51,845 nucleotides of DNA from Microcaldota archaeon (GCA_028867335.1 JAGWGN010000005.1:1-51845); one strand, 5' to 3'; numbered from the stretch's first letter, positions 1-51,845 are shown. Numbers and translations: made by a program. Notes: generated by a model from the letters alone, not told the origin.

Positions 1-1
1 A

Positions 2-469
2 GCAGCTTCCTCCTCATACGGTGCAGGCATAGGAATGTATGCATACGGCCTAATGGGCCTCATTGCGGTAATCGCCATAATCCTGCTCGCGGTGATGAAG
101 GCGATGCAAACAAGGCTCACGATAATCGGAGTTGCCCTGATTCTCATCGGGACAGTCGCATGGCTGCTCGGGGACTACGCGGCAGGGCCTAGCTACATAA
201 TGTACGGAGCGGCCGCAGTTGTTGTCGGATGGCTGATCTGGCTATATGCGGACCTAAAGCTACTTTCAAGCAAGGCGGTGGGCATGATTGTCATGGCGGG
301 AGTCGCCCTCTCACTCATCGGGACTGCGATCTGGCTCTACGGGGACTACCTCCTTGGGATAAGCCCAACATACATCTGGGGAGGGGTAGCTTTGATAGTT
401 ATCGGCACACTCGTCTGGCTCTTTGGCGACGCCAAGGCTGGGGCATTTGTAATGGGAAAAAACAAATAA
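2..469 (+). CDS. Polytopic membrane protein, C-terminal part (5' truncated by window edge)
   Basis: The reading frame is open from the window edge (phase starts at base 2), so the ATG at 35 is probably internal and this is the C-terminal part of a longer gene. The visible 155 residues are almost entirely hydrophobic, with about five membrane segments. Two copies of a roughly 60-residue unit can be seen, each with an 'IGTxxWLxGDYxxG' segment followed by a second helix ending in 'WLYAD' or 'WLFGD', which suggests an internal duplication. The tail ends in a short lysine-rich cytoplasmic-type sequence. I do not recognise the family. Function is unknown beyond being an integral membrane protein. 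Confidence 0.6.
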   Translation, partial: AASSSYGAGIGMYAYGLMGLIAVIAIILLAVMKAMQTRLTIIGVALILIGTVAWLLGDYAAGPSYIMYGAAAVVVGWLIWLYADLKLLSSKAVGMIVMAGVALSLIGTAIWLYGDYLLGISPTYIWGGVALIVIGTLVWLFGDAKAGAFVMGKNK

Positions 470-600
470 GCCGATTCAATTAATCTGCTTGCATTTGCCA
501 CTAGCTACTAAAAATATCCTCTTTCAATATCCGCTTCGAGAGAAAAACGTATATCTAGTAATCTATTTAAAGCCGGAGGGGGGGAATAGGTTAAGAGATT
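470..600. promoter_or_regulatory. Promoter region of the beta-helix gene
   Basis: AT-rich intergenic stretch. A TATA-like box (CTATTTAAAG, about 563-572) lies about 30 bases before the ATG at 601 and is followed by a G-rich run. No other gene is seen here. Confidence 0.4.
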
Positions 601-1284
601 ATGTTTACAACACCGCGCACTAGAGTTCACTCCTTAAAAGAACTAGTCCGATTGGATTCCGAAATAAAGGCTGCTGCTTATGAGTATATTCAGTATCGGA
701 TTTCCTACATCACTTCTCCTGCCGGACAGATGACGATACAGATGGGCGATGTGCATGTTAGTGATTGCTTCAGGAGGCACAAAAATAAAAATGGGGAAGT
801 TGGCGGTTTTGTAGAAAGCACAGCGTTTGTTTCCCCAACTGCTCATGTCGCTTCCAAGGCAATAGTGTTTCATAAATCCCAAATTTTAGACAACGCTAAA
901 ATTTTAGGCAATGCTAGAATTTATAGGGATGCGCAAGTTAGCGGAGAGGCAATGATTGCAGGAAACGCGTGGTTATCTGATTATGCTAAAGTATATGGAC
1001 AAGCAAAAATCTCGGGAAACGCATCCGTCTCTGGTAGTGCAGAGGTTTATGGAAATGCTAAAATCTTAGGGCATACGCGAATAGAAGGCGGCGCAAAAGT
1101 ATTTGGAAACACAAAAATATCGGGCTTCATATATGTTGGGTCTGTACACATTCCTTTTTGCAGTCCCGTGGAAATAAATTCTGATATGCACTTAAAATCG
1201 AGATCCGATTCTTGGGAAGATCGTTTTTCAATTAATACTCTTAAAGATCTTAAACGACTAGAAAAAGAACTAAGACATAGGTAA
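601..1284 (+). CDS. Left-handed beta-helix (hexapeptide-repeat-like) protein
   Basis: 227 residues. The centre (about residues 75-190) is a run of short repeats of the type 'NAKILGNARIY' and 'GNASVSGSAEVYG', the pattern of a parallel beta-helix such as in YdcK-like and hexapeptide acyltransferase-like proteins. No catalytic residue can be assigned. The N-terminal helix (SLKELVRLDSEIKA) and the C-terminal one (TLKDLKRLEKELRH) resemble each other, so the helix is capped by two similar helices. Base composition is clearly more AT-rich than leuS and the glycosyltransferase nearby, which suggests later acquisition. It runs towards leuS and ends 12 bases from it. The fold is fairly sure, the function unknown. 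Confidence 0.6.
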   Translation: MFTTPRTRVHSLKELVRLDSEIKAAAYEYIQYRISYITSPAGQMTIQMGDVHVSDCFRRHKNKNGEVGGFVESTAFVSPTAHVASKAIVFHKSQILDNAKILGNARIYRDAQVSGEAMIAGNAWLSDYAKVYGQAKISGNASVSGSAEVYGNAKILGHTRIEGGAKVFGNTKISGFIYVGSVHIPFCSPVEINSDMHLKSRSDSWEDRFSINTLKDLKRLEKELRHR

Positions 1285-1296
1285 CTTCTAGACTAC

Positions 1297-4140
1297 TCAA
1301 AACATTATTTCTATGCTCGGCTTGAGCGGCGCGGCTCTGTCCGCCCTTGCGGACTTGGACTCCTTTTCTCTTTCGACGATTATTTGTGCGCCAAGCGCGT
1401 TGCCGAAGTAGTCCTTTGACTCGGTTAGCAGCTTGTACTCCTCATCCTCGCTTATCTTGACTTGCGAGAGCCTGTTCATCTCCTTTGCGAGTTTGCCTAC
1501 GTACTTTGCCGCAATCTCGGCGCTCACCCCCTCATCCCTGAGCTTTGCGATCACAGTTCCCGTGTTCTTTGTCTGGGCCAGCTGGTTGATTGCGCCTCTC
1601 TTCCACTCGTCCGCCACGACCAGGGTGATGCTCCTTATTTTCTTGCTCTCGTTTTTCTTTCCGACGAGTTCCGCCGCTTTCTTGACATCCTCAAGCAGCA
1701 GCGCGACAAGCTCCTCTCCCTCCTCGATCGTGTCGTTGATCATCTCCTTCTCCGCGTTCGGCCACTTCTCCTTCGAGACGAACGTCTCGTTCCCGAGCCT
1801 GTGCCAGAACTCCTCTGAGATATGTGGTGCGACGGGCTGGAGCAGCAGAACAAGGTTCTGCAGGTACTCCTTTATCACCATCCCGTTCTTTCCTCCCCTT
1901 TCGAAATACTTCCTGAGCTCGATTATCGAGTTGTAGAGCGCCTGTGTCGAGTACTCCCTTAGCTCGAGCGACTCCATTGCCGCTGTGACTGCCTCGATCT
2001 TTCTGTTCAGTTTTGAGTAGAGCCAGTAGTCGATATGCGTTAGCTCCCCTGATTCGTACTCCTCAATCTTCTCTACTATGTCGTTTAGGTAATCTAGCCT
2101 CTCCCTGATTCCGTTTATGGCGCTCTCGCTGTACTCCGAGTCGCTGAAGAGGTCCGCGCTCGTCAGTTCGACTATTCTGAGCGGATCCACCCCGACCTTA
2201 TCAATGGCATCGGAGAGCGGGATTATGTTCCCTAGGCTCTTGCTCATCTTCTCACCCTCATACATCACCATCCCGTTGACGACGACCTGCTTTGGCCAGT
2301 ACTCGTGGTCGAAGATTGCGACGTGGTTGAAGATCTGCATTGTTAAGTGATTGAAGATCAGGTCTGGCCCCGAGTGCCTCGAGGTGTACTGGTACCAGTA
2401 CGCGAAGGAGTCCCTGCACTTCTTGACTATCTCAAAGTCTATTCCCGTCGACTTAGCGACCGCCTCCGTCTCCCCCTTCCCGAGGTAGACAAAGTCGAAG
2501 AACTCCGGGGTGAGCTTCTCCACGGGGACGCCCCTTATCAGGTGTAGTATCGTGTAAAATGACATGTATATCGTCGAATCCGAGAGCGATTCGATTATGA
2601 AGTTCTTGTCAAGAGGGAACTTTGTCCCAAGTCCCTGCGACCTCGCCACCGCCCTCAGGTTTATCCAGTCAATTGCCGCGTTGAAGCCGTTGTTAACCTT
2701 GTCCGGGAGTATCCGCATGTCCTTGAACCAGTCCTTCACCTGGGCCTTCCATTTCTCGTCGCCGTAGTTTAAAAACCACTGGTCGTCCATCACCTTCACG
2801 ACGACATCGTATCCGCACCTGCAGTGCACGGGCGCGTTCTGGATGATGTAAATCATCATCGCGTTCTTCTCGTCAAGAAGCTTCTTCTTTATCCTGTCTC
2901 TCGCCTCAGGCTCGCTCATCCCCTCGTATCCCTTCACAAGCATCTTTCCCCAGTGCGACTCCTCCCGATACTGCAGCTTTGTCGCGAACTCGAGCATGTC
3001 ATTTATCGCATTCACGTCAGTATGGAGGACCTCAAGGTACGCAAGCGCAGGAATGTCAAGATGTATCGGCGTAGATTCGCCGACGGAGACATCGCTTAGA
3101 GACCTTCCTATCTGGACATCGATTATCTTCTTGTACTTTATTCCCTGCATGTCGTATCCGCTTGCCTTGAGCCTCTCTAGCGCCGCATAGTCAAACGGCG
3201 CATGCGCAGGAACGCTCATCACGACCCCAGTTCCTAGTGCCTCCTTCACAAAGTACCCTGGGAAGATCGGAACCTTCTCGCCGTTGAACGGGTTTATGCA
3301 TCTCTTCTTCAGGAGTTCGTTGCCTTCGATCTCGCTTATTATCTCGATGTTGGTCTGGTAATTGAGCACGCTTGCCGCCGCTCTTGCAATGTAATAGCTC
3401 TGCCCCTCGATTTTGCACATCACGTATCTCGCCTCAGGCTTCACAAATATGTTTGTGACTCCGTCAACCGTCTCCGGCCTGTATGTGCTGCAGATAAGGC
3501 TTGCATCCTCCCCGTCAACCTTGAACTTGATTGCGACTTCCTCCTCGATCTCGGGCTCAACGTCATGCTTTGTGTCGTGCATCCCGACAGCCCCCTTCTC
3601 GTTAGGGCACCATCCGACAGGATGCTTTCCTTTCACAAGGTATCCCTTTTTGTTAAGTATCCCAAACTGCCACTCCACGAACTTGCTGAAGAACGGCTCT
3701 ATCGATACGAACTTTCTTCTCCAGTCGATGCTGAGCCCTCCCTTTCTCATTCCCTCCTCCACGTGCTTTACAAAGTAGCTTGCTATGTACTCCGGATCCG
3801 TCATCTTTGCTATCTCTTCCTGGGGGATATGGAACGTCTCCAGCTCGTGAATTAGGCTCTCGTCCTTCTTTGCGATCCTCTTTGAGAATGCGAGTATTGG
3901 CGTTCCCGTCGCGTGGAATCCCATGGGGAAGAGCACGTTATATCCCTGCATCCGCTTGTATCTTGCAAGTATGTCCGCGGTCCCATAAGTCCTTATGTGC
4001 CCTATGTGAAGCGGAGTATTTACGTAAGGAAATGCGGCCGTCACCATGTAGGACTTTCTCCCGTCCGGCTCTGACTCGAATATCTTTGCGTTGGCCCATT
4101 CCTCCTGCCACTTCTTATCTATCCTAGCGTAATCAATCAT
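1297..4140 (-). CDS. leuS: Leucyl-tRNA synthetase, archaeal type
   Basis: Charges tRNA-Leu with leucine in the cytoplasm. It is a class I synthetase with the HIGH motif in 'TPLHIGHIRTYG' near residue 50 and 'EKMSKSLGN' in the last third. Between them lies the large editing (CP1) region, and an archaeal-type C-terminal extension follows. About 947 residues is normal for archaeal LeuRS. An upstream in-frame ATG at 4161 adds seven residues, but archaeal LeuRS proteins usually begin 'MIDY/F..I..KWQ', which matches the ATG at 4140, so I prefer that. A TATA-like stretch (rc of 4193-4215) lies upstream. It is divergent from the downstream glycosyltransferase, with about 120 bases between. Confidence 0.95.
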   Translation of the reverse strand: MIDYARIDKKWQEEWANAKIFESEPDGRKSYMVTAAFPYVNTPLHIGHIRTYGTADILARYKRMQGYNVLFPMGFHATGTPILAFSKRIAKKDESLIHELETFHIPQEEIAKMTDPEYIASYFVKHVEEGMRKGGLSIDWRRKFVSIEPFFSKFVEWQFGILNKKGYLVKGKHPVGWCPNEKGAVGMHDTKHDVEPEIEEEVAIKFKVDGEDASLICSTYRPETVDGVTNIFVKPEARYVMCKIEGQSYYIARAAASVLNYQTNIEIISEIEGNELLKKRCINPFNGEKVPIFPGYFVKEALGTGVVMSVPAHAPFDYAALERLKASGYDMQGIKYKKIIDVQIGRSLSDVSVGESTPIHLDIPALAYLEVLHTDVNAINDMLEFATKLQYREESHWGKMLVKGYEGMSEPEARDRIKKKLLDEKNAMMIYIIQNAPVHCRCGYDVVVKVMDDQWFLNYGDEKWKAQVKDWFKDMRILPDKVNNGFNAAIDWINLRAVARSQGLGTKFPLDKNFIIESLSDSTIYMSFYTILHLIRGVPVEKLTPEFFDFVYLGKGETEAVAKSTGIDFEIVKKCRDSFAYWYQYTSRHSGPDLIFNHLTMQIFNHVAIFDHEYWPKQVVVNGMVMYEGEKMSKSLGNIIPLSDAIDKVGVDPLRIVELTSADLFSDSEYSESAINGIRERLDYLNDIVEKIEEYESGELTHIDYWLYSKLNRKIEAVTAAMESLELREYSTQALYNSIIELRKYFERGGKNGMVIKEYLQNLVLLLQPVAPHISEEFWHRLGNETFVSKEKWPNAEKEMINDTIEEGEELVALLLEDVKKAAELVGKKNESKKIRSITLVVADEWKRGAINQLAQTKNTGTVIAKLRDEGVSAEIAAKYVGKLAKEMNRLSQVKISEDEEYKLLTESKDYFGNALGAQIIVEREKESKSARADRAAPLKPSIEIMF

Positions 4141-4263
4141 GCGCGCACCAACCAACTTCACTTTAGCAATTAGAGCGTTTAACTAATGCCTTAAAACATT
4201 ATAAACATTATGTGTAATTCTCCCAATGATAGTTTTTTATTACTAAGCTGGCTATCCTAAACC

Positions 4264-5313
4264 ATGCTACCGTTTCCGTATCACTCGTATCTGACGGTCC
4301 TGATCCCAGCGATAATTTCCTTCCTAACCACATTCTATGCGACAAAATTTCTGATCAATTACTTTTACGGCGCAGGGATAATTGACGAGGACCACAACAA
4401 GGCAAAGGTGCTCAAGCTCCCAAGCGCGGGCGGAGTGGCGGTAGCATTCGGGCTCATAATCGGCATAATGACCTACATCTTCGGAGGGACATTCGCATTC
4501 ATTCCGCTGCTAAGCGTCTCGCAGCTCATGGCAGTTGCGCTCTCGATCATGCTGATCACATTCGTCGGATTTCTTGATGACATAAACGTCGGTACAAAGG
4601 GAGTTGTTGGCACCGACCTGAAGAGACTGAAGGTGGGCCTCAAGCAGTGGCAAAAGCCCCTGCTCACAGTAATTGGGGCAATACCTCTTATGGCAATAAA
4701 TGCAGGAATAAGCACGGTTTCCCTTCCGTTCCTCGGGGTTGTGAATCTCGGACTGATCTATCCACTGTTGATTCTGCCGCTTGCGGTGATCTTTGTCTCA
4801 AATGCGTTCAACCTTCTGGGAGGATTCGATGGGCTTCAGCCGGGAATGGCGATAGTCGCAAGCTTTGGCCTTCTGCTCTACACGACATTCTTCGGGTCGT
4901 ATATCGGCGCGCTTTTATCGGCCCTTCTCTTTGCGACGCTGCTTGCATTCTGGCCTTTCAACAAGTATATTGCAAAGATAATACCTGGGGATAGCTTCAC
5001 ATACTGCATCGGTGGCGTGCTCGTCGCGATAATGGCTGTTGGAAATGCCGAGGCGTTTGGGCTTATAATATTCATACCCTGGATGATCGAGTTCTTCCTG
5101 CACCTGAAGGGAAGATTCAAGGTTACAGACCTGGGCATTCGGCAGAAGGACGGCACATTCAAGTCAAAGTACGGGAGGAAGGTCTACAGCCTCACCCACC
5201 TTGTGATGAACATTGGCAAGATGAAGGAGTACCAGGTGGCAAACTATCTTATAGGATTCGAGGCATTCTTCGTGGTTGTTGCCTTTGCCCTTTATTTTGC
5301 TGGACTTCTTTAG
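4264..5313 (+). CDS. UDP-GlcNAc:polyprenyl-phosphate GlcNAc-1-P transferase family (MraY/WecA/AglH-like)
   Basis: Integral membrane enzyme of the polyprenyl-phosphate N-acetylhexosamine-1-phosphate transferase family, which in archaea makes the first lipid-linked sugar for N-glycosylation. Visible motifs in order: the acidic 'DEDHNK' near residue 41 (substrate and Mg binding), 'FLDD' near 103-106, 'NAFNLLGGFDG' near 180-190, and 'PGDSFTY'. There are about ten hydrophobic segments, and 349 residues is a usual length. Lipid-linked sugar made here could feed glycosylation of the sequon-rich surface proteins further along. Its end overlaps the convergent histone gene by 4 bases. The exact sugar cannot be told from sequence. 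Confidence 0.85.
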   Translation: MLPFPYHSYLTVLIPAIISFLTTFYATKFLINYFYGAGIIDEDHNKAKVLKLPSAGGVAVAFGLIIGIMTYIFGGTFAFIPLLSVSQLMAVALSIMLITFVGFLDDINVGTKGVVGTDLKRLKVGLKQWQKPLLTVIGAIPLMAINAGISTVSLPFLGVVNLGLIYPLLILPLAVIFVSNAFNLLGGFDGLQPGMAIVASFGLLLYTTFFGSYIGALLSALLFATLLAFWPFNKYIAKIIPGDSFTYCIGGVLVAIMAVGNAEAFGLIIFIPWMIEFFLHLKGRFKVTDLGIRQKDGTFKSKYGRKVYSLTHLVMNIGKMKEYQVANYLIGFEAFFVVVAFALYFAGLL

Positions 5314-5528
5314 ACAAGCCCGTGCCTTGTCAGCATTATATCCGACTTCTTGATCAGCTTCTTTCTCCCGGCGTGCTTTGCGTACCTAAGCGCATGGTCC
5401 GCGAGCTTCTCCGTGAGCCTCTCGAGCTCCTTCTCAAGGTCGACAACCGCATCCTCGGTCACCTGCTGCGCACCCGCTTCCCTCATAAATTGCTCCACGT
5501 CGTAGAGACTGAACCCCCGCTTACCCAT
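5310..5528 (-). CDS. Archaeal histone (single histone fold)
   Basis: 72-residue histone-fold protein. The N-terminal part gives helix 1 (SLYDVEQFMREAGA), followed by a long central helix (EDAVVDLEKELERLTEKLADHALRYA) and the closing basic 'GRKKLIKKSDIML' typical of archaeal histones. It wraps DNA as dimers or longer stacks. A longer in-frame ATG exists at 5633, but the ATG at 5528 is preceded by a good Shine-Dalgarno (GGGGGA) and gives a standard histone length. It ends head-on with the glycosyltransferase, overlapping by 4 bases. A second histone lies at 31572. A TATA-like sequence (rc of 5571-5582) is upstream. Confidence 0.9.
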   Translation of the reverse strand: MGKRGFSLYDVEQFMREAGAQQVTEDAVVDLEKELERLTEKLADHALRYAKHAGRKKLIKKSDIMLTRHGLV

Positions 5529-5653
5529 TAATTCCCCCGAATTAAAATTGTAAGATTGGATGCGTATGCAAGCCTTAAAAAAGAGATGGGGTCGCATCGA
5601 ATAGTGGTAGTACAACCTTGTCGAGAGAGCCAAAACCCATTCCGAGTAGGACG

Positions 5654-6067
5654 CTACAGAGCTGCAAAAGCCCTGGCGAGCTTTGGGTTTAGGTCCTTTT
5701 GGTCCTTGTATGTGATTATCCTGCGAAGCACCGGCACCCCAAGTGCGAGGTGCGAGGCCTTCTGCCCTTCCCTAACCAGCGCAATCACCGGAATCTTGTA
5801 TGTGACGGCCATCTCAAGCTCTATCCCAAGCCCTGTGGCTGGAGTCGAGACCTCTGCGATCAGGTAGTCGCAGCTCTTTATCACGCTCTTCATGAAGTTG
5901 TAGTGGGATCTTGGGCTTCTCTTCGAGTCCCAGAAGTCCGGATACGTGCACACCACCTTCCCGAAGTAGTTCTTCGTGAACGCGACGATGTTCTCGTAGA
6001 AGGGAATCGCGCCCTTGCTCGCCAGCTGCTTTGGTCCCATGATATACACTTTGAGATGATTTTTCAT
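5654..6067 (-). CDS. Nucleoside 2-deoxyribosyltransferase / deoxynucleotide N-hydrolase-like protein
   Basis: About 137 residues, resembling the nucleoside 2-deoxyribosyltransferase and DNPH1 (Rcl) family, whose members break the N-glycosidic bond of deoxynucleosides or their 5'-phosphates. Visible features are the N-terminal strand 'KVYIMGP', the 'CDYLIAEVSTPATGLGIELEMA' core with the catalytic-type Glu in 'GLGIELEMA', and 'PVIALVREG'. The start is the ATG at 6067; a GTG at 6076 three codons earlier is also possible. It begins a few bases after the vapC-like gene and may be cotranscribed with the toxin-antitoxin pair. The substrate is not known. Confidence 0.65.
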   Translation of the reverse strand: MKNHLKVYIMGPKQLASKGAIPFYENIVAFTKNYFGKVVCTYPDFWDSKRSPRSHYNFMKSVIKSCDYLIAEVSTPATGLGIELEMAVTYKIPVIALVREGQKASHLALGVPVLRRIITYKDQKDLNPKLARAFAAL

Positions 6068-6079
6068 TCTTATCACTTT

Positions 6080-6442
6080 TCATAATTTTATCCTTTTCAA
6101 GTTTATCCCATCATATATATGATTCGAACTTATTATCTCGCCCTCGCAAAGTGATGCGTGAAATGCATCAAATACGCTGAATTTTTCGTAAGTTATCAGA
6201 TGCACCGCAAAAAGTATCTTTGAAGTTTCAACTTCCTCTACCTTAGCGATTCTGAGTACATTGACAATAAGTTCCTCTACAGGTATAGATTGTTTTACTG
6301 CAACAAGTGACAACTCAATTATAGTCGCGATAGATGTGTATATGCGGCCTTTGAATCTGTGGTAAATCTCAACCGCTTCCTTCCCCAACCTATCCTCTGG
6401 TTTTATCAACGCAAGGAAAAAATCGGAATCCGCGTATGGCAT
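6080..6442 (-). CDS. vapC: PIN-domain ribonuclease toxin (VapC family)
   Basis: 120 residues with PIN-domain layout: N-terminal 'YADSDFFLAL' (Asp5/Asp7), 'ATIIELS' (Glu43) and 'FDAFHASL' (Asp92). PIN toxins cleave RNA with Mg or Mn held by three or four acidic residues. The usual fourth acid near 'SxD' reads 'SSNHIYDG' here, so Asn107 stands where Asp is common; Asp111 may substitute. It lies 10 bases after the AbrB-like gene and just before the deoxyribosyltransferase-like gene. The toxin role is inferred from family and pairing. Confidence 0.75.
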   Translation of the reverse strand: MPYADSDFFLALIKPEDRLGKEAVEIYHRFKGRIYTSIATIIELSLVAVKQSIPVEELIVNVLRIAKVEEVETSKILFAVHLITYEKFSVFDAFHASLCEGEIISSNHIYDGINLKRIKL

Positions 6443-6452
6443 ATCTCCACCC

Positions 6453-6716
6453 CTATTTTTTTGTCCTTCTTTTTATTTTGGCTGATATCTCAGAGTAAGC
6501 CTCTTCTTCGGCCAGTCTAGTTATCTCAGTTGCAGAGATATTTCTTATTTTAAGCTTCTTTCCGAGTTCCTTTAATTTTGCTAAAGGGTCTTCAGCAGTT
6601 GGAACCAATAGTATTTCTTCGGGAGTCGGGACTACTATAAACTGTTTGCCGTATTTCGCAACAAGCTTATTGCCTATAGTAACCCTTCCTCTTTCATCAA
6701 CAACCGTGAATTCCAT
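6453..6716 (-). CDS. vapB: AbrB/SpoVT-type antitoxin (VapB)
   Basis: 87 residues. The N-terminal half has the swapped-hairpin AbrB pattern: 'EFTVVDERGRVTIGNKLVAKYG' then 'IVVPTPEEILLVP'. The C-terminal helical half, rich in Lys and Glu, would wrap and block the PIN toxin encoded next. Such antitoxins bind their own promoter as dimers. Upstream there are three copies of the motif ATGGGTAA around an AT-rich promoter, probably its operator. Confidence 0.75.
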   Translation of the reverse strand: MEFTVVDERGRVTIGNKLVAKYGKQFIVVPTPEEILLVPTAEDPLAKLKELGKKLKIRNISATEITRLAEEEAYSEISAKIKRRTKK

Positions 6717-6794
6717 AATTGTAATCTAGTATAAATGTATATAAATATATGGGTAAAAATCATATAAAATGGGTAATTTGTGAAATTTACCCAT
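6717..6794 (-). promoter_or_regulatory. vapB promoter with three operator-like ATGGGTAA motifs
   Basis: ATGGGTAA occurs at 6749-6756 and 6769-6776 (direct) and inverted as TTACCCAT at 6787-6794, spaced 20 and 18 bases, or about two helical turns. The last two form an imperfect hairpin (about 12 bp, one bulged A, GTG loop) directly after the hjc stop codon, so they may also act as its terminator. A TATA-like run (rc of about 6731-6750) precedes vapB. The placement suits autoregulation by the AbrB-type antitoxin. Confidence 0.5.
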
Positions 6795-7238
6795 TCATGC
6801 CTTAACCACTATCGGCTCAAGCCCCTGCTCGAGCTTTAGATTGTCAAAAACCCTCCCTATCTCGATTGTCCTCTTCTTTGTTATGCTCCAGGACTTCTCG
6901 TTCTTGTGCATCTCCTGCAGCCTTATGAAAAACCAACCTATCTTGCTCATCCTCCAGGCCATGAATGTGGGCATATTGGTGTTCTCCTCCCAGATCCTAA
7001 GCGCCTCGTACTTCTCGTGCTCTATGCTGATCGTTGAGGAGTCCCATGCCTTGCACTCAAAGGAGAAACCCTTTCCGCCCTTTATGACCACAAGGTCAGG
7101 GCTTATTGAGTTGACACCAGAGCCTGCGCTTCGAATGGCTGAGTATCCCAGGTCGTAGAACCTGTGGAGAAGTTCCCTCTCCCCGTGTGCCCCTTTGACG
7201 TACCTGTTCACCCAATCGCCACTTCTATATCTCACCAT
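6795..7238 (-). CDS. hjc: Holliday junction resolvase Hjc
   Basis: 147 residues, a normal length for archaeal Hjc. It cuts four-way DNA junctions in recombination. The fold has 'KGAHGERELLHRFYDLGY' (Glu20), the 'RSAGSG' turn, 'SPDLVVI' (Asp48) and 'FECKAW' (Glu61-x-Lys63), which together form the nuclease active site of the family. The C-terminal 60 residues are longer than in some relatives. Its stop codon abuts the vapB operator hairpin. It is divergent from the second vapBC pair. Confidence 0.9.
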   Translation of the reverse strand: MVRYRSGDWVNRYVKGAHGERELLHRFYDLGYSAIRSAGSGVNSISPDLVVIKGGKGFSFECKAWDSSTISIEHEKYEALRIWEENTNMPTFMAWRMSKIGWFFIRLQEMHKNEKSWSITKKRTIEIGRVFDNLKLEQGLEPIVVKA

Positions 7239-7289
7239 ACTATCAAAAAGCTTAATAATCTGTATGCTGTATATAGTATACAGATATTT

Positions 7290-7514
7290 ATGCGCACAAT
7301 AATGATAAAGGACACCGTTTACAAGAGGCTTGCAGAGATAAAGGGCGGAGACAGCTTCAGTGAGACTATAGATAGGATACTCTCAGAGTCGAGGTCAGCA
7401 AGAAAAGCCAAGCTCGCTAAGTTCTTCGGTACGATGTCTTCCGGAGAGGCGGCAAAGATGCAGGTAAGAGTGAAAAAAATAAGGCAGGGCTTCAAGTCCA
7501 GACAATTCGGGTGA
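7290..7514 (+). CDS. VapB-type antitoxin (small helical, DUF217-like)
   Basis: 74 residues beginning 'MRTIMIKDTVYKRLAEIKGGDSFSETIDRIL'. The 'VYKRLAEIKGGDSFSETIDRIL' stretch is characteristic of the PF02697-like VapB family in archaea, followed by basic helices that would contact the toxin. An ATG four codons later (7302) is an alternative start. A TATA-like run (TATATAGTATA, about 7270-7280) is close upstream. Its stop codon lies inside a strong ribosome-binding sequence for the following PIN gene, a typical coupled arrangement. Confidence 0.7.
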   Translation: MRTIMIKDTVYKRLAEIKGGDSFSETIDRILSESRSARKAKLAKFFGTMSSGEAAKMQVRVKKIRQGFKSRQFG

Positions 7515-7518
7515 TCTT

Positions 7519-7908
7519 CTGAAGGCAATACTAGACACCTCAGCAATAATAGAATACAAACGCGGTTCTGCAAAGGTTGCGCAGATAATTGAGGAACTGG
7601 ACGAGTTTCTCACAAGTTCCATCTGCGCCTACGAATACCTGACTGGCTCTAATAGTGCAATTCAGCATGACACAAAGTTTCTTGCCACAATGACCCCTAT
7701 ACCCTTCACCTTTGCGGATTCACAGCTTGCAGCCAAGATCTCAAGGATGCTAAGCAAGTCAGGTAAGGGGGTAAACGAGTCCGACATACTAATATACGCG
7801 CAGGCTCTTAGAAAAAGCCTTGCGATAGTCACGCTCGACAAGGACTTCGATAAAATCAATTCGATTGTGAAGGGCGGCCTCAAAATACTCGATCCGAGCG
7901 GCGTTTGA
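7519..7908 (+). CDS. vapC: PIN-domain ribonuclease toxin (VapC family), no canonical start codon
   Basis: About 129 residues, read from a CTG at 7519 as 'xKAILDTSAIIEYKRG', exactly where VapC proteins begin. PIN residues are Asp6, Glu39, Asp89 and the 'TLDKDF' acids near 107-109. In this frame there is no ATG, GTG or TTG between the upstream stop (7480-7482) and the toxin. Either CUG initiates, helped by the strong Shine-Dalgarno GGTGATC at 7510-7516, or the GTG at 7511 (which overlaps the antitoxin stop) starts translation, followed by a -1 shift at TTC-TGA to give 'MIFLKAILD...'. A point change or read error is also possible. The rest of the protein is intact. Confidence 0.7.
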   Translation: MKAILDTSAIIEYKRGSAKVAQIIEELDEFLTSSICAYEYLTGSNSAIQHDTKFLATMTPIPFTFADSQLAAKISRMLSKSGKGVNESDILIYAQALRKSLAIVTLDKDFDKINSIVKGGLKILDPSGV

Positions 7909-8154
7909 ACCTGTTACGTCTTTTTGGGCGCTCCATGAAACCTATATTAATATTGCTATTCCCATGTTTAGTATAGGATACCGCATGGAATAGGTGCGCG
8001 TATTGGTCAAAAATAGCAAGGTTCGTAAGATGGCGTTCGATATTAAAATTTCATTTTCTGTAACAGTTACAGATAAATTACAGACGAAATAACATCAGCG
8101 CAAGCAACAGCCTTTTGACTAATTCTGCACTTTGCCCACGAGTACCTAGAATAG
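7909..8154 (+). promoter_or_regulatory. dnaG upstream region with a CTGTAACAGTTACAG palindrome
   Basis: No gene is seen in this 246-base stretch. An exact odd palindrome, CTGTAAC-A-GTTACAG, lies at 8058-8072 and is followed shortly by another TTACAG half. It could be an operator. No clear TATA box is apparent close to the dnaG start. Confidence 0.3.
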
Positions 8155-9609
8155 ATGAATTTCATGGCAAAGACATATCTTGACATAGTAAAATACATGG
8201 TTGCAGCTGACTTCACGATCGACGGGCTTGTTGACAAGCCTGACATAATCGGCGCGGTGTTCGGGCAGACCGAGGGACTGCTCGGCGACGAGCTTGACCT
8301 AAGGGAGCTGCAGAAGAACGGGAAGATCGGAAGGATCGAGATCGACATGTCCCAATCGGGAAACAAGACCTATGGAAAGCTCCACCTTCCAGCATCGCTT
8401 GACAGGATCGAGACCTGCATACTTGCAGCAGCTGTCGAGTCGGTCGACAGGGTCGGACCATATGACGCTAAATTCAGGGTAGAAAAGGTAGAGGACACAA
8501 GAACGGAGAAGAGAAGAAAGCTGCTCGACAGGGCAAAGGAGCTCGTTCGCACTCTGCTCTCAAGCGGAATGCCAGACAGCAAGGAGCTCGCGGAGCTCGT
8601 GCAGGCTGACGTCAAGCTTGCGGAGATAACCACATACGGGCCAGAGCAGCTTCCGGCAGGACCTGACATAGACAGCAACAAGGAGATAATCCTTGTCGAG
8701 GGTCGAGCCGACGTTCTCACCCTGCTTCGAAACGACATAACAAACGCGATAGCAATCGGCGGGGCGACATCGATTGCAAAGACTCTTGTGAGGCTGTGCA
8801 ACGAGAAGGAGGTGACGGTCTTCCTTGACGGAGACAAGGGAGGGGACATGATCCTAAGGACGCTTCTTAGCGTCGCGCCGATCGCCTACGTCGCAAAGGC
8901 GCCTGAGGGCAAGGAGGTGGAGGAGCTTCAGAGAAAGGAGGTGATCAAGGCGCTGAGGACAAAGGTCCCGGTCGACCAGTACCTCTCCATGAACAAGACC
9001 GCAAGGCCGCAGAACATGGCTTCCCAGCAAAGGCCGGCGATGCACACGCAGAACCCGCTTCCGCCTCAGTCGCATGGCAGCGGCTACTCCCAGCCTCAGC
9101 AGCAATCAAGACCGCAGCCAAGAATCGAGCGAATCGAGCCTAGGTCACAGTCCTCATTTAGGGGAGGCGACCTTTCTGATGTCGGAGGAGAAAATCCCTC
9201 CACAATCCCTAAGATTGAGAGCCAGCCGATGAACAGATCGCAGCCAAAGACGATGTTCACAACACAGGTCGAGATGAGGCCTGCGGCCTCAAAGCCGGCG
9301 ATGGAGAGCGTGGTGCTCTCGCAGCTTGGCGGCGGGCTTGAGGAGCTAAACGGGACCCTTAGAAGCAGGGCGTACGCTCCAGACGGCACGATGATAAAGG
9401 AGCTTCCGATAAGGGAGCTCATAACATACCTCCAGGACGCAAACGACAACATCTACGGCGTCGTCCTTGACGGGGTGATAACCCAGAGGCTAGTAGAGCT
9501 CGCGCTATTGAAGAACGTGCGCGCAATATACGGCCTCAAGGCAAACCCGATGCCAAAGAAGCACCCGGAGCTGATAATCTATACAAGGGAAGGCGGGAAG
9601 CTAGAGTAA
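8155..9609 (+). CDS. dnaG: Archaeal DnaG-type protein (TOPRIM primase/exosome-associated)
   Basis: 484 residues. The N-terminal domain carries the conserved archaeal block 'GAVFGQTEGLLGDELDLRELQ'. The TOPRIM domain (about residues 175-265) shows 'ILVEGRADVLTLL' with the catalytic Glu and 'VFLDGDKGGD' with the Asp-x-Asp pair. In other archaea DnaG makes RNA primers in vitro and is found with the RNA exosome. Residues about 280-370 form an unusually long Gln/Pro/Ser-rich linker, and the conserved C-terminal domain follows ('RSRAYAPDG', 'GVVLDGVITQRLVELA'). An ATG three codons later (8164) is an equally good start. The surface-protein block begins just downstream on the same strand. Confidence 0.93.
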   Translation: MNFMAKTYLDIVKYMVAADFTIDGLVDKPDIIGAVFGQTEGLLGDELDLRELQKNGKIGRIEIDMSQSGNKTYGKLHLPASLDRIETCILAAAVESVDRVGPYDAKFRVEKVEDTRTEKRRKLLDRAKELVRTLLSSGMPDSKELAELVQADVKLAEITTYGPEQLPAGPDIDSNKEIILVEGRADVLTLLRNDITNAIAIGGATSIAKTLVRLCNEKEVTVFLDGDKGGDMILRTLLSVAPIAYVAKAPEGKEVEELQRKEVIKALRTKVPVDQYLSMNKTARPQNMASQQRPAMHTQNPLPPQSHGSGYSQPQQQSRPQPRIERIEPRSQSSFRGGDLSDVGGENPSTIPKIESQPMNRSQPKTMFTTQVEMRPAASKPAMESVVLSQLGGGLEELNGTLRSRAYAPDGTMIKELPIRELITYLQDANDNIYGVVLDGVITQRLVELALLKNVRAIYGLKANPMPKKHPELIIYTREGGKLE

Positions 9610-9639
9610 ATACAGATAAAATAGTTGCTTTCCCATCAG

Positions 9640-11697
9640 ATGTGGTATAAAATGCGCCCCTCAATGCCGTTAGCACTACTTTTTCTTTTTTTTACCGTTG
9701 CTCCAGCGCCGATTTTTGCACAGACCGCAGCTAATGTGCTGGCAAGCGTAACCGTCCTTCCAAGCTGCAGCTTCGCCCTATCGCTCAACTCCCTTGCTTC
9801 GTACACAAGGATAGGAAGCCTGACGATGAGCTACAGCGTATACACAGTTCCCCCTACATGCACTCTGGATCCGCTTCTCGGATCTTTTACGATAACCCAG
9901 GTTAGCAACAGCAACACCGTTATAACCCAGAGCCTCTCAGCAAACAACGTAAACCCTACTCCGCAGACAAACAACGTGATATTCAAGACGAACACGCTCA
10001 CCAACACAACCTACACGGCGACCGTTAGCTTCACGGTGAACGGATTCACAAACAGCATCTCAAACAACTTCGTTTTGCTCAATCCGCAGAACCTCAGCAT
10101 AGTGAGCCTAAGCGCCCCGTCCTCGGTCACTGTCGGATCCCCGATAACGATAAACGTCAACACGCTCAACTTCGGGCAGCTCGCATCAGGCGCGATAACG
10201 CTTTACGTCAACATCATCGGACCGGGCTCTTTCTCTTACACCTACAACGAACCTTCTCTCTCGCCAGGCCAGAGTTCAGTATACTCGATAACAATACCTG
10301 ATGCGACGGGCGTAACGGGCAGCTACACCATCAATACGTTTGCAACATACACTGTGGGCAACAACCTCAACATGTCCAATAGCCGCACGGCTTCATTCGC
10401 CGTTGTTCCCTCCCCCTCGCCCGGCGGCGGTGGGGGCAATCCTCCAAACACCAATCCAATAACCCCGATCCCCTCGCTCCAGTTCACCACGGCTCCTCTA
10501 TACACTCCAGTCTCATCCGGCACTCCCGTCCTTTCCCAATTGGGCTTCAAGAACACAGGGACCCAGCCGGAGATAGTCAAGCTGAGCGTACCTGCAGTAT
10601 TCAACAACCTCATAAACCTCTCCACGTCGTCCCTATACATTCTTCCCGGGCAGCAGCTGACGGCCCAGCTATTTGCAAACCCCAACTCCTCAGTGGAGTC
10701 AGGGACGTACATCGTGCCGCTCACCGTGAATCTAAACTCCAGCGGAACTCACACAGTGCAGGTGGAGTACTTCGCATTCAACCTCTACGTCCCCACAAAC
10801 GACAGCATTCAGGTGATCAATCAGGTTGCTCTGGTAAATAACACAGACAGCGCCAGGGGAATAGTCCAGATACACAACCCGACCTCAAAGACTGCGACAA
10901 ACATAACCCTGCAGACCCTAATTCCGCTCGCCGCGGCAGACAGCGTCTCCGACATAACAACCACCGGGCTTCCCGCGAGCGTCGTCGACCCGCCGGGATT
11001 CTACACCATAACTTGGGACATAGCAAGCATCAGCCCGGGGACTGCAGTTTATGGCTACTACACCATAAGCAAGCCGAGAAGCCAGAAGCTTTTGCAGGCA
11101 ATACAGAACATAATAGCAACCCCATCTGTTCCGGGACAATCAAGCATACTAAAGGTCGTCAACATCGCCTTCCCGACATTCTACACAAACTCAAGCGGCA
11201 ACATAGAGGTGTTTGCCCTCTACACGGGGACAATTCCAAAGCCGGTCTCCTTCACGCTGACCGCACCTTCCGGAATAAAGATCACAAACTCATCCCAGAA
11301 TATCGAGGCCTCCCCCAACCAGCTGCTAAGCCCTCTCTTCAACATAACGACCAACTCAAACCAGGGAACCTACCTTCTAAATCTCTACATCAACACGCAG
11401 GGGTTCAACGCGAGCTACACCTTGCCCCTCATAGTGCTAAACAAGCCGATCAACTCTGAAGGCGGCGGCACATCTTCCCCAATGACGACATTCACAACCA
11501 CGATCAGCCCATTCCCTACCGTAAAGATTGCAGGGATAACCCTGCCGTTCGGAGGGGTCGGCATAATAATAATCGTCATGGGGGTTGCGGTCTACTTCCT
11601 AAGCAAGCACCTCTCAAAGCCAAAGTACAGGAGGGAGACCTCGGAGCAGCTCGTGCGCCTCAGGGAGCAGATAAAGAGGAGTGAGGATGAGCAGTAA
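9640..11697 (+). CDS. Large secreted surface protein with C-terminal membrane anchor
   Basis: About 685 residues. It has an N-terminal signal peptide (hydrophobic 'LALLFLFFTVAPAPIFAQ'), then a long extracellular beta-rich Ser/Thr/Asn region with many N-glycosylation sequons, a Pro/Gly hinge near 10405-10460, and CARDB/NEW3-like beta-sandwich repeats. It ends with one membrane helix ('GVGIIIIVMGVAVYFL') and a charged cytoplasmic tail. Just after the signal the sequence 'NVLASVTVLPSC' resembles the strand-plus-Cys motif of the small secreted proteins at 17158 and 18462. ATGs at 9640 and 9652 and a TTG at 9625 are candidate starts. The 3' end overlaps the first MinD-like gene, so they are probably one operon. 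Confidence 0.8.
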   Translation: MWYKMRPSMPLALLFLFFTVAPAPIFAQTAANVLASVTVLPSCSFALSLNSLASYTRIGSLTMSYSVYTVPPTCTLDPLLGSFTITQVSNSNTVITQSLSANNVNPTPQTNNVIFKTNTLTNTTYTATVSFTVNGFTNSISNNFVLLNPQNLSIVSLSAPSSVTVGSPITINVNTLNFGQLASGAITLYVNIIGPGSFSYTYNEPSLSPGQSSVYSITIPDATGVTGSYTINTFATYTVGNNLNMSNSRTASFAVVPSPSPGGGGGNPPNTNPITPIPSLQFTTAPLYTPVSSGTPVLSQLGFKNTGTQPEIVKLSVPAVFNNLINLSTSSLYILPGQQLTAQLFANPNSSVESGTYIVPLTVNLNSSGTHTVQVEYFAFNLYVPTNDSIQVINQVALVNNTDSARGIVQIHNPTSKTATNITLQTLIPLAAADSVSDITTTGLPASVVDPPGFYTITWDIASISPGTAVYGYYTISKPRSQKLLQAIQNIIATPSVPGQSSILKVVNIAFPTFYTNSSGNIEVFALYTGTIPKPVSFTLTAPSGIKITNSSQNIEASPNQLLSPLFNITTNSNQGTYLLNLYINTQGFNASYTLPLIVLNKPINSEGGGTSSPMTTFTTTISPFPTVKIAGITLPFGGVGIIIIVMGVAVYFLSKHLSKPKYRRETSEQLVRLREQIKRSEDEQ

Positions 11698-12490
11698 ACC
11701 CTATATAATCAGGATCTCCTCCCAGAAGGGCGGCGTCGGCAAGACGACAGTCGCGGTAAATCTGGCGACAGCGCTCAGCTTCATCGGCAACAAGGTGCTG
11801 CTTATCGACTCCGATTTCATAAACCCCAGCATCGGATTCCACATGGGGGTGGAGAACACCAACACCGGAATCAGGTCGGTTCTGATGGGCAAGTCGACAC
11901 TTGAGAATGCCGCGCTCACGCATGCGCCTACGGGAATCAGGGTGCTTGCAGGCGAGATCCACGCGAAGACCCACACCCCCACAAAGTCGCAGCTCGATAG
12001 GCTCTTTAGCGAGATAAACAAGACGACATACAACTTTGTGCTGGTCGACACCCCTCCGGGCTTCTTCCCTGAGGACGACCTCAAGGCTTTCGGCGAGGCG
12101 ATAATAGTCACGACGCCGGAAATGTCCTCCGCGACCGCAGCCACAAGGCTCGCTAACCACTACGACCGGATTCACCTAAAGCACGGGCTCGTAATGAACC
12201 GCAGGAAGAACAAGAAGTACGAGCTGCACATAAAGGAGATCGAGGAGATGTACGACGGGAACATACTTGCGGTCCTACCTGAGGACGAGGTGATACCCAC
12301 AAGCGTCGCCGAGCACATTCCGGCATACATTGTGGATCCTAAGTCCGAGTTCTCAAGGGGCATCAAGGAGCTGGCCAACAAGTACACGACAAAGTTCGGG
12401 TTCGAGTACGACCTAAAAAAGGATCCGGACTCTGGCTTCTTCTCAAGAATAATCGCCCGAATAGTGGGGCTCTTCAAGAGAGGCAATTAG
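11681..12490 (+). CDS. MinD/ParA-like ATPase (first of a tandem pair)
   Basis: 269 residues of the MinD/ParA P-loop family: deviant Walker A 'KGGVGKTT' near the N-terminus, 'LLIDSDF' and 'FVLVDTPPG' (Walker B). The last 25 residues include an amphipathic basic-hydrophobic helix ('FFSRIIARIVGLFKR') like the membrane-targeting helix of MinD. Such ATPases place cell-surface or division machinery at defined sites; archaeal MinD homologues position archaella, pili and chemoreceptors in haloarchaea. It starts inside the end of the surface-protein gene (ATG 11681 or 11687) and is followed with no gap by its paralogue, so the coupling to the surface genes is strong. Confidence 0.85.
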   Translation: MRMSSKPYIIRISSQKGGVGKTTVAVNLATALSFIGNKVLLIDSDFINPSIGFHMGVENTNTGIRSVLMGKSTLENAALTHAPTGIRVLAGEIHAKTHTPTKSQLDRLFSEINKTTYNFVLVDTPPGFFPEDDLKAFGEAIIVTTPEMSSATAATRLANHYDRIHLKHGLVMNRRKNKKYELHIKEIEEMYDGNILAVLPEDEVIPTSVAEHIPAYIVDPKSEFSRGIKELANKYTTKFGFEYDLKKDPDSGFFSRIIARIVGLFKRGN

Positions 12491-13264
12491 ATGGCGCAGC
12501 CCTACACCGTAAGGATCTCCTCCCAGAAGGGCGGCGTCGGCAAGACCACCATCTCGGTAAACCTTGCAGTCGCGCTAAAGAGAATCGGGCACAAGGTGCT
12601 GATAGTCGATGCCGACTATGTCAATCCGGTCGTCGGCTTCCACCTCGGGCTCGAGGAGATAAACAGGGGCTTTAGGTCGGTGATGCTTGGGAAGGCAAAG
12701 CTTACAAACTCGGTTTCGATACACTCTCCAACCGGCCTTCATGTGCTGGGCGGGGAGATGACGCAGAAGATGTTCGAGCCAAACCAGGCGCAGATAAGAA
12801 GATTCGACAACATGCTGAAGGGTACCGCATACGACTTCATAATAATCGACACCCCTCCCGGATTCTCGACGCAGAACTTCTTTGGCTACTCTAACGAGGC
12901 GGCCATAATAATCACCCCGGACCTTCAGGCCACGGCAAGCGCTATGCGCCTATCCCAGATCTTTGATAGGCTTCACCTAAAGCACAACATAGTCCTAAAC
13001 CGGGTGAGGAGCAGAAGATGGGAGCTGAATGTTGGCGAGATAGAGGAGACCTACGGGAGCAAGGTCTCCGCAATCTTCCCGGAAGACGACACAGTTCCCA
13101 TGAGCATCGCCGCCCACATTCCCGCATTTCTCTTCAACAGAAGAGCGCCGTTCTCAAAGGGGATGGAGAGGTTCTCAAGGGGCTACTCGCTTAGGACAGA
13201 GGTGCGGCCAAATCCGCCCGGAAGCGGCATAATAGGATGGCTCAGAAGGGTCATCGGATACTAG
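12491..13264 (+). CDS. MinD/ParA-like ATPase (second of a tandem pair)
   Basis: 257 residues, similar along its whole length to the preceding gene (by eye roughly 45% identical), so the pair arose by tandem duplication. It has 'KGGVGKTT', 'LIVDADY' and 'FIIIDTPPG', and again a C-terminal amphipathic helix ('GIIGWLRRVIGY'). Its ATG directly follows the stop of the first copy. The two may form a heterodimer or act on opposite faces of a positioning system. Both keep the residues for ATP binding, so neither looks decayed. Confidence 0.85.
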   Translation: MAQPYTVRISSQKGGVGKTTISVNLAVALKRIGHKVLIVDADYVNPVVGFHLGLEEINRGFRSVMLGKAKLTNSVSIHSPTGLHVLGGEMTQKMFEPNQAQIRRFDNMLKGTAYDFIIIDTPPGFSTQNFFGYSNEAAIIITPDLQATASAMRLSQIFDRLHLKHNIVLNRVRSRRWELNVGEIEETYGSKVSAIFPEDDTVPMSIAAHIPAFLFNRRAPFSKGMERFSRGYSLRTEVRPNPPGSGIIGWLRRVIGY

Positions 13265-13339
13265 GTCATTTCCCTCGTACGTTGTCTGTAAGGTATAAAT
13301 ATAGCTTTTTCATACAATATAAGGACAGCCTGGTATTCT
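13265..13339 (+). promoter_or_regulatory. Promoter of the large adhesin-like gene
   Basis: TATA-like GGTATAAATATAG at about 13292-13304, some 40 bases before the ATG at 13340. This suggests the adhesin-like gene is transcribed on its own as well as from upstream. Confidence 0.45.
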
Positions 13340-16300
13340 ATGAACTCAGAAAGCCGCTTCTACAGTTTTTCGCTAGCCCTGCTTATCTTTTCCGCGGTGC
13401 TTCTCCAATCAAACCCCCTGCAAACCTTTCATCTCGATTGGCCCCTGACAACACTAAACACAACCTCCACAACCACCACATCAATTCCATCGACAACCAC
13501 CTCCTCAACATCCACCTCCTCCACAACCACCACATCAATTCCATCGACAACCACCTCCTCATCATCCACCTCATCATCATCCACCTCATCAACATCCACC
13601 TCCACAACATCAATTTCAACGTCCACGCCACCCACAACACAGACAACCACAATATCGCAGCAGCTTAACGCGAGCCTTGTCAACTCATTGTTTTCTGGCA
13701 ATGGGACATCGCAGTTATCCGCTTTCTCAAGCAATCAGTTGAACGCAACTCAGGCGTCAGACGACCACCATGCGATGGCCCTGATCACCTCGCTCAAGGC
13801 CCATGGTGCCACAATGCATGCGGTGCAGCTCAACATGACATATGGAAAAATATCGCAGAAGTTGGTTCCAGTAGGGGCGGGCAGCAGGCTCCACTACTTC
13901 AATGTAAACGGTAGCAATGCAACCATCTACAACATAACGATCACAAAGGCGGTGCCAGACCTTCGGGTGAGCATTGGAGGATATGTAATAAATTCCTCCA
14001 CAAATACCATAAACCTGCTTGGTTCTTCGTACGTAGTAAATGGCAGCACAATCCATATGCTCCCAGTATACGCGCTGAACGGAAGGGTGGACAGCCGCGT
14101 TCTTTACAACAACCTACTTCCATACACCTACAAGCTCTACATCGGAAATAAGCTTGTTTCGTCAACAAACGTGACGCTCGGCCAGTTTGGCATTCCCTTC
14201 AATCAGCAGGGCATCCCGGCCGGCACGGTCACAAAGATTGTCTTCGAGACCACCGGAAACGCCAATTATACCCCTGTTGACCCAACTGTGTTCTACACCG
14301 TGGCGAACGCCGCAGTGACAATATCCACAGCCACGACCATGGCGAGCGATCTTGTATGCGGCAGCCTGACCATAAATGCTGGCCAGACATTGACAACCAA
14401 CGGTTTTAGTATACTGTGCAATGGCACAATAACAAACAGCGGCACAATTTTGGCGGGCGCAGCAAACAATGGGGGTACTGTTCCCAGCGGTATCCCTGCG
14501 GCCCTTTCATCTTCGTACGGCGGCTCGGGCGGAGGGGGAGGGTCTACCCACGCCAATGCCGGAACCGGCAGCACCCCTGCGGCCCCGACAATGAGCGCAT
14601 CAAACATCCAGTCCTGGTATGCGAGCGGGTTTAACACCATTCTTGCCGGCAACGGCGGCGGAGGAAGCGGGACCAATGCCGGCGCTTCGGGGAGCTATGG
14701 GGTGTACATACAGGCCAATAAAGTAACTGCCGGCACCATAGACGCGCAGGGATCGGCAAGCAGCTGCAGCTCCACCTCCTCCACAAACGCCGCGGGCGGC
14801 TCGGGCGGCGCCACAATCGCATCGGGTGGGGCCGGAGCAACCGGCGGCGGAGGCAAGAAGTCGGCAAGCGGCGGCGGAGGCGGCGGCGGAGCGATAATGA
14901 TAGCGTATGGGATTGGGGGCTATACTGCGGGCACATACTCTACAACAGGTGGCTCGGCAACAACAAGCTGTAGTGGCACGGGCGGCAACGGCGGAAGCGG
15001 AACCACCGGCGGCAACAGTGCGTACACATTCAACTTTGCAAGCAGTGCTCCGATAGTCGTCTTGCCGAAGCCGCTCAATTCGCTGATTGCAACTCCCAAC
15101 CCCCCATTCATGAGCAACTCCGTAATCGATGTGGGCCAGTACAGCGCGTTCAATACGCTCATAAGCAACGGCATCGCCCCGTACCAAGGGAACTGGATAT
15201 GGGATCCTCCTATGTCGCTCACATCGTCCTCCCCATTCAACACGGTCACCGCCAACATACTTAGCGGAGGCCTGATAAACTCGCTTTTGAGCATAAATGC
15301 GTTTTCTCCGCAGAATGCGATATTAACCTTTAACTCCGTGCAGTACGCCCTCTCATCTTTAGGGGCCAACTCGATCTACGGGGTGTGGAACTTCAGCGGC
15401 AACTATGTTGACTCCATAAGCAACTTCCTCTACCCACTTTCAAATTCCACCTTCACGATAAACCCCGCCTTCGCGCTAAACAGCTTTGCGGTCTCCAACT
15501 TACTAATAGACCAGGGCCAGACTCAGCTCCTCTCCGCGAAAATCTCCGGGGGGACGGACCCGTACTCCTTCAACTACCTTGTCTACAACTCTGCCGGATT
15601 GGTGACAAACTCCCTGTACACCGTCTCCACAGGCAGCGGCCTTGGCCTTGACGGGTCCAAGGACACCGGCTACATTGGGACAGCAGGGACCTCCTTCACC
15701 GTCTCGACCCTCAGCACTGCCAGCGCAAACGATCTGATTGTCCTCTACATCTACTCCAGCGGATGCCCTGCGCCAACGATAACCGACACCGCAGGGCTCA
15801 CATGGTTCAAGCGATTCGACAACGGCGCAAACCAGCTCTTCAGCTTCTACGCCTATTCCCCCTCCCAGCTCAGCGGCGACACGATCACAGTAAGCTACGG
15901 CGCCTGCTCGACAACGCAGCACGATGCGATCGCTTTAGGCATCAGCAGCCCAAGCCCGCTTACCCCATTCGATTCGAACATTAACATCCCCTCACACGTC
16001 ACCGGGATCTCAAGCACCGCCGGAAAGTCGTTTGTGACCACTACCCACTCCTATGACTTTTTGCTCTCGATGCTTTTGGTGAACCATATCACCGACGCGA
16101 TTACCCTGCCTGCAGGTTTCAGCACGATAAGTGCCGCGACCACCGGAAACCTGCTCTATCTTGGGTACAAGGTCGTCAGCGCCACGCAGGCAAACGCGGA
16201 GTACGACTGGACCCTTACCTCGGATAGTTACCAGACAATAGGGGATGCCGCATTCGGGGACATCTCCTCAAACACCTTTGCGCTCACGCAGTCAAGTTCA

Positions 16301-17095
16301 TGGGGGAGCGGGCCGTTCACATACAATCTTTTCGTCACCGACTCGGCGACAACTCCTGTGGTGGTCTCCAGCCTGAGCAACACCTACGGTGCAAACACCG
16401 CACTCGGCACTCCGACGATCGCCCCTGCCTCGGCGCAGGCGAACGTGGTCGGGGATAAGGTTGCATTTATCGCGACCCTGCCGGGCGGCGGGATCGGGAC
16501 GGGCCCGTACACCTACAACTTCATACTCACAAATACGATCACCGGCGCCCAGATTGCAAACCAGCTCTACGCCGGCGTGTCATCGACGTCAAACAGCTTC
16601 ACCTACACTTTTGTGTCCGGAGACCTCGGCCAGACCGAGCATGCAAACGTTTTGATCACAGATTCGGCAACGACACAAGAGTCCTCAAACTCCGTCTACA
16701 GCGGCACCATAACCATAGGGTCCTCCGCATGCTCCATCTCGCTTAGCAACACGCTGATCGACTTCGGGAACCAGAACCCCTCGGTCTCCACAGCCGTGAG
16801 CAACGTGGTTACCGACACGAATTCGGGCAGCGCATCCGCATACCTCTACGTCTACGGCAGCAACTGGGTCGGATCCTCCATAACGACAAACTTCTTCGTC
16901 GCAAACACGATCTGGAACCCTGTTTCATCTGGTCCAGATGTCGGCAATGCCCTGACGCTCTCCTCGGCAGGGGCAAACACGCTGCTTCTTCTTCCGGCAG
17001 CAGGATCTAACGGGATCTACTTCGGCGCAAAGGTTCCTTCCGGTCAGATATCGGACTCCTACTCCCAGAATATCGTGATCTTCAACGTCTGCTGA
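13340..17095 (+). CDS. Giant secreted adhesin-like protein with mucin-like Thr/Ser stalk
   Basis: 1251 residues. In order: an N-terminal signal peptide; a Thr/Ser-rich stalk (nt about 13440-13660) probably O-glycosylated; a beta-rich domain with sequons; a very Gly-rich loop region (nt about 14500-15030); a lectin-like jelly-roll-type segment with 'SFTVSTLSTASANDLIVLYIY' (nt about 15680-16280); two Ig-like repeats; and a C-terminal module (nt about 16725-17095) shared with the small secreted proteins downstream. That module starts with a Cys ('SACSISLSNT'), contains 'NTIW' and 'IYFGAKVPSGQ', and ends with Cys as the last residue. No membrane anchor follows, so it is secreted or held by partner subunits. 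The likely role is adhesion or a fibre tip, by inference. Confidence 0.75.
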   Translation: MNSESRFYSFSLALLIFSAVLLQSNPLQTFHLDWPLTTLNTTSTTTTSIPSTTTSSTSTSSTTTTSIPSTTTSSSSTSSSSTSSTSTSTTSISTSTPPTTQTTTISQQLNASLVNSLFSGNGTSQLSAFSSNQLNATQASDDHHAMALITSLKAHGATMHAVQLNMTYGKISQKLVPVGAGSRLHYFNVNGSNATIYNITITKAVPDLRVSIGGYVINSSTNTINLLGSSYVVNGSTIHMLPVYALNGRVDSRVLYNNLLPYTYKLYIGNKLVSSTNVTLGQFGIPFNQQGIPAGTVTKIVFETTGNANYTPVDPTVFYTVANAAVTISTATTMASDLVCGSLTINAGQTLTTNGFSILCNGTITNSGTILAGAANNGGTVPSGIPAALSSSYGGSGGGGGSTHANAGTGSTPAAPTMSASNIQSWYASGFNTILAGNGGGGSGTNAGASGSYGVYIQANKVTAGTIDAQGSASSCSSTSSTNAAGGSGGATIASGGAGATGGGGKKSASGGGGGGGAIMIAYGIGGYTAGTYSTTGGSATTSCSGTGGNGGSGTTGGNSAYTFNFASSAPIVVLPKPLNSLIATPNPPFMSNSVIDVGQYSAFNTLISNGIAPYQGNWIWDPPMSLTSSSPFNTVTANILSGGLINSLLSINAFSPQNAILTFNSVQYALSSLGANSIYGVWNFSGNYVDSISNFLYPLSNSTFTINPAFALNSFAVSNLLIDQGQTQLLSAKISGGTDPYSFNYLVYNSAGLVTNSLYTVSTGSGLGLDGSKDTGYIGTAGTSFTVSTLSTASANDLIVLYIYSSGCPAPTITDTAGLTWFKRFDNGANQLFSFYAYSPSQLSGDTITVSYGACSTTQHDAIALGISSPSPLTPFDSNINIPSHVTGISSTAGKSFVTTTHSYDFLLSMLLVNHITDAITLPAGFSTISAATTGNLLYLGYKVVSATQANAEYDWTLTSDSYQTIGDAAFGDISSNTFALTQSSSWGSGPFTYNLFVTDSATTPVVVSSLSNTYGANTALGTPTIAPASAQANVVGDKVAFIATLPGGGIGTGPYTYNFILTNTITGAQIANQLYAGVSSTSNSFTYTFVSGDLGQTEHANVLITDSATTQESSNSVYSGTITIGSSACSISLSNTLIDFGNQNPSVSTAVSNVVTDTNSGSASAYLYVYGSNWVGSSITTNFFVANTIWNPVSSGPDVGNALTLSSAGANTLLLLPAAGSNGIYFGAKVPSGQISDSYSQNIVIFNVC
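13464..13561 (+). repeat. Direct repeat (44 bp, 54-bp period) coding for the Thr/Ser stalk
   Basis: A 44-base stretch at 13464-13507 recurs without change at 13518-13561, giving an 18-residue period of Thr/Ser/Ile-Pro-Ser. Degenerate (TCA/ACA/TCC) triplets continue to about 13620. It is in frame, so copy-number change would lengthen or shorten the stalk. Confidence 0.8.
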
Positions 17096-17118
17096 GTCCA
17101 TTGCAGTTCGTAGAAAGG

Positions 17119-17127
17119 TTTATAAAT
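17119..17127 (+). promoter_or_regulatory. TATA box of the small secreted protein gene
   Basis: TTTATAAAT about 31-39 bases before the ATG at 17158, which would give a leader of only a few bases. It supports an own promoter and the start at 17158 rather than at 17101. Confidence 0.5.
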
Positions 17128-17157
17128 AATATCTTTATAATATATCTTGGCGACAAC

Positions 17158-17676
17158 ATGAATTTCAAAACGACCATAGTTAATGCGGGTATTATCGCAG
17201 TCATTGCTGCAATGATGCTAAGTGTCACATTCTCAATAACGGGGCTTTCCTTTTCTGCTAACTCCGGTTCGACAAACGTTGTCGCTACGGTAAACGTCCA
17301 GACCACATGCGTTCTGGCAGTCTCAAACACAGCTGTGAACTTCCTCACAGTCAATCCCGGGGCAAGCACGGGAGTCGTCAATGCAGTCGCAGACACAAAC
17401 AACGGAAACGTTGGCGCATACATCTGGATCTCGGGAAGCAACTGGATTGGGGCAAACATCGCAATTAACTTCTTTGTAACAAACACGATCTACTCCAACG
17501 CGCTCAGCTCCGAGGGGGCAGGATTCCTGTTCAACTCCGTGGGACTCGCCACAGGTAACACTGGAATACTGGTATCTACTGCAGGGACAAACAACCTGTT
17601 CTTCGGGGTAAACATTCCGGTGGGCCAGACGGCAAACGCGTACACACAGAACATTGTGATAAACAACGTCTGCTGA
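17158..17676 (+). CDS. Small secreted protein with the shared Cys-bracketed beta module (possible fibre subunit)
   Basis: 172 residues from the ATG at 17158. A hydrophobic signal or anchor segment ('AGIIAVIAAMMLSVTFSI') is followed by a strand ending in Cys ('VVATVNVQTTC'), then a beta-sandwich module of about 125 residues with 'TNNGNVGAYIWISGSNW', 'INFFVTNTIYSNA' and 'LFFGVNIPVGQ', ending 'NIVINNVC' with Cys as the last residue. Only the two bracketing Cys are obvious, so a disulfide closing the module is likely. The layout (own promoter, small, repeated next to a large tip-like protein) fits a major fibre subunit, comparable in idea to TasA-like archaeal bundling pili. That is inference. 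Confidence 0.7.
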   Translation: MNFKTTIVNAGIIAVIAAMMLSVTFSITGLSFSANSGSTNVVATVNVQTTCVLAVSNTAVNFLTVNPGASTGVVNAVADTNNGNVGAYIWISGSNWIGANIAINFFVTNTIYSNALSSEGAGFLFNSVGLATGNTGILVSTAGTNNLFFGVNIPVGQTANAYTQNIVINNVC

Positions 17677-17685
17677 AGTGTTTAG

Positions 17686-18465
17686 ATGGCGATTAGTAAG
17701 GCTTCGTTCTTTGTTTTTCTACTATCCCTTATTTTAACCTCCGGAATCTACCATGCCCAGCTTGGACAGGCTGCTGGGGCATTCATAATCAACATGAGCA
17801 TCGGCAGCACTGCTGAGAGGAACTGGTCCCTTGTCAACACAGGCGATGTGCCCCTTGGGTACAAGATAATCCTCCCTGAATTCACCCCTGTGCCCAATGC
17901 GACTGCCCCTATAGTGACTGCGGTTCCGATGAACGGGACCATTCCCGCGCACACAAGCGTGACCATCAAGGTAATAATCAATCTGCCGTACTTAAACAAC
18001 AAGGCCGGAATAAGGTGGGACAGCGTGATCGGCTCGGTTGCGCAGCCATTGAATTTCACCCAAGGGACAGGCGGCGCGCAGATACAGGGAGGGGTGGGCA
18101 AGGAGATCGTAATAAGGGCGCAGCCTCCTACGATACCACCGCTTGAGCTAGCCGCCGTGGTAATTGCAGCCGTGGCCGTGATAGGCGGAGCCATATACTA
18201 CTACAAGTTCAAGTTCCTGCCAAAGTACAACAGCAAGGAATCCAAGGCGGCGAGGGCCAAGGCAGCAAAGGAGAAGGCGAAGGAGAAGCTCTCCAAGATG
18301 GAGGCGAAGCTGAAGGTGGAGAGGTCCAAGTTACTTGCGCAGGCTCGCGCCATAAAGGGCTCAAGGGGCACAACCGCCTCGCAGAGAAAGACAGGGGTGA
18401 AGAAGTCCAAATCAAAGGCAAAGGGGGGCAGGACCTCGAGGGGAAGGAGCGCCAGGAAGAAGTGA
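17686..18465 (+). CDS. Single-pass membrane protein with secreted domain and very basic cytoplasmic tail
   Basis: 259 residues. It has a signal peptide, then a beta-rich outer domain (about residues 30-145) with N-glycosylation sequons, one membrane helix ('LELAAVVIAAVAVIGGAIYYY', about 152-172) and an intracellular tail of about 85 residues. The tail begins as a charged Ala/Lys coiled-coil-like helix and ends in a Lys/Arg/Ser/Gly-rich stretch. Such a tail could bind nucleic acid, acidic proteins or phospholipid; I cannot say which. The gene sits between two copies of the Cys-bracketed secreted protein, and its TGA stop overlaps a GTG start for the next one, so it is probably the membrane partner of that structure. 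Confidence 0.7.
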   Translation: MAISKASFFVFLLSLILTSGIYHAQLGQAAGAFIINMSIGSTAERNWSLVNTGDVPLGYKIILPEFTPVPNATAPIVTAVPMNGTIPAHTSVTIKVIINLPYLNNKAGIRWDSVIGSVAQPLNFTQGTGGAQIQGGVGKEIVIRAQPPTIPPLELAAVVIAAVAVIGGAIYYYKFKFLPKYNSKESKAARAKAAKEKAKEKLSKMEAKLKVERSKLLAQARAIKGSRGTTASQRKTGVKKSKSKAKGGRTSRGRSARKK

Positions 18466-18991
18466 GGTTACGGCGCCTGCTAATACTCTATCCGTCAACT
18501 TTCTTCTAGCATCCCTTATCGCAACCTCTGCCTTTTTCTATGCGTTCTATTTAATCGGATTCGATCTGCTTGCCAACTCCCAGGCTAGCGTTTCGGCAGC
18601 GGTGAGCGTGTCTAGCTCTTGCACCCTGCAGGTTTCAAACACCGCAATCGCCTTCCCCTCAACCGCTGCGGGAAACAACGCACCGCTTGCAAACACGGTC
18701 TCGGCGACCAACAACGGGAACGTAGAGGGATACATCTGGATCTCGGGAACCAGCTGGGCCACAAGCGCCAACTCAGCCATAAACTTCTTCGTTACAAACA
18801 CAATCTTCTCAAACGCGCCCAACCAGAACGCGGCGGGCTACCTTGCGAACGCACTGACCCTTAGCGCTTCCAACACCGCCGTCCTGATCCCTGCCATAAC
18901 CTCAAACACCCTCTACTTCGGGGTGAACATACCTGCGGGCCAGGCATCAAACACCTACACGCAGAACATAATCTTCCAGACTGTGTGCTAG
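18462..18991 (+). CDS. Second small secreted Cys-bracketed protein, apparent -1 frameshift near 18503
   Basis: Paralogue of the gene at 17158. The intact module runs from about 18560 to 18991: 'VSVSSSC', 'NNGNVEGYIWISGTSW', 'LYFGVNIPAGQ', and a final 'QTVC' with terminal Cys. In its frame there is no ATG, GTG or TTG before 18602, yet the hydrophobic leader is encoded upstream. A GTG at 18462, overlapping the stop of the previous gene, opens a good n-region (MRLRRLLILYPSTFF) that stops at TAG 18507-18509. A -1 shift at TTC-TAG (18504-18509) joins it to the leader 'LLASLIATSAFFYAF'. This may be a mutation, a sequence error or recoding. The domain shows no other decay. Confidence 0.6.
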
Positions 18992-19038
18992 GTGCACATT
19001 TTTATATAATCCAATCGTAACAATCTCAAGGTAGTTTA
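18992..19038 (+). promoter_or_regulatory. Promoter of the GT2 gene
   Basis: TTTTTATATAATCC at about 18998-19012 is a clear TATA box about 30 bases before the ATG at 19039. Confidence 0.5.
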
Positions 19039-19713
19039 ATGCCAAACCCATATGTCTCAGTCGTGATACCGACCTGGAACGAGAGGGGGAACATCGGCCG
19101 CGTCATCCCAGCGATAAGACGCGTGCTCTCAAAGAACACCCACGAGATAATTGTGGTCGACCGCCACTCAAAGGACGGCACGGCGCAGATTGCGAAGGGG
19201 CTTGGAGCAAGGGTCATATACGATGACATCGGAAAGGGATCCGCCCTGCTCAGGGGTCTTGCAGCGGCGAGGGGAAAGATACTGATCTCGATGGACGCGG
19301 ACCTCTCAAACGAGCCTAGGGAGCTTAGGCTTCTGATTGCAGGCATCGAGACGGGATACGACCTCTGCATGGGGTCACGATTCATAATCGGCGGGGGGAG
19401 CGACGACATGCCGGCGCTGAGGAGGTTCGGCAACAAGGTCTTCATCCTCCTGGTCAATGTCCTCTTTGGCGCAAACTACACCGACCTCTGCTACGGCTAC
19501 CGCAGCTTCAGGCGCGGAGCGCTGCAGAAGCTTTCGCTACGCGAGAGGGGCTTTGGGATCGAGACCGAGATAAACATCAAGGCGATAAAGAGGGGCCTGC
19601 GGGTCCTTGAGGTGCCGAGCATGGAGAAGAGGCGCGCGGCAGGGGAGGGGAAGCTCAACACGTTCCGCGACGGGTACGTGATACTCTCAACGATCTTCAG
19701 GAACATCGGATAG
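19039..19713 (+). CDS. GT2 family glycosyltransferase (dolichyl-phosphate hexose synthase-like)
   Basis: 224 residues with the GT-A fold of family 2: 'VSVVIPTWNERGNI' at the N-terminus, nucleotide-sugar site 'EIIVVDRHSKDGT', metal-binding 'SMDADLS' and 'CMGSRFI'. It resembles dolichyl-phosphate mannose/glucose synthases, which load a sugar on the lipid carrier used for protein glycosylation. It lacks the C-terminal membrane helices seen in some relatives. The usual 'DDGS' reads 'DRHS', a small departure. Its place directly after the surface proteins suggests it serves their glycosylation. The donor sugar is not determinable. Confidence 0.8.
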   Translation: MPNPYVSVVIPTWNERGNIGRVIPAIRRVLSKNTHEIIVVDRHSKDGTAQIAKGLGARVIYDDIGKGSALLRGLAAARGKILISMDADLSNEPRELRLLIAGIETGYDLCMGSRFIIGGGSDDMPALRRFGNKVFILLVNVLFGANYTDLCYGYRSFRRGALQKLSLRERGFGIETEINIKAIKRGLRVLEVPSMEKRRAAGEGKLNTFRDGYVILSTIFRNIG

Positions 19714-19750
19714 CAACAGCTTAATAAATCTTAATTGGGGAATGATTTTC

Positions 19751-20251
19751 ATGTCAGAGGAGGACGAGATAGGCGCAGACCTTGGAAAGGGCGCAAAGAA
19801 GGCGTCGGGACACGTCAGCATAGCGGTCCCGATGGCGATCTGGATTGCTCTCCTTGCAATCGCTCTGCTCTTCAAGGCGATTCTCGCATTGACCGCGACG
19901 ACATCCGGGCTCACATTCACAATTCTCGGAGGGATCTCAAATTTCATATTGAACCAGCCGGGAATCCTTATACTGCCGATAATAATGGGTGCGATAATCG
20001 GCACACTTGTCGGAAAGAGCGCAAACGGCGCAAAGAAGGCTGCACGCGCAGGGCTTCTAAACGGGATCTACTGCTGCTTTGTCTATCTGGTCGTAATCGC
20101 GGTGATCTACCTTGTCATGTTCTACAGCCTCGCCGGTTCGCAGCCGGACAACAGTTTTCTGCTGCAGTTCTGGATAGCAATTCCGGCAGGGCTCTTGATC
20201 GCGACATCAATAATATTCGCCTCGCTCTCCTACCTCAGGAAAATAATCTGA
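19751..20251 (+). CDS. Four-helix membrane protein, unknown function
   Basis: About 166 residues. A short acidic then basic N-terminus (SEEDEIGADLGKGAKKAS) is followed by four membrane helices: 'IWIALLAIALLFKAILAL', 'GILILPIIMGAIIGTLVG', 'LVVIAVIYLVMFYSL' and 'IPAGLLIATSIIFASL'. There is a Lys/Ala loop in the middle. The second ATG (19751) is preferred over 19742 because of the GGGG upstream at suitable spacing. No family is recognised. It follows the GT2 gene and meets the convergent GTPase gene 2 bases later. Confidence 0.55.
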   Translation: MSEEDEIGADLGKGAKKASGHVSIAVPMAIWIALLAIALLFKAILALTATTSGLTFTILGGISNFILNQPGILILPIIMGAIIGTLVGKSANGAKKAARAGLLNGIYCCFVYLVVIAVIYLVMFYSLAGSQPDNSFLLQFWIAIPAGLLIATSIIFASLSYLRKII

Positions 20252-20253
20252 GC

Positions 20254-21420
20254 CTATTTCGCTGCGCTGACGATCTTGATGACATCGTTGTCCTTCAGCA
20301 GATATTCCTTGTTTAATCTCATCCTCTTCTTCGCGTCGATTGCGTAGAGCAGATTCTTTGCAAGGTCGCTGTGGATCTTTGCTGCAAGGTCATGCACGTT
20401 CTTTCCGCGCTCAATTAGCAGGGCATCTGGCAGGACCTCCCCGAAGTGGTTTGTGTACTTGCCCTCATCCTCCACGGGATACACAACGATCATCTTCAGC
20501 ACCTCAAACACTACGCTGTTTAAAAGCTGCTGCACTCCGGTTCCGCTCTTACCTGTAAATCTCCTCATGTACTCAAGCGCCTTGACCTGATCCGGATTTA
20601 GGTTTCCGAGTATTTTGAAGCTTTTCTCCCCAGGATTGTAGTCTATGGCGCCTGCCTTTGCTGCCTTCTTAAGCGCGAGCTCGATTGCGGCAGAGCACTC
20701 TACAACCTTGTAGCCCTCCAGCTCCTTTCTTAGTTTTTCCAGCGCGCCCGCAGGGGCGATGTCCATCTTGTTTGCGGCCACGACCAGCGGCTTGCTGATC
20801 TTGAGAAGCGCCCTTGAGAAAGCCTCGATGTCCAAATCCCCCCATCCGATGTTCGATGAGGTGAGACTGGAGCTGCTTATCGCGCTTTCTATTTGCGATT
20901 CGCTTACCCTAAGCCCCGCAAGCATCTCATGGAGCGCCTTTGCACCGTCCTTTCGTTTTGCAATTCCCGAGATGTGCTTTTTGATTATCCCTGATACCCA
21001 GCGGGCGAGCTCGTCCGCAATCATCTTCACATCCTCTGCAGGATTGGAATTCTCCGAGCCGTTGCCGCTAAGATCCGTCTTTCCCGAAAGGTCTACGACC
21101 TGGATCAGCACGTCTGCGCAGATCGCATCTGTCAGGAACTGGTTTCCCATCCCCTTCCCAAGGTGCGCGCCAGGAACAAGCCCCGCGACGTCCACGATCT
21201 GGATCGGGATATACCTTATCCCGCCCTTGCAGATCCCGTTTTTTGGCGTGCACTTTACTTTCAGCTCTGCCTCAACGCACTCCCTTGCGACATACGCGAC
21301 CCCATGGTTTGGCTTTATCGTCGTGAACGGGTAGTCCGCTATCTCCGCGCTTGCCATCGTAAGTGCCGAGAAGAGCGTGCTCTTCCCCTTGTTCGGCGCG
21401 CCTATTATACCAACCAGCAT
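20254..21420 (-). CDS. YchF/Obg-like GTPase with TGS domain
   Basis: 388 residues of the Obg-HflX superfamily, YchF-like archaeal group. G1 'GAPNKGKST', G3 'DVAGLVPGA', G4 'NKMD'; 'YPFTTIKPNHGVAYV' is the switch I-type segment shared by YchF proteins. The C-terminal 75 residues ('VYPVEDEGKY' to the end) form a TGS domain, which often contacts RNA or the ribosome. These proteins bind ribosomes and are thought to act in translation or stress, some preferring ATP. It lies 4 bases after the permease gene, likely the same transcript. Confidence 0.85.
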   Translation of the reverse strand: MLVGIIGAPNKGKSTLFSALTMASAEIADYPFTTIKPNHGVAYVARECVEAELKVKCTPKNGICKGGIRYIPIQIVDVAGLVPGAHLGKGMGNQFLTDAICADVLIQVVDLSGKTDLSGNGSENSNPAEDVKMIADELARWVSGIIKKHISGIAKRKDGAKALHEMLAGLRVSESQIESAISSSSLTSSNIGWGDLDIEAFSRALLKISKPLVVAANKMDIAPAGALEKLRKELEGYKVVECSAAIELALKKAAKAGAIDYNPGEKSFKILGNLNPDQVKALEYMRRFTGKSGTGVQQLLNSVVFEVLKMIVVYPVEDEGKYTNHFGEVLPDALLIERGKNVHDLAAKIHSDLAKNLLYAIDAKKRMRLNKEYLLKDNDVIKIVSAAK

Positions 21421-21424
21421 CAGA

Positions 21425-22774
21425 TCACTTGTCGAAGAACCTGACCTTTATCACAGGCCTGTCCTTTATCTCCCTTAAGACGTAGTATACTATCATGGTG
21501 GCAAGGGTTAGAGCAAGGCCCGTGCTTATCACGACGTTGGGGAATGCGTAGAAGAAGATCAGGATCGCGATTATCGATATTATCGGAAGGTACGGATAGA
21601 GCGGCATCTGGAAGACGTTCTTGAACTTCACAGTGCTTCCATCCCCGAGGATTCCGCGCTTTTCCTTGTAGTGGTTTCTTATCCTCCTGATCTTTATAAG
21701 CGCAAGGCCGGTTAGCAGGAAGCTGAAGAGTATCCCGAAGTTGCTGATTGCGGCTATTATGTAGATGTTTCCCGCAAAGAGGAACGCGATTCCAAGAATC
21801 GTGGTCAGCAGCAGCGCATTCGCCGGAGCCTTCTTGCCATTTAGCCTGTCAAAGCTCTTTGGGAGCAGCCCGTCAACCGACATCTGGTAGAGCGTTCTTG
21901 ATCCGCCGACCATCATCGAGAGGGTTGCCGAGGTGGTTGCCACAAGCGCCCCTATTGTTATCAGGACAAAGAGCCATGATGGCGCGTGAACCGTGCTGAG
22001 CGCATAGCTGAGCGGGTTTGCGACCAGCCCGAACTGGTTTCCGGGGATGAGTGCAAGAAGCGATACGGTGACGCCAACATAGAGGATCATGCTGATGACA
22101 ACCGAGATTATTATCGCCTTAGCCGCGGTCCTCCCGCCCCCCTCTATGTCTGGTGTTAGCGAGGCGATGGACTGGAATCCCGCATAGGCAAACAGCGCTA
22201 TCACGCTTGCCGCGAATATTCCTCCCATCCCTCCATTGAAGAATCCTGTTATCTGGTGCTCGGTCCAGGTGCCGAAGAAGACTGCGAAGAGTATGAACAG
22301 CACAAGTACAAGGATCTTAAACACCACGAGCACAAGGTCCGTGTTTGCCGTGTTCTTTATCCCCCTATAATTTATCAGCATGAGTGCGATCATCAGCAAA
22401 ATCGAGAACCCGTAGGTGTAGAGCTGGCTCGACTCCCCGATGGCCGATGAGAGGTACGTACCGAAACCAAGGGCGATCGTCGCGACCGCGGCGACGTATC
22501 CGAGGTAGAGCAGTATCCCCCCTATGAAACCCAGCTCGCTTCCAAACGCATTGTATGTGAATGAGTACGTCGCGCCCCTCTCCCTTGGCATCTCGCTTGA
22601 GAGCTCCCCTAGCTCAAGCGCGAGGATGACGGCGACGAATCCGGTTATGATGAATGCAATCAGCGCCCCTGATCCTGCGAGGTTGATCGTCGTGCCGCTG
22701 AGCACGAAGATCCCTGCCCCTATTATCGCCCCCAGCCCTATTGCCGTGGCTCCTGCGAGCCCGATTTTTGCCAT
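21425..22774 (-). CDS. APC-family amino acid permease
   Basis: 449 residues and about 12 membrane helices. The first helix carries the family hallmark 'GATAIGLGAIIGAGIFVLSG', where substrate is bound in the broken helix, followed by 'ALELGELSSEMPRERGATYSF'. Members import amino acids by proton or sodium symport or exchange. The specific amino acid is not clear. Peptide or amino acid uptake would suit an organism with limited biosynthesis. It is followed 4 bases later by the YchF-like GTPase. Promoter probably within the 100-base divergent gap with the helical protein gene. Confidence 0.85.
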   Translation of the reverse strand: MAKIGLAGATAIGLGAIIGAGIFVLSGTTINLAGSGALIAFIITGFVAVILALELGELSSEMPRERGATYSFTYNAFGSELGFIGGILLYLGYVAAVATIALGFGTYLSSAIGESSQLYTYGFSILLMIALMLINYRGIKNTANTDLVLVVFKILVLVLFILFAVFFGTWTEHQITGFFNGGMGGIFAASVIALFAYAGFQSIASLTPDIEGGGRTAAKAIIISVVISMILYVGVTVSLLALIPGNQFGLVANPLSYALSTVHAPSWLFVLITIGALVATTSATLSMMVGGSRTLYQMSVDGLLPKSFDRLNGKKAPANALLLTTILGIAFLFAGNIYIIAAISNFGILFSFLLTGLALIKIRRIRNHYKEKRGILGDGSTVKFKNVFQMPLYPYLPIISIIAILIFFYAFPNVVISTGLALTLATMIVYYVLREIKDRPVIKVRFFDK

Positions 22775-22840
22775 GCTCTAATCATTGTGCTAAAAGCGAT
22801 ATAAACCTTCTTTCCCCCGGCCGTACAAAGCCATGGGTTG

Positions 22841-22849
22841 AATATAAAT
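22841..22849 (+). promoter_or_regulatory. TATA box for the three-repeat helical protein
   Basis: AATATAAAT lies about 30 bases before the ATG at 22875, which predicts a leaderless mRNA. Confidence 0.45.
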
Positions 22850-22874
22850 ATGCCCGGCCAAGAGTCTAAAATCA

Positions 22875-24083
22875 ATGGAGATTAAGGCGAAGGACAAAAC
22901 AGCAGAGGAAAAGGCGAATGAAATTAGATTCAAGGTAGCCACGTCTCTCCCGAAGAACATAGACCGCGGCCAGCTCATGGAGGCGAGCAGGGAGTACCTT
23001 GAGAAGGTGTTCGAGCCGCTCTCCAAGAAGCTTTCCGAAAACTCGGATCTTGCGGCAAACGGGTCAAGGTACTTCCATCTCATAGATGACATCCTCTCCG
23101 GGAAAAAAGTCGAGGTCACGATAAAGGACCAGCTTGCGGTGCTCAGGTGCGTCGACACGCTTGAAAAGACCTACGCCCTAAAGGCGAACGGTGAGGGGAA
23201 CAAGGAAAGATACTACAAGGACATCTCGATCGCAGCCGAGTTCATGAAGTTTCTTGGATACCTCTCAACGGTGTTCAACACCCCGGAGATGGTGATGGAG
23301 CTCAGGTCAGAGGGTGAAAAGGAAATCCAGCAAAAACAGTTCACAGGGCCCCTGTCGCTTGGAATCGACCCCACGAGGTACCAGACGATAACCGAGTCGT
23401 TTGAGCACGCCGCGCAGATGCTGAGCGCCGCACTAGAACAGGCCTCGGGCCAAAGCCTATATCCAGACGTGACAAACGGCGAGATACGGAAGATGCTAAA
23501 GCTCGCCGATGACATACTGCTAAAGAGGGAGTTCCGCGCGGGCTGGAGGGAGCTTGAGGTAATGATCGCGATTTTAAACAAGATGGAGAGGACCTACCAG
23601 GCAAACTCCCAGGACCTCGAGAACGCAGAGATCAAGAATACGATGCACGCGGTCGCATACAACCTGATGTTCTTCAAGGTCGCAATACTGGGCAGCCTGA
23701 ATCTGATCCGCTATGACGGAAGGCCCAACCCCAAGTTCATCGAGCTACTAAAGACCCTGAGGGTCTTTACCGAGGACAAGATCAAGGCGGACAACCTGTA
23801 CGCGAACCGCATATTCGATGATGACAGGCGCTTCAAGGAGGGGATGCAAAAGCTTGAGCAGAAGATCACAACCGGCAAAAAGGTCGAGTTCACAAATGAG
23901 GAGATCGAGACCGTGGTGGGCGGGCTCTACCTATACAAGAACAACGCCATGTCGAGCGCCCAAAGCGAGGTCGAGGATCCCCAGGAAAGCGAGGAAAGCG
24001 TCTCCGCCTTCTGCGATGACCTAGACATCCTGGCCGCGCTGCTCTTTGCCCAATCGGAGACTCCCCACCCGAGCAATACTTAA
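22875..24083 (+). CDS. Alpha-helical protein with three internal repeats, unknown function
   Basis: 402 residues, soluble and almost wholly helical by appearance; no known family recognised. Three related segments can be seen: residues about 66-104 ('HLIDDILSGKKVEVTIKDQL'), 205-244 ('KLADDILLKREFRAGWREL') and 320-360 ('KLEQKITTGKKVEFTNEEI'). The first two are followed by a second similar helix ('AAEFMKFLGYLSTV' and 'AYNLMFFKVAILGSL'). The C-terminus is acidic. The repeat structure suggests a helical scaffold binding a partner protein. It runs towards tRNA-Leu. Confidence 0.6.
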   Translation: MEIKAKDKTAEEKANEIRFKVATSLPKNIDRGQLMEASREYLEKVFEPLSKKLSENSDLAANGSRYFHLIDDILSGKKVEVTIKDQLAVLRCVDTLEKTYALKANGEGNKERYYKDISIAAEFMKFLGYLSTVFNTPEMVMELRSEGEKEIQQKQFTGPLSLGIDPTRYQTITESFEHAAQMLSAALEQASGQSLYPDVTNGEIRKMLKLADDILLKREFRAGWRELEVMIAILNKMERTYQANSQDLENAEIKNTMHAVAYNLMFFKVAILGSLNLIRYDGRPNPKFIELLKTLRVFTEDKIKADNLYANRIFDDDRRFKEGMQKLEQKITTGKKVEFTNEEIETVVGGLYLYKNNAMSSAQSEVEDPQESEESVSAFCDDLDILAALLFAQSETPHPSNT

Positions 24084-24108
24084 ATTCTTATCCCAATAGA
24101 AATAATGC

Positions 24109-24195
24109 GCGGAGGTGGCAGAGCTTGGCCAAATGCGACAGGTTCAGGGCCTGTTTTCTTTAGTGAATGCTAGGGTTCAAATCCCTACCTCCGCA
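24109..24195 (+). tRNA. tRNA-Leu (CAG)
   Basis: 87 bases. The 7-bp acceptor stem GCGGAGG/CCTCCGC with discriminator A, the anticodon stem-loop with loop TTCAGGG (anticodon CAG), a long variable arm as expected for Leu, and TTCAAAT in the T loop are all visible. CCA is not encoded. A TATA-like ACTTAAATTC precedes it at about 24078. Confidence 0.95.
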
Positions 24196-24208
24196 TGATA
24201 GTGAACAA

Positions 24209-24688
24209 ATGCTCTACTTTGCCTACGGAAGCAACATGAACCTCTCCCAGCTTAGGCGAAGGCTCAATCGGGACTCGATTGATCCCCTCGTTAGGGCGTA
24301 CCTTCCAGACACAAGGCTGATCTTTCCAAGGATCTCTCATAGCGACTGGAGGGGAGGGGTCGCGGGATTCGAGGAGGCAAAGGGCGAGAAGCTCTGGGGA
24401 GCGGTCTTTGAGCTGCACGAGAGGGAATTTCTGCTCCTTGACGAGTACGAGGGATACTACGGAAAGAACAAGGAAAACGATTACGATCGAATTCAGGCGG
24501 TTGCAGTCAAGGACAACGGCGAAAAAGTGAAGGTAACAACCTACATTGCAAACAAAATGGGCGAATTTGACCCTTCCGATTACTATCTTGCCGCAATAGT
24601 CAAGGGCGCAGAGCTCTGCGGGCTTCCGGATGAGTACATAAAATGGCTCAAATCTATAAAGACAAACGGCATAAAAAAGCCAGATTAA
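24209..24688 (+). CDS. Gamma-glutamylcyclotransferase-like (AIG2/GGCT family) protein
   Basis: 159 residues, start at the ATG 13 bases after tRNA-Leu; an upstream in-frame ATG would lie within the tRNA and is rejected. The family signature 'YFAYGSNMN' at the N-terminus is the substrate loop of the gamma-glutamylcyclotransferase fold, and 'LLDEYEGYYG' holds acidic residues near the active site. Family members form pyroglutamate from gamma-glutamyl amines or act on related peptides. The real substrate is unknown. A pyrrolidone carboxypeptidase at 41334, which handles pyroglutamyl peptides, may be functionally related, but only by inference. Confidence 0.75.
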   Translation: MLYFAYGSNMNLSQLRRRLNRDSIDPLVRAYLPDTRLIFPRISHSDWRGGVAGFEEAKGEKLWGAVFELHEREFLLLDEYEGYYGKNKENDYDRIQAVAVKDNGEKVKVTTYIANKMGEFDPSDYYLAAIVKGAELCGLPDEYIKWLKSIKTNGIKKPD

Positions 24689-24696
24689 TTAGATAA

Positions 24697-25721
24697 TGTA
24701 GCCACCTAAAAGATAAATATTTAAATGTGTAGCCCCCTAATATCTTTATGGGCATTGAGATAAGAACCGTAAATGAGAAAAAGAAGTATTATCTTACTCG
24801 TCCTTACCGACTTTTAGGCAAAGTAAAAAATGCAAGGATCTTTTTGGGAACTAATCTCTCCAAATCCGCGCTATCTAAAAAAATAAGTGATGTCGAATTT
24901 CTTCTTGAAAAAAAAGTAAGCGAATTGAAGAGTGTTGGGGACCCTTACAAAACAGTTTTGTCTGATTCTGAACTAGATGGGTTGAAGACCTTAGAAAGCA
25001 GAGGAAAAATCGAGTTGGTGCATCTTAGTGAAGCGGATTGGAAAAAATTTGTTGAAGTATTTACCTACAACACTAACGCAATTGAGGGATCCACAGTAAC
25101 CAAAGGCGAAGTTAGAAAAATATTGGAAGAAAATAAGTGGCCAGATAGGTCAAAAGAAGAGATCTCAGAAACTTCTGGCGTTTCTGAAGCTGTAAGCTAT
25201 ATCCGCAAGACTAAGGAGCACATATCTTTGGGCCTGCTGAAGAAATTACACCATACCGTATTCAAAAATTCAAAGGGCTATGCGGGAAAATTTAGAGGAA
25301 GGGGCGTAGAAGTCGCAGTAATAAGTTCCTCTGGCGCGGTGATTCACAGAGGTGCGAATTCTAAAAAAGTGGTTTCGCTCCTTATTGAATTGGTTAAATG
25401 GTACTCAAAAAATAAAGCTGTTTATCCTCCAATAGTTCTTGCTGCAGTAGTACACAATCAATTTGAGATGATCCACCCATTTCAAGATGGAAACGGGCGT
25501 GTCGGAAGGCTACTTTTGAATAATATTCTGCTGAAGCATGGTCTACCCCCAGTCAATATAGAGTTGAAAAATCAAAAGGTATACTATAGAGCACTTCAGG
25601 TCTATGAGGTGGTAGGCGATGTCAGGCCTATGGTAGAACTCATACTAAAAGAGTACAAAAGCCTAAAGAAAATGTTAAAGTGAGTTAGGGGGCTACACTA
25701 TCTTAAATCTGTAGCCACCCA
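24697..25721. repeat. TGTAGCCnCC motifs bracketing the fic gene
   Basis: Left side: TGTAGCCACCTAA at 24697-24709 and TGTAGCCCCCTAA at 24728-24740, with a TATA-like ATATTTAAATG between them. Right side: the exact inverted copy TTAGGGGGCTACA at 25685-25697, then TGTAGCCACCCA at 25710-25721. The 13-bp inverted pair encloses the fic coding region. Operator sites or ends of a small mobile unit are both possible. Confidence 0.6.
24748..25683 (+). CDS. fic: Fic-domain protein (probable AMP-transferase)
   Basis: 311 residues. The catalytic motif is complete: 'HPFQDGNGRVGR' at residues 243-254, with the His and the phosphate-binding loop. The N-terminal helix carries 'TNAIEG' (109-114), matching the (S/T)xxxE(G/N) inhibitory motif of self-inhibited (class II) Fic proteins, so activity should be held in check by Glu113. 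Fic proteins usually attach AMP to Ser/Thr/Tyr of target proteins. The first 60 residues form a separate 'YYLTRPYRLLGKVKNARIFLG' segment. The gene is AT-rich compared with secF and bracketed by short repeats, suggesting acquisition. The target is unknown. Confidence 0.85.
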   Translation: MGIEIRTVNEKKKYYLTRPYRLLGKVKNARIFLGTNLSKSALSKKISDVEFLLEKKVSELKSVGDPYKTVLSDSELDGLKTLESRGKIELVHLSEADWKKFVEVFTYNTNAIEGSTVTKGEVRKILEENKWPDRSKEEISETSGVSEAVSYIRKTKEHISLGLLKKLHHTVFKNSKGYAGKFRGRGVEVAVISSSGAVIHRGANSKKVVSLLIELVKWYSKNKAVYPPIVLAAVVHNQFEMIHPFQDGNGRVGRLLLNNILLKHGLPPVNIELKNQKVYYRALQVYEVVGDVRPMVELILKEYKSLKKMLK

Positions 25722-25788
25722 GCCTTTATCCTACCTTTAAATACTTTTTCGCCCCTTATTTATTGCTAATTACTCACGGCTGATTTCA

Positions 25789-26940
25789 GTGTTTACGATA
25801 CCTAATATATACACTAACAAGAACATGAAGTTCTACATTGCGATCCCTGTGATTCTGATGATCATAGGCGCGATACTTGCGACCCACATAACGCTTGACA
25901 CCTCCCTTAGTGGCGGTGTGAGCGTGATACTCCAGACAAACGCAACAATCAGCGCCCCGCAGGTGTCCTCGCAACTCGGCTCCGCGCTCTCAGTCGCAAA
26001 TCCCACTGTATTCACAAGTCCTGGCCAGGTCCAGATAACAATAGCAAACAACCAGAGCCTGGTTAATGCGGAGAACTACCAGCTAAACTTTTACTCCTAT
26101 CTTTCAAACTACACAGCCTTCAACTTCAATGCGACAACGCTTCAGAACGCGCTTAGGACAAACCCTGCAAACCAGACCCTGCTAAGCCAGCTTGCTGTGG
26201 CAAATTCCGGAATCAACTCCTCCCTTTCGGGAATGACAAGCCAGCTAAATCTGGAGCTTGCATCGCTTAAGCCATTTGTCGGAACAGTCACATACAATCC
26301 AACGGACATAAACAACATGACAAACATCGCGCAGAACTCTTATGTAAACGCAAGCTTTGTCTACAAGCAAAAGATTGTTGCGGCTCTTCATTCACTTATT
26401 CCATTCAGCTCATTCACATACCAGGAGGTAACCCCTACACTTAGCAGGTTCTTCCTTGGCCAGGTCTGGGGAATAATAATCGCAGCATTCGTTCTCATCT
26501 CGATTGCTGTGCTGGTCATCTTCAGGGCATGGGCGCCATCCCTCGCGATAATCTTCGGTGCAGGAAACGACATGATAATCGCTCTTGGTGCAATGGTCTT
26601 GCTCAACATCCCTCTTGGTCTTGCAAGCCTAGGTGGACTCCTCATGCTCATCGGATACGCAATCGACACAGAGATCATAACCGCGGTTAGGATTCTAAAG
26701 AGAAGGGAGGGAACGCCTGAGGAGAGAGCGTACGGCGCAATGAAGACAGGAATGACAATGACTGCTGCTGCAATCGCATCCTTTGCGGTGCTCTTTGCGG
26801 TCTCGCTGGTCGCATACGTCCCAACCTACTACGAGATCTCTGGGGTGGTGCTCTTCGGACTGATCGGAGACTTGATAACAACATGGCTAGGCAACGCGCC
26901 AATGATACTTCTCTACAAAAAGAGGCACGAGCGTAATTAG
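25789..26940 (+). CDS. secF: Protein translocase subunit SecF
   Basis: 383 residues with an N-terminal membrane helix, a large outer domain rich in Asn-x-Ser/Thr (about 45-215), then five membrane helices. The conserved RND-type core is 'IFGAGNDMIIALGAMVLLNIPLGLASLGGLLMLIGYAIDTEI'. SecF with SecD uses the ion gradient to help proteins leave the Sec channel. The GTG at 25789 is used; an ATG at 25825 is an alternative. A TATA-like CTTTAAATAC lies near 25735. The archaeal order secF-secD is kept, and secD starts directly after the stop. Confidence 0.88.
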   Translation: MFTIPNIYTNKNMKFYIAIPVILMIIGAILATHITLDTSLSGGVSVILQTNATISAPQVSSQLGSALSVANPTVFTSPGQVQITIANNQSLVNAENYQLNFYSYLSNYTAFNFNATTLQNALRTNPANQTLLSQLAVANSGINSSLSGMTSQLNLELASLKPFVGTVTYNPTDINNMTNIAQNSYVNASFVYKQKIVAALHSLIPFSSFTYQEVTPTLSRFFLGQVWGIIIAAFVLISIAVLVIFRAWAPSLAIIFGAGNDMIIALGAMVLLNIPLGLASLGGLLMLIGYAIDTEIITAVRILKRREGTPEERAYGAMKTGMTMTAAAIASFAVLFAVSLVAYVPTYYEISGVVLFGLIGDLITTWLGNAPMILLYKKRHERN

Positions 26941-28578
26941 ATGGCAACATTCGACTATGTAAAGGACCGGAGAATCCTCTTCTTGCTACTCATAGTGCTC
27001 GCGCTAGGCGCACTTGATGTCACATACGGAGGGCCTCACCTACTTCACTTCGGAATCGAGTTCATCGGTGGAACGCAGATCCCAATCACTCTTGGAAACG
27101 CCGTTACCCCGGACCAAATGAGCAACCTCATCTCGATCCTGCAGCAGAGAGTCTCAACATTCGGACTCAAGCAGGTAACGGTTGAGGGAATAGGAAACAC
27201 CGGCCTGTACGTCACAATACCTAGCGTCTCGGCAAGCGAGATAAACGCGACCATTGCGATCATCAACAGCCAGGGAGTCTTCCAGGGAATAGTAAGCGGT
27301 CGTGAGGCGCTAAACGGCACTTCAATACTTCCAGGGAGCATCGGTAGCGCGCCTCCAAGTACAATCGGGAGCAATGTATCATGGTCGGTTAACTTCTATC
27401 TCACTCCAAAGGGCGCAACAAAGTTCGCAAAGATCGTCTTCGGACAGGCATACCAGCCACTTTACCTCTTCCTTGACAGGCCGACAAAGACAATCATACT
27501 TCTCAATTCAACTTATCTAAACAGCGGCGCGTCTCTTGGGCTAACGCAAAGCCAGGCAATAACCACGATACAGACTGCAGCAACCTTCGGCAACAGCTCG
27601 ATACCTGTTGAGATTCTAAACGGCAACGCCACAAACTGGAACCTGCTAAGGCCATACTTCGCATCACACAACAAGACATATGCAAGAGTGATTCTTGCCT
27701 CAAGCACACCCGCATACATTGTAAATTCGCTGCAGAACTTAAACTACTCACTAACATACCTAACTGCGCAGAACATGACTCCGCAGTTCGAATCAATTCC
27801 TACTGGCACAACAGCAGTGATAAATGCGGTCCAGACCTGGCCTGCAATCGGTCTTCTTTCAGCCCCAAGGCTCGACCCCGGTGTGACAAACGGAACATCC
27901 GGAGTCTCATACGTGATTTCAGGAGCATCGCCTGCTAACCTCTCGCTCAACTCAAAGATAAACTTCGCAACCCAAGAGTCGAAGACAATCGCAAGCATCC
28001 TCTCCGGGGGATCTCTGCCCGTAAAGGTGATTGTCGGCACTCCTACAACAATACCTGCCACCCTTGGAACAAAGTTCCTTGGGATAAGCGGCATCGCGGC
28101 GATACTCGCTGTTATCGCGGTGGTCGCAACGATAGTTGTGAGGTACAGAAAGCTCTTCTTGATACTTCCGATCGTGCTCACGGTCCTCGCTGAGCTCTTC
28201 ATAATCGTCTCGGTCATCGGGCTGCTCGGGACAATCGACCTTGCTGCCGTGGCCGGAATGATCGCAGTGGTCGGAACCGGAGTAGACGCGCAGATCATCA
28301 TAACCGACGAGGTCCTCTCGAAGTCGCAGGGCTCTGAGGTGAAGTCAAGGCTCAAGAGCGCCTTCTACATCGTCTGGGTCGACGCCGCGCTCATCATCAT
28401 CGCAATGCTCCCACTCCTCTTCTCAACATCGCTTGTCTCGATCATCGGGTTCTCCGAATCGACGATAATGGGCGCACTTTTGGGGATCCTAATAACAAGG
28501 CCGGCATACGGAGCAATTGTCAGCATACACTACCAAAAAGGTGAATCAAGTGGCGCGCCACTGTCCAACGTGCAATAG
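26941..28578 (+). CDS. secD: Protein translocase subunit SecD
   Basis: 545 residues. One N-terminal helix leads into 'HFGIEFIGGTQIPI', the equivalent of the conserved D/E-x-x-GG segment. The P1-like outer domain runs to about residue 375, followed by five membrane helices including 'GMIAVVGTGVDAQIIITDEV'. It partners with SecF in late steps of Sec export. Normal archaeal length is somewhat shorter (about 400-500), the extra lying in the outer domain. The end overlaps the nmd3 start by 29 bases, so translation is coupled. Confidence 0.9.
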   Translation: MATFDYVKDRRILFLLLIVLALGALDVTYGGPHLLHFGIEFIGGTQIPITLGNAVTPDQMSNLISILQQRVSTFGLKQVTVEGIGNTGLYVTIPSVSASEINATIAIINSQGVFQGIVSGREALNGTSILPGSIGSAPPSTIGSNVSWSVNFYLTPKGATKFAKIVFGQAYQPLYLFLDRPTKTIILLNSTYLNSGASLGLTQSQAITTIQTAATFGNSSIPVEILNGNATNWNLLRPYFASHNKTYARVILASSTPAYIVNSLQNLNYSLTYLTAQNMTPQFESIPTGTTAVINAVQTWPAIGLLSAPRLDPGVTNGTSGVSYVISGASPANLSLNSKINFATQESKTIASILSGGSLPVKVIVGTPTTIPATLGTKFLGISGIAAILAVIAVVATIVVRYRKLFLILPIVLTVLAELFIIVSVIGLLGTIDLAAVAGMIAVVGTGVDAQIIITDEVLSKSQGSEVKSRLKSAFYIVWVDAALIIIAMLPLLFSTSLVSIIGFSESTIMGALLGILITRPAYGAIVSIHYQKGESSGAPLSNVQ

Positions 28579-29185
28579 ATCAAGCTCCGAAGTCCACTTC
28601 TACGGCGACTTCTGCGAGAACTGCACGCTCGAGAGGCTATCCCACAAGCTGCACGACGAGATCCTAGTTACCGTCTGCAAGAGATGCGGTCGAATCAAGC
28701 TAAACAACCAGGCTGTCGAGAAGGACGATGCCGCACTCGAGGAGCTGCTTGCTAAGTCCTTCAAGGACTTCGAGATAAAGCTGCTCAGCACCACGCAGGA
28801 TTCTGCGATAATCGAGATAAACAAGTACGACGAGGACATAAGGGGGATAAGAAAAGAGGTAAAGTTCCGCTACAAGAAGTTCATGTGCCAAAAGTGCAAC
28901 AGGCAGTCTGCCGGCTACTACGAGGGGGTGATACAGCTCAGAGGCAACCCGGAAAAATGCGCGAGGATGCTTCATAGGCTTGAGAAGTACTATTTCGAGC
29001 GCGACGAGTTCATCAGCAAGATCGAGAAGGTCAACAACGGGGTAGACCTCTACGTGAGCAGCAAGAAGCTCGCCTCAGCCTTCATGGCCGAGAGGGGCCT
29101 CAAGCCGACGATGTCCTACGAACTCTACGGGCTCAGGAAGGGCCAGAGGCTCTATAGGAACACATACGCGCTCCACTTCGACTAA
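28550..29185 (+). CDS. NMD3-like 60S/50S export-adaptor family protein
   Basis: 211 residues from a GTG at 28550, which has a GGTGA ribosome site 6 bases before it; the earlier ATG at 28517 lies deep in secD and is not needed. It has the NMD3 pattern of repeated CxxC pairs: 'HCPTC', 'FCENC', 'VCKRC' and 'MCQKC', forming zinc sites, with the beta-rich domain between. Eukaryotic NMD3 binds the large ribosomal subunit; in archaea a role in 50S maturation is assumed. It is shorter than most archaeal copies, ending after the core domain. Confidence 0.8.
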   Translation: MARHCPTCNRSSSEVHFYGDFCENCTLERLSHKLHDEILVTVCKRCGRIKLNNQAVEKDDAALEELLAKSFKDFEIKLLSTTQDSAIIEINKYDEDIRGIRKEVKFRYKKFMCQKCNRQSAGYYEGVIQLRGNPEKCARMLHRLEKYYFERDEFISKIEKVNNGVDLYVSSKKLASAFMAERGLKPTMSYELYGLRKGQRLYRNTYALHFD

Positions 29186-29203
29186 CTTCAGGTCCCCAAT
29201 CCC

Positions 29204-30373
29204 ATGGAATCCACATACAAGAAGGCGATACTTATACATTTCGGCGAGCTCTGGCTGCGCGGCGACAACCGCAGGATCTACATTGACCTCACAAAGAGAA
29301 ACATAATGATGCAGCTGGGGCTTAGGCCCAAGCAGATAAATTTCCAGTACGACAAGCTGCTCATCCCTATCGAGAAGGGGATGGACATGCAGAAATTGCT
29401 GGACAAGCTCCAGTACGTCATAGGAATCAGCAACTACGCAATCTCCTACTCTACAAAGGCCGATCTCAAGTCGATAGAGAAGCTTGCCGAGTCGATACTT
29501 AGGGAGATAAAGAAGGGGAAGAGCAAGGCGCAGCCGATAAGGATCGAGTCAAGCCGCGCGTACAAGGGCCACAAGTTCACCTCAAAGCAGATCGTTGACA
29601 AGCTTGTCAAGCTTGTAATAAAGATGGGGCTTGAGCCGGACATTGAGGCGAAGGACTCAAGGATGTTTGTCAAGGTGTACAAGGACATTGCGTTCATCTC
29701 ATTTGGAAGGGCAAACGGAGTGCTCGGACTTCCTGTGGGAAGCAGCGGAAAGGCGGTCGTCATGCTTTCGGGCGGAATAGACTCGCCTGTCGCATCATGG
29801 TATGCGATGAGAAGGGGCGCGGCTCCGATCTATGTGCACCTCCACGGATACCAGACAAACGAGCTGGCGGAGAGGTCGAAGATCCCAAAGATCCTATCAG
29901 TCCTCTCAAGGTACTATCCAAGATACAAGGTGTACTATGTCCCTGCGCACATCTTCCAGCTCGCCCTCTCAAAGATGGACAACAAGTACGAGCCGATACT
30001 GCTCAAGGCGCTCATGTTTAGGATAAGCGAGAGGATCGCAAGGGAGGAGGGCGCCGGAGCGATAATAACCGGGGAGAGCCTGGGGCAGGTTGCCTCCCAG
30101 ACCATGGCGAACATCGCAGCATCTCAGCAATCCGTCGAGCTCCCGATCCTCAGGCCGCTAATCGGCCTTGACAAGCAGGAGATAATCGCCGTGGCAAGGA
30201 AGATCGGCACATACGATCTCTCGATCATGGAGTACAAGGACGTCTGCTCGATCAACGCGACCAACACGGTCACAAACTCAAGTCGCGAAAAGATAGGCAA
30301 GCTGCTTTCCGAAATGAAAATCGACAGGATCGTGGAGCGCTCGCTGAAGGCATCCAAAGTGGTTTCCGTCTGA
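29204..30373 (+). CDS. thiI: tRNA 4-thiouridine synthetase ThiI
   Basis: 389 residues. N-terminal ferredoxin-like region ('ILIHFGELWLRGDNRRIY') and THUMP domain for tRNA binding, then a PP-loop ATPase 'VVMLSGGIDSPVASW' that activates U8 of tRNA for sulfur transfer. It continues with 'ITGESLGQVASQT' and 'LPILRPLIGLDKQEI', both conserved in ThiI, and 'DVCS' with a conserved Cys. No rhodanese domain is present, as usual in archaea, so the sulfur donor is another protein. It is the last gene of the secF-secD-nmd3-thiI run. Confidence 0.92.
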   Translation: MESTYKKAILIHFGELWLRGDNRRIYIDLTKRNIMMQLGLRPKQINFQYDKLLIPIEKGMDMQKLLDKLQYVIGISNYAISYSTKADLKSIEKLAESILREIKKGKSKAQPIRIESSRAYKGHKFTSKQIVDKLVKLVIKMGLEPDIEAKDSRMFVKVYKDIAFISFGRANGVLGLPVGSSGKAVVMLSGGIDSPVASWYAMRRGAAPIYVHLHGYQTNELAERSKIPKILSVLSRYYPRYKVYYVPAHIFQLALSKMDNKYEPILLKALMFRISERIAREEGAGAIITGESLGQVASQTMANIAASQQSVELPILRPLIGLDKQEIIAVARKIGTYDLSIMEYKDVCSINATNTVTNSSREKIGKLLSEMKIDRIVERSLKASKVVSV

Positions 30374-30422
30374 AATCGAGTATAATCTTTTAAATCTTTA
30401 TCACCTAACCTATGTGTATTAA

Positions 30423-31049
30423 ATGGACTTGCTTCAAAAGGTGATTCTGGGAGGAGTTGCGGTAGCCATACTGCTGGTCATAGGATACTTCGGCGTCCAG
30501 AGCCTGCACCTTGGGCAGCAGGTGACAAAGCAGCAGGCCATCTCGCTGGTCACAAACTATCTAAAAAACCAGAACCAGGACACGATCGTTAACGTGACAA
30601 ACGTCACACCGTCCACTTATCCGGGAAGCTGGCACATACTCACTTCTGTGGACTTCAACGCTACAAGCCCGTGCCCCTCATACGTCTCATACTCATTTGA
30701 CTACCCCCAGTACGGATTCGTCTACAGGGTGCAAAACAACTACACGAGCAACTGCATAATCTACGGCCTGCAGCAAAACAAGAGCTACATCCTCGCCTCC
30801 GCGCCGCTTGCGATCGCAAGGTCGTACAACCTCTCGATTCCATCGGTCAGGAACTTTGTGAGCACATACGGCTACGGAAAGGTTAACGTTCATGCCTCAT
30901 TCTACAACGAGACAATACTCAACTCGACAACCTACAACAACACCTGGATAGTCACATACTCCGCGCCAAGCTCGACATCGTCCATCGTTGTGGCGCTCAC
31001 GCAGGCAGGCGGAAACTTGATAACAAACTACACGATCCCTAGCGGATGA
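30423..31049 (+). CDS. Secreted or membrane-anchored protein, unknown function
   Basis: 208 residues: a single N-terminal hydrophobic helix ('VILGGVAVAILLVIGYFGV'), then an extracytoplasmic domain with two Cys (probably a disulfide) and many N-glycosylation sequons (for example 'NVTNVT', 'NYTSN', 'NNTW'). There is no second membrane helix. A TATA-like CTTTTAAATC is about 35 bases upstream. The gene tail overlaps the convergent acetyltransferase gene by 11 bases. No family is recognised. Confidence 0.6.
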   Translation: MDLLQKVILGGVAVAILLVIGYFGVQSLHLGQQVTKQQAISLVTNYLKNQNQDTIVNVTNVTPSTYPGSWHILTSVDFNATSPCPSYVSYSFDYPQYGFVYRVQNNYTSNCIIYGLQQNKSYILASAPLAIARSYNLSIPSVRNFVSTYGYGKVNVHASFYNETILNSTTYNNTWIVTYSAPSSTSSIVVALTQAGGNLITNYTIPSG

Positions 31050-31527
31050 TCCTCTCCATCACGATGACCTCGTGCCTCTTTCCTTCCCTTACAAATTCCC
31101 TCTCGCTTATCCCCTTGGCCTCAAAGCCGTGCCCCTCAAAGAACCTCCTTCCACCCAGATTCTCCTCGGCAACCTCAGCGATTATCCTTGATGCGCCCAG
31201 AAGCCTGGCCCTTTCTATCCCAATGGCCAAAAGTTCGCCTCCTATCCCCTTTCCCCTATGGCCCTCCTCCACTATGATCCCGACGCTTCCCAGACCTGCG
31301 CTGACCACTATCTCGCACTCCCCCACAATCCTGCCCTGGTCAACTGCAACAAGCCCCACCGCGGTCTTGTCCCGAATTGAGTCTATCTTGGATGTGAAGA
31401 GCGCCTCAAGGGAGTCCGCGCTCGGCTCGGATTCAAACCACATCGCAAGAGCCGAGTCCCTGTAAACGCCTATGATGAGCCCCTTTAGCTGTGCCTTGTC
31501 CTCAGCCTTGAGCTCTCGGATTTCCAT
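31039..31527 (-). CDS. GNAT-family N-acetyltransferase
   Basis: 162 residues. The acetyl-CoA binding motif is 'VEEGHRGKGIGGELL' (R/Q-x-x-G-x-G/A), followed by 'IIAEVAEENLGGRRFFEGHGFEAKG', which is motif B of the family. It transfers an acetyl group to an amine; the substrate, protein or small molecule, cannot be told. It is divergent from the histone gene at 31572 with only 44 bases between, so the two promoters face each other. Confidence 0.8.
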   Translation of the reverse strand: MEIRELKAEDKAQLKGLIIGVYRDSALAMWFESEPSADSLEALFTSKIDSIRDKTAVGLVAVDQGRIVGECEIVVSAGLGSVGIIVEEGHRGKGIGGELLAIGIERARLLGASRIIAEVAEENLGGRRFFEGHGFEAKGISEREFVREGKRHEVIVMERIIR

Positions 31528-31571
31528 CTAAACGCTCTTTAAACCTTTCTTTATTAATAACTAGTGTTGGC

Positions 31572-31766
31572 ATGAGAATCAGCAAGATGACGATAAAGAA
31601 GATCCTAAAGGAGCAGGGCGCCGAGCGCGTGAGCGAATCCGCTGCGACCGAGCTGGCAAGGATCGTGAACAGATACGCCTATTCTATCGCAAAGAGGGCT
31701 GTGAAGCTCGCCGCCCACGCAAAGAGAAAGACCGTGGAGAAGGCGGACATTGACCTTGCCAAGTGA
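31572..31766 (+). CDS. Archaeal histone, second copy
   Basis: 64 residues, among the shortest complete histone folds: 'MTIKKILKEQGAERVSESAATELARIVNRYAYSIAKRAVKLAAHAKRKTVEKADIDLA' carries all three helices and the usual end helix capped by 'KADIDLA' (written here in parts: MTIKKILKEQG, then ESAATELARIV, then KTVEKADIDLA). It differs well from the copy at 5310, so heterodimers are possible. The stop codon directly abuts the end of the convergent unknown gene. Confidence 0.9.
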   Translation: MRISKMTIKKILKEQGAERVSESAATELARIVNRYAYSIAKRAVKLAAHAKRKTVEKADIDLAK

Positions 31767-32459
31767 CTATTTTCTAAGGTCGGACTCAAGCCCCTCGATT
31801 ATCTCATTCACCTTGCTTCTAGGAATCATAATCTCCTTGCCGTTCTCCGCAAAAATGTACGTCAACCCGTTTCGCTCACTTGCCTTTAGAACCTGAGTTG
31901 TGCTAGCCCCAGTTGTTGTGGTTATTCTGTTTCCCTTCCATTCCATTGTGTGGCATTCCTCCACAAACTTCTTTCCGAGCGTGCTGTATGCAGAAACCAT
32001 GGCTCCGCGTCTAAGGATTATTATGCCACTTTTTGAAACATACGACTCATGAAAGTGCGTTCCATAAAAATAACCCGATGAAGAGCCGCCCTCCCCCACA
32101 ACCCTTTCAACGAGATCAAAGCCAACCACTCTTGGAAAATTTGACGCAGCTCCAGGCCCGTACCTATCAATGAGATCTCCGTTTTTATTTATATACTTAG
32201 TGACGTTGTCTAAACCGTATCCAATATCCCCCGAGTATTCATCCCAGACTATCTCCCTTGCCATTGCTACTTCTCTCCTTGCGTCAGCGATATCTTTTTT
32301 CCCAAAAACCACCCACAGCTTTTCCCTACTTATCTTTCCTTCGCTGTAGTCGCTATTTGCCTCAACTGCGTTTTTGACCGCTTCGATCCCCTGCTCTATG
32401 GCGTTGAGCTTGTCGGACATGCTGGGCTGATGTTTCTTTGTTTCTGTTGTGGCCATCAT
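31767..32459 (-). CDS. Unknown soluble protein
   Basis: 230 residues. Residues 14-40 look like a coiled coil ('DKLNAIEQGIEAVKNAVEA'), then a mixed domain with 'FFYGTHFHESYVSKSGIIILRRG'-like strands (around residues 125-155), and a C-terminal 'LTYIFAENGKEIMIPRSKVNEIIEGLE' segment. No signal peptide or membrane helix is seen. More AT-rich than the neighbouring histone. I do not recognise the family. Confidence 0.5.
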   Translation of the reverse strand: MMATTETKKHQPSMSDKLNAIEQGIEAVKNAVEANSDYSEGKISREKLWVVFGKKDIADARREVAMAREIVWDEYSGDIGYGLDNVTKYINKNGDLIDRYGPGAASNFPRVVGFDLVERVVGEGGSSSGYFYGTHFHESYVSKSGIIILRRGAMVSAYSTLGKKFVEECHTMEWKGNRITTTTGASTTQVLKASERNGLTYIFAENGKEIMIPRSKVNEIIEGLESDLRK

Positions 32460-32552
32460 CTAATACTAACCTATTTTGATTTTTAGGGTTTTAATAGCCG
32501 ATTTAATGAGCGTTTCCTAACTTCTGTCGAAGGGGCTGCACGTGTCAGAAAA

Positions 32553-32831
32553 TTAGAATGCTATCCCAAAGAGCCTAAGTATTACCATTACCGCAACAGC
32601 AGGCAGGCCAAATAGCGCAGTTGCAATGATCGTGAGCCAGCTGATCGGTATCCCAATCCCAAAGAGCGAGTTGAGGGCAAATATCGAGATCAACCCAAGT
32701 ATGCTGTTTGTCAGAAGGCCAAAGATTGATTTGCCGAGCTTGAAGATTATGTAGAGGACAAGGAAGATCGCGACGACAAGCACTATCTCGGATGCCGCAG
32801 AGCCAAGTATGCCAAGCGCGATCGGAAACAT
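32553..32831 (-). CDS. BofA-like small membrane protein
   Basis: 92 residues with three hydrophobic segments. The last 35 residues ('NSLFGIGIPISWLTIIATALFGLPA') match the pattern of the SigK-processing inhibitor BofA family, which is widespread in archaea with no known role there. It sits just before the RNase P RNA on the opposite strand, with promoters diverging. Confidence 0.6.
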   Translation of the reverse strand: MFPIALGILGSAASEIVLVVAIFLVLYIIFKLGKSIFGLLTNSILGLISIFALNSLFGIGIPISWLTIIATALFGLPAVAVMVILRLFGIAF

Positions 32832-32875
32832 TCTACCAAGAAGTAATATAAATCCCCAAATCTAATAATCTTTCA

Positions 32876-33110
32876 GTGGTGTGCGGGTGGCTTACCATCT
32901 TTGGATGGAGGAAGCTCTTCCCATGCAGAGCGCATGTGGCCCAAGGCCTTGCCCCGGAGCAGAAACGAGACTGCTGTGCCCTACAAGCTATGAGAATACG
33001 AGCCGGGCAGTGCAGGTGAAACGGCCGGGGAGATGCGCAGTGAGCATGCAAGGCAAAACGCCGCTTAGTCGAATGTCACCTAAAACAGAAGGAGGGCTAC
33101 GGCACACCAC
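32876..33110 (+). ncRNA. rnpB: RNase P RNA
   Basis: About 235 bases, the catalytic RNA that trims tRNA 5' ends. A perfect 9-bp P1 stem closes it (GTGGTGTGC at 32876-32884 with GCACACCAC at 33102-33110). Conserved blocks follow the family: GGAGGAAGCTC near 32909, CAGAAACGAGAC near 32959, GCATGCAAGGC near 33044, and ACAGAAGGAGGGCTAC near 33085. A TATA-like AATATAAAT about 30 bases upstream supports the start. Confidence 0.88.
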
Positions 33111-33115
33111 TATTT

Positions 33116-33625
33116 CTACTTCCTAATCTTGGGCAGGAACCTGTCGAGGCTATTCGCCCTTGAGGTCGCGAGGTCTCTTGCGAATCCCAACACCCTCTTT
33201 ATGTCAATGTCGACAAACTCGCGCATCACAGCGTCTCTCTTGTCCCCCTCCAACTCTTTTCGCCTTCGCCAAAAGCTGTTCTCGGCTGCTGCGAGCGCCA
33301 GCCCGTACGCCTCAATGATGGATTTCGCCCCAAATATTTTCCTTGATTCCCTATCCGGTATCTTCACCTTTCCGTATGAGGCTGAGTGAAAGCCGTAGAC
33401 GCTTATTCCCCCCTCGGATACTAAAATGTGTGCTTCGTCAAATTTTTTCCTGTCGCGAATTATGAACTTGAGCCCCTCAGGGACCCTATGCTCCCACTCG
33501 CCCACTCCCATGACATATGATTCCTTCTTCCCCTTTCTTCGCTCCACATTAACTAGCATGCCCTCTATCTTGAGCCTGCCCTGCGGCTCCCATCCCTCGC
33601 GATTTACCTTCCTTTTTCTTCGCAT
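33116..33625 (-). CDS. Unknown basic protein next to RNase P RNA
   Basis: 169 residues from the ATG at 33625, one base after the stop of the preceding gene; a longer ORF to 33658 would overlap that gene. The N-terminus is strongly basic (MRRKRKVNREGW) and more Arg/Lys clusters follow ('VERRKGKKESYV', 'NSFWRRRKELEGDKR'). It may bind nucleic acid. It ends 6 bases from the RNase P RNA 3' end, convergent. No family recognised. Confidence 0.5.
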   Translation of the reverse strand: MRRKRKVNREGWEPQGRLKIEGMLVNVERRKGKKESYVMGVGEWEHRVPEGLKFIIRDRKKFDEAHILVSEGGISVYGFHSASYGKVKIPDRESRKIFGAKSIIEAYGLALAAAENSFWRRRKELEGDKRDAVMREFVDIDIKRVLGFARDLATSRANSLDRFLPKIRK

Positions 33626-33626
33626 C

Positions 33627-34055
33627 CTATTCCCTGGCGCAGAGTATGAACCCCTCAATCCTTATCAGGTCGTTTCTGATTGCAAACATCGCCATCGCAT
33701 CTCCCTCGCATATGCCTGCCGCCGCATCAAATCTCCTTTGGTGGTCCTCTAGGAATCCCTTTATCATCACAAGCGTTCTTACCAAGGCCTCCCTCGGCTC
33801 TTTCATGCTCACGATGTGGTTGTAGTCCCTTATCTCCAGATGCATCTTTCCGACAAGGACGTTCTCCCTTTGCGTGCTTCCTCCCACGAGCCTGAGGGTC
33901 GCATCGGTTGAGAGGGCGATCTTGTAGTACGCCTCGGTGCGCTCGCTGTATATCATGAACTCCACGTTCCCCTGCCTAACCGTCATTGCAACCTTCTTGT
34001 CCGCGATGCTAAATTCCCTGTCCTTTAGCCCCTGTAATCCCGTCTTGATCGCCAT
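33627..34055 (-). CDS. Unknown protein
   Basis: 142 residues, soluble. Beta-rich first half ('VAMTVRQGNVEFMIYSERTEAYYKIALS'-like strands at about 23-50), helical second half ('REALVRTLVMIKGFLEDHQRRFDAA'-like, about 95-120). A TATA-like ATTATTTAAAG (rc of about 34077-34087) about 25-30 bases upstream suggests its own promoter. The next gene starts one base after its stop, so they are cotranscribed. No family recognised. Confidence 0.5.
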   Translation of the reverse strand: MAIKTGLQGLKDREFSIADKKVAMTVRQGNVEFMIYSERTEAYYKIALSTDATLRLVGGSTQRENVLVGKMHLEIRDYNHIVSMKEPREALVRTLVMIKGFLEDHQRRFDAAAGICEGDAMAMFAIRNDLIRIEGFILCARE

Positions 34056-34102
34056 GCAGTAGCATCCGCCAAGGACTTTAAATAATTAACTAAGGATTCG
34101 TA

Positions 34103-34729
34103 TCAGAGAACCTGTCTCATCAGGCTCCAAAAAGTCTCCATCTGCACCTTCTCCGCGATTATGCACATCGCCTGAGCGCTGCGCTCAAGCGCATCAATCT
34201 GCTTTTGTATCGCCCCCTGCGGGGAGAAGAAGCTCGCCCACCGCATGCTTATCACCCCTCCTCTGTATATGGGGAAGTTTCTGCACTGGTCTGATGGTAC
34301 AAATTTCAGCTTGTCCTGGTTGCAGTCAACAAAGTTTCTCATCTCCATGATAAGCCATGGAAGTATAGCACCCTCAATTCCCGGGATGTAGAGCGTTATC
34401 CCCTTGCCGACCTGCTCGTCATTTGGGTTGGACAGTCTCTCAAGCTTCTCGAAGGTTCCGACCTTGAACATAACCCTGTTGCTGTAGTTTTGTATGATGT
34501 CAGTGAATTCGTGCAGTCCATCAACAGTTTCCTCCTTGCTGCCCTTCGCCCTGAACCCAAGCCCAACGTGTATCTTCCAGCCGCCTACGTAGGGCTTGTC
34601 AAGCAAAATCGGTCCTGTTACAAAGCCGTTTCCCTCCTCCATATTCCTGCGCAGGTTCTGCTTGAACTCCCCGTAGATCTTATCTGTCTGTATGTCGCGG
34701 CCGTAGCCATAGACATTTATAATTGGCAT
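34103..34729 (-). CDS. Unknown protein
   Basis: 208 residues. The start 'MPIINVYGYGRDI' is strand-rich; the middle has 'GKGITLYIPGIEGAILPWLIMEMRNF' as a hydrophobic core, and the end is helical ('QKQIDALERSAQAMCIIAEK'). Three Cys, no clear metal motif. It is the first of three minus-strand unknown genes leading up to the RNase P RNA. It is divergent from the membrane protein at 34820; TATA-like elements for both directions lie in 34740-34800. Confidence 0.5.
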   Translation of the reverse strand: MPIINVYGYGRDIQTDKIYGEFKQNLRRNMEEGNGFVTGPILLDKPYVGGWKIHVGLGFRAKGSKEETVDGLHEFTDIIQNYSNRVMFKVGTFEKLERLSNPNDEQVGKGITLYIPGIEGAILPWLIMEMRNFVDCNQDKLKFVPSDQCRNFPIYRGGVISMRWASFFSPQGAIQKQIDALERSAQAMCIIAEKVQMETFWSLMRQVL

Positions 34730-34819
34730 AACGATAGTGAAAATTAGGGGTGTATATTTCTTTCTAATCGGGCGTTTAGAGCTTTAAATAGCTTTCACCC
34801 AATATAATATCGTGCTTTC

Positions 34820-35647
34820 ATGTTTGAGAATCTGACCACGGGATGGAGGATAGGGAAGGCGATAAGGAAGCTGGTTTTCGGCGACAAGGGGCTCCTAGTG
34901 TATCCCCTGGCAACTGCGATAGCCGCCATAATCGAGATGGTGGCAATCTTCGGGACGTTTCTTCTTGCAAGCGGGTTCTCAAGCGCCGGCTACATCGCCG
35001 CGCTAATAGCATTCTATGTGATCACCACTTTCACCTCAACATACCTACTGGTTGCAATGCTGCTTGGCTTTAGGGGCTACACCTCTGGAAAGCGGATCTC
35101 CTTCTCGCAGGCGCTCGCAGCAGCCGCCCCTTACTCAAGGCTCATACTCGAATGGGCGCTCTTCTACTCCGTGGTGCTTTTGATCATAAGGCTCATTGAG
35201 TCAAGGATGAGGGGAATCGGGGGACTGATACTCGGCTCCGCAGTGAGCATCGGACTTGCAGTCGCCACAGTCTTTGTGATACCTGTGATAATCGATGAGA
35301 AGGCAGGCCCAATCGATGCGATGAAAAGGAGCACTGACTTCTTTGTCAAGAATTTCGGCAAGTCGGCTGGCGGATTGATATACTCCGACCTCTACAACCT
35401 GATGTTCATAATCGGGGGCATACTAATTGGGCTGCTTGGCGCGGTAATTGCCATCTCCTCAACGCCGCTTCTTGGAGTTCCGGTCTTCATGGTCGGGTTC
35501 TTGGTCCTTATATTTGGCATACTGATGACAACCGTGATGTCAAACGTCTTCAGGTTTGTCCTCTATGAGTACATGAACGGCAAGAAGCTCCCCGAAGGGC
35601 TAAGCGAGGAGCTGATTAGAAGCAGCGTGAAGAAGAAACCGGTCTGA
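34820..35647 (+). CDS. Six-helix membrane protein (DUF6159-like)
   Basis: 275 residues with about six membrane helices and a short basic C-terminus. The N-terminal soluble stretch 'GWRIGKAIRKLVFGDKGLLVYPL' and 'VIIDEKAGPIDAMKRSTDFFVKNFG' in the central loop resemble the DUF6159 family, found in archaea and bacteria with no known function. A TATA-like TTTAAATAG about 30-35 bases upstream suits a leaderless message. It is followed 4 bases later by the lipoate ligase pair. Confidence 0.6.
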   Translation: MFENLTTGWRIGKAIRKLVFGDKGLLVYPLATAIAAIIEMVAIFGTFLLASGFSSAGYIAALIAFYVITTFTSTYLLVAMLLGFRGYTSGKRISFSQALAAAAPYSRLILEWALFYSVVLLIIRLIESRMRGIGGLILGSAVSIGLAVATVFVIPVIIDEKAGPIDAMKRSTDFFVKNFGKSAGGLIYSDLYNLMFIIGGILIGLLGAVIAISSTPLLGVPVFMVGFLVLIFGILMTTVMSNVFRFVLYEYMNGKKLPEGLSEELIRSSVKKKPV

Positions 35648-35651
35648 TGAT

Positions 35652-35936
35652 ATGGAGGGAGTTGCAAGGCACAAGGTGAGCGGGGGCAAGCTTGTAACCG
35701 TAAAGGTCAGCTACTCCGAAAAGATAGAGAGGATACAGATACTCGGCGACTTTTTTTTGCATCCCGAATCCTCACTTTCCCTAATTGAGCAGGCACTGAT
35801 AGGCATAAGCGCCAGTTCGACTTCTGAAGAGATTGCACAAAAAATATTTGATGTGGTAAAAAGCAACTCAATCGAGATGATTGGCGTAACACCAGAATCA
35901 ATTGCGCAGACAGTACTGATGGCGGTGAAGAGATGA
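35652..35936 (+). CDS. lplB: Lipoate-protein ligase accessory subunit (LplB-type)
   Basis: 94 residues matching the detached C-terminal domain of archaeal lipoate-protein ligase, as in Thermoplasma LplB: 'HKVSGGKLVTVKVSYSEK' then 'IQILGDFFLHPESSL' and 'IEQALIG'. The small domain is needed for adenylation of lipoate by LplA. Its stop overlaps the lplA start (ATGA at 35933), giving coupled synthesis of the two subunits. Confidence 0.8.
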   Translation: MEGVARHKVSGGKLVTVKVSYSEKIERIQILGDFFLHPESSLSLIEQALIGISASSTSEEIAQKIFDVVKSNSIEMIGVTPESIAQTVLMAVKR

Positions 35937-36679
35937 AGTGGAGAGTACTGCCCCTTGCGACGCATGACGCATTCTACAACATGGCCACCGACGAGGCGAT
36001 AAGCGACGCCATAGCGGAGAAGAAGGCCCCGCCTACAATCAGGTTCTACCAGTGGAAACCCGGAGCGGTCTCAATCGGCCACTTCCAGTCAATGAACGAC
36101 GAGGTAAATGTCGGGAGGTGCAAATCCTTCGGGATAGACTACGTTCGAAGGAAGACGGGCGGAGGCGCAGTCTACCATGCGGAGAACGGCGAGATAACCT
36201 ACAGTGTGATTGCGCCTGAGGATATGTTCCCAAAAGGGATAATAGAGAGCTACAAGGTGATCTGCGGTTGGGTGGTTGATGGGCTCGCCGAGGTCGGGAT
36301 AGGCGCGCAGTTCGCTCCGATTAACGATATCCTTGTCTCTGGCAAGAAGATCTCTGGCAACGCCCAGACAAGAAGGCGAGGGACTCTTCTGCAGCATGGG
36401 ACGATTCTCTATGATCTGAATGTGGAAAGGATGTTTTCGATACTTAAGATAACAAACGAGAAGATTTCAGACAAGATGATAAAGAGCGTGGAGGAAAGGG
36501 TGACAAGCGTTTTGGGCCACAAAAAGATTTCCGAGGAGAAGCTCTACGAAGCGCTACTCAATGGATTTACAAAGGGCAAGGAGTTTGAATTCGGAAAACT
36601 CTCCCCGGAGGAGATCGAGAAGACAAACATGCTGGTAAAGACAGTCTACAAGACGCAGGAATGGAACTTCATGCGCTGA
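35933..36679 (+). CDS. lplA: Lipoate-protein ligase A, catalytic subunit
   Basis: 248 residues of the biotin/lipoate ligase fold: 'RFYQWKPGAVSIGHFQ', 'VRRKTGGGAVYH' (lipoate and ATP loop) and 'DILVSGKKISGNAQTRRRGTLLQHGTIL', with the catalytic-type Lys in 'GKKISG'. It activates lipoate with ATP and joins it to a Lys of E2 or GcvH-type carriers. The C-terminal domain is the separate LplB just upstream. No lipoyl-accepting protein is coded in the window. The gene ends head-on with lipA, abutting exactly. Confidence 0.9.
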   Translation: MKWRVLPLATHDAFYNMATDEAISDAIAEKKAPPTIRFYQWKPGAVSIGHFQSMNDEVNVGRCKSFGIDYVRRKTGGGAVYHAENGEITYSVIAPEDMFPKGIIESYKVICGWVVDGLAEVGIGAQFAPINDILVSGKKISGNAQTRRRGTLLQHGTILYDLNVERMFSILKITNEKISDKMIKSVEERVTSVLGHKKISEEKLYEALLNGFTKGKEFEFGKLSPEEIEKTNMLVKTVYKTQEWNFMR

Positions 36680-37546
36680 CTATTTCCTGTTGACTATTGC
36701 CGCTATGAAATGCTCTCCCGCCTTGTAGGAGCTGCGTACAAATGGTCCTGAGGCAACGTATAGGAATCCCATCCCCAGAGCCTTCTGCTTGAAGTATTCG
36801 AATTTTGCAGGTGTCACATATTCCTTGAGCTCAAGATGATGCCCCTTTGGCTTCAGGTACTGCCCCATCGCAAGGAAATCGACGCTGGCCTCCCTAAGGT
36901 CCTTCATTGCCTGGAGAACTTCTTCATCTGTTTCCCCTATCCCAAGCATCATTGCCGACTTTGTATACCTTGTGGGGTCAATCTGTTTGACATTTGCAAG
37001 AACCTGCAGGGATTGCCTGTACTGTGCCCTCCTGTCTCTTGCATCTGAAGTTAGCCGCTCCACAGTTTCTATGTTATGTCCGACCACATCCGGCTTTGAT
37101 GCAACAACTTTAGCAAGGCAGCCTGAATCGCCCCTGAAATCCGGTATAAGGACCTCTACAAGCGTGTTTGGGGTCAGTTTCTTTATTTCCTCAACGCACT
37201 TTGCAAAGTGCGCGGATCCCTGGTCCTCCATGTCGTCGCGGCACACTGATGTTACAACGACGTAGGATAGTCCCCACTTCTTGACCACCTCAGCAAGCTT
37301 GTATGGCTCAAGTATGTCTACGCTTGACCCTTTTGCGCTCTTCGATACCGCGCAAAAAGTGCACCCCCTTGTACAAGTCTCTCCCAGAACCATGAAGGTT
37401 GCGGTCCCGGAGCTCCAGCACTCGGTTATGTTTGGGCACTGCGCTTCAGTGCAGACTGTGTGCAGATTAAGTGAGGAGACGGTCTGCTTTATCTCGGCAT
37501 ACTTCTCTGTCGAGGCAGGTTTGATCGTAAGCCACTCTGGTTTCAT
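36680..37546 (-). CDS. lipA: Lipoyl synthase
   Basis: 288 residues, radical-SAM enzyme that inserts two sulfurs into the octanoyl group. Auxiliary cluster Cys32, Cys37, Cys43 ('CTEAQCPNITEC'), radical-SAM Cys58, Cys62, Cys65 ('CTRGCTFC'), and the conserved C-terminal 'VRSSYKAGE' are all present. Together with lplA/lplB it gives both octanoyl conversion and ligation. No lipB-type octanoyltransferase is seen here; LplA may also attach octanoate. Transcribed convergently with lplA. Confidence 0.95.
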   Translation of the reverse strand: MKPEWLTIKPASTEKYAEIKQTVSSLNLHTVCTEAQCPNITECWSSGTATFMVLGETCTRGCTFCAVSKSAKGSSVDILEPYKLAEVVKKWGLSYVVVTSVCRDDMEDQGSAHFAKCVEEIKKLTPNTLVEVLIPDFRGDSGCLAKVVASKPDVVGHNIETVERLTSDARDRRAQYRQSLQVLANVKQIDPTRYTKSAMMLGIGETDEEVLQAMKDLREASVDFLAMGQYLKPKGHHLELKEYVTPAKFEYFKQKALGMGFLYVASGPFVRSSYKAGEHFIAAIVNRK

Positions 37547-37578
37547 CTGGTCACGATCTTCTTGATAAGTTCAGCCTT

Positions 37579-38160
37579 TTAATCCTTTTCTGCGCTCTTG
37601 AGCATCCTTTTGATCTCCTTTAGGATTGGGGGAGAAGTTGTCTGGTCTATGTGGCCCTTGTTGTGGAGCACAATCACCTTTGCATTAAGCTTTCTCTTTA
37701 TCATCTGCGCCGCGCTCATCGGAACATACGCATCGTTGTCAGAATAGATTGCGGTGAACTGATTAGAATGCCTCTTTATCGCCTTCCAGTCGATTGGAGT
37801 GTCAAGCCACGGTGCCATCATCTTCGCGTTTGCCTTGAGCTTGAATGGCTTTACCCTCTTGTCAAGCCAGCTTGCGACTATTATTGCTCCTCCTATTTTT
37901 GCATCGATTCCCTCAAGATACCTAAGGAGCAGCCTCCCCCCGATGCTGTGTCCGATCATAAATAGATTTTCGTCAGGCTTGCCTACAACCTTCGCAAGAT
38001 GCCTGTTCCACACCTCGATTTTTGGTCGATTCGTGTTTGGCATTCTTGGAATTTTTACCTCCACATCCTCCCCGCGAAGCCCCTCTTTTACCCATGCGAG
38101 CCAGTCTCGCGTTGGAGTTCCCATCCAGCCATGGACGATCACCAGTTTTGCCTTATGCAT
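37579..38160 (-). CDS. Small alpha/beta hydrolase (RBBP9/YdeN-like)
   Basis: 193 residues. 'VIVHGWMGTPTRDW' (oxyanion region), nucleophile elbow 'GHSIGG' with Ser72, 'YSDNDAYVPM' with the Asp, and 'LHNKGHI' with the His give a full catalytic triad. The RBBP9/YdeN group acts as a serine hydrolase of unclear substrate. It lies about 30 bases upstream of the lipA gene on the same strand order; whether they share a transcript is unclear. Confidence 0.8.
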   Translation of the reverse strand: MHKAKLVIVHGWMGTPTRDWLAWVKEGLRGEDVEVKIPRMPNTNRPKIEVWNRHLAKVVGKPDENLFMIGHSIGGRLLLRYLEGIDAKIGGAIIVASWLDKRVKPFKLKANAKMMAPWLDTPIDWKAIKRHSNQFTAIYSDNDAYVPMSAAQMIKRKLNAKVIVLHNKGHIDQTTSPPILKEIKRMLKSAEKD

Positions 38161-38209
38161 AATTCAATTAGACCCTGAAACGATATAAAACTACTGCCTG
38201 CTATAAATT

Positions 38210-38710
38210 TCAGTAAAATTTCTTCAGTATGGAAATTATGTCTTTCTTGTCTGCGTTTCTTTTGGCCCTGCTCTTTCTGTAGAGCAAGAGCGCAACCTTC
38301 ATCCTAAGCAGCTGTGCGGGTGCCATGATCCTGCAGATCACCGTCCCTCCATGGTACTTGAGCGTCTTTGTGACTGCAGTTGAGTGCACCTCTTTGTTTG
38401 GGTTCCCAAGTATCTGCCCCTTTATACCAAAGTCTTTTTTATATCCTAAATCAATCTCTATTTTGTTCTCCTTGTCAAAGAGGGTTATTATCTTCCCGTT
38501 TCTTAGTTCAAATCCGCATATTCCAAGCTGCTTTTCCCTTCTCAAAAACTCGGAGTAGTTAAGTGCAACAAGGATGTCTATGTCATTTAACTTTCTGGAA
38601 GGATCCGCAATCAGCTTTACTGCCGCCCCACCAACAATTATGATGTTGCTTCCCCCAAGCGCGATTTCTAACCTGCTGTAGACGTTTGCAATGGTTCCAT
38701 TTTCTATCAA
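38210..38710 (-). CDS. Nucleotidyltransferase-fold protein
   Basis: 166 residues. The nucleotidyltransferase motif is recognisable as 'IIIVGGAAVKLIADPSRKLNDIDIL' (written in parts: GGAAVKL, then NDIDIL), followed by 'KIEIDLGYK' with the third acid. This layout is common to the AbiEii/MNT-type group and to small uncharacterised archaeal transferases. No HEPN partner gene is seen next to it. AT-richer than its neighbours. Confidence 0.65.
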   Translation of the reverse strand: MIENGTIANVYSRLEIALGGSNIIIVGGAAVKLIADPSRKLNDIDILVALNYSEFLRREKQLGICGFELRNGKIITLFDKENKIEIDLGYKKDFGIKGQILGNPNKEVHSTAVTKTLKYHGGTVICRIMAPAQLLRMKVALLLYRKSRAKRNADKKDIISILKKFY

Positions 38711-38724
38711 TGAATCACAGTGCT

Positions 38725-38846
38725 TGGCGGAGGCGGGATTCGGACCCGCGACCTCTAGATTTCTTAGCAGTCATCGCAATAATGCTCATCACTCATAGTG
38801 CTTTGCATATGAGTCTAGCGCTCTAACCAGGCTGAGCTACCCCGCC
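38725..38846 (-). tRNA. tRNA-Met (CAT), with 47-base intron
   Basis: Exons 38846-38808 and 38760-38725. Acceptor stem GGCGGGG/CTCCGCC with discriminator A; anticodon stem CTAGA/TCTAG with CAT. An intron of 47 bases (38761-38807) sits one base after the anticodon, the usual archaeal place (37/38), and would be removed by the bulge-helix-bulge endonuclease. It lacks the GGG/CCC anticodon stem of initiators, so it is elongator Met, or possibly tRNA-Ile with modified CAT. Confidence 0.9.
38761..38807 (-). other. tRNA-Met intron
   Basis: 47 bases between position 37 and 38 of the tRNA. The boundaries follow from pairing of the anticodon stem and a 7-base loop. Confidence 0.75.
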
Positions 38847-38888
38847 ATTTGGGTATACCTACATTCACAGTGAACGATTATATATGTT

Positions 38889-39602
38889 TTAGCCCTCCCT
38901 TCTGAATTGGGCTACCTCCTGTAGTGAGACGCCATCAGGGTTCTCGGAAAACTTCTTGCAGTGCTTCCTTAGTTCGTCAACCTTCCTCATCATCTCCTTT
39001 TGCCTCTCCGATATCTTGGGATCTTTGGTGTGGAACGGATGGGTTGCCCTGTGCACCTCCCATATCCTCTCATGGTCTCCCTTAACCACATTCCATTCCT
39101 TCCAGATATCAAGAACCAGCTCAAGCGAACTCCTCTCTGCCTGCATTGAGTATATCATCTCGTCGCCCCAGATTGAATCAGGAGAGGGTATCCAGGATAT
39201 TTTGTAACCTGGTCCATAGACCCATTCCGCAACTACCCTTGTCCTGTACATGTGCTGCCATGATGCAACAAGCGTTATCTCATCCACTTCGGGAAATTCG
39301 CGAAGCATAAGATTCTTGGCATAGTAGAGGTTGCTTGTGGTGTCTATAGAATCCGACTCGATGCGTATCTTCGAGCTGTCAACCCCTTTGGAGATAAGCC
39401 TGTCTCTCATAGACTCCGCCTCGCTTTTTGGCGGCCTTTTCTTGAATCGATATCCATACCCACCAGCAAATATGACCTTGTCCGCGTCTCCTCTCTTTAG
39501 CAAAAAGAGTGCCGTGTCGGCAGCGGCAATGGTTAAAGTTGAGGCCACTCCCTCGCCGCTAAGACCCTCTCCAACTGCAACTATCGCCTTGTTACTTATC
39601 AA
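38889..39602 (-). CDS. DUF218 / YdcF-SanA-like protein
   Basis: 237 residues with the DUF218 fold: an early strand with 'AIVAVGEGLSGEG', 'KVIFAGGYGYRF', then 'SEAESMRDRLISKGVDSSKIRIESDSIDTTSNL' and 'ITLVASWQHMYR', the conserved points of the YdcF/ElyC group. Members in bacteria touch envelope sugars or bind SAM; archaeal function is unknown. It lacks the membrane helix often present in this group. It is closely followed upstream by the ROK kinase gene, 9 bases apart. Confidence 0.7.
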   Translation of the reverse strand: MISNKAIVAVGEGLSGEGVASTLTIAAADTALFLLKRGDADKVIFAGGYGYRFKKRPPKSEAESMRDRLISKGVDSSKIRIESDSIDTTSNLYYAKNLMLREFPEVDEITLVASWQHMYRTRVVAEWVYGPGYKISWIPSPDSIWGDEMIYSMQAERSSLELVLDIWKEWNVVKGDHERIWEVHRATHPFHTKDPKISERQKEMMRKVDELRKHCKKFSENPDGVSLQEVAQFRREG

Positions 39603-39611
39603 ATCGCCTCT

Positions 39612-40544
39612 TCAAATCTCTTCGCCGATCCCTTCTGCGTATTTCCAGTATGCTGCCCCAAGAAAACCAGCATCGTCTCCAAGCCTTGTGACCTCGATCT
39701 TGGGCATCCTGTTTATTGTGTGCAGTGCCGTGCGCTTTCTTATCCCATCCATTAGGATTTCCCGGTTGTTTAGCATTATCGATCCTCCCAGCCTCACGAG
39801 CTCGGGATCATAGGCATTAATCATGTTTGCCACCATGATCGCGTTTATCCTAGAGATCCTATCCACGATCTCCGCAGAAACCCTGTCTAGCCTGTAGCTC
39901 TCAAACAAGTACTTTGCGGTTATCTTCCTCCCCCTTAAAATCGAATGAGCGTCTTTCCACTCGGTTTCCAGGAGCTGCTTTGCGTATCTCGGGATGCCGT
40001 TTCCTCCGGCATACGCCTCCCAGTGTCCGTAAGCGCCGCAGTTGCACCTAAGTGTGCTGTTGAAGTCGACGGTCATATGCCCAACCTCGTGCGCATTCCC
40101 GTCCTTTCCCCAGACGAGCTTGCCGTCAAGTATGACTCCCGCCCCGATGCCTGTGCTGAGCGTCACGTAGACGATGTTTTTTAGGTTGCGCTTGTTGTCC
40201 AAAAACCTCTCGGCAACGACAGCTGCCGCGCAGTCGTTTATCAGGCTTGCCTTGGCCCCAAACTCCCTCTCCACCTCCTTCACTATCTTGAAATTCTTTA
40301 CGTCAAGGTTTGGGGGATTAAGGAGAATCCCGGCCTTTGCGTTCATCGGACCAGGCGCGCAGATGCTGATGTTTTCTATGCCCCTCTCGCCATCGATTGT
40401 CCTCTTTATCTGTTTTGCGAGCTTGCCCAGGTCGGTGTTCTCCACAGTCTTTCTTATGATTGTATACTCCTCCAGGTCGACCGCAACAACTGCGACCCTG
40501 GTCTTTGTGCCACCTATGTCAATCCCGACTAGTTTTTGCATCAT
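39612..40544 (-). CDS. ROK-family sugar kinase
   Basis: 310 residues. ATP site 'GIDIGGTKTRVAVV' at the N-terminus, 'YVTLSTGIGAGVILDGKL', sugar-binding 'HEVGHM', and the zinc-like motif 'CNCGAYGHWEAYAGG', where the usual second half CxxxE reads HxE (the family often has Cys here). ROK kinases phosphorylate glucose, mannose, fructose or N-acetylhexosamines. A sugar kinase in front of the DUF218 gene and phosphatase could be part of nucleotide-sugar supply. Substrate unknown. Confidence 0.85.
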   Translation of the reverse strand: MMQKLVGIDIGGTKTRVAVVAVDLEEYTIIRKTVENTDLGKLAKQIKRTIDGERGIENISICAPGPMNAKAGILLNPPNLDVKNFKIVKEVEREFGAKASLINDCAAAVVAERFLDNKRNLKNIVYVTLSTGIGAGVILDGKLVWGKDGNAHEVGHMTVDFNSTLRCNCGAYGHWEAYAGGNGIPRYAKQLLETEWKDAHSILRGRKITAKYLFESYRLDRVSAEIVDRISRINAIMVANMINAYDPELVRLGGSIMLNNREILMDGIRKRTALHTINRMPKIEVTRLGDDAGFLGAAYWKYAEGIGEEI

Positions 40545-40596
40545 CCTAACAGACCTGATAATTGTTTTCTCTTTAAAAGCATGACTTAGTAATCGT

Positions 40597-41205
40597 TTAC
40601 TTCGAAAACGGCAAACCTCCGTCTATCGTCCCCTTTCCCATCTGGATTATCTTTCTGTTTGCGATGTCCAGCACAGTTATGGACGAGTTGGGTATCGGCG
40701 CCTGGGCATTTGGCATCAGATCGTCATCGTATTTTTTGTCTATCGCCGCAACCGCCGCGCGTATCGGGTCGTAGTGTGAGATTGCAAGCGAGACGCCCTC
40801 AGGAAGGCCTTCCATGAATCCCCTCATCCTCCCCTTCAGCGTTTCCCATCCCTCCATCCCCCTGCTGTAATCTGACCGTATCTCATCCGCGACAAACCGC
40901 CTCATGATCTCCTTGGATTCAAATCCCATGTCCTCAAAGCTGCCAAAGCCCCTTTCGCGTATCCTCTCCTCCAGCTTGGGCCTGACCGCTATCGCCTCCG
41001 ATATTATCTGGGCCGTCTGGATGGCCCTTTGTATCGGGCTTGAGAAGAAGCACGCAGGCTTTTGGATTTTCTGCAGCTTCTGTGCGACCTCTCGGGCCTG
41101 CGAGATTCCAAGTTCCGTGAGGGGGTATCCGTCCGTTTTGCTGCTTAGCACCTTGTTTAGGTTGGTCTCGCTCTGCCCGTGCCTTACGAAGATCACAATC
41201 GCCAT
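40597..41205 (-). CDS. Histidine phosphatase (phosphoglycerate mutase-like)
   Basis: 202 residues. 'VIFVRHGQSETN' holds the catalytic His9, with 'SSPIQRAIQTAQII' and the later 'LAISHYDPIRA' with the second His. The superfamily includes cofactor-dependent phosphoglycerate mutases and broad phosphatases; the short length and divergent sequence favour a phosphatase. It follows the tRNA-Gly gene and precedes the ROK kinase on the same strand. Confidence 0.8.
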   Translation of the reverse strand: MAIVIFVRHGQSETNLNKVLSSKTDGYPLTELGISQAREVAQKLQKIQKPACFFSSPIQRAIQTAQIISEAIAVRPKLEERIRERGFGSFEDMGFESKEIMRRFVADEIRSDYSRGMEGWETLKGRMRGFMEGLPEGVSLAISHYDPIRAAVAAIDKKYDDDLMPNAQAPIPNSSITVLDIANRKIIQMGKGTIDGGLPFSK

Positions 41206-41236
41206 CAGACCACTTTTCTTAGGAATCAGTAGAAGA

Positions 41237-41309
41237 TGCGAGCACGGGGATTTGAACCCCGGCTATTGGGTTGGAAACCCAAAGTCCTACCAGGCTAGAC
41301 TATACTCGC
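41237..41309 (-). tRNA. tRNA-Gly (TCC)
   Basis: 73 bases. Acceptor stem GCGAGTA/TGCTCGC with discriminator A, anticodon loop TTTCCAA (anticodon TCC), and T loop TTCAAAT are present. CCA is not encoded. No intron. Its acceptor stem differs from tRNA-Gly(GCC) at 45254 by one pair. Confidence 0.93.
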
Positions 41310-41333
41310 AGTAGAATGTTATTGGCTCAAATG

Positions 41334-41963
41334 TTATTTAAAATGCGAGGATTTCGGCTCGTGGGCGAGCACTGTTATCGCAAGTATCATCCTCACCGCC
41401 TTCTCGATTGTCTTCTCGTCCATGCTCGGCAGATTCGGGTTTCTCATCGAGATCGCCTGCTGGTGCGAGAGCGGTATGTGGATAAATCCCGCCTTTCTGA
41501 TCTTGAGCTCCTGCGCGAGCTTCATTATCTCATAGAACGCCTCGTTGCACATGTATGTGCCCGCAAAGAAGGAGAACTCGGCCGGGATTCCGCCCTTCTG
41601 CAGCGCGTTTCTTATCTTCTTTAGCGGAAGCTTTGAGTGGTAGGCCATCTTGCCGTCCGCCTCAAGCGTCTCGTCGCTCTCCCCCTCCTTTCCGATCGTG
41701 TAGAAGTTGTTGATCGCAACACGCTCTAGCGAGACGTGCCCCTTGACCGCAAGGCCTGTCCCGATTATTATGTCAGGATTCTCCCTAATCACCGCATCGC
41801 GCAGCATCTTCGCGGCAACCTTGTGCTTTGTGGGGAGCTCGATCCCGATTATCCTCGCGTTTCTGATCCTCTTTCCGTTCAGCTGCCTTGCGATGATGCC
41901 GCTGAGGTTTGTCTCGTATTCAAGGTATGGCCCGAACCCTGCCAGAAGTATAGTGTGTGTCAT
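41334..41963 (-). CDS. pcp: Pyrrolidone-carboxylate peptidase
   Basis: 209 residues, cysteine peptidase of family C15, which removes N-terminal pyroglutamate from peptides. Catalytic Glu80 ('SLERVAIN'), Cys139 ('GTYMCNEAFY') and His162 ('FIHIPLSHQQ') are all in place, and the start 'LLAGFGPY' is typical. The usual archaeal length is about 200. It lies near the HMG-CoA synthase, transcribed in the same direction with about 50 bases between. With the GGCT-like gene at 24209 it could deal with pyroglutamyl compounds, by inference. Confidence 0.9.
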   Translation of the reverse strand: MTHTILLAGFGPYLEYETNLSGIIARQLNGKRIRNARIIGIELPTKHKVAAKMLRDAVIRENPDIIIGTGLAVKGHVSLERVAINNFYTIGKEGESDETLEADGKMAYHSKLPLKKIRNALQKGGIPAEFSFFAGTYMCNEAFYEIMKLAQELKIRKAGFIHIPLSHQQAISMRNPNLPSMDEKTIEKAVRMILAITVLAHEPKSSHFK

Positions 41964-42013
41964 AGAATCGATACTTAAGCGCAGAAAAGGCTTATATTCC
42001 CATCATCGCCCTC

Positions 42014-43834
42014 TCAGTCCGCAAGTACCCTCATCGGCTTTTTCACGCTTGCGATCTCGTTTGCAAGCGCTGTCACCATCTCCTTGTTTATGGTCGATGA
42101 GCCGAAGTACCTCTTAATCGCCTTCCCGTTGTGCAGCTCCACCCCGTCCCTGATTCTCGTGTACTGCTCTGCGGTTATCGGCTCCTTGTTCTTGAACTCG
42201 AGCTTGATGTTGCTTTGGATTATGCTCCTCATCCCCTCAATCTCCCTTGCTCTTAGCACGCAGACATATCCCTCGTATCCGCTCCCGTATCCGAAGAATA
42301 TTATGTCCTTGCCGTTGTTTTCCGTGTTTGCGATGTAGCTCATCAGCGCAAGGAAGGCCGATCCGGTGTAGATGTTACCGGTCCTCTTGCTGAGCGCTAT
42401 CGCCTCGTCTATCTTCAGGTCCGTGGCAAGCTCGCAGAAGAGCGGCGCCTCCCTGAGCCGCTTTGTGTACTCCTTGTCTTTCTCTATGAACGCGTTGATT
42501 ATCTTGTTTATCCTGTTGAAGGAGTACACCACATCGTATATCCCGCCCCCCATTATCTCCCTGCCCTCCATCACCTCGGTGAGGTTTGCCTTTGCGTGGT
42601 GGACCGCGCTCTTTAGCTTCTCACAGAGCCTATATCGCTTCTCTATCTCCTCGAGCTTTTGTATCATCCCCTCAGCTATGTCCTTTGCGTGGGTGTTGCT
42701 CTTGTCCAGCACCTTCTTCTTGAGTTCTTTGTCATCGAGCCTCTCCACAAGCTTTAGTATTCCGTCGGCCATTGTGAAGAGCGCCTGGATGTCGACTATG
42801 AACTTGAGCTCCCCCTCAAGGTTGTCAAACCCCTCAAGGAAAGGCTCCTTCCCTCCCACCTGCGCCTCCATGGCCTCTCTGACCCGCGCATCATGCCTGC
42901 TAAAGTGCCTGAGCATATACGCGATGTCCTTTCTCGGCATCGTCGGGTATGGGATATGTGGGACGAGCACATACTTCTTTTTGAACGCATCGAAGTCCCG
43001 CAGCTCATCCTCCCTGCCAATGAACGCCTTCTTTAGCGATCCTATCGCAGCCGAGAGGTATGCGTACTCTGAGTGGTCCCCGTTCACGATTGCAAACTTG
43101 CTGACAAGGTCTATCCCCGTCTCCTTCTTCACCATGTTAAGTATTGGCTTGTAGAAGTCCCAGACGTCCCTGCTCTGCGAGCCCATCATCGATGCCGAAA
43201 CGGACAGCCCCTTTCCCTTGGCTGCCTCGCTTCCCTCAAGGGTTGTGACAGTGACCCCAAAGCCCCCAGTCTCGTCCGCCTTGTCCCCGTATTTGTAGAG
43301 CGCATTGTCTGTTGTGATGATTATCATCTTGCCCGCGCCAAGCGAGCCGCCGACCGCCATGTCAGCGAGGTTTGCGACGCCCGAGACGCAGGCGGACTGG
43401 CCGCTTAGCCTCACATTCGGGGAGAGCGTGCCTATCTCGTGGCCGCTTTCCCTTAGCCTGTTTCCGATCTCATTGACGAGCTTTATGACGCTTATAGCGG
43501 GGTTCTTGGAGAGGTCAAGTCCGGACTCGGTGACCAGCACGACCTTCTTTACCTCGTCAAGCCTCTGGTTGTAGTATAGCGCGTACTTGACAACCCCCAG
43601 TGCCGCCTCGGTTATTATGTCCTCCCCGTAGTCGGCGACAGTTGAGCTCTCGATCCCCATGCCCTTGCGCATCTTGGCGATCTCGTCCTCTACGCTTTTC
43701 TTCCCCTCTATCGTGATCGCCTTCTCCTCGGCATCGATGATCAGCCTTCCAAGTGAGCAGGTTATCGCAGTTATGTTCACATTCGATCCGAATCCGTCTC
43801 TTGCAATCTCAAGCAGGTTTTGAACGCTCGCCAT
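42014..43834 (-). CDS. Hydroxymethylglutaryl-CoA synthase with large insertion
   Basis: 606 residues against about 350-520 in known homologues. It condenses acetyl-CoA and acetoacetyl-CoA to HMG-CoA, the entry to archaeal isoprenoid lipids. Active-site candidates: Glu near 71 ('DYGEDIITEA'), Cys149 ('SGQSACVSG') and His293 ('VPHIPYPTMPRKD'), then 'GNIYTGSAF' at about 486-494 and 'FGYGSGYEG' at 514-522. Residues about 305-465, between the His and the NIYTGS part, are mostly helical and appear to be a long extra domain of about 110-150 residues; the first 50 residues are also extra. The pattern is closer to bacterial/eukaryotic HMGS than the short archaeal type. A TATA-like ATTTAAAAAG is upstream. 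Confidence 0.8.
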   Translation of the reverse strand: MASVQNLLEIARDGFGSNVNITAITCSLGRLIIDAEEKAITIEGKKSVEDEIAKMRKGMGIESSTVADYGEDIITEAALGVVKYALYYNQRLDEVKKVVLVTESGLDLSKNPAISVIKLVNEIGNRLRESGHEIGTLSPNVRLSGQSACVSGVANLADMAVGGSLGAGKMIIITTDNALYKYGDKADETGGFGVTVTTLEGSEAAKGKGLSVSASMMGSQSRDVWDFYKPILNMVKKETGIDLVSKFAIVNGDHSEYAYLSAAIGSLKKAFIGREDELRDFDAFKKKYVLVPHIPYPTMPRKDIAYMLRHFSRHDARVREAMEAQVGGKEPFLEGFDNLEGELKFIVDIQALFTMADGILKLVERLDDKELKKKVLDKSNTHAKDIAEGMIQKLEEIEKRYRLCEKLKSAVHHAKANLTEVMEGREIMGGGIYDVVYSFNRINKIINAFIEKDKEYTKRLREAPLFCELATDLKIDEAIALSKRTGNIYTGSAFLALMSYIANTENNGKDIIFFGYGSGYEGYVCVLRAREIEGMRSIIQSNIKLEFKNKEPITAEQYTRIRDGVELHNGKAIKRYFGSSTINKEMVTALANEIASVKKPMRVLAD

Positions 43835-43884
43835 GGGGATTACTTAGAAAGCAAGCTTTTTAAATGACGTTGCCTCATTCGTCA

Positions 43885-44667
43885 TTACGCCCTTAGTGCC
43901 TGTTTTGCAGAATCAGTCCTCTCTTTCGGGAACATCGCAATGCCAAAGACGTCGGAAGGCCCGACTTCCTCCACTTTCTCCTCTACCTTCTTGGCCCTCT
44001 CCATTATCTTCACGGTCTCCTTCTCGTTCTTTCTGCTCCTGCGGTTCTGCACTGATGCGACGCTCACTCTGGTCAGCTCGGCAATCTCCCTATCGCCCAT
44101 CCTCCCCTCCCTTATCAGGCGGTCTATCTCAAGATTAGTAGCCTCGGGTATCGGAGCAAACACGCTTGGCTTTCCCGCATCCTCCCTCTTTATCTGCTTC
44201 TTCCCGGCAACCTCGCTGTCCCATCTGCTCGTTGCGGTGTACGCCTTCTGGTCGCTGATGTTTAGTAGCCTGGCTATCGGGTTTGAGGCCATGTTGTTTT
44301 TGCCGTGCAGAAACCGTATCACAAGGTCGATCACCGGGTTATCGATCTGCTTTATCGTGTAGGTTATCCCCTGGTCGACCTCAAGCCCGTTTGCCTTGAG
44401 GCTGTGTATCACAAAGAGCCTCTTGCCCACCTCCTCGGCAATCTGCGGGTCGGATACGCCCTCCCCCTTGAGGAATCCGCTGAGCTTGGGGACCTTGAAC
44501 TCCATCTCAATTCTCCTCTCCTTGAGATATCTGCATATCCCCTCGACAGTGAGGTCGATCTCCTTTGGCAATCCGTGCTCCTTTCTAATCTGATTGCGCT
44601 TCTGTATCGAGTAGTAGGCGTCGGTCACCATCTTTGCCGATGTCGCATTCGAGTATGTCATTATCAT
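43885..44667 (-). CDS. Helix-turn-helix protein, unknown
   Basis: 260 residues. A helix-turn-helix-like stretch is seen near residues 196-218 ('MGDREIAELTRVSVASVQNRR'), and another possible one near 135-155 ('NPIARLLNISDQKAYTATSRW'). The rest is helical and charged; the tail has a possible coiled coil ('ERAKKVEEKVEEV'). Its ATG overlaps the stop of the preceding gene (ATGA), so they are made together. A DNA-binding role is inferred; no family is recognised. Confidence 0.5.
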   Translation of the reverse strand: MIMTYSNATSAKMVTDAYYSIQKRNQIRKEHGLPKEIDLTVEGICRYLKERRIEMEFKVPKLSGFLKGEGVSDPQIAEEVGKRLFVIHSLKANGLEVDQGITYTIKQIDNPVIDLVIRFLHGKNNMASNPIARLLNISDQKAYTATSRWDSEVAGKKQIKREDAGKPSVFAPIPEATNLEIDRLIREGRMGDREIAELTRVSVASVQNRRSRKNEKETVKIMERAKKVEEKVEEVGPSDVFGIAMFPKERTDSAKQALRA

Positions 44668-45188
44668 TTAATCCTCCTTGCCCCTTTCTTGGCCCTGATA
44701 TTTTCTAGCTGCAGATTGATCCTGTTGAGCTCACTTAGCAGCTCCCTTTTCCTATCCTCCCGTCTCTCGGTGGCGAGCGCTTGCTCTGTCTCCTTGACCT
44801 TTTCGCTAAGGCGCCTCTCCCACTTGATTGCGTCGAGCCTGATCTGTCTCTGCCCAAAAAGCTCGTCGATTCTGCGGTACGGGACGCCGAGCAGATTTCC
44901 GACGCGGTTTGAGCCCATAGTCTCCCGCAGCCTCAGCGCGATCTGCTGCGCGACTTCATCGAAGGGCTGGTTGATCGTCTGGGAAGGCTCCACGCCGTTC
45001 TCCTCAAGGATCCTCATTATCTTTATCTTTACCTCGACCTCGTTTCTTGCTGTCGGCGTCTTCCTTGTGGTCGTCAGGGAGTCGTAGATCCTATTTACCG
45101 TGTGCTCGTCGCTCTTCTCGAGCCTCCAGTAGGCCTCTATCACCTCCTTCGGGTCGACGGCACTCGACTGGACTGTTTTGCTCCCCAT
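44664..45188 (-). CDS. HTH-like and coiled-coil protein, unknown
   Basis: 174 residues. An 'RVGNLLGVPYRRIDELFGQRQ' stretch (about 94-114) looks like a helix-turn-helix, and a long charged helix follows to the end ('ETEQALATERREDRKRELLSELN'). The layout 'short helical domain, HTH, helix' echoes that of its partner 43885 ('ARLLNISDQKAYTATSRW' aligns loosely with it). A leaderless TATA (rc of about 45212-45225) is upstream. Cotranscribed with the next gene. Possibly DNA-binding. Confidence 0.5.
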   Translation of the reverse strand: MGSKTVQSSAVDPKEVIEAYWRLEKSDEHTVNRIYDSLTTTRKTPTARNEVEVKIKIMRILEENGVEPSQTINQPFDEVAQQIALRLRETMGSNRVGNLLGVPYRRIDELFGQRQIRLDAIKWERRLSEKVKETEQALATERREDRKRELLSELNRINLQLENIRAKKGARRIK

Positions 45189-45253
45189 ATCCGCTCCTAC
45201 TGGATTTTCCCTCTATAAATAGCTTGCCCACTGTTCGTTTGGGAAAAATAGGA

Positions 45254-45326
45254 TGCGAGCGCCGGGATTTGAACCCGGCTTGCTGCCTTGGCAAGGCAGC
45301 GTCCTACCAGGCTAGACTACACTCGC
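45254..45326 (-). tRNA. tRNA-Gly (GCC)
   Basis: 73 bases. Acceptor stem GCGAGTG/CGCTCGC with discriminator A, anticodon loop TTGCCAA (anticodon GCC), T loop TTCAAAT. No CCA encoded, no intron. Only 5 bases separate it from tRNA-Phe, so they form one transcript. Confidence 0.94.
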
Positions 45327-45331
45327 ACATC

Positions 45332-45405
45332 TGCCGCAAGCAGGATTTGAACATGCGACCTCCCCGTCTTCAGCGGGACGCTCTCCCAGGCTGAGCTATT
45401 GCGGC
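45332..45405 (-). tRNA. tRNA-Phe (GAA)
   Basis: 74 bases. Acceptor stem GCCGCAA/TTGCGGC with discriminator A, anticodon loop CTGAAGA (anticodon GAA), D arm GCTC/GAGC, T loop TTCAAAT. No CCA encoded, no intron. First of the Phe-Gly pair on the minus strand. Confidence 0.94.
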
Positions 45406-45504
45406 ACAATGACGATATAGAATAGCTACGAACTAATTTAATAATATGTCCCCTGCCCTCAAACCCCTTGAAGGCTTAATAATTTGCACGCGCAAACTCA
45501 TCTT

Positions 45505-47064
45505 ATGCAGCAGAGCATAGACACCCGATGGTACGGCCTTGAGGGGATAACAGAGTTCGTAAACCTTGAGTCAGCAGGCTTTAGGGAGTACCAGTTCAAC
45601 ATAGCGCGCAGAATCTTCGAGGGCAAAAACACACTCGTAATACTTCCAACAGGTCTTGGAAAGACCCTCATAGGAGTGCTTGCGATGGGCAGGGCGATAC
45701 AGAGAGGAAAGAAGGCGCTCTTCCTCTCACCGACAAAGCCGCTAAGCGAGCAGCACTACGCGACGCTAAAGGAGTATCTTAGCATAGAGGAGGAGCGGGT
45801 CCTTCTCCTTACCGGGGCGCTTGAGCGGAAGAGGAGAAAGGAGATGGTGGAGTTTGCAAAGGTGATAGTCGCGACCCCGCAGACCGTTGCAAACGAGATG
45901 AAAAAGGGAGACATAGACATAGCCGAGTTTGGGATAGTGATCTTTGACGAGTGCCACAAGGCGGTTGGGAAGTACGCCTACACATACATCGCAGATGAGT
46001 GCGACCTAAAGGGCGTGCAGATGCTCGGCCTCACCGCCTCGCCGGGAAGCAGCAAGGAGAAGGTCAAGGCGCTTGCAAGCGCGATGAAGATCAAGGAGAT
46101 AGAGATACGGATCAGCACGGACCTTGACGTCGCTCCGTACGTTATGCCAAAGTACATGCACGTTATGGAGGTGGACAAATCGCCGCTGATGATAAAGATA
46201 ACCGGGCTTCTGCGCCCGATTGCGGAGGACAGCCTTCGAAAATTAAAGAACATGGGGCTCACGCAGTTTAACAACTTTGAGGTGATGCCAAAGGGTAGGC
46301 TCATTGAGCTTGGCAATATGATAACAAGGATCCAGGCGCAGAACTTCAAGTTCGGTGCGCTCTATCAGTACGTGAGGCTGCTGAACATGATCCACGCATA
46401 CGACCTGCTTGAGACAGAGGGGCTCTACTCTTTTTCGCACTACATCGAGACGCTAAAGGCGAAGGAGAAGATAGGCAAGGCGGTGCAGTCCATAATCGAC
46501 GACAAGAACGTGATCGTCGCAAAGCGGCTCGCGGACGAGGGGATAAAGCAGGGCGATGAGCACCCCAAGGCGTTCACGCTGATCGGGATACTCAAGGAGA
46601 GCGGAGCGAAGTGCGCGATCGTCTTTGCGCAGTACCGCTCGAGCATCAAGATGCTGACCGACCTCCTGAACGCAAACGGGATCTCCGCGCGCGCGTTTGT
46701 CGGAAAGAAGGAGGGAATAACCCAGGCCCAGCAGCAGATGACCATCTCGGATTTCAGGGGCGGGAAGTTCAGGGTCCTTGTCTCAAGCTCGATCGGGGAG
46801 GAGGGGCTTGATATCCCGAGCGTCGACCTCGTCGTGTTCTACGAGCCGATCGCAAGCGAGATAAGGAACATCCAGCGAAGGGGGAGGACCGGAAGGCTCT
46901 ACAGCGGCGACGTCTACCTTCTCGTCACGCGCGGGACAAAGGACCAGATCTACCTGCTTGTCTCGCGCCAGAGGGAGAAGAAGATGCTAGAGGCCGTAAA
47001 CAGGCTCAAGGGCGATTTGAAAACCAAGTCTGAGGAGGCTGGAGCGCAGAAGAGGCTTTCCTAG
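45505..47064 (+). CDS. Hef/FANCM-type superfamily 2 helicase (helicase half only)
   Basis: 519 residues from the ATG at 45505 (a TTG at 45484 is less likely). SF2 motifs: Q-like 'FREYQFNIARRIFEG', I 'LPTGLGKT', Ia 'SPTKPLSEQHY', II 'DECHKA', III 'LGLTASPG', V 'GLDIPSVDLVVFYEP', VI 'QRRGRTGR'. The linker region ('TGLLRPIAEDSLRKLKNMG') is the Hef-specific insert. Known Hef proteins carry an ERCC4-like nuclease after the helicase; here the gene stops 25 residues past motif VI. Acts on forked or branched DNA. A TATA-like TTAATAATTT (about 45476) precedes it. Confidence 0.85.
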   Translation: MQQSIDTRWYGLEGITEFVNLESAGFREYQFNIARRIFEGKNTLVILPTGLGKTLIGVLAMGRAIQRGKKALFLSPTKPLSEQHYATLKEYLSIEEERVLLLTGALERKRRKEMVEFAKVIVATPQTVANEMKKGDIDIAEFGIVIFDECHKAVGKYAYTYIADECDLKGVQMLGLTASPGSSKEKVKALASAMKIKEIEIRISTDLDVAPYVMPKYMHVMEVDKSPLMIKITGLLRPIAEDSLRKLKNMGLTQFNNFEVMPKGRLIELGNMITRIQAQNFKFGALYQYVRLLNMIHAYDLLETEGLYSFSHYIETLKAKEKIGKAVQSIIDDKNVIVAKRLADEGIKQGDEHPKAFTLIGILKESGAKCAIVFAQYRSSIKMLTDLLNANGISARAFVGKKEGITQAQQQMTISDFRGGKFRVLVSSSIGEEGLDIPSVDLVVFYEPIASEIRNIQRRGRTGRLYSGDVYLLVTRGTKDQIYLLVSRQREKKMLEAVNRLKGDLKTKSEEAGAQKRLS

Positions 47065-47276
47065 CAGAAGTCCCAAATAAATACGTCATTTATCGTAATA
47101 TTTTGGCTCACAAAAACCTGACAGATGGTTATTTAATCTTATCGAAATAATTCATATTATAGAAGGAATTGTTATGGCACCGGGAAGCAATTGAACTTGC
47201 AAATAACTAAGTGATTAGTTTTACTTAGTTCTATTTTTGTTAATATATTTCATATATTGTTTTATGTGGTTCCATC
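47065..47276. terminator. AT-rich gap with a hairpin between convergent genes
   Basis: No coding region seen. An exact 8-bp stem, AACTAAGT (47205-47212) with ACTTAGTT (47223-47230), followed by a T-rich stretch, may end transcription of the helicase gene; read from the other strand it may serve the Lrp-like gene. Confidence 0.35.
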
Positions 47277-48623
47277 TTATTTTTCCATTAATATTTTATA
47301 TTGTATCGATGAGCTATTGTCAAATTTTCTATAGCAAAAAGAACCCACTATAATCCCGCTTACAATAATATCACTAATTTTCATTCCCTTTACTTTTTTA
47401 AGTAAATACTCTGAAAGATTCTTTGAGTCATTTTCTTCGAGGACCGGTAATATTGCCATTATTCCTGCAGGTGTTCCAATGTCTCCGATAAAGGAGTACT
47501 TATTTATCGCAGCTGGAGAATCCTCAATTATTGTGTTTAAGAAAGGTGCTCTAGTGTCAAAAAATTGCTTTGCATTTTTGAGTTCGATAAACAATATATC
47601 TAATCTCTTATTTTCAAAGCTTCTCAGATTTACAGTTACCCTCTCAATTATCCCTCTTTTAATGAGCTCATGATACGTATATCTAGATCTCCCTTTATCA
47701 AAATTATACTTAGTGTCTATTTCCGAAAAATCAATAGTACCATTATTATTCAATTCGCGTAGTACAACATAATCGCGTCTATATATTTCATTATATTTTT
47801 TATGCTGATTTTCTTTTTTGCGTTCGTATACGCGTTCCTTCAATTTCTCAAAAAATACGTCTCTTAATGGTATTACACCATAATTTTCTTCGATAGGTAT
47901 TATATTCCAAGTCGATGAATATCTTGAAAAGGCCTCACAGGTCATTACTTTATAAGCTAGAGCGTCCGCTGCATCGTAATTCTCTGCTAGGAAGAATATT
48001 ATCAAATCATAATTGCCTTTTGTAAAAAGGGCCAATTGGACTTCCGAAAATTTATTAAGGCTCTCTCTAGAACTATCAAATGAAGGTTTGGTCTCATCAA
48101 ATTTCGCTGCAAAAGAATACCATAAATAACCTAATTTTTGTACGTCAATCTCTGCAAAATACCGAATATTATATTTTTTCTCCATTTTCTTTACTTTATT
48201 GTAAGTTGCAGAAGGTGTTAGTTCTACTTTTTTACCTAGTGATACAAGACTTTCTCTTGCATCCATACTTAATGCACTAAGTATCTTTTTCTCTACTTCG
48301 TCAGGCATAAGTCCAGTTATCGGAATTTGCACGCCATCCTCAATTTTTGGGAGCAAGACTTTGCCCCCGTGGGCAAGTATTAGCGCCTTTGCGTTTTCAA
48401 GCTCGTCTTGATGTGTTACTTCTTTTTTTACGAATACTCCTTCATCTGTTATTCTACCTAGATAGGTTGAGATCACCTTCAGCTTTTTCTTCTCCTTATT
48501 CCAGACACTTGTCTGCTTGTAGAGATAGTACTTTCCGTTAATTTTCTTCAGGGAAACAAAGAACTTGTATTCTGTCCTAAGATGTTCAAGTGCCGTTTTT
48601 ATTCGATCTGGAAGCACTAACAT
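47277..48623 (-). CDS. Lrp/AsnC-like transcription regulator with extra domains
   Basis: 448 residues, AT-rich. The first 90 residues ('GKYYLYKQTSVWNKEKKKLKVISTYLGRI') resemble the start of IS1634-like transposases, which may be chance. A winged-helix at about 110-160 ('EKKILSALSMDARESLVSLGKKVELTPSATYNKVKKM') fits the Lrp/AsnC DNA-binding domain, followed by a RAM-like stretch ('YLWYSFAAKF', 'LALFTKGNYDLIIFFLAENYDA'). A second winged helix seems to lie near 285-335 ('RDYVVLRELNNNGTIDFSEI'). The base composition and the gap before it suggest a recently acquired gene. Its targets are unknown; the small-gene cluster beside it is a candidate. Confidence 0.6.
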   Translation of the reverse strand: MLVLPDRIKTALEHLRTEYKFFVSLKKINGKYYLYKQTSVWNKEKKKLKVISTYLGRITDEGVFVKKEVTHQDELENAKALILAHGGKVLLPKIEDGVQIPITGLMPDEVEKKILSALSMDARESLVSLGKKVELTPSATYNKVKKMEKKYNIRYFAEIDVQKLGYLWYSFAAKFDETKPSFDSSRESLNKFSEVQLALFTKGNYDLIIFFLAENYDAADALAYKVMTCEAFSRYSSTWNIIPIEENYGVIPLRDVFFEKLKERVYERKKENQHKKYNEIYRRDYVVLRELNNNGTIDFSEIDTKYNFDKGRSRYTYHELIKRGIIERVTVNLRSFENKRLDILFIELKNAKQFFDTRAPFLNTIIEDSPAAINKYSFIGDIGTPAGIMAILPVLEENDSKNLSEYLLKKVKGMKISDIIVSGIIVGSFCYRKFDNSSSIQYKILMEK

Positions 48624-48803
48624 AGTTATTTCATAGATATTTATATATTTAAACTTATCTGAAACTGATTCGAATAACTATTCATACCACATATATAACG
48701 ATAAAAAAATCCCGATTTGAATGTATTATTGATAAATTCTCCCAAATGAAACGGCGTTTATTCAGGCTATAAATAAATACAAGTTTCGTCATATGTTATA
48801 TCA
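48624..48803 (+). promoter_or_regulatory. AT-rich promoter region upstream of the small-gene cluster
   Basis: No gene is seen. TATA-like GGCTATAAATAAAT at about 48757-48770 lies some 35-40 bases before a strong hairpin starting at 48804, and TATA-like runs for the divergent Lrp-like gene are near 48640. Confidence 0.35.
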
Positions 48804-48904
48804 AGCGTGGGGACGCATATGGCTAATATTGTAAAAAATTGTTGGCTGTCTGTTTTTTCTTCATTCCCTGAAGATTGTAACCCAATCCCTTTGTCCCCAC
48901 TGCT
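48804..48904 (+). ncRNA. Candidate structured RNA or leader
   Basis: AGCGTGGGGAC at 48804-48814 pairs with GTCCCCACTGCT at 48893-48904, closing about 80 bases that hold several smaller pairings. No reading frame fits. It may be a small RNA or the leader of the small-gene cluster, whose first start lies 30 bases on. Only secondary structure supports it. Confidence 0.35.
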
Positions 48905-48933
48905 TACCCCATTTAACTAGGCTAGTGAATACC

Positions 48934-49095
48934 ATGAACTATTATGCGTATATCGGCAGGCGTATTGCAGACCTAAGCGGTCTGCGATTCAAGATACAGA
49001 AGCTCTTTGCGTTTGTGAATTACTCTGATTTTGACAGGATGCAGTCGCTGATGAGCGAATTGGAGCAGATACTGAAAAAATATGAGAGTAGCTAG
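48934..49095 (+). CDS. Small protein 1 of a short-gene cluster
   Basis: 53 residues (start ATG; a GTG at 48925 in frame is an alternative). Sequence is helical: 'YYAYIGRRIADLSGLRFKIQKL' then 'FVNYSDFDRMQSLMSELEQILKK'. No signal or known family. It opens a row of six short same-strand genes to 50035. Confidence 0.45.
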   Translation: MNYYAYIGRRIADLSGLRFKIQKLFAFVNYSDFDRMQSLMSELEQILKKYESS

Positions 49096-49105
49096 AGGTG
49101 TTGGT

Positions 49106-49243
49106 ATGAAAATGGGATTGGAGAATTTGAGATCGTTGATATATGGCAAGTCAGTGGAAACGCAAAAAACATACCTTTGCTGGAAGTGCGGGAAAAATTA
49201 TGTCGAACCGGCAGACTATCTCTGGCACATACAGTACTGCTAA
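49106..49243 (+). CDS. Small zinc-finger-like protein 2 of the cluster
   Basis: 45 residues. 'YLCWKCGKNYVEPADYLWHIQYC' is a CxxC...HxxxC finger of C2HC type, taking most of the C-terminal half. GGTG upstream (about 49097-49100) serves as ribosome site. Could bind nucleic acid. Confidence 0.45.
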   Translation: MKMGLENLRSLIYGKSVETQKTYLCWKCGKNYVEPADYLWHIQYC

Positions 49244-49267
49244 AATTTTTGATAAACTGGTGGGGAC

Positions 49268-49528
49268 ATGCAAAAGAAAAAAGGATTTCTGTTACTAAAG
49301 CCTAAAACACCCTCTGACTCGAAAAAAGTCGCAAATGCGATTGCGATGTGCAAGGGCGTCAAGGAGGTATTTTTGACCAGTGGCCAATACGGGTTTGTGG
49401 CTACGGTAGAAGCAGACGCTTCTGGAGGGATAAAGGGAATAGCAAGTCTGGTAAGGAAGGCAACTAGGTGCATAAGCACAAGTTTCGCTGTTGCTCATTA
49501 CGTTTACAGAAAAGGAGAGTGGAGATAA
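49268..49528 (+). CDS. Stand-alone Lrp-type RAM domain
   Basis: 86 residues matching the AsnC/Lrp ligand-binding (RAM) fold: 'GFLLLKPKTP', helix 'SKKVANAIAMCKG', 'VKEVFLTSGQYGFVATVEA', then a closing helix and strand. Without a DNA-binding domain it could bind a small ligand or cap the Lrp-like regulator at 47277. Stop overlaps the next start (TAATG). Confidence 0.6.
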   Translation: MQKKKGFLLLKPKTPSDSKKVANAIAMCKGVKEVFLTSGQYGFVATVEADASGGIKGIASLVRKATRCISTSFAVAHYVYRKGEWR

Positions 49529-49692
49529 TGGACCCTAACAACTCAATTGACGCGATTATTGCCCAGATTTTGGTTATCTCTAGAGAGGTAGATTCCCTTT
49601 ACGAGGTCTTGCCTAGAGACGATTATTATCGTATGAAACAGCTAATGACGGAGGCGGAGAAAGTTATGAAAGGCCGCAAGAGCAGGTTTTAA
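49528..49692 (+). CDS. Small helical protein 4 of the cluster
   Basis: 54 residues, two helices ('DAIIAQILVISREVDSLYEVL' and 'DDYYRMKQLMTEAEKVMK'), basic end. Overlaps the preceding stop codon by one base, so coupled. No family recognised. Confidence 0.45.
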   Translation: MDPNNSIDAIIAQILVISREVDSLYEVLPRDDYYRMKQLMTEAEKVMKGRKSRF

Positions 49693-49701
49693 GGCGTTGA
49701 T

Positions 49702-49890
49702 ATGGAAAAATTAAGCTATTATTGCGGAATCTGCGATGAAGAGATAACTCACAATCAGATAAAGAGCTGGGGAATCACTAGCTGTAGGTCGGGCTTTTGG
49801 AACAAGGCGAAATGGATGATAACTGGGAATGGAAAGACAGCGCGCGGGCGCTGCGTTGCATACGCGCACAGAAAGTATCCGAGCGGGTGA
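49702..49890 (+). CDS. Small cysteine protein 5 of the cluster
   Basis: 62 residues with 'YYCGICDEEI' at the start (CxxC) and later Cys28 and Cys51, possibly a zinc fold. Basic overall. GGCGTTGATATG precedes the start. No family recognised. Confidence 0.45.
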   Translation: MEKLSYYCGICDEEITHNQIKSWGITSCRSGFWNKAKWMITGNGKTARGRCVAYAHRKYPSG

Positions 49891-49894
49891 ATCA

Positions 49895-50035
49895 ATGGAT
49901 GAAAACAAATTGCAGAAGCGCATGGATGATTTTTATAGAATTAAGGCCCTCAGGGAGCAGATTAGATCTAGCGTTGAGAGTATAGATCCTGCGCATCTAC
50001 CAAAAATAAAGAGGTATCTCAAGAAGCTGTTGTAA
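49895..50035 (+). CDS. Small helical protein 6 of the cluster
   Basis: 46 residues, helical, basic end ('LPKIKRYLKKLL'). A strong GGGTGA ribosome site overlaps the stop of the previous gene (49885-49890). No family recognised. Confidence 0.45.
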   Translation: MDENKLQKRMDDFYRIKALREQIRSSVESIDPAHLPKIKRYLKKLL

Positions 50036-50081
50036 ACAAAGCGCCAGTGAATCTATTTAAACGCCAAATCCGGATTGAATT

Positions 50082-50624
50082 GTGATACGAATGCCTCTTG
50101 AAAATAAACCTCGCGCAAAAGAAAAGATGAAGAGCGCAAAGACAGACGGCTCAGATTCAAACATAATTGTCCAAGAGGCACTCGAAAAGCTCATCAAGCT
50201 CTCAAATTCGCCAAAAGGGGACATGAGCCAGTACGGGATTCACATCCAGAAGATAATAGACGCCAAAATTGTCTCTATCTCAGCGGAAACAAAACAGACA
50301 AGGCCACTGATCACCGAGTGGGAGGATAAGGTGTTCGCACTTATCGCAAGGCGCATGATCAACGAGTCGGGCAGCCTCAAGGTCGGCGATAAGTTCACGC
50401 TCGGATCTGCGACCAGGAGCGCGGACGAGGAGTTTGGGATCGGCTTTAGCGCCGCAAGCCTGATTGTCGACCTGCTTGCCAAGCGCGGCATCATCTCCTC
50501 GATCTCCAAGGCTGAGCTGGGCACATCCGCAGGCGCGAACGATGGCGCTGATCCCTCGGGAGTCTTCAAGGTGACGGCGATCGGCATCGCCTACGCGGCG
50601 TTCTTCCTCGAAAAGAGGGCGTAG
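50082..50624 (+). CDS. Unknown helical protein
   Basis: 180 residues (a later ATG at 50091 is likely the true start). Basic N-terminus, then mostly helices; 'LKVGDKFTLGSATRSADEEFGIGFSAASLIVDLLAKRGIISS'-like region (about 98-140) may be a winged-helix type fold. C-terminal 'FKVTAIGIAYAAFFLEKR'. TATA-like CTATTTAAACG precedes it at about 50054. Function unknown. Confidence 0.5.
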   Translation: MIRMPLENKPRAKEKMKSAKTDGSDSNIIVQEALEKLIKLSNSPKGDMSQYGIHIQKIIDAKIVSISAETKQTRPLITEWEDKVFALIARRMINESGSLKVGDKFTLGSATRSADEEFGIGFSAASLIVDLLAKRGIISSISKAELGTSAGANDGADPSGVFKVTAIGIAYAAFFLEKRA

Positions 50625-50706
50625 GGTTATCATTTCTATGGCTTTAAGCGCAGCTTTATATATCAGAAAAATCACAAAGCTATTCACAGGGAAGAGTGGG
50701 GGTTGA

Positions 50707-51018
50707 ATGGGGAGTTCAAAAAAATCTATTAGCGAAAGCTCTGCCGAGGAGATCGAGACAAGGCTCTTCGGGGAGGGCCTTGAGAGGTCCTTCACAAGCG
50801 GCCAGCTTGCGAGCGCGATAGTCGAGAAGAAGTCCGCCTCGCTTGTGGAGCAGCTAAAGGAGTATGCTAGCGAGTTCCCGCAGAGCAGGGGGACGATAAT
50901 CGGAGCATTCGATCTGTACCTAAAGCAGAGCTCCTGCGCAAAGCTTGCAAGGGCTGTGCAGAGGGGGATCTCCGAGATCGTCGCGATAGACATGGTCGAG
51001 GCTCTTGGGGCGGAGTAG
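50707..51018 (+). CDS. Unknown small helical protein
   Basis: 103 residues: 'SAEEIETRLFGEGLERSF' and 'TIIGAFDLYLKQ' helices, acidic end. The next gene begins directly after its stop, so they are one unit. Possibly a partner of the L12-like protein. No family recognised. Confidence 0.5.
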   Translation: MGSSKKSISESSAEEIETRLFGEGLERSFTSGQLASAIVEKKSASLVEQLKEYASEFPQSRGTIIGAFDLYLKQSSCAKLARAVQRGISEIVAIDMVEALGAE

Positions 51019-51516
51019 ATGGCAAGCGATTTAAACAGTGGCGTTTCAACACCTATCATGGAGGAGCTTGATTCCAAGGCGAACTCGATATACGTGGCGT
51101 TCTCCGCAACGGTCGGGATGGTCAACAAGATAACGACCGCGCTGCTTCTCAGCGAGCTGAAGAGGGCACTCACTAATCCGGGCATGGCGGACCACCTAGA
51201 CAAGATCAGCCCGTACCTATACACTGCCGGGTTTCTGAGCCTTGCGGGAAGGGAGATTACAAGGGAGAACCTCTCCGCGCTCGTGAAGATACTCGGTGTG
51301 GCGCCCGACGAATCAATCATCTCACTAATTCTCGGCGCGAACGTGAAGAGCCACCTCGTCTACGTCTATGCGTATTACTTCTTGCTCTCGATGGGAAAGG
51401 AGGTCAACATAGAGCAGCTTGAGGCGGTGCTGGCGGTCCTCGGCATTCCTGCGGACAAGGAGAGGGCGGCCGAGTCAATCGCGTTTTTAAACAAGCAGCT
51501 TGGGATCTGGGAGTAG
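51019..51516 (+). CDS. Protein with two tandem ribosomal-L12-like N-terminal domains
   Basis: 165 residues. Residues 64-107 ('PYLYTAGFLSLAGREITREN' and on) and 112-157 ('VYVYAYYFLLSMGKEVNIEQ' and on) each match the dimerisation domain of archaeal ribosomal protein L12/P1, 'YxYAxxxLxxxGKEIxxENLxxxLxxxGI'. The Ala-rich hinge and acidic 'GLGALF' tail of L12 are missing. The first 60 residues are a separate helical part. The two copies suggest a fused pseudo-dimer that could sit on the stalk base or a partner of similar shape. Translation is coupled with the preceding gene. Confidence 0.6.
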   Translation: MASDLNSGVSTPIMEELDSKANSIYVAFSATVGMVNKITTALLLSELKRALTNPGMADHLDKISPYLYTAGFLSLAGREITRENLSALVKILGVAPDESIISLILGANVKSHLVYVYAYYFLLSMGKEVNIEQLEAVLAVLGIPADKERAAESIAFLNKQLGIWE

Positions 51517-51562
51517 CAAGCCATATATTGCTTGGGCGGCAAGATAAAATCCGTTGTTTACG

Positions 51563-51845
51563 ATGGGCCGCGCAAACCTTCTGGCGATATTTGTTCTAAT
51601 CCTCTCCGCAGCGCTAATCCCTCCCTCGTATGCGCAGTCCTTCACCGTGACATCGGACCTTGGCGCAAGCTCCTCCCCGCATGTCGCGCTGCAGCTCGCC
51701 GAATCAAACGGATACACCTCGTCGGTAAACGCGCAGGTGCACCTTGCAGCAGGGGCCACGGTCAATTACCAGTTTTCCGAGATAGACTGGGGCGACGGCT
51801 CGTTCACGAGGGGATCGGCGATCTCAACCGCGCAGGGGGAGACCC
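51563..51845 (+). CDS. Secreted protein with PKD-like start (3' truncated by window edge)
   Basis: 94 codons to the edge. An N-terminal signal peptide ('LLAIFVLILSAALIPPSYAQ') is followed by 'FTVTSDLGASSSPHVALQLAESNGY'-type extracellular sequence and 'IDWGDGS', the turn typical of PKD-type beta domains. The gene continues beyond the window, so it may be a large surface protein. The start ATG at 51563 is preceded by the AT-rich AAGATAAAATCC. Start is confident, end is not known. Confidence 0.65.
   Translation, partial: MGRANLLAIFVLILSAALIPPSYAQSFTVTSDLGASSSPHVALQLAESNGYTSSVNAQVHLAAGATVNYQFSEIDWGDGSFTRGSAISTAQGET

What the first reader, a model, noticed from the sequence alone, without database searches (positions are those of the whole stretch)
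9640..19713. Candidate undescribed surface-fibre system
In one co-oriented 10-kb block lie a membrane-anchored surface protein, two MinD-like ATPases, a 1251-residue adhesin-like protein, two small secreted paralogues, a one-pass protein with a very basic cytoplasmic tail, and a GT2 glycosyltransferase. The two small proteins and the adhesin end with the same beta module, bracketed by one Cys at its start and a Cys as the last residue. The anchored protein shares the strand-plus-Cys motif. The set looks like subunit, tip, anchor, placement motor and glycosylation enzyme. That a fibre is built is inference; the shared module and order are seen.
Basis: partly seen in the sequence, partly recalled or inferred. 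Interest (0 to 1): 0.75.

Follow-up and report, generated by a model that had tools for sequence, protein, structure and literature searches.

The report
Strand-linked surface fibre with placement ATPase
In tiny host-dependent archaea (Micrarchaeota), a conserved set of five gene families looks like the parts list of an undescribed cell-surface fibre (tip, repeating unit, membrane base, membrane-bound helper and a positioning ATPase); it could explain how these cells hold on to their hosts, but no fibre has yet been seen.

Summary
All genes are there. The shared beta module is real: three copies in the genome. Its bracketing cysteines are kept or lost together (92 modules with both, 8 with neither, 0 with one). 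The order ANCH (anchored protein), MinD, adhesin ending in the module, small module protein(s), TAIL (one-pass protein with basic tail) recurs across an order of Micrarchaeota, including Ca. Micrarchaeum strain A_DKE. No other gene is conserved with it. GT2 is kept nearby only in the genus and is not part of the core.

AlphaFold2 of a natural two-module relative (pLDDT 94.8) gives a pilin-like sandwich. Its best PDB matches include chaperone-usher pilus subunits (CsuE, CfaE, CsuA/B). The N-terminal strand of module 2 is paired; that of module 1 is not. The same strand motif occurs in the small proteins and the anchored protein, but not in the adhesin or TAIL. This fits a tip-subunit-base chain joined by donated strands. 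A MinD-type ATPase directly follows the base gene in 44 of 45 loci.

A fibre remains inference; a short non-polymeric complex like the bacterial WxL clusters is the main rival. Best placed as a new variant of a known kind.

The parts
9640..11697 (+). ANCH: signal peptide, N-terminal donor-strand-like motif followed by Cys, string of Ig-like domains, one TM helix, short conserved cytoplasmic helix ending REQIKR; proposed fibre base
11681..12490 (+). MinD-like ATPase A, Walker A KGGVGKT, C-terminal amphipathic helix; overlaps the end of ANCH
12491..13264 (+). MinD-like ATPase B, Walker A KGGVGKT, C-terminal amphipathic helix; closest solved relatives are archaeal MinD
13340..17095 (+). ADH: secreted 1251-aa adhesin-like protein, Ser/Thr-rich N-terminus, no donor-strand motif; proposed fibre tip
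16730..17092 (+). C-terminal pilin-like module of ADH, Cys1131 to Cys1251 (last residue)
17158..17676 (+). SM1: small module protein (172 aa), signal peptide, donor-strand motif VVATVNV, module Cys51 to Cys172; proposed repeating subunit
17121..17133 (+). TATA-box-like stretch (tttataaataata) about 25-35 bases before the SM1 start codon; suggests a promoter of its own
   Evidence: sequence; inference
17686..18465 (+). TAIL: signal peptide, Ig domain of the MSP/ASH/PapD-like kind, TM helix, K/R-rich cytoplasmic tail; constant neighbour of SM genes
18485..18991 (+). SM2: second small module protein; frame open upstream but no ATG, GTG or TTG start
19039..19713 (+). GT2 glycosyltransferase, nearest AglJ / dolichyl-phosphate hexose transferase models (below cut-off); conserved nearby only in the genus, not part of the core

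Best explanation
The locus encodes a Sec-exported surface fibre, or short fibrillum, held together by strand donation between disulfide-pinned pilin-like modules. Shown: gene set and order, cysteine pairing by covariation, module fold (predicted), asymmetric pairing of the N-terminal strand in a natural tandem, and the same N-terminal strand motif in SM and ANCH but not in ADH or TAIL. Inferred: each subunit's free N-terminal strand completes the module of the subunit in front of it. ADH, which has a module but no free strand, is then the tip. SM proteins are the shaft. ANCH, which has the strand but no module and spans the membrane, is the base. TAIL, a membrane-tethered Ig protein of PapD-like kind, holds or caps modules before assembly. 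The MinD-like ATPases sit on the inner membrane face through an amphipathic helix and, through the conserved ANCH tail, set where on the cell the bases collect. The likely purpose is attachment to the host archaeon.
For: Order conserved across two families of one order and in named Micrarchaeota genomes including A_DKE. ANCH is followed by MinD in 44 of 45 loci and TAIL follows SM in 47 of 51. Where genes are dispersed (G037, G043, G048) all parts are still kept. Co-occurrence: modules with ATPase p 6e-8 over 60 genomes, modules with ANCH p 1e-22 over 196 genomes. Cysteine pairing. Tandem model pLDDT 94.8: residues 1-19 carry no strand, 145-156 form one, and the last strand is 12 residues in module 1 but 6 in module 2. 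Foldseek: CsuE 1.2e-6, CfaE-CfaB fusion 7.8e-6, self-complemented CsuA/B 2.4e-4. Strand motif in SM 28/47 and ANCH 33/41 against ADH 1/37, TAIL 1/43, other ORFs 31/667; in the ANCH model this stretch is disordered. MinD C-terminal helix conserved.
Against: No filament has been observed or isolated. In a covalent tandem a beta hairpin between modules could form without any exchange between separate chains. TM-scores to pilins are modest (0.47-0.52) and other Ig-like sandwiches also match. G013 has modules without ANCH or MinD. Some genomes have ANCH-MinD without modules. The co-occurrence tests are not corrected for shared ancestry. The motif was chosen after seeing the sequences.
Confidence: 0.55

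Rival explanations
1. A non-polymeric adhesin complex that works like the bacterial WxL clusters: each module docks directly on a membrane-tethered Ig protein (TAIL, perhaps ANCH), which donates a strand. Small module proteins form the platform and ADH sticks out. No fibre is built.
For: Same gene set as WxL clusters: small domain-only protein, large protein with the domain at its C-terminus, one-pass Ig protein (PMC10599100). There AlphaFold2 predicts that the Ig protein inserts a strand into the domain. Weak WxLIP_PGBD matches in 3 of 28 TAIL proteins, best 2.5e-5. A WxLIP-WxL complex is among the fold matches (9i25). TAIL almost always follows SM.
Against: The SM and ANCH proteins share a free N-terminal strand motif that docking on TAIL would not need. 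In the tandem, module 2's strand is paired while module 1's is not. Two or more SM modules in many genomes suggest a chain. No WxL-domain match in any module.
Confidence: 0.3
2. Components of the S-layer or cell coat, with modules acting as lateral lattice contacts.
For: A_DKE has an S-layer (PMC8975820). The proteins are secreted, and ADH is large and Ser/Thr-rich.
Against: Modules are missing from many relatives of similar completeness (143 of 196 genomes), not expected of a basic wall protein. The fold matches include pilins and adhesins. A dedicated MinD is not a feature of known S-layers (own knowledge).
Confidence: 0.08
3. The ATPases are a MinD pair serving ANCH alone, and the module cassette is a separate adhesin system that merely sits beside them.
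For: ANCH occurs without modules in 20 of 67 ANCH-positive genomes, and modules occur without ANCH in 6 of 53.
Against: Strong co-occurrence, conserved adjacency across families, and the strand motif shared by SM and ANCH.
Confidence: 0.15

Closest known systems
Chaperone-usher pili, archaic Csu type and CFA/I type (CsuA/B, CsuE, CfaE, CfaB)
   Same: Ig-like pilin fold by Foldseek; large tip adhesin ending in a pilin domain; small pilin subunits; free N-terminal strand with alternating hydrophobics; an Ig protein of the wider PapD-like kind.
   Different: No usher, no soluble chaperone, no outer membrane; the Ig protein is membrane-anchored with a basic cytoplasmic tail; subunit termini joined by a disulfide; a MinD ATPase is encoded; no sequence similarity found.
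Archaeal threads of Sulfolobus acidocaldarius (Saci_0406, PMC9715654)
   Same: Archaeal, Sec-exported, type-1-pilin-like subunits joined by donor strands.
   Different: Not matched by sequence against solved chains nor among the 50 best fold matches; threads have a putative cap protein (Saci_0405) but no described ATPase, membrane base or large tip adhesin in the passages read.
WxL surface protein clusters of Firmicutes
   Same: Small domain-only protein, large protein with the domain at the C-terminus, one-pass Ig protein with predicted strand donation (PMC10599100).
   Different: WxL domains bind peptidoglycan, which is not known in these archaea (own knowledge); no WxL match; no MinD; no cysteine pair as a defining trait.
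ParA/MinD positioning ATPases for surface organelles (CpaE/TadZ, FlhG/FleN, archaeal MinD2 and MinD4)
   Same: MinD-type ATPase with membrane helix encoded beside a surface structure; archaeal MinDs influence localisation of motility structures (abstracts of PMC11588486 and PMC11621097; bacterial examples from own knowledge).
   Different: Divergent family below the MinD cut-offs; partner is a one-pass Ig protein, not a secretion machine or chemosensory array.

Membership tests
Chaperone-usher pili | Ig-like pilin fold | tested here: met
   Foldseek of a pLDDT 94.8 model: CsuE E 1.2e-6, TM 0.47; CsuA/B TM 0.52 on target
Chaperone-usher pili | N-terminal strand completes the neighbouring subunit | tested here: inconclusive
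   Strand asymmetry in a natural tandem; partner not directly visible, no multimer run
Chaperone-usher pili | PapD-type chaperone recognisable by family model | tested here: not met
   TAIL matches ASH/MSP-like Ig families and weakly WxLIP_PGBD; PapD is not among the 25 families most members match
Chaperone-usher pili | Usher encoded with the subunits | tested here: not met
   No further conserved neighbour family in 53 loci
Archaeal threads / TasA-type bundling pili | Sequence homology to solved subunits | tested here: not met
   Profile searches of all PDB chains give no such match at E up to 10
Archaeal threads / TasA-type bundling pili | Filament on cells | not testable with these tools
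   needs imaging
WxL cluster | WxL domain | tested here: not met
   No WxL match among 22 module proteins at E up to 1
WxL cluster | DUF916 plus DUF3324 one-pass protein | tested here: inconclusive
   WxLIP_PGBD in 3 of 28 TAIL proteins, best 2.5e-5; DUF3324 not among the listed families
Type IV pili / archaellum | Secretion ATPase encoded with the subunits | tested here: not met
   T2SSE genes present in all 40 genomes searched but at other places, not among the conserved neighbours
Archaeal MinD (TIGR01969) | Score above curated cut-off | tested here: not met
   144.6 and 117.8 bits against 201.75
MinD/ParA superfamily | KGGVGKT Walker A and C-terminal membrane helix | tested here: met
   Both motifs read directly in both window proteins; helix conserved in relatives; membrane binding itself not tested

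The most novel reading that the evidence does not exclude
A distinct class of archaeal attachment fibre, specific to Micrarchaeota: disulfide-pinned, strand-linked pilins with a fixed tip-shaft-base polarity, assembled without usher or secretion ATPase, whose base protein is placed on the cell by its own MinD ATPase, and which forms the contact between these symbionts and their hosts.
Probability: 0.35. Interest if true: 0.85.

Novelty: new variant of a known kind. Interest (0 to 1): 0.72.

Why it matters
How host-dependent DPANN archaea attach to their hosts is open. Cryo-ET saw filaments at the contact between Ca. Micrarchaeum harzensis (strain A_DKE) and its host (PMC8975820); the passages read do not name their proteins. 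This locus, present in a Ca. Micrarchaeum A_DKE genome (NZ_CP060530), supplies candidate genes and a clear order of parts, so the question can be tested directly. It would also be a case of strand-linked pili with a dedicated positioning ATPase, and another example of pilin-like architecture in archaea.

Tried and rejected
A single-protein scan of genome contigs with ATPase B found nothing; the alignment scan worked. Pfam and NCBIfam give no family for SM, ADH or ANCH beyond weak Ig-type matches. DUF4402 (2 of 22 members, best 0.0024) was too weak to use. Profile-sequence search of PDB with the module gave only chance hits. The fold search with the ANCH model gave only generic strings of Ig-like domains (HYDIN, alpha-2-macroglobulin) and said nothing specific. 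GT2 as part of the system was rejected: it is near the operon only in the genus. A type IV pilus reading was rejected: no secretion ATPase in the conserved set. No other conserved partner was found. The apparent spread of the ADH body across loci (ADHN profile) probably reflects low-complexity and repeat sequence and was not used. A paper on the A_DKE S-layer protein (PMC8904052) is not held, so whether ADH is that protein could not be checked.

Full report
Where it is. The window is one contig (C54) of a 0.96-Mb archaeal genome. Relatives found by DNA scan are Micrarchaeota MAGs plus the complete genome of Ca. Micrarchaeum sp. A_DKE and a Mancarchaeum MAG; one contig is labelled Marsarchaeota.

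The module. SM1, SM2 and the C-terminus of ADH align with 39 invariant columns, including a first Cys and a last-residue Cys; these are the only three copies in the genome. In relatives the module is nearly always at the end of a large protein or makes up a small one. Of 100 complete modules, 92 have both cysteines, 8 have neither (nearly all the first half of a fused pair) and none has one. That is strong covariation evidence for a disulfide within the module.

Conservation. A search of 60 relatives found modules in 32 and the ATPase in 33. Reading 40 neighbourhoods and then 37 named loci shows a standard order: ANCH, one or two MinD-like ATPases, ADH with C-terminal module, SM (one to four, or two modules fused), TAIL. 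ANCH is followed directly by MinD in 44 of 45 loci, often with overlapping frames; TAIL lies within the next three frames after SM in 47 of 51. No further gene family is shared widely by the loci. In G037, G043 and G048 the cassette is split into separate loci but all parts are kept, with ANCH-MinD and SM-TAIL staying paired. Modules and ATPase co-occur (28 both, 4 and 5 alone, 23 neither; p 6e-8) and so do modules and ANCH over 196 genomes of the phylum (47, 6, 20, 123; p 1e-22), without correction for ancestry. Modules are almost confined to one order, with a few in other families of the class.

Counter-examples. G013 (92% complete) has SM, TAIL and ADH but no ANCH or MinD match; G025 may be alike but its ADH lies at a contig start; G012 is likewise cut and G023 is 73% complete. 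So the ATPase is not needed for the module genes to be kept, which argues for placement and not assembly. ANCH-MinD without modules also exists, beside other large surface proteins.

Structure. AlphaFold2 on a natural two-module protein (L112, 47-row alignment) gave pLDDT 94.8 and pTM 0.83. The N-terminal strand region of module 1 (residues 5-17) forms no strand, while the equivalent of module 2 (145-156) does; the last strand is 12 residues in module 1 and 6 in module 2. If the N-terminal strand packed on its own module, both copies should show it. The simplest reading is that it packs against the module in front, as in strand-donating pili. Against solved structures the best match is the two-domain tip adhesin CsuE of the archaic chaperone-usher Csu pilus; CfaE, a CfaE-CfaB fusion, LpfD and CsuA/B entries follow, mixed with other Ig-like sandwiches, and the WxLIP-WxL complex is also present. 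Sequence profiles find no relative in the PDB.

Polarity. Small proteins and ANCH share a short motif of alternating hydrophobics just after the signal peptide (for example VVATVNV in SM1, NVLASVTV in ANCH): 28 of 47 and 33 of 41, against 1 of 37 ADH, 1 of 43 TAIL, 4 of 117 other proteins with an N-terminal hydrophobic run. The pattern was chosen after looking at these sequences. In the ANCH model this stretch is disordered. ADH has a module but no free strand; ANCH has a strand, a TM helix and no module. This predicts tip, shaft and base.

TAIL. Its ectodomain matches Ig domains of the ASH/MSP kind (HYDIN 7.5e-11 by profile; Cep192, CFAP65, OCRL-type Pfam families) and in three members WxLIP_PGBD (best 2.5e-5). 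A K/R-rich tail of variable length follows the TM helix in almost all. PapD chaperones (own knowledge) and WxLIP are Ig proteins that lend a strand to their client, so a tethered chaperone or cap is the most likely role (inference).

ATPases. Both have KGGVGKT and a C-terminal amphipathic helix; the helix is conserved in relatives. They are nearest archaeal MinD (1ion, 1hyq) but below the curated cut-off. ANCH ends in a conserved cytoplasmic helix (RY..R...L...REQIKR), the likely partner (inference). Archaeal MinDs influence the placement of motility structures in Haloferax (abstracts of PMC11588486 and PMC11621097).

Setting. Micrarchaeota contact Thermoplasmatales hosts, and cryo-ET showed filaments at that contact in the A_DKE co-culture (PMC8975820; its authors discuss a host origin) and pili-like links in acid mine drainage (PMC4110969). 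The Mia14 genome paper reported two type IV pilus systems and large CARDB/PKD surface proteins but, in the passages read, no system of this kind (PMC5498576). T2SSE ATPases are in all 40 genomes searched, so this would not be their only possible appendage.

Verdict. The gene set is real, conserved and undescribed in the papers I could search. Strand-linked assembly is likely (about 0.65), a fibre somewhat less so (0.55), with a WxL-like docking complex as the main alternative.

Noticed in passing
window 18460-18620; L095:17725-17850: SM2 has no in-frame ATG, GTG or TTG before its module in two species. Its frame is +1 to the TAIL stop (AAGAAGTGAGGTTACG / AAGAAGTGATGCTACG). Possible ACG start, GTGA restart with frameshift, or +1 frameshift fusing TAIL to SM2.
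   Followed up: partly
L130:5743-7128 (same as L076): MinD and the small module protein form one uninterrupted 461-codon frame with an internal ATG before the signal peptide; either a fusion or a lost stop.
   Followed up: partly
L128:16090-16180 and 16680-16770: In A_DKE the last ~75 bases of ADH and of SM are nearly identical, which suggests gene conversion between modules.
   Followed up: no
G020:C40:40191-45033: Cluster of six MinD-like genes (five co-oriented in a row, two with an in-frame stop) in one relative.
   Followed up: no
L102: ANCH and MinD on a contig labelled Marsarchaeota, among otherwise all Micrarchaeota; mislabelled bin or transfer.
   Followed up: no
L115, L099, L057, L058, L059, L079 small proteins: First module of some fused pairs lost both cysteines together and carries GNVIYL in their place; a possible distinct basal or capping module.
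   Followed up: partly
window 19039-19713: GT2 is closest to AglJ and dolichyl-phosphate hexose transferase models (below cut-off) and has its own upstream tttatataa.
   Followed up: partly
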